A program made the position numbers and the translations under genes. Shown here piece by piece: positions 1 to 44,053 of a stretch of 44,053 nucleotides of DNA (the first letter of the stretch is position 1; the number at the start of each line of letters is the position of its first letter). Source of the DNA: Lachnospiraceae bacterium (GTDB taxonomy: Bacteria > Bacillota > Clostridia > Lachnospirales > Lachnospiraceae); NCBI GenBank assembly GCA_017449765.1, contig JAFTFE010000136.1, forward strand, positions 1 through 44,053, given 5' to 3'. The notes below the pieces were generated by a model. The model ran no database searches and was not told the DNA's origin. It saw only the letters and a program-made list of their open reading frames with translations.

Positions 1-90
1 CCATACAAGACCGGAATTGTCTGAAACTATTTTCTCCTTTGCAGCTTTATCACCTTTTCTTGCCAGTCGAAATAGCTCCAATTCATTCAT
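1..90 (-). CDS. sigF: Sporulation sigma factor SigF, N-terminal part (cut by window edge)
   Basis: The first 30 codons of a sigma factor run off the left edge. They start with ATG at 90 and the last visible residues are NSGLVW, which matches the start of region 2 in forespore sigma factors (family knowledge: SigF and SigG carry a GLVWS-type motif there). The start lies directly after the spoIIAB stop, with no good ribosome site of its own, so translational coupling is likely. Position after spoIIAA-spoIIAB makes SigF, which drives early forespore transcription, far more likely than SigG or SigB. Only 30 residues are visible, so the rest is unknown. Confidence 0.88.
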   Translation of the reverse strand, partial: MNELELFRLARKGDKAAKEKIVSDNSGLVW

Positions 91-534
91 TTATTCAAAC
101 TGATGGCTGTTTGCCCCAATCTCCTTCCACATTTTTACTATCGTTCCGTTCCCCACTGTAGAAGAAACCTCAATTTTATCCATAAATGCTTCCATAAAGG
201 AAAATCCCATACCGGATCTGTCCTCATCAGGTCTCGTGGTATACATAGGCTCCATAGCTTTCTTTACATCCTCAATACCCTTGCCCTCATCTATTATCTC
301 TATGTAGATACTCCTATCATTTACCTTGGCTTTTATCTTTATTTTTCCATCACCGTTTTCATAACCATGTATAATTGAATTAGTTACCGCCTCTGACACC
401 GCTGTCTTTACATCAGAGACCTCTTCAAGCGTTGGATTTGTGCCAATGATAAATGCAGCAACCACCATTCTTGCAAAGCCCTCATTTTGTGCAATACTGT
501 TAAACTCGACAATCATTTCGTTTGTATTATTCAT
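91..534 (-). CDS. spoIIAB: Anti-sigma F factor / serine kinase SpoIIAB
   Basis: This 147-residue GHKL-type kinase binds and inhibits SigF and phosphorylates SpoIIAA (family knowledge). Visible motifs are the N-box around residues 48-58 (EAVTNSIIHGY), the G1 box DEGKGI at 82-87 and the G2 box RSGMG at 106-110. The N-terminal EFNSIAQNEGFAR stretch closely resembles Bacillus SpoIIAB, and the length is normal. The gene overlaps the spoIIAA stop by 8 bp and abuts sigF, giving the classical spoIIA order. RsbW is a related alternative, but the SigF N-terminus downstream argues for SpoIIAB. Confidence 0.95.
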   Translation of the reverse strand: MNNTNEMIVEFNSIAQNEGFARMVVAAFIIGTNPTLEEVSDVKTAVSEAVTNSIIHGYENGDGKIKIKAKVNDRSIYIEIIDEGKGIEDVKKAMEPMYTTRPDEDRSGMGFSFMEAFMDKIEVSSTVGNGTIVKMWKEIGANSHQFE

Positions 535-880
535 AATAACCTCCTGCTACCATTTCATTTATAATATCCTCCTTAGTTTCAGCTTTCTTTATTATTCTGT
601 ATATACCGGACATTTCCAGTATTTTATCTATATTGTCGTTTACATTTAACAGATATACCTTTCCTCCTTTATCCTGCACTTTTCTGTATCTGCCGGTTAT
701 CAGACCGATACCTGAGCTGTCCATAAAATTAGTATTGGCAAAGTCGAATATCAGATATCTAACCTTGTTTTCCTCAAATACTTTTTCACTGCGTTTTTTT
801 ATCTTGTCTGCAGCATAATGATCCAGTTCATGTGGAAGATAATAAACCATCACACCATCCTTATATTCATATCTTTCCAT
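527..880 (-). CDS. spoIIAA: Anti-anti-sigma factor SpoIIAA (STAS domain)
   Basis: This single STAS-domain protein of 117 residues, in its unphosphorylated form, displaces SigF from SpoIIAB in the forespore (family knowledge). The phosphorylation motif MDSSGIG is at residues 53-59, and the second serine (Ser56) is the likely target. The start ATG at 880 has a strong AGGAGG site about 8 bases upstream. It is the first gene of the spoIIA operon and overlaps spoIIAB by 8 bp. I could not find a convincing SigH promoter. The upstream region is instead occupied by a long palindrome. Confidence 0.94.
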   Translation of the reverse strand: MERYEYKDGVMVYYLPHELDHYAADKIKKRSEKVFEENKVRYLIFDFANTNFMDSSGIGLITGRYRKVQDKGGKVYLLNVNDNIDKILEMSGIYRIIKKAETKEDIINEMVAGGYYE

Positions 881-917
881 TTTCTTACCTCCTTGTTTTC
901 TTCCAATTTACTAAGGG

Positions 918-1120
918 TACGCTCAGTTGGTAAGGGATACATAGGAACACGCAAGCAATTTGCTAAATCAGTAAGCTCGGATTTTCTAAATTTGCACGAA
1001 ATCGAGAACTCGCTTCGCTCAGACAGCTCTATTTCTGAGCAAATTTATTCGAACCACTCGCTTCTGATTTTACGCAATTTGTGCGAATCATTCCTATATA
1101 TCCCTTACCAACTGAGCGCA
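918..1120. repeat. Long imperfect palindrome A (203 bp) upstream of spoIIA
   Basis: The outer arms, 918-947 and 1091-1120, are inverted copies matching at 28 of 30 positions. The inner sequence continues to pair imperfectly towards a centre near 1010-1020 (for example, the region round 952-980 mirrors that round 1055-1085). The whole element could fold into one long hairpin. It contains no convincing gene. It separates the terminator of the upstream operon from the spoIIA ribosome site, so it may form part of the spoIIA leader. Confidence 0.85.
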
Positions 1121-1152
1121 CCATGATAAAAATATTAGTTCATTAAACCAAT

Positions 1153-1197
1153 GCAAAAATAAAAAGAAAGCAGTAATTTTAACTTACCACTTTCTTT
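1153..1197 (-). terminator. Intrinsic terminator of the DUF342-to-TPR operon
   Basis: On the minus strand a 14-bp stem with two G-U pairs (left arm 1163-1176, right arm 1184-1197, 7-base loop) is followed by a T-rich run of about 10 bases. It lies 29 bases past the stop of the TPR gene and separates that transcript from spoIIA. The 1127-1225 interval holds nothing else I can see. Confidence 0.8.
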
Positions 1198-1225
1198 CGT
1201 ACATAAAATGAAATATAATTTCTGT

Positions 1226-2356
1226 TTATTCATTATTTATCATATTTTGCAGGTCTTCATCAGACATACCGCTTTGGATGTCCGAGTAGTCAGGCAATGG
1301 ATTGTCGCCTGCCTTCTGTGGATTCTTAAGTCCTTCTATCTCAGAGTTCAATTCTGAAATTTCATTACTTAATGTATTTATCGTCTGATTTCTGTCTGCA
1401 AGTTCTTCACTGTAGGATTTTATAAGGTCATCCTTTTCTTTTATTATCTTTCGTTTCTGTGCCGGCACAACAACAAAGAAAAGTAAACAGATTCCAAGTA
1501 TTATACCGAGTATAACATAGATTCCGGAGTACTTGGCGAAGCTTATCTCACCATACTCCCCTCTTGAGACAGCTTTAGCCTTATAGCGTTCTATCATATC
1601 ATTAAAAAACATCCTTACAGAGCTGCCACTCCTGCCGGTTTCGGTGCTTAAAGTAATCGCCACCTCATCTTCATCTAACAAGCCGTCATTTTCAACCGAC
1701 TCCTTACTCATCTCAATTATGTTCTCATCGGTATCTCCCATCTCATGCAGATAATGTATCGCAAGAGTATTGGCTTTATCTATCTTGAGAACTCTCCTTA
1801 ATGTGGTTCTTGCTCTCTCGTAATTATCCGCATTTATATATAATAATGCAAGTAAAAGGTATCCTTTTACAAAATGCGGATTTGCAGATAATACACTCTT
1901 AAGCTGTATGATTGCAAGGTCAAAATTGCCGGTATTCGAATAAATAAGTGCCTGATTATATTTCTTGGCAATCTGATCTACATTTTCAAGAAGAGTAGGG
2001 TCCTGTCTTAATTCTTTTAGGTACTTTGATGCAAGATTACCGGATTGTTTATAATTTACACTCATCACCCATTGACTTAATGCGTTTACAATCTCCCCCA
2101 TCTCATAATACACGAGTCCGAGAAGATTTCTGGTCATAATATTCTTCTTGTTATAGCGAAGCGACATATTAAGAGACTCAATGGCTCCCGATAAATCCCT
2201 CGCAACTGCTCTGTCATAGCCTATATTGTAATAATAATCTGAGGTATTAAATGCCTTTTTAAGTACATCAAGCGGCATATGACAGGCTGAGCAATATCCG
2301 TTTTTTCTAACCTGTGCCCCACAGTTCGGACACAGTACAGGTCTTATACCGGCCAT
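1226..2356 (-). CDS. Zinc-ribbon / TPR membrane protein of unknown function
   Basis: The 376-residue protein has four domains in order. An N-terminal zinc ribbon has two CxxC pairs (Cys9, Cys12, Cys22, Cys25). Tetratricopeptide-like helical repeats cover about residues 40-205, with visible TPR signatures such as GNFDLAIIQLKSVLSANP. One transmembrane helix spans about 277-298, and a charged coiled coil covers about 303-345 before an acidic tail. The layout suggests a membrane-tethered scaffold with the ribbon and TPRs in the cytoplasm, but no specific function is recognisable. It starts 2 bases after the stop of a small upstream gene and is the last gene before a terminator. Confidence 0.8.
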   Translation of the reverse strand: MAGIRPVLCPNCGAQVRKNGYCSACHMPLDVLKKAFNTSDYYYNIGYDRAVARDLSGAIESLNMSLRYNKKNIMTRNLLGLVYYEMGEIVNALSQWVMSVNYKQSGNLASKYLKELRQDPTLLENVDQIAKKYNQALIYSNTGNFDLAIIQLKSVLSANPHFVKGYLLLALLYINADNYERARTTLRRVLKIDKANTLAIHYLHEMGDTDENIIEMSKESVENDGLLDEDEVAITLSTETGRSGSSVRMFFNDMIERYKAKAVSRGEYGEISFAKYSGIYVILGIILGICLLFFVVVPAQKRKIIKEKDDLIKSYSEELADRNQTINTLSNEISELNSEIEGLKNPQKAGDNPLPDYSDIQSGMSDEDLQNMINNE

Positions 2357-2358
2357 TT

Positions 2359-2538
2359 TTATCTCCTTCTGCCAACCATACGGTTAGCCACGTCTTCACT
2401 CGCAGCCTTCATTTCCTCAGTAACCTGAAACACTATATCACTTATATCCTTTAAATCATTACTATATATCGCGTCCTCTGCCTGACTTACCTCAGGTATA
2501 GGCTGAAATCTCTTGAGTTCTTCTTCAAAATTTATCAT
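2359..2538 (-). CDS. Small protein of unknown function, 59 residues
   Basis: An open frame starts with ATG at 2538 (first residues MINFEEELKRFQPIPE) and ends with TAA at 2359. Support for a real gene is positional: its ATG overlaps the folC stop as ATGA, a GGAGG site lies about 6 bases upstream, and the next gene begins 2 bases after its stop. The peptide is acidic and mostly helical by composition, with a basic end (VGRRR) and no signal or membrane segment. I do not recognise a family. It is too short for routine gene calling and easily missed. Confidence 0.75.
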   Translation of the reverse strand: MINFEEELKRFQPIPEVSQAEDAIYSNDLKDISDIVFQVTEEMKAASEDVANRMVGRRR

Positions 2539-3863
2539 CTTTGTGCCTCCATTATTATCTGCTTTATCTCACCAGCCAGATAAAGTGAACCTGTGCATAA
2601 GAGGATTCTGTCTTCATGTCCAATAACCTCTCTGCAGGCTTCATCAAATATGCATTTTATATCATCATTAGATTTAATCTTACATTCATAATCCAAATGT
2701 AACTTAAAAAGCTCAGCTATATATTCTGCTGATATTGCCCTTTTTGAATTTATCTTGGTTATATAAATTTCCACAGGCTTAAGTTCATCACATAAAAGCC
2801 TTATCATAGGCTTATAATCCTTATCCTCTGCGACAGCAAATAAAAGATACTTTTTTTTATCTGTAAACCCCGTATTAATACTTTCTGTAATTCTTTTAAT
2901 CGCCGCCTCGTTATGTGCTCCGTCTATACAGACATTCGGATATATAAAGTCCATTCTGCCCGCCCATAAAAAATGCGCAAAAGCTCTGTTACATTCTTCC
3001 TCACTTATATTACTTATGCCAATAAGTTTGAAAAGCCTGTTGCATGTAACTATAGCAGTAGCTGCATTATCAAGTTGATACAGCGCACTCGTATTGATAA
3101 GAATATGTTCATAATTATAATAACTATTTGATAAGGAAAAATCAATGCTTTTATATCTTAAATCATTTATTATATAATCTGTTTTTGCGACATTAATAGC
3201 TTCGGCATTGTAACTTTTGGCAACTTTCGATATCACTTGGTCAGCCTCATCACTTCCCGTGTTATATACGACAGGAGTATCCGCCTTTATTATCCCTGCT
3301 TTTTCACCTGCAATATCCTTTATTGTGTTTCCGAGATACTTCGTATGGTCAAGACCTATGGAAGTTATTACTGTAATAACCGGTGACAGCAGATTGGTTG
3401 CATCAAGTCTTCCTCCTAAGCCTGTCTCATAAATAACATAATCTACTTTTTTATTTTCAAAATAAACTGCTGCCATAGCAAATAAAAATTCAAAAAAAGA
3501 AATGTGGTTTTTCCCTTTCTCAACGATTTTTTCCTCTGCTTTTTTTACAAGCAAAAAGCAGGACAGAAAATCCTCCTCGGAAATCATCTCATCTGTAACT
3601 ATCCGCTCCCTTATGTCCACAAGATGAGGAGAAGTGAATATGCCAACCTTATAACCTCTTTCCTCTAATATACATTTAATAAAATTCGCAGTCGAACCCT
3701 TGCCATTTGTACCGGCAATATGTATACTTTTTACCTTCTTGTGAGGTGAATCCAATTCTTCCATGATGAATTTTAAATTTTCATTTCCTGATTTCTGTCT
3801 TTCAACGGTTTGTGAAAAAAAAGGAATATCAAGTATATATCTTACAGCTTCTTCGTAATTCAT
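2535..3863 (-). CDS. folC: Folylpolyglutamate / dihydrofolate synthase
   Basis: The 442-residue Mur-ligase-like enzyme adds glutamate to folates, and in bacteria often also makes dihydrofolate from dihydropteroate (family knowledge). The ATP-binding loop GTNGKGS is at residues 51-57, followed by the conserved FTSPHL segment and YETGLGGRLDATN. The later AGRMD and IDGAHN motifs of the ligase fold are also present. The length is normal. It starts 2 bases after queF and its stop overlaps the start of the 59-residue gene. No other folate genes are nearby, so its place here seems to be operon co-transcription rather than pathway clustering. Confidence 0.95.
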   Translation of the reverse strand: MNYEEAVRYILDIPFFSQTVERQKSGNENLKFIMEELDSPHKKVKSIHIAGTNGKGSTANFIKCILEERGYKVGIFTSPHLVDIRERIVTDEMISEEDFLSCFLLVKKAEEKIVEKGKNHISFFEFLFAMAAVYFENKKVDYVIYETGLGGRLDATNLLSPVITVITSIGLDHTKYLGNTIKDIAGEKAGIIKADTPVVYNTGSDEADQVISKVAKSYNAEAINVAKTDYIINDLRYKSIDFSLSNSYYNYEHILINTSALYQLDNAATAIVTCNRLFKLIGISNISEEECNRAFAHFLWAGRMDFIYPNVCIDGAHNEAAIKRITESINTGFTDKKKYLLFAVAEDKDYKPMIRLLCDELKPVEIYITKINSKRAISAEYIAELFKLHLDYECKIKSNDDIKCIFDEACREVIGHEDRILLCTGSLYLAGEIKQIIMEAQR

Positions 3864-3865
3864 AA

Positions 3866-4360
3866 CTACCTGTTGTCCACTTTCTCCGGATACATATCGT
3901 GATTAATTAATCTATCATATGCCACACTCTCCCATTTGGTGTCCGGTTTTCCGTAATTGCAATAAGGATCTATAGATATACCGCCTCTTGGCGTGAACTT
4001 TCCCCACACTTCAATGTACTTTGGTTCCATCAGCTTTATCAAATCCTTCATGATAATATTTACACAGTCCTCGTGAAAATCCCCATGATTCCTAAAGCTG
4101 AACAAGTAAAGCTTAAGCGACTTACTCTCCACCATAAGCTTATCCGGTATATACGATATGTATATGGTGGCAAAGTCCGGCTGTCCTGTTATAGGACAAA
4201 GACTTGTGAACTCCGGACAGTTGAATTTTACAAAATAATCATTTTCCTGATGTTTATTTACAAATGTCTCTAAAATATCTGCCGAATAATCAGACGGATA
4301 TTCCACCTTCTGATTGCCAAGCAAAGTTATGCCTTCCTTTTCCAAATCTGTTCTTGCCAT
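3866..4360 (-). CDS. queF: NADPH-dependent 7-cyano-7-deazaguanine (preQ0) reductase
   Basis: This 164-residue unimodular QueF of the T-fold superfamily reduces preQ0 to preQ1 in queuosine synthesis for tRNA wobble positions (family knowledge). The nucleophile is Cys55 within [13 protein letters not shown], and the substrate/NADPH motif [20 protein letters not shown] is present and intact. The other queuosine genes (queC, queD, queE, tgt) are not in the window. I looked for a preQ1 riboswitch in the 90-base gap to addA and saw none, which fits co-transcription from upstream. Confidence 0.95.
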
Positions 4361-4450
4361 TTTTTCTTCCTCTTTTCCAAAAACCTTTCTTTTTTCCGGT
4401 ATAAAATGTATATTATCCTTTTGAATTGTTTATATAAAATTTTGATTATT

Positions 4451-7400
4451 TTAATCTATGTTTATATCTTTTTCAAGATAAAATGAGTATATAATCTTTT
4501 CCGTCACCTTTAAACCGGTAATTTGTTCCAACACATATGAATAATAATCAAGCTGAGCCTTATATCTTCTAATCAACTCATCCGCATCGGCATAATCAGT
4601 CTTATAATCCATAAGAATTATCCTGTCGTCCTCAATGAAATATGCATCTATAATTCCCTGAACTATAACCATATCGTCATATGAATATTGTATTTTATCC
4701 TGTCTCTCAAACAATTTATCTGCCGGAATACCTGCCGAAAATTGTTGTTCCTTCTTAAGTCTTCCTCTTATATCAGCATCTATCATACGCCTGCCCAAAT
4801 CAGACATCAGCATAGCACTTATCTTATATGGATTTATGACCGATGCCTCATCTTCATCGAATAAATTCTCAACCACTATTTTTTTAAGAAAACTTCTTAT
4901 ATAGTTTATAAGCTCTTTGTCAGAATTACCGCTTTTTATTATATCCTTGACAGGCTTAAAATCAAGAAGCTCCATAAACTTATGTATTATGGTTCCCCGC
5001 CTTGCACCTGTTATCTTTTTCTTCGTGTCGGCTTCAGCCATATATTCCTTATTCGAATTAGTTTCTGTTTCGTCAGTATCAGGTAAAACATATTTCTCAT
5101 TTACATCATAATTTTCTCCATCGTAAGCCTTCATTTTCTTAATGTCGGATATGGACATCTTGCTCCTTATATCCACATAATGCTGATATGGATATACCAT
5201 TTCAAAACATGACTTGAAGGAATTATACAGCACATCTTTCTCGGAAGAAAGCGCCTTGTCATAGAAATCATATATAGAATAAGTATTTTTGACTGCACTT
5301 ACATCCATATAGGCATTTACATCTTCCTCACTAAGTATGTGCATACATATATCACATTCTTCTCTATAGCTTTCATAGTCTGTCATGGCATATAAAATCC
5401 ACTTCAGATAATTCCCCGCATCAAAGCGTTTTTCAAATGGTAATAATCTGTCATCCGCGGAAGAATTATAAACAGTCCGCTTTTCAGAAAACTCACTTAA
5501 ATTTTTGTCACATCCGGTTATTATAAGTTTTTCCTTTGCACGTGTAAGTGCTACATATAAAACCCTTAATTCCTCCGCAACATTTTCTTTCTTAATTAAA
5601 AGCTTAAAAACTTCACGCATAAACGTGTTCTTTTTATACCTGCTTTCATGATTTATATAGTATGAAGCAAGATAATAATCGCTATGAACTATAAGCTGTT
5701 CACGCAGTTCATTATTATTCATTTTTTTGCCGAAACCACTTGCAAAAACTATCGGATATTCCAAACCTTTACTCTTGTGAATGGATATTATACGTACCAC
5801 ATCCTCATCATCAGAAAGTATGCTTGCTTCACCGAAATCCACCTCATTTATTTTAAGCTTATCCACATATCTTAAGAAATTAAAAAGTCCCTTATATGCT
5901 CCGTTCTCAAAACTGTGAGCTTTCTCAATAAGCATATTGATATTGGCTTTTCTTCTGTGTCCCATAGGCATAGCCATAGCATAGTTATAGTAGTTTGTCA
6001 TATCCAAAGCCTTCCATATAAGTGAAGCTATGGACATAACCTTATTGTCTTCCTTCAAAGTATTAATAATATCAAATATTCTCTTGAGTTTGTCTGATAT
6101 ATAATCATCTGCATCTTCCATATAACAGATGCATTTCTCATACAAATCATGTTTTTCTTTCAGTTTTTTAGAAGCATAATCTGCTATCAGGGCAAGCTCA
6201 TTCTCACTTATTTCGGCAAGCGGCGAAAGAAGTACAGCACTTAGCGGTATATCCTGCCTGATATTATCCACGACAGATAAAAGTGACATTATGGTTCTTA
6301 TCTCAACAGCATCGAAATATCCGCTTGTATCCTCTAAGTAAGCCGGAATACCCGCCATGGAAAGCACATTATATACCGTCTCTCCAAAGCCTTTAATATT
6401 CCTTGATAAAATAACTATATCTTTATATGACGCTTTCCTGTACCTTCCTTTTTCTTCATCATATACATACTGTGGAGAATTTTTATCAAGAAGCTCTTTT
6501 ATCCTGTTTGCAATAGCATATGCCTCAAGTTCTATATTTGTTTTTTTATCTTCTGTATCAAAACTGTCTATGAATAATATTTCAGTCGTTTTGTCAACAT
6601 TTTCGGATATCTCCTTATCACAAGGCGGAAACTCTTTGGTAGGCACAAGAGCAACACTCTCATTGTAAGGTATACCTCCTAAATCCGCTCCCATAAGCTG
6701 ATAGAAGAAGTAATTTATCGTATTAAGCACATTGTCTCTCGAACGGAAATTATTTTTAAGTTCAATCTTTATCTCATTCCCCTCTGATTTAAATGTGTTG
6801 TATTTGGATATAAAAAGGTCAGGCCTTGCCATACGAAATCTGTAAATACTCTGCTTTACATCACCTACCATAAACATATTGTATCTGTTATTTTTTATAC
6901 CTGATACAGAATATAATATATCCTCCTGTAAAAAATTACTGTCCTGATATTCATCAATGAAAATTTCATTATATTTCTCGGAAATTTTCTCGCCCAGCTT
7001 GGTAGAAACAGGTTTTCCGTCATCATCATAGCCTGCACATACAAGTCTGTATGCCATATGCTCAACATCCGAAAAATCATACAGTTTCCTCTTATCCTTC
7101 TCCTCATCATAACGTCTTGAAAAATCAATAACAAGATTAAGCAGTGGTATCAGATACTCTGACATATTCTTTATTTCTTCCACTATCTCATCAGAATTAT
7201 TTTCCGCAAGCTTTAGTCTTTTAATAATATCCTTGTAAGAATTTCTATTTTCTTTATAGAGCTCAACAAGTTCTTCATCATATGCATCCCCCTTACAGGT
7301 TTTAAGTTTCATCCATGAAAACTTAATCGCAGCTGACAGCTCGTCATAATTCTGTGCCTCATATATCTTTGTCAAGGCTTCAATGTCAGCCTCTGCTACA

Positions 7401-8140
7401 GCGTGATTTTTATCCGGTCCTCCTGCCATATCACATATGTTAAGTCCTTCTCTTGCACTCTCTAAAGCATTATATGTATAAGCTTTTACAAGTTCAAGAA
7501 ATGCCTTAAACCATTCTGTCTCATACAAGGACTCTCTGTCGTGTATTTCAAGTGCTTTTTTTGCATTTTCAAACCAGTCGTAAGGTCTTGGATAACTTGA
7601 CGCAACCCTGTATATATTAAAAATATTATTTTTTAAATTATCATCATTTCTTACATTTCCGAATATATCAAGCAGGTTGAAAAAATCTTCGTTTTTTTCA
7701 TTATAAAGCTCCTCGAACATCTCATCCAAAATATCATTTTTCATAAGGGCCATGATACCGCTGTCGCCTATACCAAATGCCGCATCTATGCCAAGCAGTC
7801 CAAAATTCTCTTTAACCAACGAAAGACAAAAACTGTCTATAGTCTGTATGTTGGCACGGTTAATAAGTACAAGCTGCCTGATAAGATGATCATCATCAGG
7901 ATTGTCTTCAAGAAGCGCTTCCAGTTTTGCCGCAATTTTTTCCTTCATCTGTGCAGCAGCAGCCTTGGTAAATGTAACCACCAAAAACTCATCAATATCC
8001 CGTGGTGAATTCTTATCAGTAATCTTATTAATTATGCGCTCAACTAATACGGCAGTCTTACCCGAACCTGCCGCAGCCGATACTAAAATATTCGATTGTC
8101 TCTTATCTATCGCCTGCTGTTGGGCATCAGTCCATGCCAT
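4451..8140 (-). CDS. addA: ATP-dependent helicase/nuclease subunit A (AddA)
   Basis: This 1229-residue UvrD/Rep-type helicase with a C-terminal PD-(D/E)XK nuclease domain processes double-strand DNA ends for recombination together with AddB (family knowledge). The Walker A motif AAAGSGKT is at residues 22-29, and a DEYQDSN Walker B-like motif and an ISIHKSKGLEYP helicase motif follow. The nuclease motif DYKT is at 1178-1181. The length matches the family. The gene overlaps the end of addB by 14 bp, the usual addB-addA order. The 90-base gap to queF is A+T-rich and holds no convincing terminator. Confidence 0.97.
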   Translation of the reverse strand: MAWTDAQQQAIDKRQSNILVSAAAGSGKTAVLVERIINKITDKNSPRDIDEFLVVTFTKAAAAQMKEKIAAKLEALLEDNPDDDHLIRQLVLINRANIQTIDSFCLSLVKENFGLLGIDAAFGIGDSGIMALMKNDILDEMFEELYNEKNEDFFNLLDIFGNVRNDDNLKNNIFNIYRVASSYPRPYDWFENAKKALEIHDRESLYETEWFKAFLELVKAYTYNALESAREGLNICDMAGGPDKNHAVAEADIEALTKIYEAQNYDELSAAIKFSWMKLKTCKGDAYDEELVELYKENRNSYKDIIKRLKLAENNSDEIVEEIKNMSEYLIPLLNLVIDFSRRYDEEKDKRKLYDFSDVEHMAYRLVCAGYDDDGKPVSTKLGEKISEKYNEIFIDEYQDSNFLQEDILYSVSGIKNNRYNMFMVGDVKQSIYRFRMARPDLFISKYNTFKSEGNEIKIELKNNFRSRDNVLNTINYFFYQLMGADLGGIPYNESVALVPTKEFPPCDKEISENVDKTTEILFIDSFDTEDKKTNIELEAYAIANRIKELLDKNSPQYVYDEEKGRYRKASYKDIVILSRNIKGFGETVYNVLSMAGIPAYLEDTSGYFDAVEIRTIMSLLSVVDNIRQDIPLSAVLLSPLAEISENELALIADYASKKLKEKHDLYEKCICYMEDADDYISDKLKRIFDIINTLKEDNKVMSIASLIWKALDMTNYYNYAMAMPMGHRRKANINMLIEKAHSFENGAYKGLFNFLRYVDKLKINEVDFGEASILSDDEDVVRIISIHKSKGLEYPIVFASGFGKKMNNNELREQLIVHSDYYLASYYINHESRYKKNTFMREVFKLLIKKENVAEELRVLYVALTRAKEKLIITGCDKNLSEFSEKRTVYNSSADDRLLPFEKRFDAGNYLKWILYAMTDYESYREECDICMHILSEEDVNAYMDVSAVKNTYSIYDFYDKALSSEKDVLYNSFKSCFEMVYPYQHYVDIRSKMSISDIKKMKAYDGENYDVNEKYVLPDTDETETNSNKEYMAEADTKKKITGARRGTIIHKFMELLDFKPVKDIIKSGNSDKELINYIRSFLKKIVVENLFDEDEASVINPYKISAMLMSDLGRRMIDADIRGRLKKEQQFSAGIPADKLFERQDKIQYSYDDMVIVQGIIDAYFIEDDRIILMDYKTDYADADELIRRYKAQLDYYSYVLEQITGLKVTEKIIYSFYLEKDINID

Positions 8141-11100
8141 TTATCTTATCTCCTACCATTTCTTTAATCTTCTCATATATGACTTCTTTGTCTTTTTCTG
8201 TATACTTTATAAATCTTTCTCTATTGCCGCCATATTTTGTGTCAAATCTGCACACTTCCTTATAGATGCAGTATTCACAGGTACTTTGTCCATCTTTAAC
8301 CATAGGGTTTTTGTCTATCTCACCATCTATAATGTGCTGCGCTATATCCTTTGCCTTGTATAATGAAAATGCATTTATAGTATTAAATCTCTCATCGTCA
8401 TTATTTACCAAGCCTTTAAGCTTAAGCAGTTTCTCACGCTCTTTTTGGGCGCTCTCATCATCAGATGCTTCAACATACGGGTCCGTCATACGGTAATAAT
8501 ACATACCCTCAGGAGTAATCTTTAATTTCTCCGCATCACTTTTACCTTCGTTATACCGGTTTTCAACCAATTCAAGCATAATGTTCATATATATTGAAAG
8601 CTGCAGTTGTAAGCCCTCATATAACTGACTTATCTTAAAATCATGATTACCGGTTTTGTAGTCTATAATCCTAAGGCGTAAACTTTTCTCCGACGGAGAA
8701 TAATACACATCACCTCTGTCCACAACCCCCTTAAGTGTCATAGAAAAATGTTTGGCATTTATATCCTTTGAGAAATGATACTCAAAGTATTCCGGTTTAA
8801 GCGAGTCATCATCACTTATCTTACATAATACCTTTGCAGTCCTCCTGCCTATCCGTTTTAATGTATCTAACAGATATTCGTATCTTCCGTCTTCCTCAAG
8901 GACAGAATCATCATATTCCCGGATGAAAGCCTCTCCAACATACCTGTCAACCATATCGTCACGCATATCATCTGTTACGGATGACCAGTCATTATTCATA
9001 TTATCGTGTACATGCCTGTACATATGTTCCATAGCACTATGTATGATTATACCAATATTTCTGCTGTCTATCTCGCGTATTTTCCTCTCCGAAAGCTCAA
9101 GTGTATATTGAAGAAAATATGAATAAGCACAGCTTGCGAATTTCTCAAGCCTTGAGATTGACTGTGAAACAAACTTTAACCTGATAAGCTCCGATACATC
9201 TTCAGAAAGCTTCTTCGGAACATTGTTATATAGCATCGCTCTCTCTATAACCTGTAGATTCTTGTCCTCCAAGTCATAATAGAGTCGATAGAGTTTGAGA
9301 GTCTTGTCAAGATTTACATAATTGCCGTCCATTATCTGATGCATACCCATAATAAGCGTATCAATCGCAGATTTTCTTGTGCTCACCTTGAAGTCCTCAT
9401 CGTACCCTTCGGAAAGACCTGTGAAAATATTTTTTAACCTGGATATAAGATATGAAGGTCTAAGCGGCTCATTATCACTGCTTAGCTTCGTATATGACAG
9501 ATAAAGTTTATCCGATGGCTTAGTCATATTTATATACAGATAGAACTGTTCAACAAATGCATTGAACCGGCCTGTCGGTGCAAGTTCAAGTCCGAATTCT
9601 TCTAATCTTTCCTTGTCATTATCACTTATTATTGCTGCCGCATTATCTTTCTTAGGTATAATACCGTCATTCACTCCCACAATAAAAAGACATTTTATAT
9701 CCTCAAGTCTTGTCCTTGTTATATCACCAACCATAACCATATCAAGTGTGGAAGGTATAACACCTAATGTAAGCTCCGAAAGTCCCAAATTCATGAGCTC
9801 TGTAAAATCATCAATCGTTACATCTTCCTCTCCAAGTATTTCATCAAGCTTGTCAAATATTGAAATAATTTTGTCATACAAGGCTTCCTGACCTGAAAAC
9901 TTTTCTTTAAATTTAAGTATCTTTGTAAAATTCAAAAGAGCTTTGGTATAATCCATTATTCTGTTATGTTTTTTTGACAAGTCAGAATATACCGGAAGCA
10001 GAATACTCATAACATATTCTCTGATATCCTCTACATCCTCATCCCATTTCTTATTCCAATACGACTTTCCCCGGAGTCCTTTGCTAAGTACATAATTCTC
10101 CAAAAGCTCTATATCATCAGTTCCAATCGTATCCAATACACCGGATTTTAAAAATGCAAATACGCTATCGTAGGAAAAATTCTCTTTCACAATTCTTAAT
10201 ACATATTCCAGAGAATTAATATAAGGATTATCTTTAACCGGTATGGTCGTATCTAAGAAATAAGGTATCTCATATCTACCAAAAATCTGTTCAATGTGAT
10301 TGGACACATCATTAAGATTTCCGCTTATAATTGCTATATCCTTATATCTATAGTCTTTCTCCCTTATCAGTCTTCGTATCTCATATGCAACACCTTCAAG
10401 CTCCTTACGCGGAGTATCATATACATTTATTGATATATCATCTTGAAGTTCATCATACCTGTTATAAGGAAATCTGAATATATTTTTTTCTAAAAATGAT
10501 AGCACGAAGCTTCCGTCTTCCCACCTGTTTTTTTCTTTTCCTTCAATAAAAATGTCATCTTCAATATTAACCGAATTAATGATTGCAATCTCCTTTAATG
10601 AAGCAACCGTCTTATGTGAAAGATAAAAAAGTTCATGTTCCTTTATGTTTTTCTTGTTGTAATACTTCTTATCAATAGTAAATACTCCGTACACCTTCTT
10701 AGCGTATATCATAAGTTTCTCGATAAGCTTAAGCTGGTTAGGCGTAAATCCGGTAAATCCATCCAATACTATTACGCTGTTCTTTATGTAATCCGATTTA
10801 CTGATTTTATCCGCAAGAAGTTCTATAAGTTGTTCTGCAACTATATATTCCGACCTTATCTTTTCTTCGAAACTTTCCCTGATTATCTGTACATCCTTAA
10901 GTTTCATATAAAGAAGCTTATTTTCATCATCATCCTTTATGCGATAAAGAACATCATTTACCCGCTCACTTGAAATATTATACTGATACATCTCCGATAT
11001 AAGAGACTTTATCTCATCTATAAAACCGGATTTATCAAGGTTGCCTGAATACAAGTTTAACTCGTTTTTCTTATCTCCTGCGGCCTTTCTTATCATCATA

Positions 11101-11375
11101 CTTTTTCCAAAATCTTCGAGAACTTTAAAAGGCTTAACTCCCTGCTCGTCAAAGACACGAAAACAAAGACGGTTAAAGCCTATTACATCTATATTCATTG
11201 TTCCTTTATTAGGATGTAACATAACGAGCTTTTTCTGCAAAGCCATCGAATACTGCTCCGGAACAAGAAGAATATAATTTGTATCCTCATTCTTTATACC
11301 GTCTTCTATAATTTTTTTATATATATTATAAGATTTTCCTGAACCCGAGGGACCAAGAACCATCTGAAGAGACAT
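8127..11375 (-). CDS. addB: ATP-dependent helicase/nuclease subunit B (AddB)
   Basis: The 1082-residue partner of AddA carries a Walker A motif GPSGSGKS at residues 8-15 and a C-terminal nuclease motif IIDYKTG. The four cysteines expected for the iron-sulfur cluster of AddB proteins are present: Cys749 (in FASCAYSYF) and Cys1033, Cys1036 and Cys1042 (in CEYCIYKEVC). AddAB loads RecA after Chi-regulated resection (family knowledge). The start follows the HD-GYP gene by 20 bases, so both probably share an mRNA. Nothing looks truncated. Confidence 0.96.
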   Translation of the reverse strand: MSLQMVLGPSGSGKSYNIYKKIIEDGIKNEDTNYILLVPEQYSMALQKKLVMLHPNKGTMNIDVIGFNRLCFRVFDEQGVKPFKVLEDFGKSMMIRKAAGDKKNELNLYSGNLDKSGFIDEIKSLISEMYQYNISSERVNDVLYRIKDDDENKLLYMKLKDVQIIRESFEEKIRSEYIVAEQLIELLADKISKSDYIKNSVIVLDGFTGFTPNQLKLIEKLMIYAKKVYGVFTIDKKYYNKKNIKEHELFYLSHKTVASLKEIAIINSVNIEDDIFIEGKEKNRWEDGSFVLSFLEKNIFRFPYNRYDELQDDISINVYDTPRKELEGVAYEIRRLIREKDYRYKDIAIISGNLNDVSNHIEQIFGRYEIPYFLDTTIPVKDNPYINSLEYVLRIVKENFSYDSVFAFLKSGVLDTIGTDDIELLENYVLSKGLRGKSYWNKKWDEDVEDIREYVMSILLPVYSDLSKKHNRIMDYTKALLNFTKILKFKEKFSGQEALYDKIISIFDKLDEILGEEDVTIDDFTELMNLGLSELTLGVIPSTLDMVMVGDITRTRLEDIKCLFIVGVNDGIIPKKDNAAAIISDNDKERLEEFGLELAPTGRFNAFVEQFYLYINMTKPSDKLYLSYTKLSSDNEPLRPSYLISRLKNIFTGLSEGYDEDFKVSTRKSAIDTLIMGMHQIMDGNYVNLDKTLKLYRLYYDLEDKNLQVIERAMLYNNVPKKLSEDVSELIRLKFVSQSISRLEKFASCAYSYFLQYTLELSERKIREIDSRNIGIIIHSAMEHMYRHVHDNMNNDWSSVTDDMRDDMVDRYVGEAFIREYDDSVLEEDGRYEYLLDTLKRIGRRTAKVLCKISDDDSLKPEYFEYHFSKDINAKHFSMTLKGVVDRGDVYYSPSEKSLRLRIIDYKTGNHDFKISQLYEGLQLQLSIYMNIMLELVENRYNEGKSDAEKLKITPEGMYYYRMTDPYVEASDDESAQKEREKLLKLKGLVNNDDERFNTINAFSLYKAKDIAQHIIDGEIDKNPMVKDGQSTCEYCIYKEVCRFDTKYGGNRERFIKYTEKDKEVIYEKIKEMVGDKINGMD

Positions 11376-11395
11376 CGAAAACCTCCAATAAAATC

Positions 11396-12598
11396 CTATG
11401 CATAAGGATCTGCATATCGTCTTGATATATCTGCAATTTTTTCCTCATTCATCTTAAAGCATTGTATTATACGTGGTGAAAAGACACCGCATTCTCCGTC
11501 AAGTATCATAGAATACGCTGTATCAAAATCAATTGCTTTTCGATATGCAGTATTTGTCATAAGCGCATCAAAAGCATCAACTATTGAAACTATCTGTGCA
11601 GAGAGTGGTATACTCTCCCCTTTAAGCATCTCCGGATATCCTTTGCCATCATATCTTTCATGATGATATCTGCATATTTCATAGCTGTAGTGATACATTT
11701 CATCTGTCTGGAATTCCTTCAAAGCCTCAAGTATTTCACATCCCTTAGTAGTATGTGACTTAACAATATCAAACTCTTCATCGGTGAGCTTTGTAGGCTT
11801 CATCATTATCTCATCGGGAATGAGTATCTTACCAATATCATGAAGACAAGACGCATCAGCTATATTTATAGCTACATCTTTAGTTAAATGTGTCTCAGGA
11901 AAATATGACATAAGTGAATCACATATTATCGCAGTTATCTCTCTGACTCTCTTTATATGATTCTTGCTTAAACCTCTGAACTCTGCTACCGTTCCAATCA
12001 TATATATGTATGCATGCTGTAAATCAGATATATCTTCCTCATGAAGACGTTTTTTGTCAGTCTCGGAAAGGTCATCATATTTAATCTCTTTATGCTCATC
12101 CGGATTTTCCCCGAGTCTGCTTTCACTCTTTTTTTCCTCTGCCGGTTTTGATTTTTCTTCAACATCAGCCTGGTTTTTTATAATATTTACCTTAGCTTCA
12201 AGGATTTTTGCTTCCTGTTTTTCCTTAAGACATCTTCTTATTGAGAACAAAAGCTTATTCGGATTAACAGGTAACATCAAAATATCAGCTGCCATACTGT
12301 CAAAGCAGTTCTCTATATCCTCACTTTCCAGACCGTCAGCCAGTACAATAACAGGAATATATTTCATACTTGTATTCTTGTGCATCAGGTTCATTATCTG
12401 AAATATATTCGTATTAGGCAATGCAAGGTCAATAATCAGACAATCGATTCTGTTGTTCTTATCCGATAATGCTCTTATGGTCTGAGCACCGTCTATGGCC
12501 TTAACCATATCATATTCTGCATTTAACATACGTGATATATCTGCCATCAGCTTAAAGCTTCCTGTTGATATAAGTATTTTTTTCTTATTTTCTCCCAC
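11396..12598 (-). CDS. HD-GYP domain protein with degenerate N-terminal receiver; putative c-di-GMP phosphodiesterase
   Basis: The 400-residue protein has an N-terminal receiver-like domain (about 5-125), a charged linker (about 125-190) and a C-terminal HD-GYP domain. The HD-GYP metal and signature residues are intact: His253-Asp254 in LHDIGK, His282, HHE at 312-314, and GYP at 320-322. Such domains hydrolyse cyclic di-GMP (family knowledge). The receiver keeps Asp57 but has Ser-Thr at 11-12 where the acidic pair normally sits and Leu109 where the conserved lysine should precede Pro110. Phosphorylation is therefore doubtful. It starts 14 bases after the DUF342 gene. Confidence 0.88.
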   Translation of the reverse strand: MGENKKKILISTGSFKLMADISRMLNAEYDMVKAIDGAQTIRALSDKNNRIDCLIIDLALPNTNIFQIMNLMHKNTSMKYIPVIVLADGLESEDIENCFDSMAADILMLPVNPNKLLFSIRRCLKEKQEAKILEAKVNIIKNQADVEEKSKPAEEKKSESRLGENPDEHKEIKYDDLSETDKKRLHEEDISDLQHAYIYMIGTVAEFRGLSKNHIKRVREITAIICDSLMSYFPETHLTKDVAINIADASCLHDIGKILIPDEIMMKPTKLTDEEFDIVKSHTTKGCEILEALKEFQTDEMYHYSYEICRYHHERYDGKGYPEMLKGESIPLSAQIVSIVDAFDALMTNTAYRKAIDFDTAYSMILDGECGVFSPRIIQCFKMNEEKIADISRRYADPYA

Positions 12599-12612
12599 TA
12601 TTTTACCTCCAA

Positions 12613-14928
12613 TCAGTGCTGTGGAATAGGAACAATTTTATCGTTTACCTCTTTAAATGTTACAGCACCCATATCATGGTCTAATAAAATCTTTGCTTTA
12701 TTTATGGAAATAAGACATCCCGCGTAAGCTTTACGTGATACATTAAGTCCAATCATAGGAGCCTTCTCTGCAAGTTCATCTGTAAATTCTTCACGACTTT
12801 TCTTTATTTCTTCAAGTTCATTTAAAAGCTGCAAAATTGCAGTCTGTATGTTCTGATAAACAGGGTTTTGTTTGAAAGAATCCATCTTTCTTTGCATCTG
12901 AATTTTGTTTAATTCCTCTCTGAAAACCATTATTTTATGAGTAATTTCTTCAGACTTAATATGCCAATTTCTAAGTTTGTTCTCAAAATGCTCATTAGAG
13001 CCAATCTCAAAATTTGTTTTTACTTCGGATTGATTTCCTATTGTGCTTGCCTCAATACCATATATGGCAGATGTAACGCCTCCGACTATCGATCCCTTTT
13101 TACCTGTAATTATTATACTGTTCATGGCAACAGCATTACAATTATACAAATAATTACTTTCTATATTATTACCTGCAAAAAGCCTTACATTTTCAAAATA
13201 TTTTCCATGAATGTTGTTATCAGCTTCGATAGAACCTATACCTCTTGCTGTAACTCCTGATTTAATAAGCACATCCTTACCTGCTTTTATAAAGGCAGCA
13301 TCAACATTTCCGTTTATTGTTACATTTCCTGTCGCCTCAATATTTACTCTTGAGCCAACATCTCCGGTTACAAATACATCTCCGTCAAACTTTATATTAC
13401 CGTGACCGGCTGTAAGATTACCCTTAACCTTATATAGACTGCTTATCTCTATATAATCATTTTTCATTTCTATACAGCCTGTAAAGTCAGATACATAAGT
13501 TATACCGTCATCCAAAACCGAAAAGCCCTTGCCCTTTAGTCTCGGCAAATTAACACCCTTCTTCGGATGAATGAGTTTTCCAATAACAGTATATCCATAT
13601 ATACCATTTGTCGCAGGATGATATATGGCAATTGTTTCACCTTCGTCAACCTGTTCAAATAATTTAACATCATCATAATTAACCGATCCATCTGTATTAA
13701 TCTTTGGTTTAAGATCAATAGACGAATTGAAGAAATATTCAAAATATCCATCCTCACCGTCAATCGGCTCCTTACCTTCAGCAATAAGAATATTTCCACC
13801 ATCAAGTGAAGTACCGGATACTAAAATATCAATAACTTCTTTCTTTATTCCCTGTCTTATACCATAAGATTTAAGCGCGTTCATTATGGCATTTTCACTG
13901 ATTTTGACATTATTATCATCTGATATAACGGAAATATATGCTGCCATTCCATCACTGCTTATTTCAACAAACAAATTAACAGGCAACTCCGATGATGTAT
14001 CTATATCTTCTTTCATATTGGATGTTTTATCATCGGACAAATCCTTTTGAACCTCATGTTCTTCAAAGGACAGAATTTCTATAGAATTATTAAATAAATC
14101 CGACTGTATACCACCATGGTCTTTGAGCATAATCCTTCGATTCTGCATATCGGTTGCACTCCACATAAAGGAAGCATACTCCGATACATCAAGACCATCT
14201 TCAAGTCCAAGTCTTATCTCGCGCATCTGTGTATGAGAAAAAAGCCTGTTTGAATAAATACTTACATCCACACCTGATTTGATGCCAAGTCTTATCTCGC
14301 GCATCTGAAGCCAATTAAATTCCATATTATTATATGGACTAATATCCAGACCTTCTTCAAGACCTGACCTTATCTCATACATCTGACTGCCTGAAAGCAA
14401 ATGATTCAAGTATTTATTAATATCAATCCCGGATGTGAGTCCAAGCCTTATCTGCTCAAGCTGTTCACTTGAGTATCCCTCGTCAACATACTTACCTATA
14501 TCAATCTTATCCATAAAAGCATGTCTGATTTCTCTTAAGGTCGACTTATAATATCCTTTTTCATAATAAGGTTTAAGATCTATCCCCTCAAGAAGTCCTT
14601 TTCGGATTTCTCTCATTATAAGATAATCGAGGTTCTTATCAAGATATACTGATACATCAACATTATCATGTATGCCACGCCTTATCTCACGCATCTGAAA
14701 CCAGTCATAACCATCGTCAAGATATGGCGTAACATCAAGATTCTGTTCCAGACCTTTTCTAATCTCTGCCATCTGGAGAAACATATATTTTTTATCAGCA
14801 TATACATCTACATTGACACCACTTGCCAGGCCCTGTTCAATCTCGTCGAGCTGCATATGATCAAAACCCTGAACTCTATATAATTCTAATCTGTCTGACA
14901 TATTAATATCAAAAAAATTATTATCCAT
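12613..14928 (-). CDS. DUF342/FapA-like protein with nine N-terminal 26-residue repeats
   Basis: I chose ATG at 14928 (771 residues) because a GGAG site sits 7 bases upstream. A TTG at 14940 is possible but overlaps that site. Residues about 19-260 hold nine tandem repeats of roughly 26 residues with consensus (L/M)xEIRxGLxxGLDVSxY, plus a degenerate tenth. Residues from about 310 onward match the FapA family: an N-terminal domain, a beta-helix-like stretch rich in GDV/GNV/AGKDV motifs, and a C-terminal coiled coil with QMQRKM- and LLNELEEIKK-like heptads. Role unknown; FapA proteins have been linked to flagellar assembly and cell-surface functions. It is the first gene of a long operon, just upstream of the HD-GYP gene. 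Confidence 0.85.
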   Translation of the reverse strand: MDNNFFDINMSDRLELYRVQGFDHMQLDEIEQGLASGVNVDVYADKKYMFLQMAEIRKGLEQNLDVTPYLDDGYDWFQMREIRRGIHDNVDVSVYLDKNLDYLIMREIRKGLLEGIDLKPYYEKGYYKSTLREIRHAFMDKIDIGKYVDEGYSSEQLEQIRLGLTSGIDINKYLNHLLSGSQMYEIRSGLEEGLDISPYNNMEFNWLQMREIRLGIKSGVDVSIYSNRLFSHTQMREIRLGLEDGLDVSEYASFMWSATDMQNRRIMLKDHGGIQSDLFNNSIEILSFEEHEVQKDLSDDKTSNMKEDIDTSSELPVNLFVEISSDGMAAYISVISDDNNVKISENAIMNALKSYGIRQGIKKEVIDILVSGTSLDGGNILIAEGKEPIDGEDGYFEYFFNSSIDLKPKINTDGSVNYDDVKLFEQVDEGETIAIYHPATNGIYGYTVIGKLIHPKKGVNLPRLKGKGFSVLDDGITYVSDFTGCIEMKNDYIEISSLYKVKGNLTAGHGNIKFDGDVFVTGDVGSRVNIEATGNVTINGNVDAAFIKAGKDVLIKSGVTARGIGSIEADNNIHGKYFENVRLFAGNNIESNYLYNCNAVAMNSIIITGKKGSIVGGVTSAIYGIEASTIGNQSEVKTNFEIGSNEHFENKLRNWHIKSEEITHKIMVFREELNKIQMQRKMDSFKQNPVYQNIQTAILQLLNELEEIKKSREEFTDELAEKAPMIGLNVSRKAYAGCLISINKAKILLDHDMGAVTFKEVNDKIVPIPQH

Positions 14929-15011
14929 ATGACACTCCAAAATCTTCGATGCATTAAGGCGATTATAAATGAATAATTAACGCCTTGTCGAAAAAGTCAA
15001 TAATATAGATA

Positions 15012-15041
15012 ATTATATCATAAAGCAAAGCACTAAGTAAA
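15012..15041 (-). promoter_or_regulatory. Predicted sigma-A promoter of the DUF342 operon
   Basis: On the minus strand, TTTACT (15036-15041) and TATAAT (15012-15017) are separated by 18 bases, 84 bases upstream of the chosen start. The recG stop is just upstream, so this promoter would separate the two transcripts. No strong terminator for recG is visible. Confidence 0.55.
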
Positions 15042-15081
15042 CAACTTATGTAAATTAAAAAATCTAATTTTATTGAAACCA

Positions 15082-17091
15082 TCAAAGATTTATCTGCTTA
15101 ATGTCACGTGAAGAATCAGGAACAACCTTATCCTTATAACGTCCTAATACCTCTTGTGAAATCTTTAGCATATCTGCATGGTTATAGATATCCGCTATAT
15201 TGAACTGTACATCTCCGCTTTGACGTATGCCAAAGAAATCTCCCGGACCTCTCAGTCTCAAATCTTCTCCTGCTATGAAGAAGCCGTCATTAGATTCTTC
15301 CAACACTTTAAGTCTCTCGGTTACTTCATCATCATCTTCTTTGCCATTTATAAAGATGCAATATGACTGCTTCTCACCACGACCGACCCGGCCTCTTAAC
15401 TGATGCAGCTGAGCAAGTCCGAAACGTTCGGAATTCTCGACCATCATAACTGTTGCATTGGGATTATTTATGCCGACTTCAATGACTGTTGTGGACACAA
15501 GAACATCTATCTTTCCCTCCATGAATCTTGACATAATATCATTCTTTTCCTCTGCCTTCATCTGTCCGTATAAAGTCTCGATACGAACTCCTTCCGGAAG
15601 TGCATCCTTTAATGTATCAGTATATTCCACGACATTTGATACATCCAGCGAATCACTCGTATTAACCATAGGGCAGATGACATAGACCTGACTTTTTTCT
15701 GCAACCTGACCTGCTATAAATTTATATGCGGTATTCCTGTAATTCGTTCCGACAACACAGTTCTTAATAGGTTTCCTTCCCTTCGGAAGTTCCTTTATAA
15801 CCGATATATCAAGGTCTGAGTACATAATTATGGCAAGCGTCCTCGGTATAGGTGTAGCACTCATTACAAGTATGTGAGGGGAGTCTCCCTTCTGTGACAG
15901 TAATTCACGCTGAGCAACTCCGAATCTATGCTGCTCATCGGTTATAACCAGACCAAGATTATAAAACTCAACCTTATCCTCTATAAGTGCATGTGTACCG
16001 ATTATGATATCTATCTTATCAGTTTTTATATTCTCATAAATTTCCCGCTTTTCCTTCATAGAAGTTGAACCTACCAGACAGCGTATATTTAATCCATATC
16101 CGTCAAATATATTTGTCAATGTCTCATAATGCTGCTTAGCAAGAACTTCCGTAGGTACCATAAAAGCACACTGATATCCTTCTTTTGCACAGGCAAGCAG
16201 CGCAGCCGCAGCAACTATGGTCTTTCCTGAGCCGACATCACCCTGTATCAGCCTGTTCATTACATTTGCACTTCCCATATCATCCAAAATATCTTCTATA
16301 GCTTGTGCCTGTCCTTTTGTAAGCTTAAAAGTCAGCCCGTCAATAAATTCAGCTACCGCCTTTCCCTGAACAACCTTATGTGTATTAGTAAGAATTACAT
16401 TTTCTTCTTTCAGCTTCGCAAGCTCATATAAGAATTTATAGAATTCATCAAAGGCCATCCTTCTTATAGCATTTTTTAAAAGTTCCTCATTCATCGGAAA
16501 GTGAATATTCTCATAACTTTCAGTTATTTCCATAAGATTATATTCCCTTCTTATAAAATCAGGTATATAATCCTTCATATCAAGATAAGCACTTCTTGAA
16601 GCTTTAACGGCTTTTTGGAAAGTTTTATTGGATAATCCTTTAGTCAGCGGATATACCGGCTGAAGCTCCTGACGCATATTCTCATATACGACAGGCTTGT
16701 AATATTCAGGCTGTTCCATAACACGCATATTATTCTTAATCTTTATCTCACCTACAAATACGTAGGTGTCTCCCTTGTGAAAAGCATTTCTAAGATAGGG
16801 CTGATTAAACCACGTAATCCTCATGCTTCCACTTGAGTCTTTCACAGTCATGGTTACTAATGTCAGACTTCTTATACGTTTTACTTCGACATAAGAATAG
16901 ACCATCGCTTCAACCACATTTCTGCTGCCGACTTTTGTTTTATCTATATCAACAGGCTCACCATAAAAAATATAATCTCTTGGAAATGTGTTTATAAGCT
17001 CACTCACATTCCTTATCCCAAGCTTTGCAAAAAGTGAAGCCGTCTTATCTCCTATTCCTTTGATATTTGTCAGTTCGTCTCTTAAATCCAT
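15082..17091 (-). CDS. recG: ATP-dependent DNA helicase RecG
   Basis: The 669-residue branch-migration helicase remodels stalled forks and Holliday junctions (family knowledge). An N-terminal wedge/OB region begins with the helix-hairpin-helix-like NIKGIGDKTASLFAKLGI. The Walker A motif GDVGSGKT lies near residue 283, the DEQH box near 386, the motif VMSATPIPRTL follows, and the C-terminal QLRGRVGRG and GPGDFFG motifs are present. The length is near normal. Its start overlaps the end of the upstream membrane-protein gene by 47 bp, which is longer than usual but both frames look real. Confidence 0.97.
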   Translation of the reverse strand: MDLRDELTNIKGIGDKTASLFAKLGIRNVSELINTFPRDYIFYGEPVDIDKTKVGSRNVVEAMVYSYVEVKRIRSLTLVTMTVKDSSGSMRITWFNQPYLRNAFHKGDTYVFVGEIKIKNNMRVMEQPEYYKPVVYENMRQELQPVYPLTKGLSNKTFQKAVKASRSAYLDMKDYIPDFIRREYNLMEITESYENIHFPMNEELLKNAIRRMAFDEFYKFLYELAKLKEENVILTNTHKVVQGKAVAEFIDGLTFKLTKGQAQAIEDILDDMGSANVMNRLIQGDVGSGKTIVAAAALLACAKEGYQCAFMVPTEVLAKQHYETLTNIFDGYGLNIRCLVGSTSMKEKREIYENIKTDKIDIIIGTHALIEDKVEFYNLGLVITDEQHRFGVAQRELLSQKGDSPHILVMSATPIPRTLAIIMYSDLDISVIKELPKGRKPIKNCVVGTNYRNTAYKFIAGQVAEKSQVYVICPMVNTSDSLDVSNVVEYTDTLKDALPEGVRIETLYGQMKAEEKNDIMSRFMEGKIDVLVSTTVIEVGINNPNATVMMVENSERFGLAQLHQLRGRVGRGEKQSYCIFINGKEDDDEVTERLKVLEESNDGFFIAGEDLRLRGPGDFFGIRQSGDVQFNIADIYNHADMLKISQEVLGRYKDKVVPDSSRDIKQINL

Positions 17092-17848
17092 TTATTACTC
17101 CGTATAAAACATTAATTAATATAATCACTAATATTGTAAGTAAAGCATATCCTATAAGATATCCTGAGGTACCCATATATTTTTCAAGCCATTCAAGGGG
17201 CGAAGCCTTCGAAGGATACCTTAAAAACATATAATTTACATTAAACCGCATATCTATCAGATATACGATCGGTAAAACTATGATAAGGAAAACTACCGCT
17301 TTCCACATATTATAGATTGACGGACGTATATCGCCGCCTGCCAGTCCGCAGATAATGTATATCACTATTCCTCCGTGAAACAAAAATCCATGAAATGTAA
17401 TAAAATTAAATGCCGGATAATACGCCCAATTAGGAAATATAAGTGCAAGTATAGTCCCCGGCAGACAAAGGCTGTATAAGACCTGTCCCCAGAAATCATT
17501 CATAAAAAACGAATGAATAAAGCATACGATTCCTGCCAGACTACACAGATGAAGCGGCAGTTCATATACTGACATATTTCCTTGAAAACATAAGATGATA
17601 ATTCTTATTATGATAAGAAAAAGTAATATACCGCCCCATATTCTGAGGATAATAATTCTTTTTTTCTTATCTGATTTTTTGTATATGCAGGACATAGCAA
17701 ATGCCGCCACGATAATAATAACAAGCCAAATTATATGTGTTATGCTGAATTGGTTAAACCCGACTCCATAAGGTATATCATCACTGTATGTCCAGAAATA
17801 TATATCTGTTCCCTCCTTTATAACAGAATAAAGGCTATCACTCCACAT
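17045..17848 (-). CDS. YwaF-family (TIGR02206-like) integral membrane protein
   Basis: This 267-residue hydrophobic protein has about six or seven membrane helices and typical family features: FSITHIIWL near the N-terminus, ELPLHLCSLAGI in the middle and FHGGIVIYII later. The function of the family is unknown. I chose ATG at 17848; a TTG at 17863 is also open, and neither has a strong ribosome site. The gene lies 35 bases after the fakA stop and its end overlaps the recG start by 47 bp, so co-transcription with recG is likely. Confidence 0.78.
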   Translation of the reverse strand: MWSDSLYSVIKEGTDIYFWTYSDDIPYGVGFNQFSITHIIWLVIIIVAAFAMSCIYKKSDKKKRIIILRIWGGILLFLIIIRIIILCFQGNMSVYELPLHLCSLAGIVCFIHSFFMNDFWGQVLYSLCLPGTILALIFPNWAYYPAFNFITFHGFLFHGGIVIYIICGLAGGDIRPSIYNMWKAVVFLIIVLPIVYLIDMRFNVNYMFLRYPSKASPLEWLEKYMGTSGYLIGYALLTILVIILINVLYGVINGFKRRTDKYQRNRR

Positions 17849-17883
17849 TCCCACGCAAAGCAATAGCCTTATCTTATCGTATC

Positions 17884-19569
17884 TTATTCTACTGAAAGAA
17901 TATAGTAGTATACCGGCTGGTTTCCGGCATTAACCTCAACCTCATAATCAGGATAGCTTTCAGTAAGCATCTTGGATACCTTATCAGCATCTTCTTCCGT
18001 TACATCCTGTCCGTAATATATACTGATAAGCTGCGATCCTTTATCAGACATTTCTGATACAAGTTCCTTAATAACCTCATTTATATCAGTTCCAACGGAT
18101 TTGATACCATCATCGGATATTCCCATGAAGTCTCCGGTCTTAATCTCCTTGCCATCTATCGAGGTATCTCTTACAGCATAAGTTACTTCTCCCGACTTAA
18201 CAGCTCCTAAGCACTCTGTCATACTCTCAGTATTTTCCTCCGGACTAAGTGACGGCTCAAAACCGATTAAAGCACTTATACCCTGTGGTATTGTCTTTGA
18301 AGGAATTACAATAACCTTCTTTTCCTTTTCAATGCTTGCAGCCTGATTAGCAGCAAGTATTATATTCTTATTATTAGGAAGGACAAATACAGTATCGGCA
18401 TTTACTTTGTCTATAGCAGAAAGCACATCATCCGTACTCGGATTCATGGTCTGACCTCCCGATATAATGTGATCTACACCAAGCTCACTGAATATATTGT
18501 CAAGTCCTTCACCCACAGATACCGCTACAAATCCATAAGGTTTCTTTTCCTGTTTTTTCTTCATCTCGGCAAGCTCTTCATCACGCTTTTTCGCTTTTAT
18601 TTTATCCTGCTCCTTGATAAGCTTCTCTTGGTGTTCCTCACGCATATTGTCAATCTTCATACGAGTGAGCGATCCATATTCCAAGCCCTTCTCAAAGGCA
18701 AGTCCCGGATGATTGGTGTGTACATGGATTTTAACAATCTCATCGTCTGCCACACATACCAGCGAATCACCTATGGACAAGAGGTATTCTTTGAATTTCA
18801 CTTCATCATCTATTGTGAATTCCTTTTCAAGATTTATTATAAATTCAGTACAATATCCAAATTTAATATCCGATGTATCAATATTCTCTGTATCAACTCC
18901 TGTTGATGCGGCACCTGATGCTTTAGCCGGCTTTGCAATATCAACAATCTCTTTGCCTATGAGTCCGTTATACACTCCCTTTAAGAACTCCATAAGTCCC
19001 TGACCGCCTGAGTCTACAACTCCGGCTTCTTTAAGAACAGGCAGAAGATCCGGTGTTCTCTGAAGAGTCTCGTCTCCACATTCAATAATTGCCTCTGTAA
19101 AGGCTTCTATGTCAATATCCTGCTCTGCAAGCTCAACAGCCTTCTCAGCCATTCCTTTAGCAACAGTAAGTATAGTTCCTTCCTTTGGCTTCATAACTGC
19201 CTTATATGCTGTCTCTACGGCTCTCACAAATCCATCTGAGATAACATGAACATTTATCTCTGACTTATCTCTGATTTCCTTACAAAAGCCTCTAAGAAGC
19301 TGTGAAAGAATTACGCCCGAATTACCTCTGGCACCTCTTAACGAACCACTGGATATAGTTTTGGACAAATCCTTAATGGTAGGATTACTTAATGAACTAA
19401 CTTCATTCGCAGCAGACATTATGGTAAGCGACATATTGGAACCTGTGTCACCGTCAGGAACAGGGAATACATTAAGTTCATTGATATATTCCTTATTTCT
19501 ATCCAAATTATTAGCTCCTGCAATAAATGCCTTTTGAAGCAATTCTGCATCAATTATCTCTATAGCCAC
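17884..19569 (-). CDS. fakA: Fatty acid kinase / DAK-like protein FakA (YloV family)
   Basis: The 561-residue protein has an N-terminal DhaL-type kinase domain with the nucleotide/metal motif NVFPVPDGDTGSNM and SLRGARGNSGVILSQ. A middle domain carries DEIVKIHVHTNHPG, and a C-terminal domain resembles the DegV-partner region. FakA phosphorylates exogenous fatty acids bound to FakB (DegV) proteins before lipid assembly (family knowledge from Gram-positive homologues). No fakB gene is in the window. It follows asp23 by 32 bases, the common YloU-YloV pairing, and precedes recG as in many Firmicutes. Confidence 0.9.
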   Translation of the reverse strand: MAIEIIDAELLQKAFIAGANNLDRNKEYINELNVFPVPDGDTGSNMSLTIMSAANEVSSLSNPTIKDLSKTISSGSLRGARGNSGVILSQLLRGFCKEIRDKSEINVHVISDGFVRAVETAYKAVMKPKEGTILTVAKGMAEKAVELAEQDIDIEAFTEAIIECGDETLQRTPDLLPVLKEAGVVDSGGQGLMEFLKGVYNGLIGKEIVDIAKPAKASGAASTGVDTENIDTSDIKFGYCTEFIINLEKEFTIDDEVKFKEYLLSIGDSLVCVADDEIVKIHVHTNHPGLAFEKGLEYGSLTRMKIDNMREEHQEKLIKEQDKIKAKKRDEELAEMKKKQEKKPYGFVAVSVGEGLDNIFSELGVDHIISGGQTMNPSTDDVLSAIDKVNADTVFVLPNNKNIILAANQAASIEKEKKVIVIPSKTIPQGISALIGFEPSLSPEENTESMTECLGAVKSGEVTYAVRDTSIDGKEIKTGDFMGISDDGIKSVGTDINEVIKELVSEMSDKGSQLISIYYGQDVTEEDADKVSKMLTESYPDYEVEVNAGNQPVYYYILSVE

Positions 19570-19601
19570 CTCAATTTTCCTCCTAAAAATTGTTCTACCA
19601 A

Positions 19602-19967
19602 CTAATCTATAACTCTAACACCTTCAACGAAGATGTTGATATTCTTAACCGTCATACCGGTCATATCCTCTACGGAATATTTTACCGTACTTATAAGGTT
19701 GTCGCACACAGTAGATATACTCACGCCATATGCTACAATAATATGGAAATCAATTGTAATCTGATTTTCCTCATCTATTACAACATTAACTCCCTTGCTT
19801 ACACTGTCGCCCTTAAGAAGCTTGGCAATGCCATCCTTCATACTTATGGTAGCCATACCGACTATACCGAAGCATTCAAGAGCTGCATGTCCCGCATATT
19901 GAGCTATTACTTCATTTTCTATAACAATGTCTCCAAATTCATTTGTCATATAACCCTTCATAGACAT
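19602..19967 (-). CDS. Asp23/Gls24-family protein (YloU-like)
   Basis: A 121-residue protein of the Asp23/Gls24 family, a group of small cell-envelope-associated stress proteins in Firmicutes. Visible features are the GDIVIENEVIAQYAGHAALECFGIVGM start and the VAYGVSISTVCDNLISTVKYSVEDMTGMTV end typical of the family. A strong AGGAGG ribosome site lies upstream of ATG at 19967. A consensus promoter lies 27-55 bases further upstream, and fakA follows, so the pair is likely an operon. Confidence 0.9.
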   Translation of the reverse strand: MSMKGYMTNEFGDIVIENEVIAQYAGHAALECFGIVGMATISMKDGIAKLLKGDSVSKGVNVVIDEENQITIDFHIIVAYGVSISTVCDNLISTVKYSVEDMTGMTVKNINIFVEGVRVID

Positions 19968-19993
19968 TACCTCCTATATAAACATTCTAAGTA

Positions 19994-20022
19994 ATTATAC
20001 CCATTATATGTAATTTAATCAA
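19994..20022 (-). promoter_or_regulatory. Predicted sigma-A promoter of asp23-fakA
   Basis: On the minus strand, TTGATT (20017-20022) and a perfect TATAAT (19994-19999) are separated by exactly 17 bases, closely upstream of the asp23 ribosome site. Confidence 0.75.
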
Positions 20023-20098
20023 GAATAAAATTTGAACATATTACATAAGTGCCGAATATCTTATTTAAACAATAACTCCTGTTTTAATCAAATAAACC

Positions 20099-20578
20099 TT
20101 AGTCAGGATATATCAGTCTCTCGTCACTTATGTTTTTTATAACCTCATCCAGATATTTCTTACAAATATATCTTGCCATAGGCAGATTCATATCCCTGTA
20201 GTTACCGCAGTCCTTTGCACAGGCTCCCGGCACCTCGCCTTCAAAGGTGCTCATGAACTCAAATAATTCTTTGATAAGAGGTACAATATCTTTCGACTCA
20301 TAATCACCTGCCAGCACAAGATAAAAACCTGTCCTGCAGCCCATTGGTCCGAAATATATGGTCTTATCCTTATAGTCCTCATGATTTCTCATAAATGTCG
20401 CACCAAGATGTTCTATCGTATGTATCTCAGCAGTATTAATAACCGGTTCAAAATTCGGTCTTGTAATTCTTATGTCAAAGGTGGTAACTATATTACCGTT
20501 TACATTGTCCTTCCTTGATACATATATACCCGGCAGAAGTCTGAGATGATCCACAGTAAAGCTTGCTATTTTTTCCAT
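20099..20578 (-). CDS. luxS: S-ribosylhomocysteine lyase LuxS
   Basis: The 159-residue metalloenzyme cleaves S-ribosylhomocysteine to homocysteine and DPD, the AI-2 precursor (family knowledge). The metal site HTIEH (His53, His57) and Cys124 in CAKDCGNY are intact, and Cys81 in PMGCRTGFY is the catalytic cysteine. I chose ATG at 20578 because GGAGGAG lies about 8 bases upstream. An upstream open frame without a ribosome site was rejected. It begins 13 bases after mtnN, so both enzymes of the same short pathway are probably co-transcribed. Confidence 0.97.
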   Translation of the reverse strand: MEKIASFTVDHLRLLPGIYVSRKDNVNGNIVTTFDIRITRPNFEPVINTAEIHTIEHLGATFMRNHEDYKDKTIYFGPMGCRTGFYLVLAGDYESKDIVPLIKELFEFMSTFEGEVPGACAKDCGNYRDMNLPMARYICKKYLDEVIKNISDERLIYPD

Positions 20579-20591
20579 TTTTAATCTCCTC

Positions 20592-21284
20592 CTATATATT
20601 CTCAACTATAGCTTTTACTAATTTAACGCTGTGCTCTATTGCCTTCTTTTCAAAGGTCGGATAATCCTCTGTCGCACTGTCATCCGCTTTATCAGATATA
20701 GCTCTTATAATAAGAAACGGTATCCTGTTAAGATATGCAGCCTGAGCTATGGCAGCTCCTTCCATCTCAGTACAATACCCTGAGAAGTTATCGCATATTC
20801 TGTTCTTCACAGCTTTATCTGAGATAAACTGGTCTCCGCTTACCACACGTCCTTCGAATACCTTTATATCAGGATTAACCCTTTCACAACATTTCTTAGC
20901 TACGTTTCTTAATCTTTCATCAGCGACAAATACCGATGTCTCCATACGGGGTATAACTCCCGGTTCATATCCAAAACCTGTTGCATCCATATCATGTTGA
21001 AGCGCATCGGTAGATAAAACTATATCTCCTATATCAATATCCGCATTAAGGCTTCCCGCAATGCCCGTATTTATAACCGTATCAACACCATACATATCAA
21101 CTAAAATCTGTGTGCAGATACCCGCATTTACCTTACCTATACCGGAACGTACCACAACTACATCCTTACCTGCCATAGTTCCTTTATAAAAATCCATAGA
21201 AGCCTTTGATGAAATATCAACATCAGACATTTCTTCCTTAAGCTTACTTACTTCTTCATCCATTGCACCTATAATACCTAACAT
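20592..21284 (-). CDS. mtnN: 5'-methylthioadenosine/S-adenosylhomocysteine nucleosidase
   Basis: The 230-residue MTA/SAH nucleosidase releases adenine from MTA and SAH, supplying the LuxS substrate (family knowledge). Conserved features are the N-terminal IGAMDEEV, EMEGAAIA around residues 173-180 with catalytic glutamates, and SDKAD with Asp198. The start ATG at 21284 has an AGGAGG site upstream. It lies immediately upstream of luxS and forms a complete two-step route from SAH to homocysteine and AI-2. Confidence 0.96.
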   Translation of the reverse strand: MLGIIGAMDEEVSKLKEEMSDVDISSKASMDFYKGTMAGKDVVVVRSGIGKVNAGICTQILVDMYGVDTVINTGIAGSLNADIDIGDIVLSTDALQHDMDATGFGYEPGVIPRMETSVFVADERLRNVAKKCCERVNPDIKVFEGRVVSGDQFISDKAVKNRICDNFSGYCTEMEGAAIAQAAYLNRIPFLIIRAISDKADDSATEDYPTFEKKAIEHSVKLVKAIVENI

Positions 21285-21397
21285 AAAAGTCCTCCTATTG
21301 TTAATTCATATCAAATCATAATTAAAATTATATAAAATTGTTCAACGACATACACAGTTATTCTAACACTTATCACTCCAATATGCACGAAATTTTG

Positions 21398-21426
21398 TTT
21401 ACTTTTAAAAAAAATTTAGATATAAT
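21398..21426 (+). promoter_or_regulatory. Predicted sigma-A promoter of the membrane-anchored protein
   Basis: TTTACT (21398-21403) and TATAAT (21421-21426) are separated by 17 bases, about 90 bases upstream of the chosen start at 21515. The opposite-facing mtnN gene begins at 21284, so this is a divergent intergenic region. Confidence 0.65.
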
Positions 21427-21514
21427 GAGCAAAGCAGTGACTATGCTTACTGAAATCAGATTTTTACACTGCAAAAAGGTATTAATTATCCTGTCTTTGA
21501 AAGGAATCCGAAGC

Positions 21515-22315
21515 ATGAAAAAGAAAAAACAATTATACTTAATAATTTTTTCGGTTATCTTTTTAATTGCTGTTTTTTTTGCCATATATCTGACAAATAC
21601 AAATAAATATAAAAATAAAAACATAAGTGATCTGCCTGAATACAAACGCATAAACAAAAACGACTATATGATGTCCGTATATGACTACTATGGATACGAT
21701 TATGAAAGGTTAAACAGTATTTATGTAGGAACAGGTCAAAAATATGATGATATATATTTTTTATTAGGAAATATAATTATCAAAGAGAGAATAGGAAAAC
21801 CGGAAGATAATACCGATACATTTTCAATTTATTTTTCTCCTCTTATTCCTGCGGATACTATAGAGTATAAATTCTGTGAAGCCGGTATAATTATTGATGA
21901 TTACTGCTATAGGGTTGACGGATTAGAAGAATTAAAAGAATATATTGATTCATGTACTATATCTATTGACGAGATAATAAAGCTATCAGGCGAAGATACG
22001 GAAGCTATTGATAATAAAATACGCGAAGCATATTCAAATGAACAAATTACCGAATTAAGTGAGCTTCTCTCTGACGAAGCTTACGGCTTGTCAGACAGTG
22101 TATATGTAAAATTTTTAGATTTTCAATATAATTATTGTACTATGGGAAGCGGTTTGGTAATTAATTATTACCCTGTAAATGAATATTTTTATATTGAAGA
22201 CAGATTGGGAGATAACTCGATATATCTCTACAGTACAAAAAATGATGTTGAACCCATAAATATTCTTAACAACCGGGAAGCCGTTGTGCAATTTATCGAA
22301 GATAACACACCTTAA
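21515..22315 (+). CDS. Membrane-anchored protein of unknown function
   Basis: I chose ATG at 21515 (266 residues) because an AAAGGA site lies about 9 bases upstream. The frame stays open further upstream but without a ribosome site, and it passes the predicted promoter. The protein begins with lysines and one transmembrane helix (about residues 5-25), followed by a tyrosine- and aspartate-rich extracellular region. There is no lipobox cysteine. I recognise no family. It is one of few plus-strand genes and sits between the mtnN promoter region and rpmB. Confidence 0.75.
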   Translation: MKKKKQLYLIIFSVIFLIAVFFAIYLTNTNKYKNKNISDLPEYKRINKNDYMMSVYDYYGYDYERLNSIYVGTGQKYDDIYFLLGNIIIKERIGKPEDNTDTFSIYFSPLIPADTIEYKFCEAGIIIDDYCYRVDGLEELKEYIDSCTISIDEIIKLSGEDTEAIDNKIREAYSNEQITELSELLSDEAYGLSDSVYVKFLDFQYNYCTMGSGLVINYYPVNEYFYIEDRLGDNSIYLYSTKNDVEPINILNNREAVVQFIEDNTP

Positions 22316-22402
22316 TATAATAAAATTTTATTATTGTTTAAACCTAAAAACGCCCAAAATAGCGTTGTGTATCTTCATAATTGAAAATATTTCATTTTTT
22401 GC

Positions 22403-22431
22403 TTGCATATTATATTGATTTTTGTTAAAAT
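22403..22431 (+). promoter_or_regulatory. Predicted promoter and leader of rpmB
   Basis: TTGCAT (22403-22408) and TAAAAT (22426-22431) are separated by 17 bases. The roughly 50-base leader contains a small 5-bp hairpin at 22444-22456 before the AGGAGG ribosome site. Whether the hairpin regulates L28 is unknown. Confidence 0.65.
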
Positions 22432-22486
22432 ATGTTCGTTGTGAGCCCGTTGGGCTAATATTCGATTTGTCAAGGAGGTGCTAACG

Positions 22487-22672
22487 ATGGCAAAATGCAG
22501 TATTTGTGAAAAGAACGTTCACTTTGGTAACAATGTGAGCCATTCTCATAGAAGATCAAACAGAATGTGGAAATCAAACATTAAGTCTGTAAAGGCTTTA
22601 GTAAACGGTACACCTAAGAAAATTTATGTATGTACTCAGTGTTTGAAGTCCGGTAAAGTTGAGAGAGCATAA
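22487..22672 (+). CDS. rpmB: 50S ribosomal protein L28
   Basis: This 61-residue large-subunit protein is of the zinc-binding form, with CxxC pairs at Cys4/Cys7 and Cys49/Cys52. The start ATG at 22487 follows AGGAGG by 7 bases and gives MAKCSICEK, the usual L28 beginning. An upstream in-frame ATG is not preceded by a ribosome site. The gene is single, with its own promoter and a shared bidirectional terminator with tex. Confidence 0.97.
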   Translation: MAKCSICEKNVHFGNNVSHSHRRSNRMWKSNIKSVKALVNGTPKKIYVCTQCLKSGKVERA

Positions 22673-22700
22673 AAAATGTCCCCCAAGGGCAACCCATTCT

Positions 22701-22753
22701 AATGGTATAAAAATAACACCTGCCATAATGGCAGGTGTTATTTTTATACCATT
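22701..22753. terminator. Bidirectional terminator between rpmB and tex
   Basis: A perfect 24-bp inverted repeat (22701-22724 and 22730-22753) has a 5-base loop. A-rich and T-rich arms serve as U-tracts in both directions. The tex stop codon lies inside the right arm, so the hairpin terminates both the plus-strand rpmB and the minus-strand tex transcripts. Confidence 0.92.
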
Positions 22754-24888
22754 GAAAGCTGTATTCTCTTCTTTTCAAGGTCAACTCCGATTACGGTAAC
22801 ATCTACTATGTCACCTACCGATACTACTTCAAGCGGATGCTTGATATATTTTTTGCTCATCTTGGATATATGTACAAGTCCGTCCTGATGTACTCCGATA
22901 TCCACAAATGCTCCGAAATCTATTACATTTCTTACAGTTCCCTTTAACTGCATACCCTCAGTTAAATCCTTCATCTCAAGGACATCACTTCTTAAAATCG
23001 GCTTTTCAAGTTCTTCACGAGGATCTCTGCCCGGCTTTTCAAGCTCTTTTAATATATCAATAAGTGTCGGCTCACCAAGTCCGATTTCTTCTGCTGTTTT
23101 CTTGGTATCCTTAACCATACTCCTGATTGAATTACCTTTTACGCCGCCTGTCTTGATATCATCGTCTGATATATTAAGCTTCGTCATAAGAAGTTTAGTT
23201 GCCTCATAGCTCTCAGGATGTACGCTTGTTGAATCAAGCACCTCATCTCCGCCATTTATCCTCATAAATCCTGCACATTGCTCATAAGCCTTCGGTCCAA
23301 GCTTAGGTACCTTAAGAAGTTCTTTACGGTTGTTGAATCTTCCGTTTACATCACGATACGAGACTATGTTTTTGGCTATAGGCTTGCTTATACCTGATAT
23401 GTAGCTAAGAAGCTGTGGCGATGCTGTGTTTAAGTCAACTCCTACGTTATTAACGCAGTCCTCAACTACTGCCGTGAGTGCATTATCGAGATTTTTCTGA
23501 TTCATATCATGCTGATACTGACCTACACCTATGGACTTAGGGTCTATCTTGACAAGCTCGGCAAGCGGGTCCTGAATTCGTCTTGCAATAGATGCCGCAC
23601 TCCTCTGCCACTCGTCAAAATCAGGAAATTCCTCTGTAGCAGCCTTGCTCGCAGAATATATAGATGCTCCTGCTTCATTTACTATTACATATTTTATGTC
23701 CCTGCCTGTCTCCTTAAGTAAATCTACTATAAGAGCCTCAGATTCACGACTTGCAGTACCATTTCCAAGAGATATAAGAGTAACCTTGTATTTATCAATA
23801 AGCTTCTTTAAAATCTCCCTTGCTTCAAGCTCTCTCTTCTTACCCATAGTCGGATATATGATTACAGTATCTAATACCTTGCCTGTCGCATCAACTACAG
23901 CAAGCTTGCTTCCGTGATTATATCCCGGGTCCCATCCAAGTACGGTATGTCCCGCTACAGGCGGCTGCATAAGAAGCTGATGTAAGTTTTTACCGAATAC
24001 ATTTATGGCTCCCTCCTCTGCGTTTTCTGTCAATTCATTTCTAATCTCTCTTTCTATGGACGGAGCGATAAGCCTCTCATAGCTGTCCGCTATGGCTTCT
24101 TCTATGTATTTTGCACTCTCATGCTCAGGGCGATAAATAATTGTCTTATTAAGATATTTAATTATATCCTCGACAGGTGCAATGATTTTTACGGTGACGA
24201 ATTTCTCGGCTTCACCACGATTTATCGCAAGCACGCGGTATCCTGTAAGCTTCTTTATATCATCCTCAAAATCATAATACATCTCATATACGGATTTTGC
24301 TTCACTGTCCTTGGCTGTAGATTTTAAAATTCCTTTATCTTTGGTAAGCTCACGTATAACCTTTCTGTACTCTGCCTCATCAGCATAATTCTCAGCGAGG
24401 ATATCCTTAGCTCCCGCAATGGCTTCCTCTACAGTATTTACTTCCTTCTCCTCGGAAATGTATGCAGTCGCTTCTTCTTCAATAGTCTTCTTAGTCATCT
24501 GGAGAGCTATTATATTTGCAAGTCCCTCTAATCCTTTTTCCTTAGCAATGGTAGCTCTTGTTCTACGCTTAGGTCTGTATGGTCTGTAGAGGTCTTCAAG
24601 CACAACCATAGTCATGGCATCCTCTATCTGTTTTTTTAATTCGTCTGTGAGCTTGCCCTGTTCCTCGATAGTCGCAAGTATTGAAGTTTTCTTTTCTTCG
24701 AGATTTCTAAGATATGTAAGCCTTTCATCAAGACTACGGAGTTGTTCATCATTTAATGAACCTGTAACTTCCTTCCTGTATCTTGAAATAAAAGGTATTG
24801 TATTGCCTTCGTCTATTAATTCTATGGCTTTTTCTACCTGCCATTCTTTTAAATTAAGCTCGGCAGCTATTGTTTTTGAAATGTTCAT
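22744..24888 (-). CDS. tex: S1 RNA-binding protein Tex (YhgF family)
   Basis: The 714-residue nucleic-acid-binding protein carries an N-terminal helical Tex domain, a YqgF-like RNase H fold (VLGWDPGYNHGSKLAVVD), helix-hairpin-helix elements (YISGISKPIAKNIVSYR) and a C-terminal S1 domain (about 640-711). Tex is a conserved transcription-associated factor, not catalytic as far as is known. Length and domain order are normal. Its 5' region starts within 33 bases of a long palindromic element. Confidence 0.95.
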   Translation of the reverse strand: MNISKTIAAELNLKEWQVEKAIELIDEGNTIPFISRYRKEVTGSLNDEQLRSLDERLTYLRNLEEKKTSILATIEEQGKLTDELKKQIEDAMTMVVLEDLYRPYRPKRRTRATIAKEKGLEGLANIIALQMTKKTIEEEATAYISEEKEVNTVEEAIAGAKDILAENYADEAEYRKVIRELTKDKGILKSTAKDSEAKSVYEMYYDFEDDIKKLTGYRVLAINRGEAEKFVTVKIIAPVEDIIKYLNKTIIYRPEHESAKYIEEAIADSYERLIAPSIEREIRNELTENAEEGAINVFGKNLHQLLMQPPVAGHTVLGWDPGYNHGSKLAVVDATGKVLDTVIIYPTMGKKRELEAREILKKLIDKYKVTLISLGNGTASRESEALIVDLLKETGRDIKYVIVNEAGASIYSASKAATEEFPDFDEWQRSAASIARRIQDPLAELVKIDPKSIGVGQYQHDMNQKNLDNALTAVVEDCVNNVGVDLNTASPQLLSYISGISKPIAKNIVSYRDVNGRFNNRKELLKVPKLGPKAYEQCAGFMRINGGDEVLDSTSVHPESYEATKLLMTKLNISDDDIKTGGVKGNSIRSMVKDTKKTAEEIGLGEPTLIDILKELEKPGRDPREELEKPILRSDVLEMKDLTEGMQLKGTVRNVIDFGAFVDIGVHQDGLVHISKMSKKYIKHPLEVVSVGDIVDVTVIGVDLEKKRIQLSMV

Positions 24889-24920
24889 ATTATGTATCCT
24901 CTTTCTTATTTTAATGCTAC

Positions 24921-25110
24921 GGTTGTGTGAGGATTATATATCTATCGCAGGCACGCTCTCGCTAAGATTCGCACGCAACGGTACTAAACTCTTTGTATAT
25001 AATTTGAAATTACCTTTTTACTTCGTAAAAGGAATTTCAAATCACATCCAAATAGCTAAGTACCGGCGGCTCATATTACCTGCTTATAGATATATAATCC
25101 TCACACAACC
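24921..25110. repeat. Long imperfect palindrome B (190 bp) upstream of tex
   Basis: The outer arms, 24921-24945 and 25086-25110, are perfect 25-bp inverted copies. A central hairpin at about 25003-25042 (arms of about 17 bp with one bulge, loop CTTCG) is also inverted. The flanks between them pair more weakly. No gene is visible in 24889-25188 outside this element. It lies between the tex start and the stop of the gene at 25189-25623. Confidence 0.88.
24940..24966. repeat. 27-bp repeat, copy 1 (inside palindrome B)
   Basis: Matches positions 25681-25707 at 25 of 27 bases, in the same orientation. It lies 52-78 bases upstream of the tex start codon (minus strand). The core on the minus strand is GCGAGAGCGTGCCTGCG. 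Confidence 0.8.
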
Positions 25111-25188
25111 TGTATAGTTTTAAAAAAATTTACAAAAATCATTTAACTATAATTTATCTATATTTTATCAAAAATAGACTTTCTTGTT

Positions 25189-25623
25189 TTATAGATATGC
25201 TCTCATGTCTTGTATGAGGTGGTCCTCTGAGTCTATGAGTTTTTGAGCAATGTGTTTTGATTTGTCGTCTGCGGCTTTGAATTCATTCAGGTATCTCTGC
25301 AGGGATTTTATTCCCATGTTACAGCCTTCGGTAACTAAGTCTGCGATTGTGTGGTCACTGTCATCTACGGCAACCTTAACATTTGTCTTCATCCATGACA
25401 TTCCTTTAGCCATGGGATTAGGATTTTTACCATCATCATGGTATTCCTTAAGAAGCTCTGTAGTATCTTTTTCTAAGTCGCGGCTTATCTCAAGCGTACG
25501 ATACATACACTCCGACATTTTTTTATTCTTAGTATATTTTAACATTTCCTCAAGACTGTCTATACCCATTCTTATACCTGCGTCACACTCACGCAATAAT
25601 TTAATTGTATCATCATTAATCAT
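25189..25623 (-). CDS. Small helical protein, possibly ferritin-like four-helix bundle
   Basis: I chose ATG at 25623 (144 residues) because a GAGG site lies 8 bases upstream. The open frame continues upstream into the repeat but has no ribosome site there. The protein is almost entirely helical, with two related segments (RECDAGIRMGIDSLEEML and TEGCNMGIKSLQRYLNEF). This recalls DUF2383-like ferritin-related bundles. No clear metal ligands are visible, so the family call is weak. It sits alone between palindrome B and the transporter gene. Confidence 0.6.
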   Translation of the reverse strand: MINDDTIKLLRECDAGIRMGIDSLEEMLKYTKNKKMSECMYRTLEISRDLEKDTTELLKEYHDDGKNPNPMAKGMSWMKTNVKVAVDDSDHTIADLVTEGCNMGIKSLQRYLNEFKAADDKSKHIAQKLIDSEDHLIQDMRAYL

Positions 25624-25680
25624 AATATTTACCTCACTTTTCCTGTGATTTTTTTTGAAAACGGTTGGATATGTTTGATA

Positions 25681-25707
25681 ATCTATCGCAGGCACGCTTT
25701 CGCCAAG
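25681..25707. repeat. 27-bp repeat, copy 2
   Basis: Matches 24940-24966 at 25 of 27 bases. It lies 58-84 bases upstream of the start of the small helical protein, a position like that of copy 1 before tex. It is not embedded in a palindrome as clearly as copy 1. Confidence 0.8.
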
Positions 25708-25776
25708 TTAACTAAAAAACATTAGCTACTAATAATCACATAAAATTATTAATATTATGCGGCAACTATTATGATT

Positions 25777-26673
25777 TTATACTGTTTTTTCTTTTTTATG
25801 ATGTACTGTGAAGTACCATTTTATAACTGCTGTTCCGATTATGATTATGTAGCCGATTACACTTAAGTAGTCGGGAATTTGGTCTAAGAAGAAAAAACCA
25901 AATATCGCTGTAAATATTACGATTGAAAAATCATATACTGAGATTTCCTTCGCAGGTGCATTTGCATATGCTTTAGTTATAAATATCTGTCCGCCTGCTG
26001 CCGCAAAGCCGGTAAGTATGAGGAATCCCCACTGCTTCATAGTCATAGGTGAATAGTTAAACAAAAGATACGGAGTAAGCATAAGTGTCGTAAATCCGGA
26101 GAAGAAAGCAACTATTATCATACTGTTTTCCCCACGTATACCAAGCTTTCTCACATAAGCATAGGCAAGTCCCGCTCCAAGTCCTCCTAAAACTCCTGCA
26201 AGTGCAGGAATAACCTCTGAAGAAAATGTCGGTTTTACGACGAATAAAGCCCCTGTAAATGCTGAAATAACAGCAAGCCATTCATACCGATTGGCAATTT
26301 CCTTAAGTGCAAATATCGAGAATATGATTGCGAAAAAAGGCGACAATTTATTTAATATAGATGCATCCGAAATATGCATATGGTCTACAGCGTAGAAATT
26401 ACATACCATACCAAGTCCACCGCTTATAGAACGGATAAGAAGATACCCGGTATTGCCATCGCCTATCTTAAAAGGAGTGTGACTCTTAATTAATGTTCCA
26501 ACAGATATTACAAGTGCAAAAAAATTTCTGAAAAAACATTTTTGCAATGTAGGCACATCTCCTGAAAGTCTTATAAACAAATTCATAAGTGCAAAGCAGA
26601 ATGCTGATGTGATTATATATATTACGCCTAATTTATAATTACTTTTTCTATCTGCAGTAGACAACCTCAACAC
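25777..26673 (-). CDS. DMT-superfamily transporter (EamA family)
   Basis: This membrane protein of about 298 residues has ten predicted helices in two EamA repeats, including NLFIRLSGDVPTLQKCFFRN in the first and FFSGFTTLMLTPYLLF in the second. Members export small metabolites (family knowledge), but the substrate is not predictable. The frame is open further upstream inside thiI. I chose the GTG at 26673; a TTG at 26664 is an equally plausible start. Either way it overlaps the end of thiI by 17-26 bp, so translation may be coupled. Confidence 0.82.
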   Translation of the reverse strand: MLRLSTADRKSNYKLGVIYIITSAFCFALMNLFIRLSGDVPTLQKCFFRNFFALVISVGTLIKSHTPFKIGDGNTGYLLIRSISGGLGMVCNFYAVDHMHISDASILNKLSPFFAIIFSIFALKEIANRYEWLAVISAFTGALFVVKPTFSSEVIPALAGVLGGLGAGLAYAYVRKLGIRGENSMIIVAFFSGFTTLMLTPYLLFNYSPMTMKQWGFLILTGFAAAGGQIFITKAYANAPAKEISVYDFSIVIFTAIFGFFFLDQIPDYLSVIGYIIIIGTAVIKWYFTVHHKKEKTV

Positions 26674-27829
26674 TCTCCATCGCTTTATTATAAAGCTCTT
26701 CAATCTTACCTGTAAGTGCCTTTTCCGATTCAAGTATCTGTTCTAATTTAGGTCTTGTAACAGGGTGCTTGTCAACAAATATCGTACAACAATCCTCATA
26801 CGGTAAAATCGAAGTCTCATAGGTTCCAATCATTTCGGATATATCTATAATCTCCTGCTTATCCATACCGATACATGGTCGAAACACCGGTATTTTATCT
26901 ATCGCAGAATCTATGACAAGCAGGCTCTGTGTGGTCTGACTTGATACCTGTCCTATGCTTTCACCGGTTATTATGCACTGGCAGTCTTCCTTCATCGCAA
27001 GCTCCTGTGCCACCTTGTACATATAACGCTTCATTATAATTGTAAGTTCATCGTGAGGGCAGTTGTCATATATACAAAGCTGTATATCGGTAAAATTAAC
27101 AATATGAAGCTTAAGCACTCCCGAGTACTGGGACACAAGCTTTGCAAGATCGATAACCTTCTGTTTGGCTCTCTCGCTTGTATATGGAGGCGCATTAAAA
27201 TACACCGCCTCAAGCTCAACTCCACGCTTGGCTATCATATATGCTGCTACCGGACTGTCGATACCTCCTGACAAAAGTGCCATAGCCTTTCCGTTTGTGC
27301 CAACCGGAAGACCTCCCGGTCCCGGTATAACCTTGGAATAAATATACGCAGCATTTCTTACCTCGACATCTATTACAACCTCAGGATTATGTACATCGAC
27401 AGAAAGCTCAGGAAATTTATTTAATAAATCTGCTCCCAGATCAGCATTAAGCTCCATGGACGACTTCGGATAGGTCTTATCATTTCTTCTTGCATGGCAT
27501 TTGAAAGTAAAGTTTTTATTCTTATATTCGTTATCAATATATTCAATCACAGCTTTTGAAATATTGTCATAGGATGTATCTTCAACAACCATTACCGGAC
27601 AGATACCTACGATACCGAATATCTGCTTAAGCACCTTTATAACATCATCAAAATCGTAATCCGAAAATGCTTCGACATATATTCTTCCGTATTCCCGTCT
27701 TACCTCAAATTCTCCATAGGGCTTTAAGCGGTTGCGCATACGCTTGCACATAGCCTCTTCAAAGACATATCGGTTCTTGCCCTTGGTACCGATTTCCGCA
27801 TATTTTATAAGAAACATTTTGTACTGCAT
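26648..27829 (-). CDS. thiI: tRNA 4-thiouridine synthase ThiI
   Basis: The 393-residue protein has an N-terminal ferredoxin-like/THUMP region and a PP-loop domain with SGGIDSP at residues 187-193. It lacks the C-terminal rhodanese domain found in enterobacterial ThiI, as is usual in Firmicutes. A Cys pair (Cys347, Cys348) in EDCCTIFVDKHP corresponds to the active-site region. It thiolates uridine 8 of tRNA and may also serve thiamine synthesis (family knowledge). It lies 54 bases after the cysteine desulfurase gene, the likely sulfur donor. Confidence 0.95.
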   Translation of the reverse strand: MQYKMFLIKYAEIGTKGKNRYVFEEAMCKRMRNRLKPYGEFEVRREYGRIYVEAFSDYDFDDVIKVLKQIFGIVGICPVMVVEDTSYDNISKAVIEYIDNEYKNKNFTFKCHARRNDKTYPKSSMELNADLGADLLNKFPELSVDVHNPEVVIDVEVRNAAYIYSKVIPGPGGLPVGTNGKAMALLSGGIDSPVAAYMIAKRGVELEAVYFNAPPYTSERAKQKVIDLAKLVSQYSGVLKLHIVNFTDIQLCIYDNCPHDELTIIMKRYMYKVAQELAMKEDCQCIITGESIGQVSSQTTQSLLVIDSAIDKIPVFRPCIGMDKQEIIDISEMIGTYETSILPYEDCCTIFVDKHPVTRPKLEQILESEKALTGKIEELYNKAMESVEVVYCR

Positions 27830-27883
27830 ATTAGTACTCCTCTTTATAATTATTCAGAATATATCTAATCATTGGTTAATGAC

Positions 27884-29023
27884 TTATCTTGTATATTTTC
27901 TTAACATCGGAAGCAATTCGCCTATTATACTAACTGCGTAGTCTACCTGATCCATGGTGTTGTCCTCACAGAAGCTGAAACGAAGCGTTGACTCAAGCCT
28001 ATCTTGAGGAAGATTTATCGCCTTAAGCACATTGCTTACATGAGGCTTGTTCGATGAACACGCCGAGCCTGCCGACACATATATCCCCTTATCCTCAAGC
28101 GCATGGAGCATAACCTCACTTCTTACACCTACAAAGCTTATACTCATTACATGCGGAGCATCACCGGAATTATCGTATACGTTTTCAAAAGCCGTTACCC
28201 TGTCGATAAAGCTCTTTTTTAAAGCCCGTATATGCTCCATCTTTTTCTCATTATCCTTATACATAAGCTCTGTGGCAAGTCCCATTCCCGCAATGGCAGG
28301 AACATTTTCCGTGCCCGAGCGCATGGCATTTTGCTGACCGCCACCGTATATGATAGGACGCATCAGAAGCTTATCCTTTATATATAGAACCCCTGAGCCC
28401 TTCGGTCCATGTATCTTATGTCCGCTGAAGCTCATCAGATCAACACCAAGCCTCTTAGGAGAAAACCTCATCTTACCAAAGGCCTGAACTCCGTCTACAT
28501 GGAAAACTATATTCTCATTGTAATCCTTTATAACCTTTGAAATTTCCTCTATAGGCTCGATAACTCCTATCTCGTTATTTACAAACATTGCGGAAACAAG
28601 TATGGTGTCTTCTCTAAGCGCTTTTTTAAGTTCATCAAGATTTAGCTTTCCATGCTCATCCACGCCAACATAAGTTACCTCATAGCCTTCCTTCTCAAGA
28701 AATTCCATAGGTGCACTTACGGATGCATGCTCAATATTTGAACATATAATGTGCTTTCCCTGACGTCTTTTCGCCATAGCAGCTCCGATTACAGCCAGGT
28801 TATTACTCTCTGTTCCACCGGATGTAAAGGTTAGTTCCTTTTCCTGACACTTAAGTTCTTTTGCAATCCGAAAAGCCGCCTCTTTTATGTATCTTTCAGC
28901 CTCTACACCTTTCATATGAAGTGACGAAGGATTACCGTAATCCTCTTCCATAATCCTGACCATCAAATCCTTAACCTCAGGAAATACCGCAGTCGTTGCA
29001 GCATTATCAAAATAACATTCCAT
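27884..29023 (-). CDS. Cysteine desulfurase (NifS/IscS family)
   Basis: This 379-residue PLP enzyme has the lysine of SGHKIHGPKG (Lys203), His99, Asp177, and the mobile catalytic loop SAGSACSSNKP with Cys322. It releases sulfur from cysteine as enzyme-bound persulfide (family knowledge). Pairing with thiI directly downstream suggests it acts as the dedicated donor for tRNA thiolation, like NifZ of Bacillus. No SUF or ISC genes are nearby. A weak promoter may lie in the gap to rsmE (29024-29102). Confidence 0.94.
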   Translation of the reverse strand: MECYFDNAATTAVFPEVKDLMVRIMEEDYGNPSSLHMKGVEAERYIKEAAFRIAKELKCQEKELTFTSGGTESNNLAVIGAAMAKRRQGKHIICSNIEHASVSAPMEFLEKEGYEVTYVGVDEHGKLNLDELKKALREDTILVSAMFVNNEIGVIEPIEEISKVIKDYNENIVFHVDGVQAFGKMRFSPKRLGVDLMSFSGHKIHGPKGSGVLYIKDKLLMRPIIYGGGQQNAMRSGTENVPAIAGMGLATELMYKDNEKKMEHIRALKKSFIDRVTAFENVYDNSGDAPHVMSISFVGVRSEVMLHALEDKGIYVSAGSACSSNKPHVSNVLKAINLPQDRLESTLRFSFCEDNTMDQVDYAVSIIGELLPMLRKYTR

Positions 29024-29102
29024 GCTTATATCCTCTTATCTATAACTATTAATGAACTTATTAATTCAATTTACTAACTAAAAATATATTCCATATCGCC
29101 GC

Positions 29103-29846
29103 TTACTCATCAATTTCAAACATTATAATTGAAAGTGTTGTAAGTCCTGCCGTCTCAGTCCTTAGAATTCTGTTTCCGAGGGTTATACATTTAGCTCCCA
29201 TAGCCTCGGCAGCCTCAACCTCTTCCTTTGCAAAGCCACCCTCAGGTCCTATGAATATTCCAAGACTTCTTACATTTCTTATACTCCTTACAACCTCTCT
29301 TGAGTATTCCATCCCTCTTGCTTCCTCATAAGGAATGATATTCATATCAAGCGACTTGGCATATTCCAAGGCCTCCTTAAAGCTCATAAAATCTTTAACA
29401 GATGGTACGATACCTCTGCCCGACTGCTCAGCCGCCGACTTAGCAATAGCATTATATCTCTCAAGCTTCTTGGCAGCCTTCTTATCATCAAGTTTAACTA
29501 TAGTTCTCTTGGTCATCACGGGAACGACCTCATATACTCCAAGCTCAACCGCTTTCTGTATTATAAGCTCCGGCTTATCCGACTTAGGCATTCCCTGAAA
29601 AAGAGTAATCTTTACTTTAAGTTCCGAAGCATTCTTAACTACGTCCTCTATATCAGCCACAACACTATCCTGTGATATGCCGCTTATCCTGCATATATAA
29701 TCCGTTCCTCCGCCGTCACTTACGGTTATTGATTCGCCGGACTTAAGTCTTAGAACATTCTTTATATGATTGACATCCTCCCCTGTTATGGTTATGGATT
29801 TTTCAGCATTTATACATATACTTTTGTCAACGTAAAATCTTGGCAT
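29103..29846 (-). CDS. rsmE: 16S rRNA m3U1498 methyltransferase RsmE
   Basis: The 247-residue SPOUT methyltransferase has an N-terminal PUA-like domain and the C-terminal IGPEGGFAKEEVE and LGNRILRTETA knot motifs, which are intact. It methylates U1498 of 16S rRNA (family knowledge). Its ATG shares one base with the TAA stop of the diguanylate cyclase gene, so the two are coupled. In Bacillus rsmE follows prmA; here it is elsewhere, while prmA remains with dnaJ. Confidence 0.94.
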   Translation of the reverse strand: MPRFYVDKSICINAEKSITITGEDVNHIKNVLRLKSGESITVSDGGGTDYICRISGISQDSVVADIEDVVKNASELKVKITLFQGMPKSDKPELIIQKAVELGVYEVVPVMTKRTIVKLDDKKAAKKLERYNAIAKSAAEQSGRGIVPSVKDFMSFKEALEYAKSLDMNIIPYEEARGMEYSREVVRSIRNVRSLGIFIGPEGGFAKEEVEAAEAMGAKCITLGNRILRTETAGLTTLSIIMFEIDE

Positions 29847-31192
29847 TATATCTCTCTTTTCATATTCTTAAGCTCTTTTTTATTATCATACATCTTTTTA
29901 TCTGCCTGATTAAATATTTCTGACACTTTATATTTATCATTAATTTCATATTCAGCCATTCCGGTAGCAAGAACAGGTCCGTTACCGGTTCTTAGATTCT
30001 CAAGAACTTTGCTGCGAAGGTCTTCAAGCAGTATATCACGCTTAGAATAATCTCTTTCCGATAATACAATGGCAAACTCATCACCACCGACACGAAATAC
30101 CGGACTATGTGCATATGTATCACATATCATTTGGCAGGCTGTCTTGATATACTCATCTCCCGCCTTATGTCCCATAGTATCGTTTATAAGCTTTAAATCA
30201 TTTAAATCACAAACCACAATAGCAAATGAAAAATAATCAATACCGTTATCTATGTTTTCCTGCATGACAGTCTCAAGCTCATGATATGCATTTTTATTTT
30301 TAGCACCCGTAAGCTCATCCCTTCTTGCCATCTCATTAGCAGACTTTAGAGCTGTCATATGCTCATTTTCTTTAATAACCTCTTCCGTAATATTCTCAAC
30401 ACCTATAATAAAATGTATACGGTCACTCGCCCACATCATAGTAAGCCTTGTATACTGCGGATTACCTTCTATCATCAGACGATAATCGGCACTGACTCTT
30501 TTTTTATCCTCAAGGGACGATATAATATAATCCTTGCTTAAAACATATTTAACTCTTTCCATATCATCAGGATGAACAAGCTGTTCAGAGTTTACCTGTG
30601 ATTCTGCAAAGAAATCATTTCCCGCTTCATTTACCTCAAGATTTCCGTATATTGAATTAGATGTATATTCAGAGTAAACTCCGCTTTTTGAATCGACATA
30701 ATATATGACATCATAGTTTGCGGCAAGTCCCTCAGCTATCTGGTTAAAGACCTCACGTTCCTTTTCAAGCTTTTGGGCCTCCTCCTTCATCTTCATCTCT
30801 TTATCAATGTTCAAGACACCGAGGATAAAATAATCATCATTATCGCTTACCTCTCTTATCAGACGAAGAGTATGCCATACAGGCTTTCCGTCGATAACAA
30901 GACGATACACTATACTATGCATATTTCCGTCCTTCATTTTTGAAAGCAGATTTTCCTTCTGAATATCATTCTTAAAAATATGTTTATCCTCCTCATAAAC
31001 AACATATTCAGCATCTCTTGCCATATTTTTAAAGAAATCCTTACCATCCTTTTCAATCTGAAGGGAATTAAACTCCGAATTATTAGAATACCATTTATAT
31101 TCATTTGTAACGGCATTAACATAGTAAACGCTTGAATAATCAATAAGCAGCGCTTCAGCTATTTTATTAAAGATTATATCATTGTTATCCAT
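29846..31192 (-). CDS. PAS-PAS-GGDEF diguanylate cyclase
   Basis: I chose ATG at 31192 (448 residues) because of the strong GGGGGAAATAAAA site upstream. The frame extends further without such a site. Two PAS-like domains (about 5-132 and 148-272) precede a GGDEF domain with an intact GGDEF signature at 369-373. The residues before it read AHSPVFR, so the RxxD inhibitory site is absent. The protein is cytoplasmic. It makes cyclic di-GMP (family knowledge), and its start lies just downstream of a consensus promoter. Confidence 0.9.
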   Translation of the reverse strand: MDNNDIIFNKIAEALLIDYSSVYYVNAVTNEYKWYSNNSEFNSLQIEKDGKDFFKNMARDAEYVVYEEDKHIFKNDIQKENLLSKMKDGNMHSIVYRLVIDGKPVWHTLRLIREVSDNDDYFILGVLNIDKEMKMKEEAQKLEKEREVFNQIAEGLAANYDVIYYVDSKSGVYSEYTSNSIYGNLEVNEAGNDFFAESQVNSEQLVHPDDMERVKYVLSKDYIISSLEDKKRVSADYRLMIEGNPQYTRLTMMWASDRIHFIIGVENITEEVIKENEHMTALKSANEMARRDELTGAKNKNAYHELETVMQENIDNGIDYFSFAIVVCDLNDLKLINDTMGHKAGDEYIKTACQMICDTYAHSPVFRVGGDEFAIVLSERDYSKRDILLEDLRSKVLENLRTGNGPVLATGMAEYEINDKYKVSEIFNQADKKMYDNKKELKNMKREI

Positions 31193-31229
31193 TTTTATTT
31201 CCCCCGCTAAATCCACTGTACAATTGTTC

Positions 31230-31258
31230 ATTATAACATAAAGTATTAAGTCAGGCAA
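31230..31258 (-). promoter_or_regulatory. Predicted sigma-A promoter of the diguanylate cyclase-rsmE transcript
   Basis: On the minus strand, TTGCCT (31253-31258) and TATAAT (31230-31235) are separated by 17 bases, about 38 bases upstream of the start codon. The terminator of the EF-G-like gene is just upstream. Confidence 0.7.
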
Positions 31259-31281
31259 ATATTTTGCATCTGTTCGATAAG

Positions 31282-31320
31282 CAAAAAAATCGGGCAGTAA
31301 AAAGCTTATACTGCCCGATA
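31282..31320 (-). terminator. Intrinsic terminator of the EF-G-like gene
   Basis: On the minus strand an 11-bp perfect stem (arms 31289-31299 and 31309-31319, 9-base loop) is followed by seven T residues. Confidence 0.9.
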
Positions 31321-31343
31321 ATGCTAAATATTCTTTACAAATT

Positions 31344-33416
31344 TTATGAAATCTTTGCCTGTTCTATCTCTTTCTTAGCCACATCCTCAGGAGCCTGCTC
31401 ATATCTTGCGAACTCGTATGAGAATATTCCGCTTCCTCTTGTCATGGAATTAAGTCTCGTATCATATTCATAAAGCTCAAGATACGGAATCTCTGCAATA
31501 ATTTCCTGTCCACCGTCTCCTGTAGGATTCATACCGATTATTCTTGCACGGCGTTTGTTAAGGTCTCCCATTATATCTCCGGTATAATCATCAGGTACAT
31601 TGACCGTAAGTGTGGCAAACGGCTCAAGAAGTACAGGACTTGCATCCATAAATCCTTTCTTAAACGCCTGCTCTGTCGCCACCTTAAATGCAAGCTCTGA
31701 CGAATCTACCGAATGATAGCTTCCATCATATAAAACTACTTTCACTCCGGTTACGGGATAGTTAGCCATAGGTCCGCTCTTCACTGACTCAGCAACACCT
31801 TTTTCAACAGCCGGGAAATAATTCTTCGGCACCGCACCGCCTACTACAATCTGCTCAAAGATATAAGGTGTATCCATGTCTCCTGACGGCTCGATGGTTA
31901 TCTTGACATGTCCATACTGTCCGTGGCCGCCTGACTGCTTCTTGTATTTGTATTCCGTATCTACCTTTTTGCGTATAGTCTCCTTAAATGCAATCTTCGG
32001 CTTCGCAAGCTCTATCTCAACCTTGTATTTCTCTGCCAGAATACTCTGTACAACCTCAAGATGCTGTCCGCTTATACCGTAGATTAAAGTCTGACCGTTA
32101 TCACTGTCATTTTCCTGCTTCAATGTAAGGTCTTCCATCATAAGCTTGGAGAGTGCCTGGGATATCTTATCCTCATCCCCCTTCTTCTTCGCCGTGTATC
32201 TTCTGTACACATATGGCTTAGATATAGAAGCACGAAGATATGTAACAGGATTTTTCCTCGTGGAAAGTGAGTCGGTCGTCTGGCTTACGCTAAGCTTAGC
32301 CAATGCTCCGATATCTCCCGCATGAAGCTCCTTAACCTCTTCAACCTTATTACCGCATATCACATAAAGCTTTCCGAGCTTCTCATCTGCGTCACGATGA
32401 TAATTGTATAAAACATCATCTGATTTTAATACTCCGGAATTAACTTTGATAAGCGAATATTTTCCGATATAAGGGTCTGCTATTGTCTTGAATATATAGG
32501 CTGATTTAGCCTTTGCGAAATTATAATCCGCCTCAAATACTTCATTATTCGTAGTATTGATGCCGGCACATTTACATTTATCAGGACTTGGAAAATACTT
32601 AATAATATCTGCCATAAGTGTATACATACCTCTGGCAAGAGTGTTCGAACCCATAAGAACTGGTACAACCGAACCATCACATACACCTACACGAAGTGCC
32701 TGACGAATCTCATCCTCTGAGAATTCATCCCCTTCAAAATAACGCTCAAGGTACTCCTCACTTGTCTCGGCAACTGCTTCAAGAAGCGCATCACGGCAGA
32801 TATTTAAATTTTCATAAGAATAATCCGGTACATCAAACTTATCTACAGTTCCATGATTATTCCATCTTTTAGCCTTCTGCTGAATAACATTTACATATCC
32901 CACGAACTGCTCATTCTCACGAATCGGAAGATGGAAAGGTGCAATCTTCTTTCCATACAGTTCCTGAAGCTCCTGAACGACCTTTCGGAAGCTTGCCTTG
33001 TCGATATCCATGTCAGTTACAAAGAACATCCTCGGAAGCTTTCTTTTCTCGCAGAGTTCCCACGCACGCTTTGTACCGGCTTCAATTCCCGCCTTACCGG
33101 ATATAACGATTATCGCTGCATCCGCAACAGATACAGCTTCTTCCGCCTCACCAATGAAGTCGAAGAAGCCCGGTGTATCGAGAATATTAACCTTGTATCC
33201 TTCCCATTCAATCGGAACAATCGAAGTCTTAATCGAATTCTTACGCTTAATCTCCTCCTTGTCGTAGTCACTAATCGTATTACCACCATCTATGGTTCCC
33301 ATACGTTTAGTCATACCGGCCAGAAAACCAAGTGCCTCAACAAGTGAGGTCTTGCCGCATCCTCCATGTCCCAAGAGGACTACGTTACGAATCTTGTCTG
33401 TAGTAAATACATTCAT
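31344..33416 (-). CDS. EF-G-like translational GTPase (not the canonical fusA)
   Basis: I chose ATG at 33416 (690 residues) because GGAGG lies 8 bases upstream. The protein has a GTPase domain with P-loop GHGGCGKT (16-23) and DTPGF (80-84), then EF-G domains II-V. At the guanine-specificity position the usual NKxD reads TDMD (134-137). The domain IV segment YKYKKQSGGHGQYGHVKITIEP is present. It is probably the EF-G-like paralogue widespread in Clostridia. Its role is uncertain (translocation paralogue, ribosome rescue or other). It has its own promoter and terminator. Confidence 0.85.
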   Translation of the reverse strand: MNVFTTDKIRNVVLLGHGGCGKTSLVEALGFLAGMTKRMGTIDGGNTISDYDKEEIKRKNSIKTSIVPIEWEGYKVNILDTPGFFDFIGEAEEAVSVADAAIIVISGKAGIEAGTKRAWELCEKRKLPRMFFVTDMDIDKASFRKVVQELQELYGKKIAPFHLPIRENEQFVGYVNVIQQKAKRWNNHGTVDKFDVPDYSYENLNICRDALLEAVAETSEEYLERYFEGDEFSEDEIRQALRVGVCDGSVVPVLMGSNTLARGMYTLMADIIKYFPSPDKCKCAGINTTNNEVFEADYNFAKAKSAYIFKTIADPYIGKYSLIKVNSGVLKSDDVLYNYHRDADEKLGKLYVICGNKVEEVKELHAGDIGALAKLSVSQTTDSLSTRKNPVTYLRASISKPYVYRRYTAKKKGDEDKISQALSKLMMEDLTLKQENDSDNGQTLIYGISGQHLEVVQSILAEKYKVEIELAKPKIAFKETIRKKVDTEYKYKKQSGGHGQYGHVKITIEPSGDMDTPYIFEQIVVGGAVPKNYFPAVEKGVAESVKSGPMANYPVTGVKVVLYDGSYHSVDSSELAFKVATEQAFKKGFMDASPVLLEPFATLTVNVPDDYTGDIMGDLNKRRARIIGMNPTGDGGQEIIAEIPYLELYEYDTRLNSMTRGSGIFSYEFARYEQAPEDVAKKEIEQAKIS

Positions 33417-33443
33417 AAAAGGCACCTCCATATTATATAGTTT

Positions 33444-33472
33444 ATTATAGTTTATGCACGCTCATTTCTCAA
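33444..33472 (-). promoter_or_regulatory. Predicted sigma-A promoter of the EF-G-like gene
   Basis: On the minus strand, TTGAGA (33467-33472) and TATAAT (33444-33449) are separated by 17 bases, just upstream of the GGAGG site. The interval 33473-33720 is A+T-rich and holds no convincing gene. A 7-bp hairpin at 33513-33533 is too weak to call. Confidence 0.75.
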
Positions 33473-33721
33473 AATCCGAGAAATAAAACCCCATAGAAAT
33501 ATCCTCTTCTATAATAACATTTTAGCTGTTATTTTTATAGTCCTTTTTCGTTATTTTCTATCTTTTTTATGTTTTTTATCTCCTATACATCAAAGGTCTT
33601 CTTAAACGCCGTAATATTTTTACCGTCTTCATTCCCATATAATAATTAAACCAACTCATGTAAGTATTGTATCATCTCATATGATAAATTACTATAATTT
33701 AATTTTTAATTAAATTGGGGA

Positions 33722-33766
33722 TTGACAGGAATAATAATCAATATATAATATTCCTTAAAAGGAATA
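33722..33766 (+). promoter_or_regulatory. Strong promoter with operator-like palindrome upstream of the toxin-XRE island
   Basis: TTGACA (33722-33727) and TATAAT (33744-33749) are separated by 16 bases. A perfect 18-bp palindrome (33749-33766, two 8-base arms TATTCCTT/AAGGAATA with two bases between) overlaps the predicted start site. That is where a repressor would act. The XRE protein encoded nearby is one candidate, but no second copy of the palindrome is visible to support this. Confidence 0.6.
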
Positions 33767-33856
33767 CCATTGTATGAATATAATGTACTTTACCAGGGAG
33801 CCGAAAGGGGAGCTGTTTCAGTCGCCGGACTTTTTTAAAGAAAGGGGCTGGTGCCA

Positions 33857-33946
33857 ATGGTCACTTACAACGATTTATTCGAATTTGTGATTATGCTATG
33901 CGCAGTTATAACTCTTGTTATATATACTTACAAGCATAAAAAATAG
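33857..33946 (+). CDS. Small hydrophobic toxin peptide, copy 1 (putative holin-like type I toxin)
   Basis: A 29-residue peptide starts MVTYNDLFEFVIMLCAVI and ends in KHKK. One membrane helix spans about residues 8-24, with a positively charged tail. This matches the group called putative holin-like toxins in Firmicutes (Hol_Tox-like), whose members are usually type I toxins. The ribosome site GAAAGGGG lies 10 bases upstream. The stop codon is part of a bidirectional terminator, and an antisense promoter faces it. A -10-like TATAAT lies at 33779-33784, with no good -35. Confidence 0.82.
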   Translation: MVTYNDLFEFVIMLCAVITLVIYTYKHKK

Positions 33947-33980
33947 CACCCTCTGCTGACAACGGTCGGTGCTATTTTTT
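33938..33980. terminator. Bidirectional terminator of toxin 1 and its antisense RNA
   Basis: A perfect 13-bp stem (AAAAAATAGCACC at 33938-33950, complement at 33968-33980) has a 17-base loop. It has A and T runs on both sides, so it can end transcripts in either direction. The toxin stop codon lies in the left arm, so sense and antisense RNAs overlap here. Confidence 0.88.
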
Positions 33981-34033
33981 AGCTACAAGCTATGCCGGCG
34001 GCTGGACGTGCCCCAGCGTTCGGCTCTCTTGTT
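33938..34033 (-). ncRNA. Predicted antisense antitoxin RNA, copy 1 (about 96 nt)
   Basis: A consensus promoter on the minus strand, TTGACA (34063-34068) and TATAAT (34040-34045) with a 17-base spacer, would start an RNA near 34033. It would end at the shared terminator (33938-33980). It overlaps only the 3' end of the toxin mRNA. Its 5' part contains GGCA and CCAGCC stretches complementary to UGCC and GGCUGG just before the toxin start codon, with a 3-base bulge. No RNA data support this; it is inferred. Confidence 0.7.
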
Positions 34034-34039
34034 AAGTAC

Positions 34040-34068
34040 ATTATATGCAAGAAATATGCTTTTGTCAA
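34040..34068 (-). promoter_or_regulatory. Antisense RNA promoter, copy 1
   Basis: Perfect TTGACA and TATAAT on the minus strand with a 17-base spacer. The -10 box and following leader are an inverted copy of the sense-side -10 and leader at 33779-33826. Confidence 0.8.
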
Positions 34069-34086
34069 ATAAAAAGGAGGATAAAA

Positions 34087-34350
34087 ATGCAAAAATCAGA
34101 TTTACTTTTATCAAATGGAGAATTAATAGAAAGTCAGGATATTAACATCGAATTAGAAGAACAACTCAAAAAGCTTCTTATATATTCAAGATTAGAATGT
34201 AACTTAACGCAAAAACAGCTTTCCGAAAAATCAGGTATACGCCAATCAAATATAAGTCGTATAGAAAACGGAAGCTGCGTTCCTACTATCGAAACTATAA
34301 AGCAGTTAGCTCATGCTATGGGTAAAAAAGTCAAAATCGAATTTATTTAA
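34087..34350 (+). CDS. XRE-family helix-turn-helix regulator between the toxin repeats
   Basis: I chose ATG at 34087 (87 residues) because AGGAGG lies 6 bases upstream. The frame remains open upstream without a ribosome site. The HTH domain covers about residues 24-80, with recognition-helix-like IRQSNISRIENGSCVPT. It looks like the antitoxin or regulator of a HigBA- or RelBE-type pair, but no nuclease-toxin partner gene is present. Its upstream region overlaps the antisense promoter of repeat 1, and toxin copy 2 begins 82 bases after its stop. It may regulate the small toxin unit or be a lone survivor. Confidence 0.9.
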   Translation: MQKSDLLLSNGELIESQDINIELEEQLKKLLIYSRLECNLTQKQLSEKSGIRQSNISRIENGSCVPTIETIKQLAHAMGKKVKIEFI

Positions 34351-34431
34351 TTAAATACAGTGTACTTAACCAGGGAGCCGAAAGGGAGCTGTTTCAGCCG
34401 CCGGACTTTTTAAAGAAAGGGGCTGGTGCCA

Positions 34432-34521
34432 ATGGTCACTTACAACGATTTATTCGAATTTGTGATTATGCTATGCGCAGTTATAACTCTTGTTATACTT
34501 ATAATCAAGCATAAAAAATAG
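34432..34521 (+). CDS. Small hydrophobic toxin peptide, copy 2
   Basis: A 29-residue peptide is identical to copy 1 at 26 positions. Residues 23-25 differ (LII in place of YTY). The ribosome site is identical. With no good promoter of its own, it is probably reached by read-through from the XRE gene. The stop codon is again inside a bidirectional terminator. Confidence 0.8.
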   Translation: MVTYNDLFEFVIMLCAVITLVILIIKHKK

Positions 34522-34557
34522 CACCCTCTGCCTAGCAAACACTGGGTGCTATTTTTT
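34513..34557. terminator. Bidirectional terminator of toxin 2 and its antisense RNA
   Basis: A perfect 13-bp stem (34513-34525 and 34545-34557), same arms as copy 1, has a 19-base loop that differs in sequence from copy 1. Conserved arms with a changed loop suggest the structure matters. Confidence 0.88.
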
Positions 34558-34611
34558 AGCTACACAATTTTGCCGGCGGCTGGACGCGCCCCAGCGTTCG
34601 GCTCTCTTGTT
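34513..34611 (-). ncRNA. Predicted antisense antitoxin RNA, copy 2 (about 99 nt)
   Basis: TTGACA (34641-34646) and TATAAT (34618-34623) on the minus strand with a 17-base spacer would start an RNA near 34611 that ends at the shared terminator. Its 5' region is almost identical to antisense copy 1. It could therefore act on both toxin mRNAs through the shared leader and ribosome-site pairing, although its loop differs. Confidence 0.68.
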
Positions 34612-34617
34612 AAGTAC

Positions 34618-34646
34618 ATTATATGCAAGAAATATGCTTTTGTCAA
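34618..34646 (-). promoter_or_regulatory. Antisense RNA promoter, copy 2
   Basis: Perfect TTGACA and TATAAT on the minus strand with a 17-base spacer, identical to copy 1. Confidence 0.8.
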
Positions 34647-34669
34647 ATAAAAAAGAGCATGCGCAGCAT

Positions 34670-34793
34670 GGCGGTCAGATGGTGGTATGGCTGTCTGAAT
34701 TTCAAAAGTCTAAATTAGTGCGAAGGTATATATACCGTGCACTATCCAAGAACCTAACAAATTCAGACAGCCATACCTTTCCATCTGACCGCC
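34670..34793. repeat. Long imperfect palindrome C (124 bp) downstream of prmA
   Basis: The outer arms, 34670-34702 and 34759-34793, pair with 32 of 33 positions and a 2-base bulge. A nested hairpin is at 34716-34744. On the minus strand the region past the left arm is rich in T, so the element probably terminates the heat-shock operon. It also separates that operon from the toxin-XRE island. Confidence 0.87.
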
Positions 34794-34804
34794 CATACTC
34801 GCCA

Positions 34805-35776
34805 TTATTTGGCTATAATTGACACCCAATCGTTCATATGAACAATGTCCACTATGGTAAATCCGTTTTCGATAAGTGCAGTCTTAACCTGTTCTTCCTT
34901 CATATCAATGATTCCCGAAGTGATAAATAATCCACCTTCTTTGATAAGCGGTCTTACTACAGCGGATAAAGGAATAATAACATCAGCTAAGATATTGGCA
35001 ACCACGATATCATATTTATTGCCGCCGTTAATCTCTATAGCCTTTTCAATATACGCCTTGCCATTCACATCATCAAGCAGATTTCCACAGGTAAACTTAA
35101 GTCTGTCCTCACCTATTTTATTAACCTCTTGATTCTCAATGCTTGCTCGTACGGCAATCTCGTCTATGTCCATACCATGTACGAAGCCTGCACCGAGAAA
35201 TACACTTATTATGGATAGGATTCCGCTTCCTGAACCCACATCAAATACAGTATCCCCCTCTTGCAGATACTTCTTAAGCTGACCGATACATAGCTTGGTC
35301 GTCTCGTGTGAGCCCGTACCGAAGGCTATACCCGGGTCAATTTCAACCACTATATCATCCTCATTTACAGCTTCAAGTTCCTCCCAGGTAGGCTTGATAA
35401 CAATATTATCATAAATCTTAAACGGTTTAAAAAACTGCTTCCAGTTATTAATCCAGTCCTTATCTTCGGTATTTGACAGAGATATGTTCATAGTACCTAC
35501 AGGTATAAACGCACTAAGGCGGGTAAGTTCTGCAACTATATCCGCCCTAAGTGTGTCAATATCGAAGCTATTATCTATAAAACAGGATACCTTAGCAGTT
35601 CCGTCATCCTCCCCCTCTACAAGAGGAATGTCAACAAACATAGCTTCTTTTTCTTCTTCTGTAAGTGGAACATTATCCTCAATCATAATACCCTCTACAC
35701 CCTTTTCATCTAAGAATACGCTTAGAAGGTCAACCGCATCTACGGTTGTTTCGATTGTTAATTTTGTCCACATCAT
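34805..35776 (-). CDS. prmA: Ribosomal protein L11 methyltransferase PrmA
   Basis: A 323-residue SAM-dependent methyltransferase with an N-terminal L11-binding domain and C-terminal Rossmann fold carrying DVGSGSGILSI. The GTGSHETTKLC segment typical of PrmA is present. It trimethylates ribosomal protein L11 (family knowledge). Its start lies 5 bases after the dnaJ stop, so it is the last gene of the heat-shock operon, a frequent arrangement in Firmicutes. Palindrome C follows its stop codon. Confidence 0.95.
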   Translation of the reverse strand: MMWTKLTIETTVDAVDLLSVFLDEKGVEGIMIEDNVPLTEEEKEAMFVDIPLVEGEDDGTAKVSCFIDNSFDIDTLRADIVAELTRLSAFIPVGTMNISLSNTEDKDWINNWKQFFKPFKIYDNIVIKPTWEELEAVNEDDIVVEIDPGIAFGTGSHETTKLCIGQLKKYLQEGDTVFDVGSGSGILSIISVFLGAGFVHGMDIDEIAVRASIENQEVNKIGEDRLKFTCGNLLDDVNGKAYIEKAIEINGGNKYDIVVANILADVIIPLSAVVRPLIKEGGLFITSGIIDMKEEQVKTALIENGFTIVDIVHMNDWVSIIAK

Positions 35777-35781
35777 AATAT

Positions 35782-36945
35782 TTAAAATCCTTTTTTAAAT
35801 CCTTTTTTCTTCTTATGATCACCAAAGCTGAATCCACCTGCCGAGTCTGTTGAAGACCTCGCATTAACGGTCGTTGTATTAGCATACTGGTTAAGTAATG
35901 ATTTCTGCTCCTCGGTAAGCTTATCAGGCACCTGAACTATGAGAGTAACATAATGGTCACCTCTTACATTCTTATTTCTGAGTGTAGGAACCCCCTTGCC
36001 CTTAAGCTTAATCTTGGTATCGGTCTGAGTACCCGGCTTGATATCTATATCGTAAGGACCATCTATGGTATTTACGGTAATCTTACCGCCAAGTGCAGCC
36101 TGAGTAAAGCTTATCGGCTCTGATGAGTAAAGGTCATACTCTTGACGCTGGAAGGTCGGATGTCTGTCAACCAATACGGTAACAAGCAGGTCACCACGAC
36201 CACCGCCGTTTATACCCGGCTCGCCTTTCTCACGTATACGTATACTCTGTCCGTTGTCTATACCGGCAGGTACTGCAACCTGAATCTTCTTCTTGCTCTT
36301 GACATAACCCGTACCGGCACAATTACTACACTTATACTTGATAATCTTTCCTGTACCACCACAATCAGGACATGTCTGAACAGTTCTCGCCATACCGAAG
36401 AGTGACTGCTGTGTGAATACAACCTGACCTTTACCTGCACATTTAGAACAGGTCTCAGGCTGATGTCCCGGCTGTGAACCGGTACCTTTACATACATCGC
36501 ACTCGTCCTTAAGAGGAAGTTCAAGCTCCTCCTGCGTACCGAATACTGCTTCCTCAAATGAAACTCTGACTGTAGTCTTGATATTCGCACCCTTTACAGG
36601 ACCGTTTGACTGACTACGCTTTGAGCCGCCACCGAAGAAGTCTCCAAATATATCACCGAATATATCGCCCATATCCGCAAAATCAAATCCGCCAAATCCA
36701 CCGGGACCACCGCCCTGTTCAAAGGCAGCATGACCGAACTGGTCATACTTAGCCCTCTTTTCAGGATCTGATAAAACTGCATAGGCTTCGGCTGCTTCTT
36801 TAAATTTTTCTTCTGCTTCTGCATCGCCCGGGTTGGTATCAGGATGATATTTCTTAGCAACTTTTCTGTATGCTTTCTTTAAATCAGCATCTGATACGCC
36901 CTTATCGACGCCAAGCACCTCATAATAATCTCTTTTTTCAGCCAT
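35782..36945 (-). CDS. dnaJ: Molecular chaperone DnaJ
   Basis: I chose ATG at 36945 (387 residues) because AAGGTG lies at the right distance. An ATG 3 codons earlier is too close to it. Domains are an N-terminal J domain with HPD (KYHPDTN), a Gly/Phe-rich linker, a zinc domain with four CxxCxGxG motifs ([32 protein letters not shown]) and a C-terminal substrate-binding region. It delivers clients to DnaK (family knowledge). Confidence 0.97.
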
Positions 36946-36959
36946 CGCATTCACCTTTA

Positions 36960-39529
<2,570 letters not shown>

Positions 39530-39537
<8 letters not shown>

Positions 39538-40576
39538 TATCATTCACCTCTCTACCCTTTTTAAATATATCATCTAATTCTATGGTTAGATTCTTTAATG
39601 TGCTCACAACCTTTTTATAATCCATTCGTTTCGGACCGATTATACCAATTGTTCCTTTAGCACCCTCCGGCATCTTGTATGTCGCTGTGACTAATGAGCA
39701 ATCCTCCATGTTCTGTATGGATGTTTCTTCACCTATATATACTTGTATGTCGTTTCCTTCTTCCTGTGATCTGGTTGTTTCTTCAAGCATATGTGAAAGT
39801 TCTGTCTTATCTTCGAATTTCTCAAGCAGCTCACTCGTTTTACTTATATCTCCGATTTCAGGATATTTCAGGATATTTGTCGCACCGCTTGTATATACCT
39901 CAAGCTCTCCTGCCTCATGTATGGCATCCACTATTCCCTGGAATATATGGTCTAATATTACGCTATATTCTCCCGACTGTTTCTTCATGGCATTAATCAT
40001 TTCCAGGTTTATATCCTCTAATGATGCTCCCTGTAAAAATGTATTAAGCAATATGTTAAACTTAAGTACATCCTCATTATCAAGCTCCGTATCAATCGGT
40101 ATCAAATGATTCTTTATAAGGTTTCCGTCTATGACAATTACCGCCAGCAGATTATCTTCATCAACCTTTGACAGCTGTATAAATTTTACTGTCTTCCTGT
40201 AGTTCGGTGCTGTAACCATCGTTGCATAATTCGTATTATAAGCAAGCACCTTTGCAACCTGTTTTAAAAGAAGCTCCATCCTGTCAACTCTTTCAAGCAA
40301 TGTGCTTTTCTCTGTCTCAGCTTCTTCTTTTTCTTCCATAAGGTTATCTACATAAAATCTGTATCCTTTATCCGTAGGTATTCGTCCGGCTGAGGTATGC
40401 GGCTGAACTATATACCCGAGCTCTTCCAAGTCTGCCATCTCATTTCTTATAGTCGCAGAACTCAAATTCAAATCCGTATACTTGGAAATGGTTCTCGAAC
40501 CAACCGGCTCGCCTGTCTCAAGATAAGTCGCTATAACTGATTTAAGAATTGTCTTCTTACGTTCATCCAGCTCCAT
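39530..40576 (-). CDS. hrcA: Heat-shock repressor HrcA
   Basis: I chose ATG at 40576 (348 residues, MELDERKKTIL) because of the GGAAGGA site upstream. The N-terminal winged helix contains GEPVGSRTISKYTDLNLSSATIRNEMADLEELGYI, followed by the SAGRIPTDKGYRFYVD segment. HrcA binds the CIRCE element located 24-50 bases upstream, closing an autoregulatory loop assisted by GroEL (family knowledge). It is the first gene of the hrcA-grpE-dnaK-dnaJ-prmA operon. Confidence 0.97.
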
Positions 40577-40599
40577 ATACTCATCCTTCCTTTTATTTA

Positions 40600-40626
40600 T
40601 TAGCACTCATTTAATCCGAGTGCTAA
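40600..40626. promoter_or_regulatory. CIRCE operator (HrcA-binding site)
   Basis: Perfect TTAGCACTC-N9-GAGTGCTAA inverted repeat. It lies in the leader of hrcA, just downstream of the promoter, so HrcA would block the operon. Confidence 0.98.
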
Positions 40627-40637
40627 CTCTAAATGTT

Positions 40638-40666
40638 AATCTATCACTATGCAGGGTGTTTGTCAA
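40638..40666 (-). promoter_or_regulatory. Sigma-A promoter of the heat-shock operon
   Basis: On the minus strand, perfect TTGACA (40661-40666) and TAGATT (40638-40643) are separated by 17 bases. The transcript would start just upstream of CIRCE. Confidence 0.85.
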
Positions 40667-40765
40667 GCATTTATAAGAAAAAATTTAATTTTAATATCAA
40701 TAATTCTAAGTTTAAATTAAATTTTAAAATCAAATAATAATTATATTTAATAAATGTCTATCTTT

Positions 40766-40818
40766 ATTATATAAATTATATAAAAAAAATTGACATTATA
40801 TAAATTATATAATATAAT
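40766..40818 (+). promoter_or_regulatory. hicAB promoter and repeated operator
   Basis: TTGACA (40790-40795) and TATAAT (40813-40818) are separated by 17 bases. The same 17-bp A+T-rich sequence occurs at 40766-40782 and 40795-40811. The second copy fills the spacer. HicB-type antitoxins autorepress through such repeats (family knowledge). Confidence 0.8.
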
Positions 40819-40840
40819 TATTATTGTAAGGAGGTACCAT

Positions 40841-41017
40841 ATGACAGGTAAAGATGTAGTAAAACTTTTACAAAAGAAAGGCTGGGTTATAGACCGAGTA
40901 CACGGAAGTCACTACATAATGAAAAATGGTAATCAAACGGAAACTATACCTGTACATAGCAAAAAAGACCTTCCAACAGGTTTGCTAAATTCAATAAATA
41001 AGAGGACCGGAATATAA
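40841..41017 (+). CDS. hicA: HicA-type toxin (mRNA interferase)
   Basis: I chose ATG at 40841 (58 residues) because AAGGAGG lies 7 bases upstream. The frame is open upstream but runs through the promoter. The double-stranded-RNA-binding-like fold is evident: MTGKDVVKLLQKKGW then VHGSHYIMKNG, with catalytic His24 in GSHY. It cleaves mRNA when free from HicB (family knowledge). It is followed by hicB after 35 bases. Confidence 0.95.
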   Translation: MTGKDVVKLLQKKGWVIDRVHGSHYIMKNGNQTETIPVHSKKDLPTGLLNSINKRTGI

Positions 41018-41052
41018 ATTCCAAATCTCTATGTGCAGAAAGGAGAATGACA

Positions 41053-41424
41053 ATGAAAAAGGTATATCCGGCTATAATTCATGAAGATAATGGATACTGG
41101 GTTGAATTTCCTGACCTTGAAGGCTGTCAGACATATGGCGATACATTGGAGGAGGTATTAGAGCTTGCCGAAGAAGCTTTAGGCTTATATCTTGTAAGTC
41201 TGGCTGAAAATAATCAGAAGATACCGAAGCCATCCGATATTGAAGATATTAAAGGAACTGACGGCGAAACAACATATATATACACCGATATGAATGCTTA
41301 TAGAAGAGATACACGAGCCGTAAAAAAGATGTTATCAATTCCTGCATGGCTTGCTAAAGAAGCAGAAAAAAACAATATAAGCTTATCAAAAATTCTTCAA
41401 GAAGCATTACTAGAAAAAATATAA
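41053..41424 (+). CDS. hicB: HicB-type antitoxin
   Basis: I chose ATG at 41053 (123 residues), as AAAGGAG is 8 bases upstream. An ATG two codons earlier is too close. The N-terminal HicB fold is YPAIIHEDNGYWVEFPDLEGCQTYGDTLEEVLELA; a C-terminal DNA-binding region LSIPAWLAKEAEKNNISLSKILQEALLEKI resembles a ribbon-helix-helix domain. It neutralises HicA and represses the operon (family knowledge). Confidence 0.95.
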   Translation: MKKVYPAIIHEDNGYWVEFPDLEGCQTYGDTLEEVLELAEEALGLYLVSLAENNQKIPKPSDIEDIKGTDGETTYIYTDMNAYRRDTRAVKKMLSIPAWLAKEAEKNNISLSKILQEALLEKI

Positions 41425-41430
41425 ACTAAT

Positions 41431-41464
41431 AAAAATCCACTAACTATTTGGTTGGTGGATTTTT
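41431..41464 (+). terminator. Intrinsic terminator of hicAB
   Basis: A 14-bp stem with one mismatch (41431-41444 and 41451-41464) has a 6-base loop, with a T-run at its end. Confidence 0.85.
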
Positions 41465-41473
41465 GTATTAGCC

Positions 41474-41620
41474 TTAATGTTTAGAATCCTTATATGGTGT
41501 GCTTTCACCGGTCCACATTTCAAATCCCAGATTTTTATTATATGCAATCAAACCTCCAACTCTTTCTGTCGCTGTCTTAGCTTCGTGGGTTTCGAATTTA
41601 TTATCATCTGGCGTATCTTC
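41474..41620 (-). pseudogene. C-terminal fragment of an unidentified protein
   Basis: Reading on the minus strand, 48 codons (beginning EDTPDDNKFETHEAKTATER) lead to TAA at 41474. Upstream, the frame is closed by a stop at 41621-41623, so no start is available. It looks like the end of a longer gene whose front was lost. It overlaps, in another frame, the end of the crcB remnant. I do not recognise the family. Confidence 0.5.
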
Positions 41621-41666
41621 CTACCGCGCCAAGTGCTCCGCCTAAGGCAACAAATACAAATGACAT
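41604..41666 (-). pseudogene. crcB: crcB (fluC) remnant: N-terminal 20 residues only
   Basis: The minus strand reads ATG at 41666 after an AAGGAT ribosome site and gives MSFVFVALGGALGAVGRYAR, then TGA. This matches the start of the CrcB/FluC fluoride channel family (GGALGAVxRY). Full proteins are about 120 residues, so the gene is truncated. It joins an unrelated fragment, which suggests a deletion. No fluoride riboswitch was recognised nearby. Confidence 0.65.
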
Positions 41667-41679
41667 TTTTATCCTTCTT

Positions 41680-42252
41680 TCATGTTTTATTATCAACCAT
41701 AATTGGCTCTACCCACGCATCGCCATCCGGCGACACATATACATTCGCATAATCATCGCGTATGGTAAGAAGCATTTTCCTGTTCTTGAAATCGTATTCG
41801 TGAAACTGAAACCAGAGATACAGCTCCGACTGCGCGGTCTTTATCTCACTCGAATAAGGGTCAATATATGTAACCTTTATGCGATATGCTCTGTTCTTTG
41901 CTCTGTATCGAGTTTTTTTTAATTTCTCCGGCGAAAGCTCTCTGCCCAATATATACGGTCTTTCCTCGATTAATATTATATCACCCTTGATACATTCATT
42001 TTTAAACATTTCCTGCATATATTGAATCTTCTTCTTTGCATTTTTCCCGGTTGTAATATCTGATAATATAAGTCCTGCGATAATTATCACATCACATAAC
42101 AAAAAAGGCAGTATAGCAGAATAATCCACTCCATTCTCTTGTGTGGATATCACAACAAATGTTACAATAATGGCACTCCATATTCCCAAAAATACAGCAA
42201 TTATAGTTCCGGCTTTTTTATAGCTATAGCCTACAGGATATATTTTATTCAA
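41680..42252 (-). CDS. Small membrane protein with soluble C-terminal domain, function unknown
   Basis: I chose TTG at 42252 (190 residues) because an AGGAGG lies 7 bases upstream. The open frame continues upstream only as a shadow of the methyltransferase gene. Two membrane helices (about residues 15-35 and 45-65) precede a basic stretch and a soluble C-terminus containing SELYLWFQFHEYDF. The layout recalls small membrane proteins of the DUF3592 type, but this is not certain. Its start follows the methyltransferase stop by 25 bases. Confidence 0.65.
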   Translation of the reverse strand: MNKIYPVGYSYKKAGTIIAVFLGIWSAIIVTFVVISTQENGVDYSAILPFLLCDVIIIAGLILSDITTGKNAKKKIQYMQEMFKNECIKGDIILIEERPYILGRELSPEKLKKTRYRAKNRAYRIKVTYIDPYSSEIKTAQSELYLWFQFHEYDFKNRKMLLTIRDDYANVYVSPDGDAWVEPIMVDNKT

Positions 42253-42277
42253 CAGATATCCTCCTAATCTACAAACA

Positions 42278-43075
42278 TTAAACAACCTTGTTATTCTGCA
42301 AAATTGCGATTGATATATAATGAAGCACTTCAAACTCCTCCGGTGCTTCTTTCTCAAGCATAGCCATGTGTTCCCTGTTCCATTCTTTAAGCTTTTCTTC
42401 GGAAAGCGACGCACCCACACCTCTGCATGCACGCATACGTCCATTCCAGCTTTCTCTTGTAAACGGAACTTTTACCACAGTTTCTTCTTGGTCAATTATT
42501 TCAAAATCATCCGCATACTCATCAGGCACCCATACAGGATGAACCGTGTCACCTGCACCTGACCAGTTTGGGCTGTATTTTAAGATAATCTCTTCACTCT
42601 TTCCTGCAATTTCATCTTCAAACGGAAGCCATCCCATATATAAAATCAAGAACTTACCGTCAGGCTTTATTATTTTTGCAAGCTTTGGTGCAAATATTTT
42701 ATGATCAGGATACCAGATACACTGACATGCCGTTACTACATCAAATGTGTTCTCAGGAAAATCTATCTCCTCTGCCGGACAGGTGAAAAAATCTATATCC
42801 ATACCGGCTGCTTTTGCCATAGCCTTTGCCTCTGCAATTTGGTTTTCGGATATATCAGTACCCGTCCATTTAGCACCGTACTTATACATATTTCTCGGTA
42901 GAACTCCGGTGCCGGTTCCGATATCAAGAACCTGCTGTCCGTTTATACATAGGCCTTTATCTACTATTTTTTTATAAAATATATCCGGATATATATCTCT
43001 GTACTTTGCATAATCTTCTGATGTCTTTCCCCAGTCAAAAGACTTTCCGCCATCTATTTTTTCATTCCTTATCAT
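42278..43075 (-). CDS. Class I SAM-dependent methyltransferase
   Basis: A 265-residue Methyltransf_11/UbiE-like enzyme. The SAM-binding motif I is VLDIGTGTGVLP (about residues 50-61). GTDISENQIAEA follows, and the post-motif FDVVTACQCIWYPD is present. The substrate is unknown. The ATG at 43075 has a GGAG site upstream. It lies 13 bases after the AlkD-like gene and before the small membrane protein, so these may be co-transcribed. Confidence 0.88.
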   Translation of the reverse strand: MIRNEKIDGGKSFDWGKTSEDYAKYRDIYPDIFYKKIVDKGLCINGQQVLDIGTGTGVLPRNMYKYGAKWTGTDISENQIAEAKAMAKAAGMDIDFFTCPAEEIDFPENTFDVVTACQCIWYPDHKIFAPKLAKIIKPDGKFLILYMGWLPFEDEIAGKSEEIILKYSPNWSGAGDTVHPVWVPDEYADDFEIIDQEETVVKVPFTRESWNGRMRACRGVGASLSEEKLKEWNREHMAMLEKEAPEEFEVLHYISIAILQNNKVV

Positions 43076-43088
43076 TTCATTTCTCCAC

Positions 43089-43781
43089 TTATTTCTTTTT
43101 AATCTTAAGCGTCTTCAAATACTCCTTTTGCTCCTGGGTTATGCGGTAGCTTTCACACGCCTTTTGGATTGCCTTGTTGTGCGTCCAGTTATCCAGCTTT
43201 TTTTCTTCAATATAAGGCAGTATACTTTCATACTGTTTTGCAAGTGCAGTGGCAAAATACCAGGCAATCATCATATTGATATAGTACTCCTCGGAACGAA
43301 CTGCTACTACGAGCTTTGGATATTTTTCATCATAATCATCATCCAGATAATGCTGCATAAGCATACCGATTGCAAATCTTACGGTATAGGTATGCTCTGA
43401 TTTTATCCACTTTTCTATGTACGGTAACAGTTCTTTTTTATGCTTTTTAAATACCTTTGGCGAGGTCTGGTCACAGGTTGCCCAGTTATTTATATAGGGA
43501 AGAAACTCTTCAACCTTTTTAATACACACATTAAAATCCTTTTCCTCGGATATAATAAATCCGTGTAGCTGGTTTTCATCGAAATACTTGTGCGGAAGCT
43601 CCTTTAAAAAGCTTTGAGTATCTTCGTCCTTTGATATTTCCTTTGCAAATGCTCTTAATGCCGGTGTTCTCACTCCTATAAAATAAGAATCCTCCATACC
43701 CGGAATCAGCTTTTTATTGAACTCATTGAACTTTTTATCCTGAAGCTCAAAGAGCCTATTTTCTATTTCTTTTGTAGTCAT
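43089..43781 (-). CDS. AlkD-like DNA alkylation repair protein
   Basis: A 230-residue all-helical HEAT-like repeat protein of the AlkC/AlkD family. Visible motifs are GVRTPALRAFAKEI, INNWATCDQTSPKVF and YINMMIAWYFATALAKQ. AlkD-type enzymes excise N3- and N7-alkylated bases (family knowledge). The putative catalytic Asp in WATCDQTSP is present. A terminator lies upstream, between it and the right-edge gene, so it starts a new transcript. Confidence 0.88.
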   Translation of the reverse strand: MTTKEIENRLFELQDKKFNEFNKKLIPGMEDSYFIGVRTPALRAFAKEISKDEDTQSFLKELPHKYFDENQLHGFIISEEKDFNVCIKKVEEFLPYINNWATCDQTSPKVFKKHKKELLPYIEKWIKSEHTYTVRFAIGMLMQHYLDDDYDEKYPKLVVAVRSEEYYINMMIAWYFATALAKQYESILPYIEEKKLDNWTHNKAIQKACESYRITQEQKEYLKTLKIKKK

Positions 43782-43806
43782 ATTTTTTCTCCGTTATTAA
43801 ACAAAT

Positions 43807-43840
43807 ACAGGAAGCATCCATAATAAATGTACGCTTCCCG
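43807..43840 (-). terminator. Possible terminator of the right-edge gene
   Basis: On the minus strand an 8-bp stem with one G-U pair (GGAAGC/GCTTCC core) and a long loop is followed by TATTTG. The U-tract is modest, so the call is tentative. Confidence 0.5.
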
Positions 43841-43854
43841 CATTATGACATTTT

Positions 43855-44053
43855 TTAACCATGAAGTCCATCCGACTGTCTTATCATATCTTCAACAACT
43901 ATATCATATATTTCTCCGATAGAAGCACAATATTCAAGTACCTTCCACGGCTCATTTGTATGGAAATGTATCTTTACCAAATCCTCATCACCTGCTGCGA
44001 TAAGTGAATTTCCCTCGATATGAGTTGTTATGTAATCTGCGATATCATCCTCA
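43855..44053 (-). CDS. DAK/FakA-like protein, C-terminal part (cut by window edge)
   Basis: The last 65 codons of a gene that begins beyond the right edge. The segment reads DLVKIHFHTNEPWKVLEY and ends DMIRQSDGLHG, matching the middle domain of FakA (compare DEIVKIHVHTNHPG in the fakA gene here). It ends at the point where that domain ends, so the gene may be a shorter DAK-like stand-alone protein. No further start or partner can be seen. Confidence 0.75.
   Translation of the reverse strand, partial: EDDIADYITTHIEGNSLIAAGDEDLVKIHFHTNEPWKVLEYCASIGEIYDIVVEDMIRQSDGLHG

What the first reader, a model, noticed from the sequence alone, without database searches (positions are those of the whole stretch)
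33722..34655. Duplicated type I toxin-antitoxin unit flanking an XRE regulator
Two nearly identical ~297-bp direct repeats each encode a 29-residue hydrophobic peptide, a bidirectional terminator and a convergent antisense promoter with perfect TTGACA and TATAAT. An XRE gene lies exactly between them. The geometry resembles par/Fst-type convergent RNAs. The combination with an XRE regulator, and with one copy reached only through that gene, is not a layout I know from described systems.
Basis: partly seen in the sequence, partly recalled or inferred. Interest (0 to 1): 0.85.

Follow-up and report, generated by a model that had tools for sequence, protein, structure and literature searches.

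The report
Twin antisense-toxin units around regulator
Two copies of a small membrane-peptide gene, each facing its own antisense RNA promoter, flank a regulator gene in a Lachnospiraceae bacterium; the units look like relatives of a known Bacillus toxin-antitoxin system, and their clustering with the regulator is the unusual part.

Summary
Two 92%-identical units each hold a 29-codon hydrophobic ORF, a central hairpin and a perfect convergent antisense promoter, with an XRE gene between. They belong to a Lachnospiraceae family of type I toxin-antitoxin cassettes, closest to BsrG/SR4 (Hol_Tox). Across 65 aligned units the arms covary. Arm mismatches are tolerated as G·U on the toxin strand, and the outer central hairpin shows the opposite. 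This points to a toxin mRNA closed 5' to 3', with the central hairpin kept mainly as the antitoxin's terminator. XRE is HigA-like; its promoter and palindrome lie upstream of unit 1, and three unit-free paralogs carry the same promoter-palindrome. Unit(s)-XRE-unit(s) is kept in all 4 congeneric genomes (of 37) with the XRE ortholog, and XRE is under purifying selection. The type I reading is supported. Par/Fst-like layout is partly matched, but membership is not. The XRE linkage is conserved locally and not obligatory. How the closed mRNA acts, ON or OFF, is only predicted, and unit 1 itself goes against the ON prediction. Nothing about expression or toxicity was tested.

The parts
33722..33749 (+). 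Promoter TTGACA-16-TATAAT, best read as the XRE gene's own promoter, now upstream of unit 1
   Evidence: same promoter directly before unit-free XRE paralogs in L058, L072, L073
33750..33765 (.). Palindrome ATTCCTTAAAAGGAAT, likely XRE operator (inferred)
   Evidence: exact matches (one base free) at only two places in the 3.4-Mb genome, each before one of the two XRE genes; reversed-pattern control 0; kept with at most one change in the other orthologs and paralogs
33779..33784 (+). Unit 1 own sense -10 TATAAT (weak -35 TTAAAA at 33755)
   Evidence: 10 of 12 matches; -10-like hexamer at the same place in the other units listed, which required at least 3 of 6
33775..33805 (+). Unit 1 left arm: 5' strand of predicted panhandle P1
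33819..33829 (+). Unit 1 leader segment that can pair with the ribosome-binding site (P4) or with the 3' tail (P2)
33840..33851 (+). Unit 1 Shine-Dalgarno region GAAAGGGGCTGG
   Evidence: sequence
33857..33946 (+). Unit 1 toxin ORF, 29 codons
   Evidence: codon-position test
33938..33980 (.). Unit 1 central hairpin; antitoxin U-tract is antisense to the toxin's Lys-Lys-stop codons
33981..34049 (+). Unit 1 3' tail with right arm (3' strand of P2 and P1)
34040..34068 (-). Unit 1 antitoxin promoter TTGACA-17-TATAAT
33938..34033 (-). Unit 1 predicted antitoxin RNA (ends inferred)
   Evidence: promoter and hairpin positions; no transcript evidence
34087..34350 (+). XRE/HTH_3 gene, HigA-like, 87 codons
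   Evidence: (HTH_3 1.1e-13); dN/dS 0.03-0.19
34356..34361 (+). Unit 2 degenerate sense -10 TACAGT
   Evidence: sequence
34355..34382 (+). Unit 2 left arm
34432..34521 (+). Unit 2 toxin ORF, 29 codons
34513..34557 (.). Unit 2 central hairpin
34558..34627 (+). Unit 2 3' tail with right arm
34618..34646 (-). Unit 2 antitoxin promoter TTGACA-17-TATAAT
34513..34611 (-). Unit 2 predicted antitoxin RNA (ends inferred)
   Evidence: no transcript evidence

Best explanation
Each unit is a self-contained type I toxin-antitoxin cassette of the BsrG/SR4 (Hol_Tox) kind. Shown by comparison: a conserved 29-codon membrane peptide; a convergent antisense promoter; arms at the two ends that covary; a leader segment that covaries with the ribosome-binding site; and mismatch patterns saying that the arms pair in the toxin-strand RNA and the outer central hairpin in the antitoxin-strand RNA. 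Inferred: the toxin mRNA runs through the central hairpin into the tail and closes 5' to 3'; the antitoxin RNA is the antisense of the tail, so its 5' end looks like the mRNA's own leader, and the two compete for the tail. My preferred mode, the least certain step: leader-tail pairing pulls the leader off the ribosome-binding site (ON), and antitoxin binding, or stopping at the central hairpin, lets the leader cover it again (OFF) and exposes the duplex to degradation. The XRE gene is a HigA-like regulator whose autoregulatory promoter came to lie in front of unit 1. XRE therefore probably depends on read-through of unit 1 and, if it represses its palindrome, also represses transcription into the toxin units.
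For: Family and frame; codon positions. Toxin kinship: one family-B relative passes the Hol_Tox cut-off (27.6 against 23.3); 11 of 23 family-A members match Hol_Tox at E <= 0.1, best 4.6e-4; BsrG itself passes. Arms: RNAalifold finds P1 unaided, and 32 of 39 predicted pairs have changes on both sides; P1 90.2% of cells paired against 80.3% shuffled, covariation score 0.383 against 0.192 (0 of 500), slid controls at most 0.136; the two bases behind CCG, not used to find the arms, agree in 56 of 66 units against a mean of 12.6 and a maximum of 23 in 20,000 re-pairings. Strand test: P1 log ratio 0.92 [0.59, 1.40] in 65 units and 0.90 [0.45, 1.69] in a strict set of 24; outer hairpin -1.54 [-3.25, -0.65] and -1.32 [-2.60, -0.22]. 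Leader-SD helix 86.7% against 76.1%, 0 of 500. Switch: predicted SD opening 3.83 kcal/mol full-length, 6.66 truncated, 6.67 with tail blocked; easier by >1 in 49 of 65, harder in 4; shuffled tails 6.59. bsrG folds with the same 5'-3' closure, z -6.2, the window unit z -6.5. Review passages: SR4 binding at the bsrG 3' end extends SD sequestration from 4 to 8 bp (PMC7430163, PMC6562991 passages). XRE.
Against: No transcript, toxicity or structure data. Window unit 1 goes against the switch: its SD is predicted harder to open full-length (5.3) than truncated (4.3), unit 2 also slightly (4.9 against 4.3). Both window hairpins have good T tracts on the sense side, so the toxin mRNA may end there; across units the sense-side tract is only modestly poorer (4.0 of 6 T against 5.5 of 7 A). 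The inner part of the central hairpin shows the toxin-strand pattern (GU 0.79, AC 0.44), and P2 has no strand preference. Columns 4-7 of P1 probably lie before the start site yet covary too, which an RNA-only reading does not explain. Units were found by arm similarity, which inflates the paired fraction in the first 17 arm positions. P2 and P4 cross, and no pseudoknots were modelled. Unit 1's peptide has no Pfam match even at E 10, and unit 2's is below the cut-off.
Confidence: 0.62

Rival explanations
1. Closed-and-silent model: 5'-3' pairing keeps the full-length toxin mRNA untranslated, as in hok or AapA, and 3' trimming activates it.
For: Same kind of 5'-3' closure; the AapA3 paper describes a full-length mRNA inert through a 5'-3' interaction and active after 3' truncation (PMC6733600 passages). 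Window unit 1 fits this sign better.
Against: In 49 of 65 units the closed form is predicted to open the SD rather than hide it, with shuffled tails as control.
Confidence: 0.25
2. Par/Fst-like module: toxin and antitoxin end at one shared bidirectional terminator, kiss through its loops, and the antitoxin also covers the ribosome-binding site; the arms are secondary.
For: Convergent promoters, central hairpin with good T tracts both ways in the window, SD-sequestering leader hairpin, some CCAGCC-GGCTGG complementarity.
Against: Arms are inverted, not direct repeats. Antitoxin 5' domain against SD region is hardly better than shuffled (mean z -0.77; 13 of 65 below -1.5) or non-cognate (-18.9 against -17.9). 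No Fst match in Pfam. The outer hairpin is kept on the antitoxin strand.
Confidence: 0.2
3. The inverted arms are the terminal repeats of a small mobile element (MITE-like), and their covariation reflects a shared transposase.
For: Arms bound the unit exactly, units sit in varied places, columns before the likely start site covary too, unit 1 sits inside the XRE leader and B units come and go.
Against: Strand-asymmetric mismatches and covarying inner helices P2 and P3 are not expected of terminal repeats alone. Target-site duplications and excision were not tested systematically.
Confidence: 0.12
4. XRE and the units are neighbours by accident of insertion and have no functional link.
For: Unit-free paralogs with the same promoter-palindrome (3 of 3); most units have other neighbours.
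Against: Kept in 4 of 4 ortholog-bearing genomes with XRE at dN/dS 0.03-0.19; no plus-strand promoter-like site between unit 1 and XRE under the scan's thresholds; XRE/CI-like genes are the commonest upstream neighbour type found (9 of 40, two of them this cluster).
Confidence: 0.45

Closest known systems
bsrG/SR4 (Bacillus subtilis SPbeta), with bsrE/SR5, bsrH, txpA/RatA; Pfam Hol_Tox
   Same: Small Hol_Tox-like membrane peptide; convergent antisense RNA complementary to the mRNA 3' part; SD sequestered in the leader; bsrG mRNA predicted closed 5' to 3'; prophage settings.
   Different: Here the predicted antitoxin start abuts the end of the closing helix, so promoters mirror each other and both RNAs begin alike; in bsrG the antitoxin-strand promoter-like site lies about 65 nt or more beyond the mRNA terminator. 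Window peptides do not pass the Hol_Tox cut-off.
par/Fst (pAD1)
   Same: Convergent RNAs, central hairpin, leader hairpin over the SD, ~30-residue peptide (PMC7472228, introduction read).
   Different: Inverted arms instead of direct repeats DRa/DRb; no Fst match in Pfam; antitoxin pairing over the SD not supported above controls.
aapA/IsoA and hok/Sok
   Same: 5'-3' long-distance mRNA closure and SD-covering hairpins (PMC6733600 passages).
   Different: Predicted effect of closure has the opposite sign in most units; antitoxin is antisense to the tail; Gram-positive hosts.
HigA-type XRE antitoxins next to Gp49-like toxins
   Same: HTH_3 protein; 5 of 7 homolog loci inspected have a Gp49 (PF05973) gene directly upstream; own palindrome at the promoter.
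   Different: No Gp49-like gene beside the window XRE; its place before the gene is taken by a type I unit.

Membership tests
Type I toxin-antitoxin (general) | conserved small hydrophobic ORF | tested here: met
Type I toxin-antitoxin (general) | antisense promoter opposite the toxin gene, conserved | tested here: met
   (search required a -10-like element, at least 4 of 6)
Type I toxin-antitoxin (general) | peptide is toxic and RNA neutralises it | not testable with these tools
   needs expression in a laboratory strain
Hol_Tox / BsrG-TxpA | peptide passes the PF16935 cut-off | tested here: inconclusive
   window peptides: none and 15.5 bits against 23.3; relatives: one of four B peptides passes, 11 of 23 A peptides match weakly
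Hol_Tox / BsrG-TxpA | antitoxin complementary to the mRNA 3' part | tested here: met
   by position of promoters and hairpins; transcript ends not known
Hol_Tox / BsrG-TxpA | mRNA 5'-3' closure and leader-SD helix as in bsrG | tested here: met
   predicted and covarying:
par/Fst | Fst-family peptide | tested here: not met
   no Fst match in Pfam scans
par/Fst | direct repeats DRa/DRb read by both RNAs | tested here: not met
   arms are inverted; antitoxin-SD pairing near controls
par/Fst | convergent promoters and shared bidirectional terminator | tested here: inconclusive
   convergent promoters met; hairpin strand pattern mixed: outer antitoxin-strand, inner toxin-strand
Type II HigBA | XRE antitoxin next to its toxin gene | tested here: not met
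   no Gp49-like ORF beside window XRE; homologs have one
MITE-like mobile element | target-site duplications and empty sites | not tested
   empty or decayed loci seen (L143, L145) but boundaries not analysed

The most novel reading that the evidence does not exclude
A two-layer toxin control: a HigA-like repressor protein and an antisense RNA guard the same type I toxin. Unit 1 is lodged between the XRE promoter-operator and the XRE gene, so XRE autorepression also shuts off toxin transcription, while the antitoxin RNA flips the toxin mRNA by taking its 3' tail away from the leader, a tail that would otherwise uncover the ribosome-binding site.
Probability: 0.27. Interest if true: 0.65.

Novelty: new variant of a known kind. 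Interest (0 to 1): 0.5.

Why it matters
It ties an apparently large gut-bacterial family of tiny toxin genes to the Bacillus BsrG kind and gives a strand-resolved, testable RNA model: which strand folds where, and why toxin and antitoxin RNAs start alike. If XRE does control the units, it would be a case of protein and RNA layers guarding one toxin. Six units in one genome, and units beside phage repressors and integrases, also bear on how prophages and hosts in this family keep each other in check.

Tried and rejected
Rfam: no match at gathering thresholds in the window. Phages: the 29-aa peptide gave only two chance-level hits (E about 4) and the unit DNA none; viral contigs: 4 and 13 stretches by peptide pattern. 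Plasmids: none. Sense-antisense kissing through identical arms: rejected by inspection, the arms are not self-complementary. Par-like antitoxin pairing over the SD: near controls. Simple gene conversion between arms: disfavoured because consistent sense-antisense differences (GGG against GAG) persist while the CCG-following bases covary. My early reading that the XRE neighbourhood is purely incidental (note) was dropped. Early counts contained misoriented rows: at least three of 67 and two of 66 (L016 plus and L061 plus); alignment A2 mended this and also left out L201, whose arms were out of register, and added window unit 1. Redundant units (8-mer similarity 0.35 or more) were dropped before these counts. 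Papers: eight searches listed nothing that by title or abstract start describes these Lachnospiraceae units or a type I unit in an XRE leader; this says nothing about papers not held. Structure prediction was not run.
Full report
1. What is there. Two direct repeats, about 33775-34072 and 34354-34650, are 92% identical. Each has a 29-codon hydrophobic ORF (ATG 33857 and 34432), a central hairpin with A and T tracts, and a minus-strand TTGACA-17-TATAAT (34068-34040 and 34646-34618). A plus-strand TTGACA-16-TATAAT lies at 33722-33749, and an XRE gene (34087-34350) lies between the units. What was missed: each unit is bounded by inverted arms of 28-31 nt, so the predicted toxin mRNA and antitoxin RNA begin with nearly the same letters.

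2. A family of cassettes. In the same genome the unit search hits six distinct places, two of them the window pair: four with a peptide like the window's (family A) and two with a second type (family B, MSSYEE.. and MSIYET..). One lies between an integrase-like and a repressor-like gene (L003), one near phage-like genes (L005), one near another integrase-like gene (L007). In a sample of the family 52 of 397 genomes have a match, in the genus 6 of 37, own genome included in both. A strict peptide pattern hit 4 of 392 genomes drawn from the order, all four in the window's family, and 13 stretches of viral contigs. Two relatives carry an A and a B unit in tandem (L059, L060). In 45 family-A units the frame is under selection: diversity 0.178, 0.104 and 0.43 at codon positions 1-3, pooled pN/pS 0.236.

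3. Which toxin kind. Unit 1's peptide has no Pfam match even at E 10; unit 2's matches Hol_Tox (PF16935) full length but below the cut-off (15.5 against 23.3 bits). Of 23 family-A peptides 11 match Hol_Tox at E <= 0.1 (best 4.6e-4) and 8 a PHROG called holin. One of four B peptides passes the cut-off (27.6) and another just misses it (22.0). BsrG of Bacillus subtilis passes (34.5). So kinship with Hol_Tox is likely for the family and not proven for the window peptides alone.

4. RNA structure by comparison. Units were found by arm similarity plus a -10-like element, made non-redundant, and 65 were aligned with both window units. RNAalifold finds, unaided, a helix between the two arms (P1), a second leader-tail helix (P2, CGCCGG with CCGGCG), a tail hairpin (P3) and the central hairpin (T); 32 of 39 pairs have changes on both sides. 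For P1, 90.2% of cells pair against 80.3% shuffled, the covariation score is 0.383 against 0.192 (0 of 500), and slid versions reach at most 0.136. Detection inflates the paired fraction in the first 17 arm positions. The two bases behind CCG were not used in detection, and they agree in 56 of 66 units against 12.6 expected and 23 at most in 20,000 re-pairings (two rows of which were misoriented). A leader segment also covaries with the ribosome-binding site (P4: 86.7% against 76.1%, 0 of 500).

5. Which strand folds. A G·U in one strand is an A·C in the other, so mismatch types tell the strand. In P1 (columns 8-22) G·U keeps 0.83 of its chance level and A·C 0.32; in the outer central hairpin G·U keeps 0.06 and A·C 0.35. 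Bootstrapped log ratios are +0.92 [0.59, 1.40] and -1.54 [-3.25, -0.65] for 65 units, +0.90 [0.45, 1.69] and -1.32 [-2.60, -0.22] for a strict 24. So the arms pair in the toxin-strand RNA and the outer hairpin is kept on the antitoxin strand. P3 leans to the toxin strand (9 G·U, 0 A·C), P4 likewise (0.48 [0.28, 0.77]; strict set [-0.03, 0.68]), P2 has no preference. Against a simple picture: the inner central hairpin leans to the toxin strand (0.79 and 0.44), and P1 columns 4-7, probably before the start site, behave like the rest (0.73 and 0.30). The hairpin's antitoxin-side A tract (mean 5.5 of 7) is only modestly better than its toxin-side T tract (4.0 of 6). Because the toxin's last codons are Lys-Lys-stop (AAAAAATAG), they double as the antitoxin's U-tract.

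6. How it may work. Folding predictions give SD opening energies of 3.83 kcal/mol for full-length toxin RNA, 6.66 when cut at the central hairpin and 6.67 with the tail blocked as by antitoxin; full length is easier by more than 1 in 49 of 65 units and harder in 4. Shuffled tails give 6.59, tails of units with other arm letters 5.99, with the same letters 5.21. This suggests that the tail uncovers the ribosome-binding site and the antitoxin takes the tail away. Window unit 1 is one of the four exceptions (5.3 against 4.3) and unit 2 also leans that way (4.9 against 4.3), so the sign of the switch is not settled; a hok/AapA-like closed-and-silent mRNA is the main rival. Pseudoknots were not modelled, and P2 and P4 cross. 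The bsrG mRNA folds into the same closed form (-103.1 kcal/mol, z -6.2; arms), as does window unit 1 (-98.1, z -6.5). Reviews say that SR4 binds the bsrG 3' end and extends SD sequestration from 4 to 8 bp (passages of PMC6562991 and PMC7430163).

7. The XRE gene. It is HTH_3 (1.1e-13). Of seven homolog loci whose neighbours I listed, five have a gene directly upstream that passes the Gp49 model PF05973, the HigB-like partner of HigA-like antitoxins (the HigB label is recalled). The window XRE has no such neighbour. The promoter 33722-33749 and palindrome 33750-33765 also stand directly before a 63% paralog in the same genome (L058) and before two more paralogs in other genomes (L072, L073), all without a unit; the palindrome pattern occurs at only those two places in this genome. 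So the promoter is best read as XRE's own, and unit 1 sits between it and the XRE ribosome-binding site. No plus-strand promoter-like site was found between unit 1 and XRE, yet XRE is under purifying selection (dN/dS 0.03-0.19 in six pairs); it probably depends on read-through of unit 1.

8. Is the linkage conserved? In 37 congeneric genomes, 4 have the XRE ortholog (own, G407, G408, G424). All four have an A unit before XRE and at least one unit after it: window A-XRE-A; L069 (G407) A-XRE-A, its first unit split over two contigs (L128); L071 (G408) A-XRE-B-A; L070 (G424) A-XRE-B and a remnant of A. Window unit 2 begins with the same letters as unit B of L070, which suggests that B was lost by recombination between left ends (inference). 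A fifth genome, G422, shows only unit remnants on two contig ends beside the same neighbours (L125, L143); G397 shows no unit within the 1.5 kb fetched next to prmA (L145). Elsewhere, of 66 units 40 have a co-directional upstream ORF within 250 bp; 9 of these 40, two from this cluster, are HTH_3, often phage-repressor-like. The linkage is thus conserved locally and recurrent in kind, not obligatory.

9. Known or new. Closest is bsrG/SR4; par/Fst shares the layout in part but fails on repeats and peptide. Differences from bsrG: the antitoxin starts right at the end of the closing helix, making the cassette nearly mirror-symmetric, and the cluster with a HigA-like gene. I rate it a new variant of a known kind. 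Eight paper searches listed nothing that by title or abstract start describes it. I read one section each of PMC7472228 and PMC6562991, passages of these and of PMC6733600, PMC7430163 and PMC6563280, and the outline with abstract of PMC11352940.

Noticed in passing
L023 about 1680-1720; L125 end and L143 start: The same insertion-sequence-like end (TGACCCCAAAAAGTTAGACAAA; family label not tested) sits in the loop of the central hairpin in two different genera, suggesting that such hairpins are insertion targets.
   Followed up: no
window 34655-34800: An imperfect inverted repeat of about 45 nt per arm lies between unit 2 and prmA; in L143 and L145 its middle holds roughly 200 extra bases.
   Followed up: no
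L003 1505-2492: A family-A unit lies between a phage-repressor-like gene (upstream, same strand) and an integrase-like gene in the same genome.
   Followed up: partly
L059, L060: Two different unit types (A and B) stand in tandem in two other genera.
   Followed up: partly
alignment A3, one of 40 upstream neighbours: One upstream neighbour matches ThsB_TIR (Thoeris); it was not among the ten I scanned singly, so the locus is not identified.
   Followed up: no
L058 2328-4000: The unit-free XRE paralog stands near two ORFs that look like an AbiE pair (label recalled, not tested).
   Followed up: no
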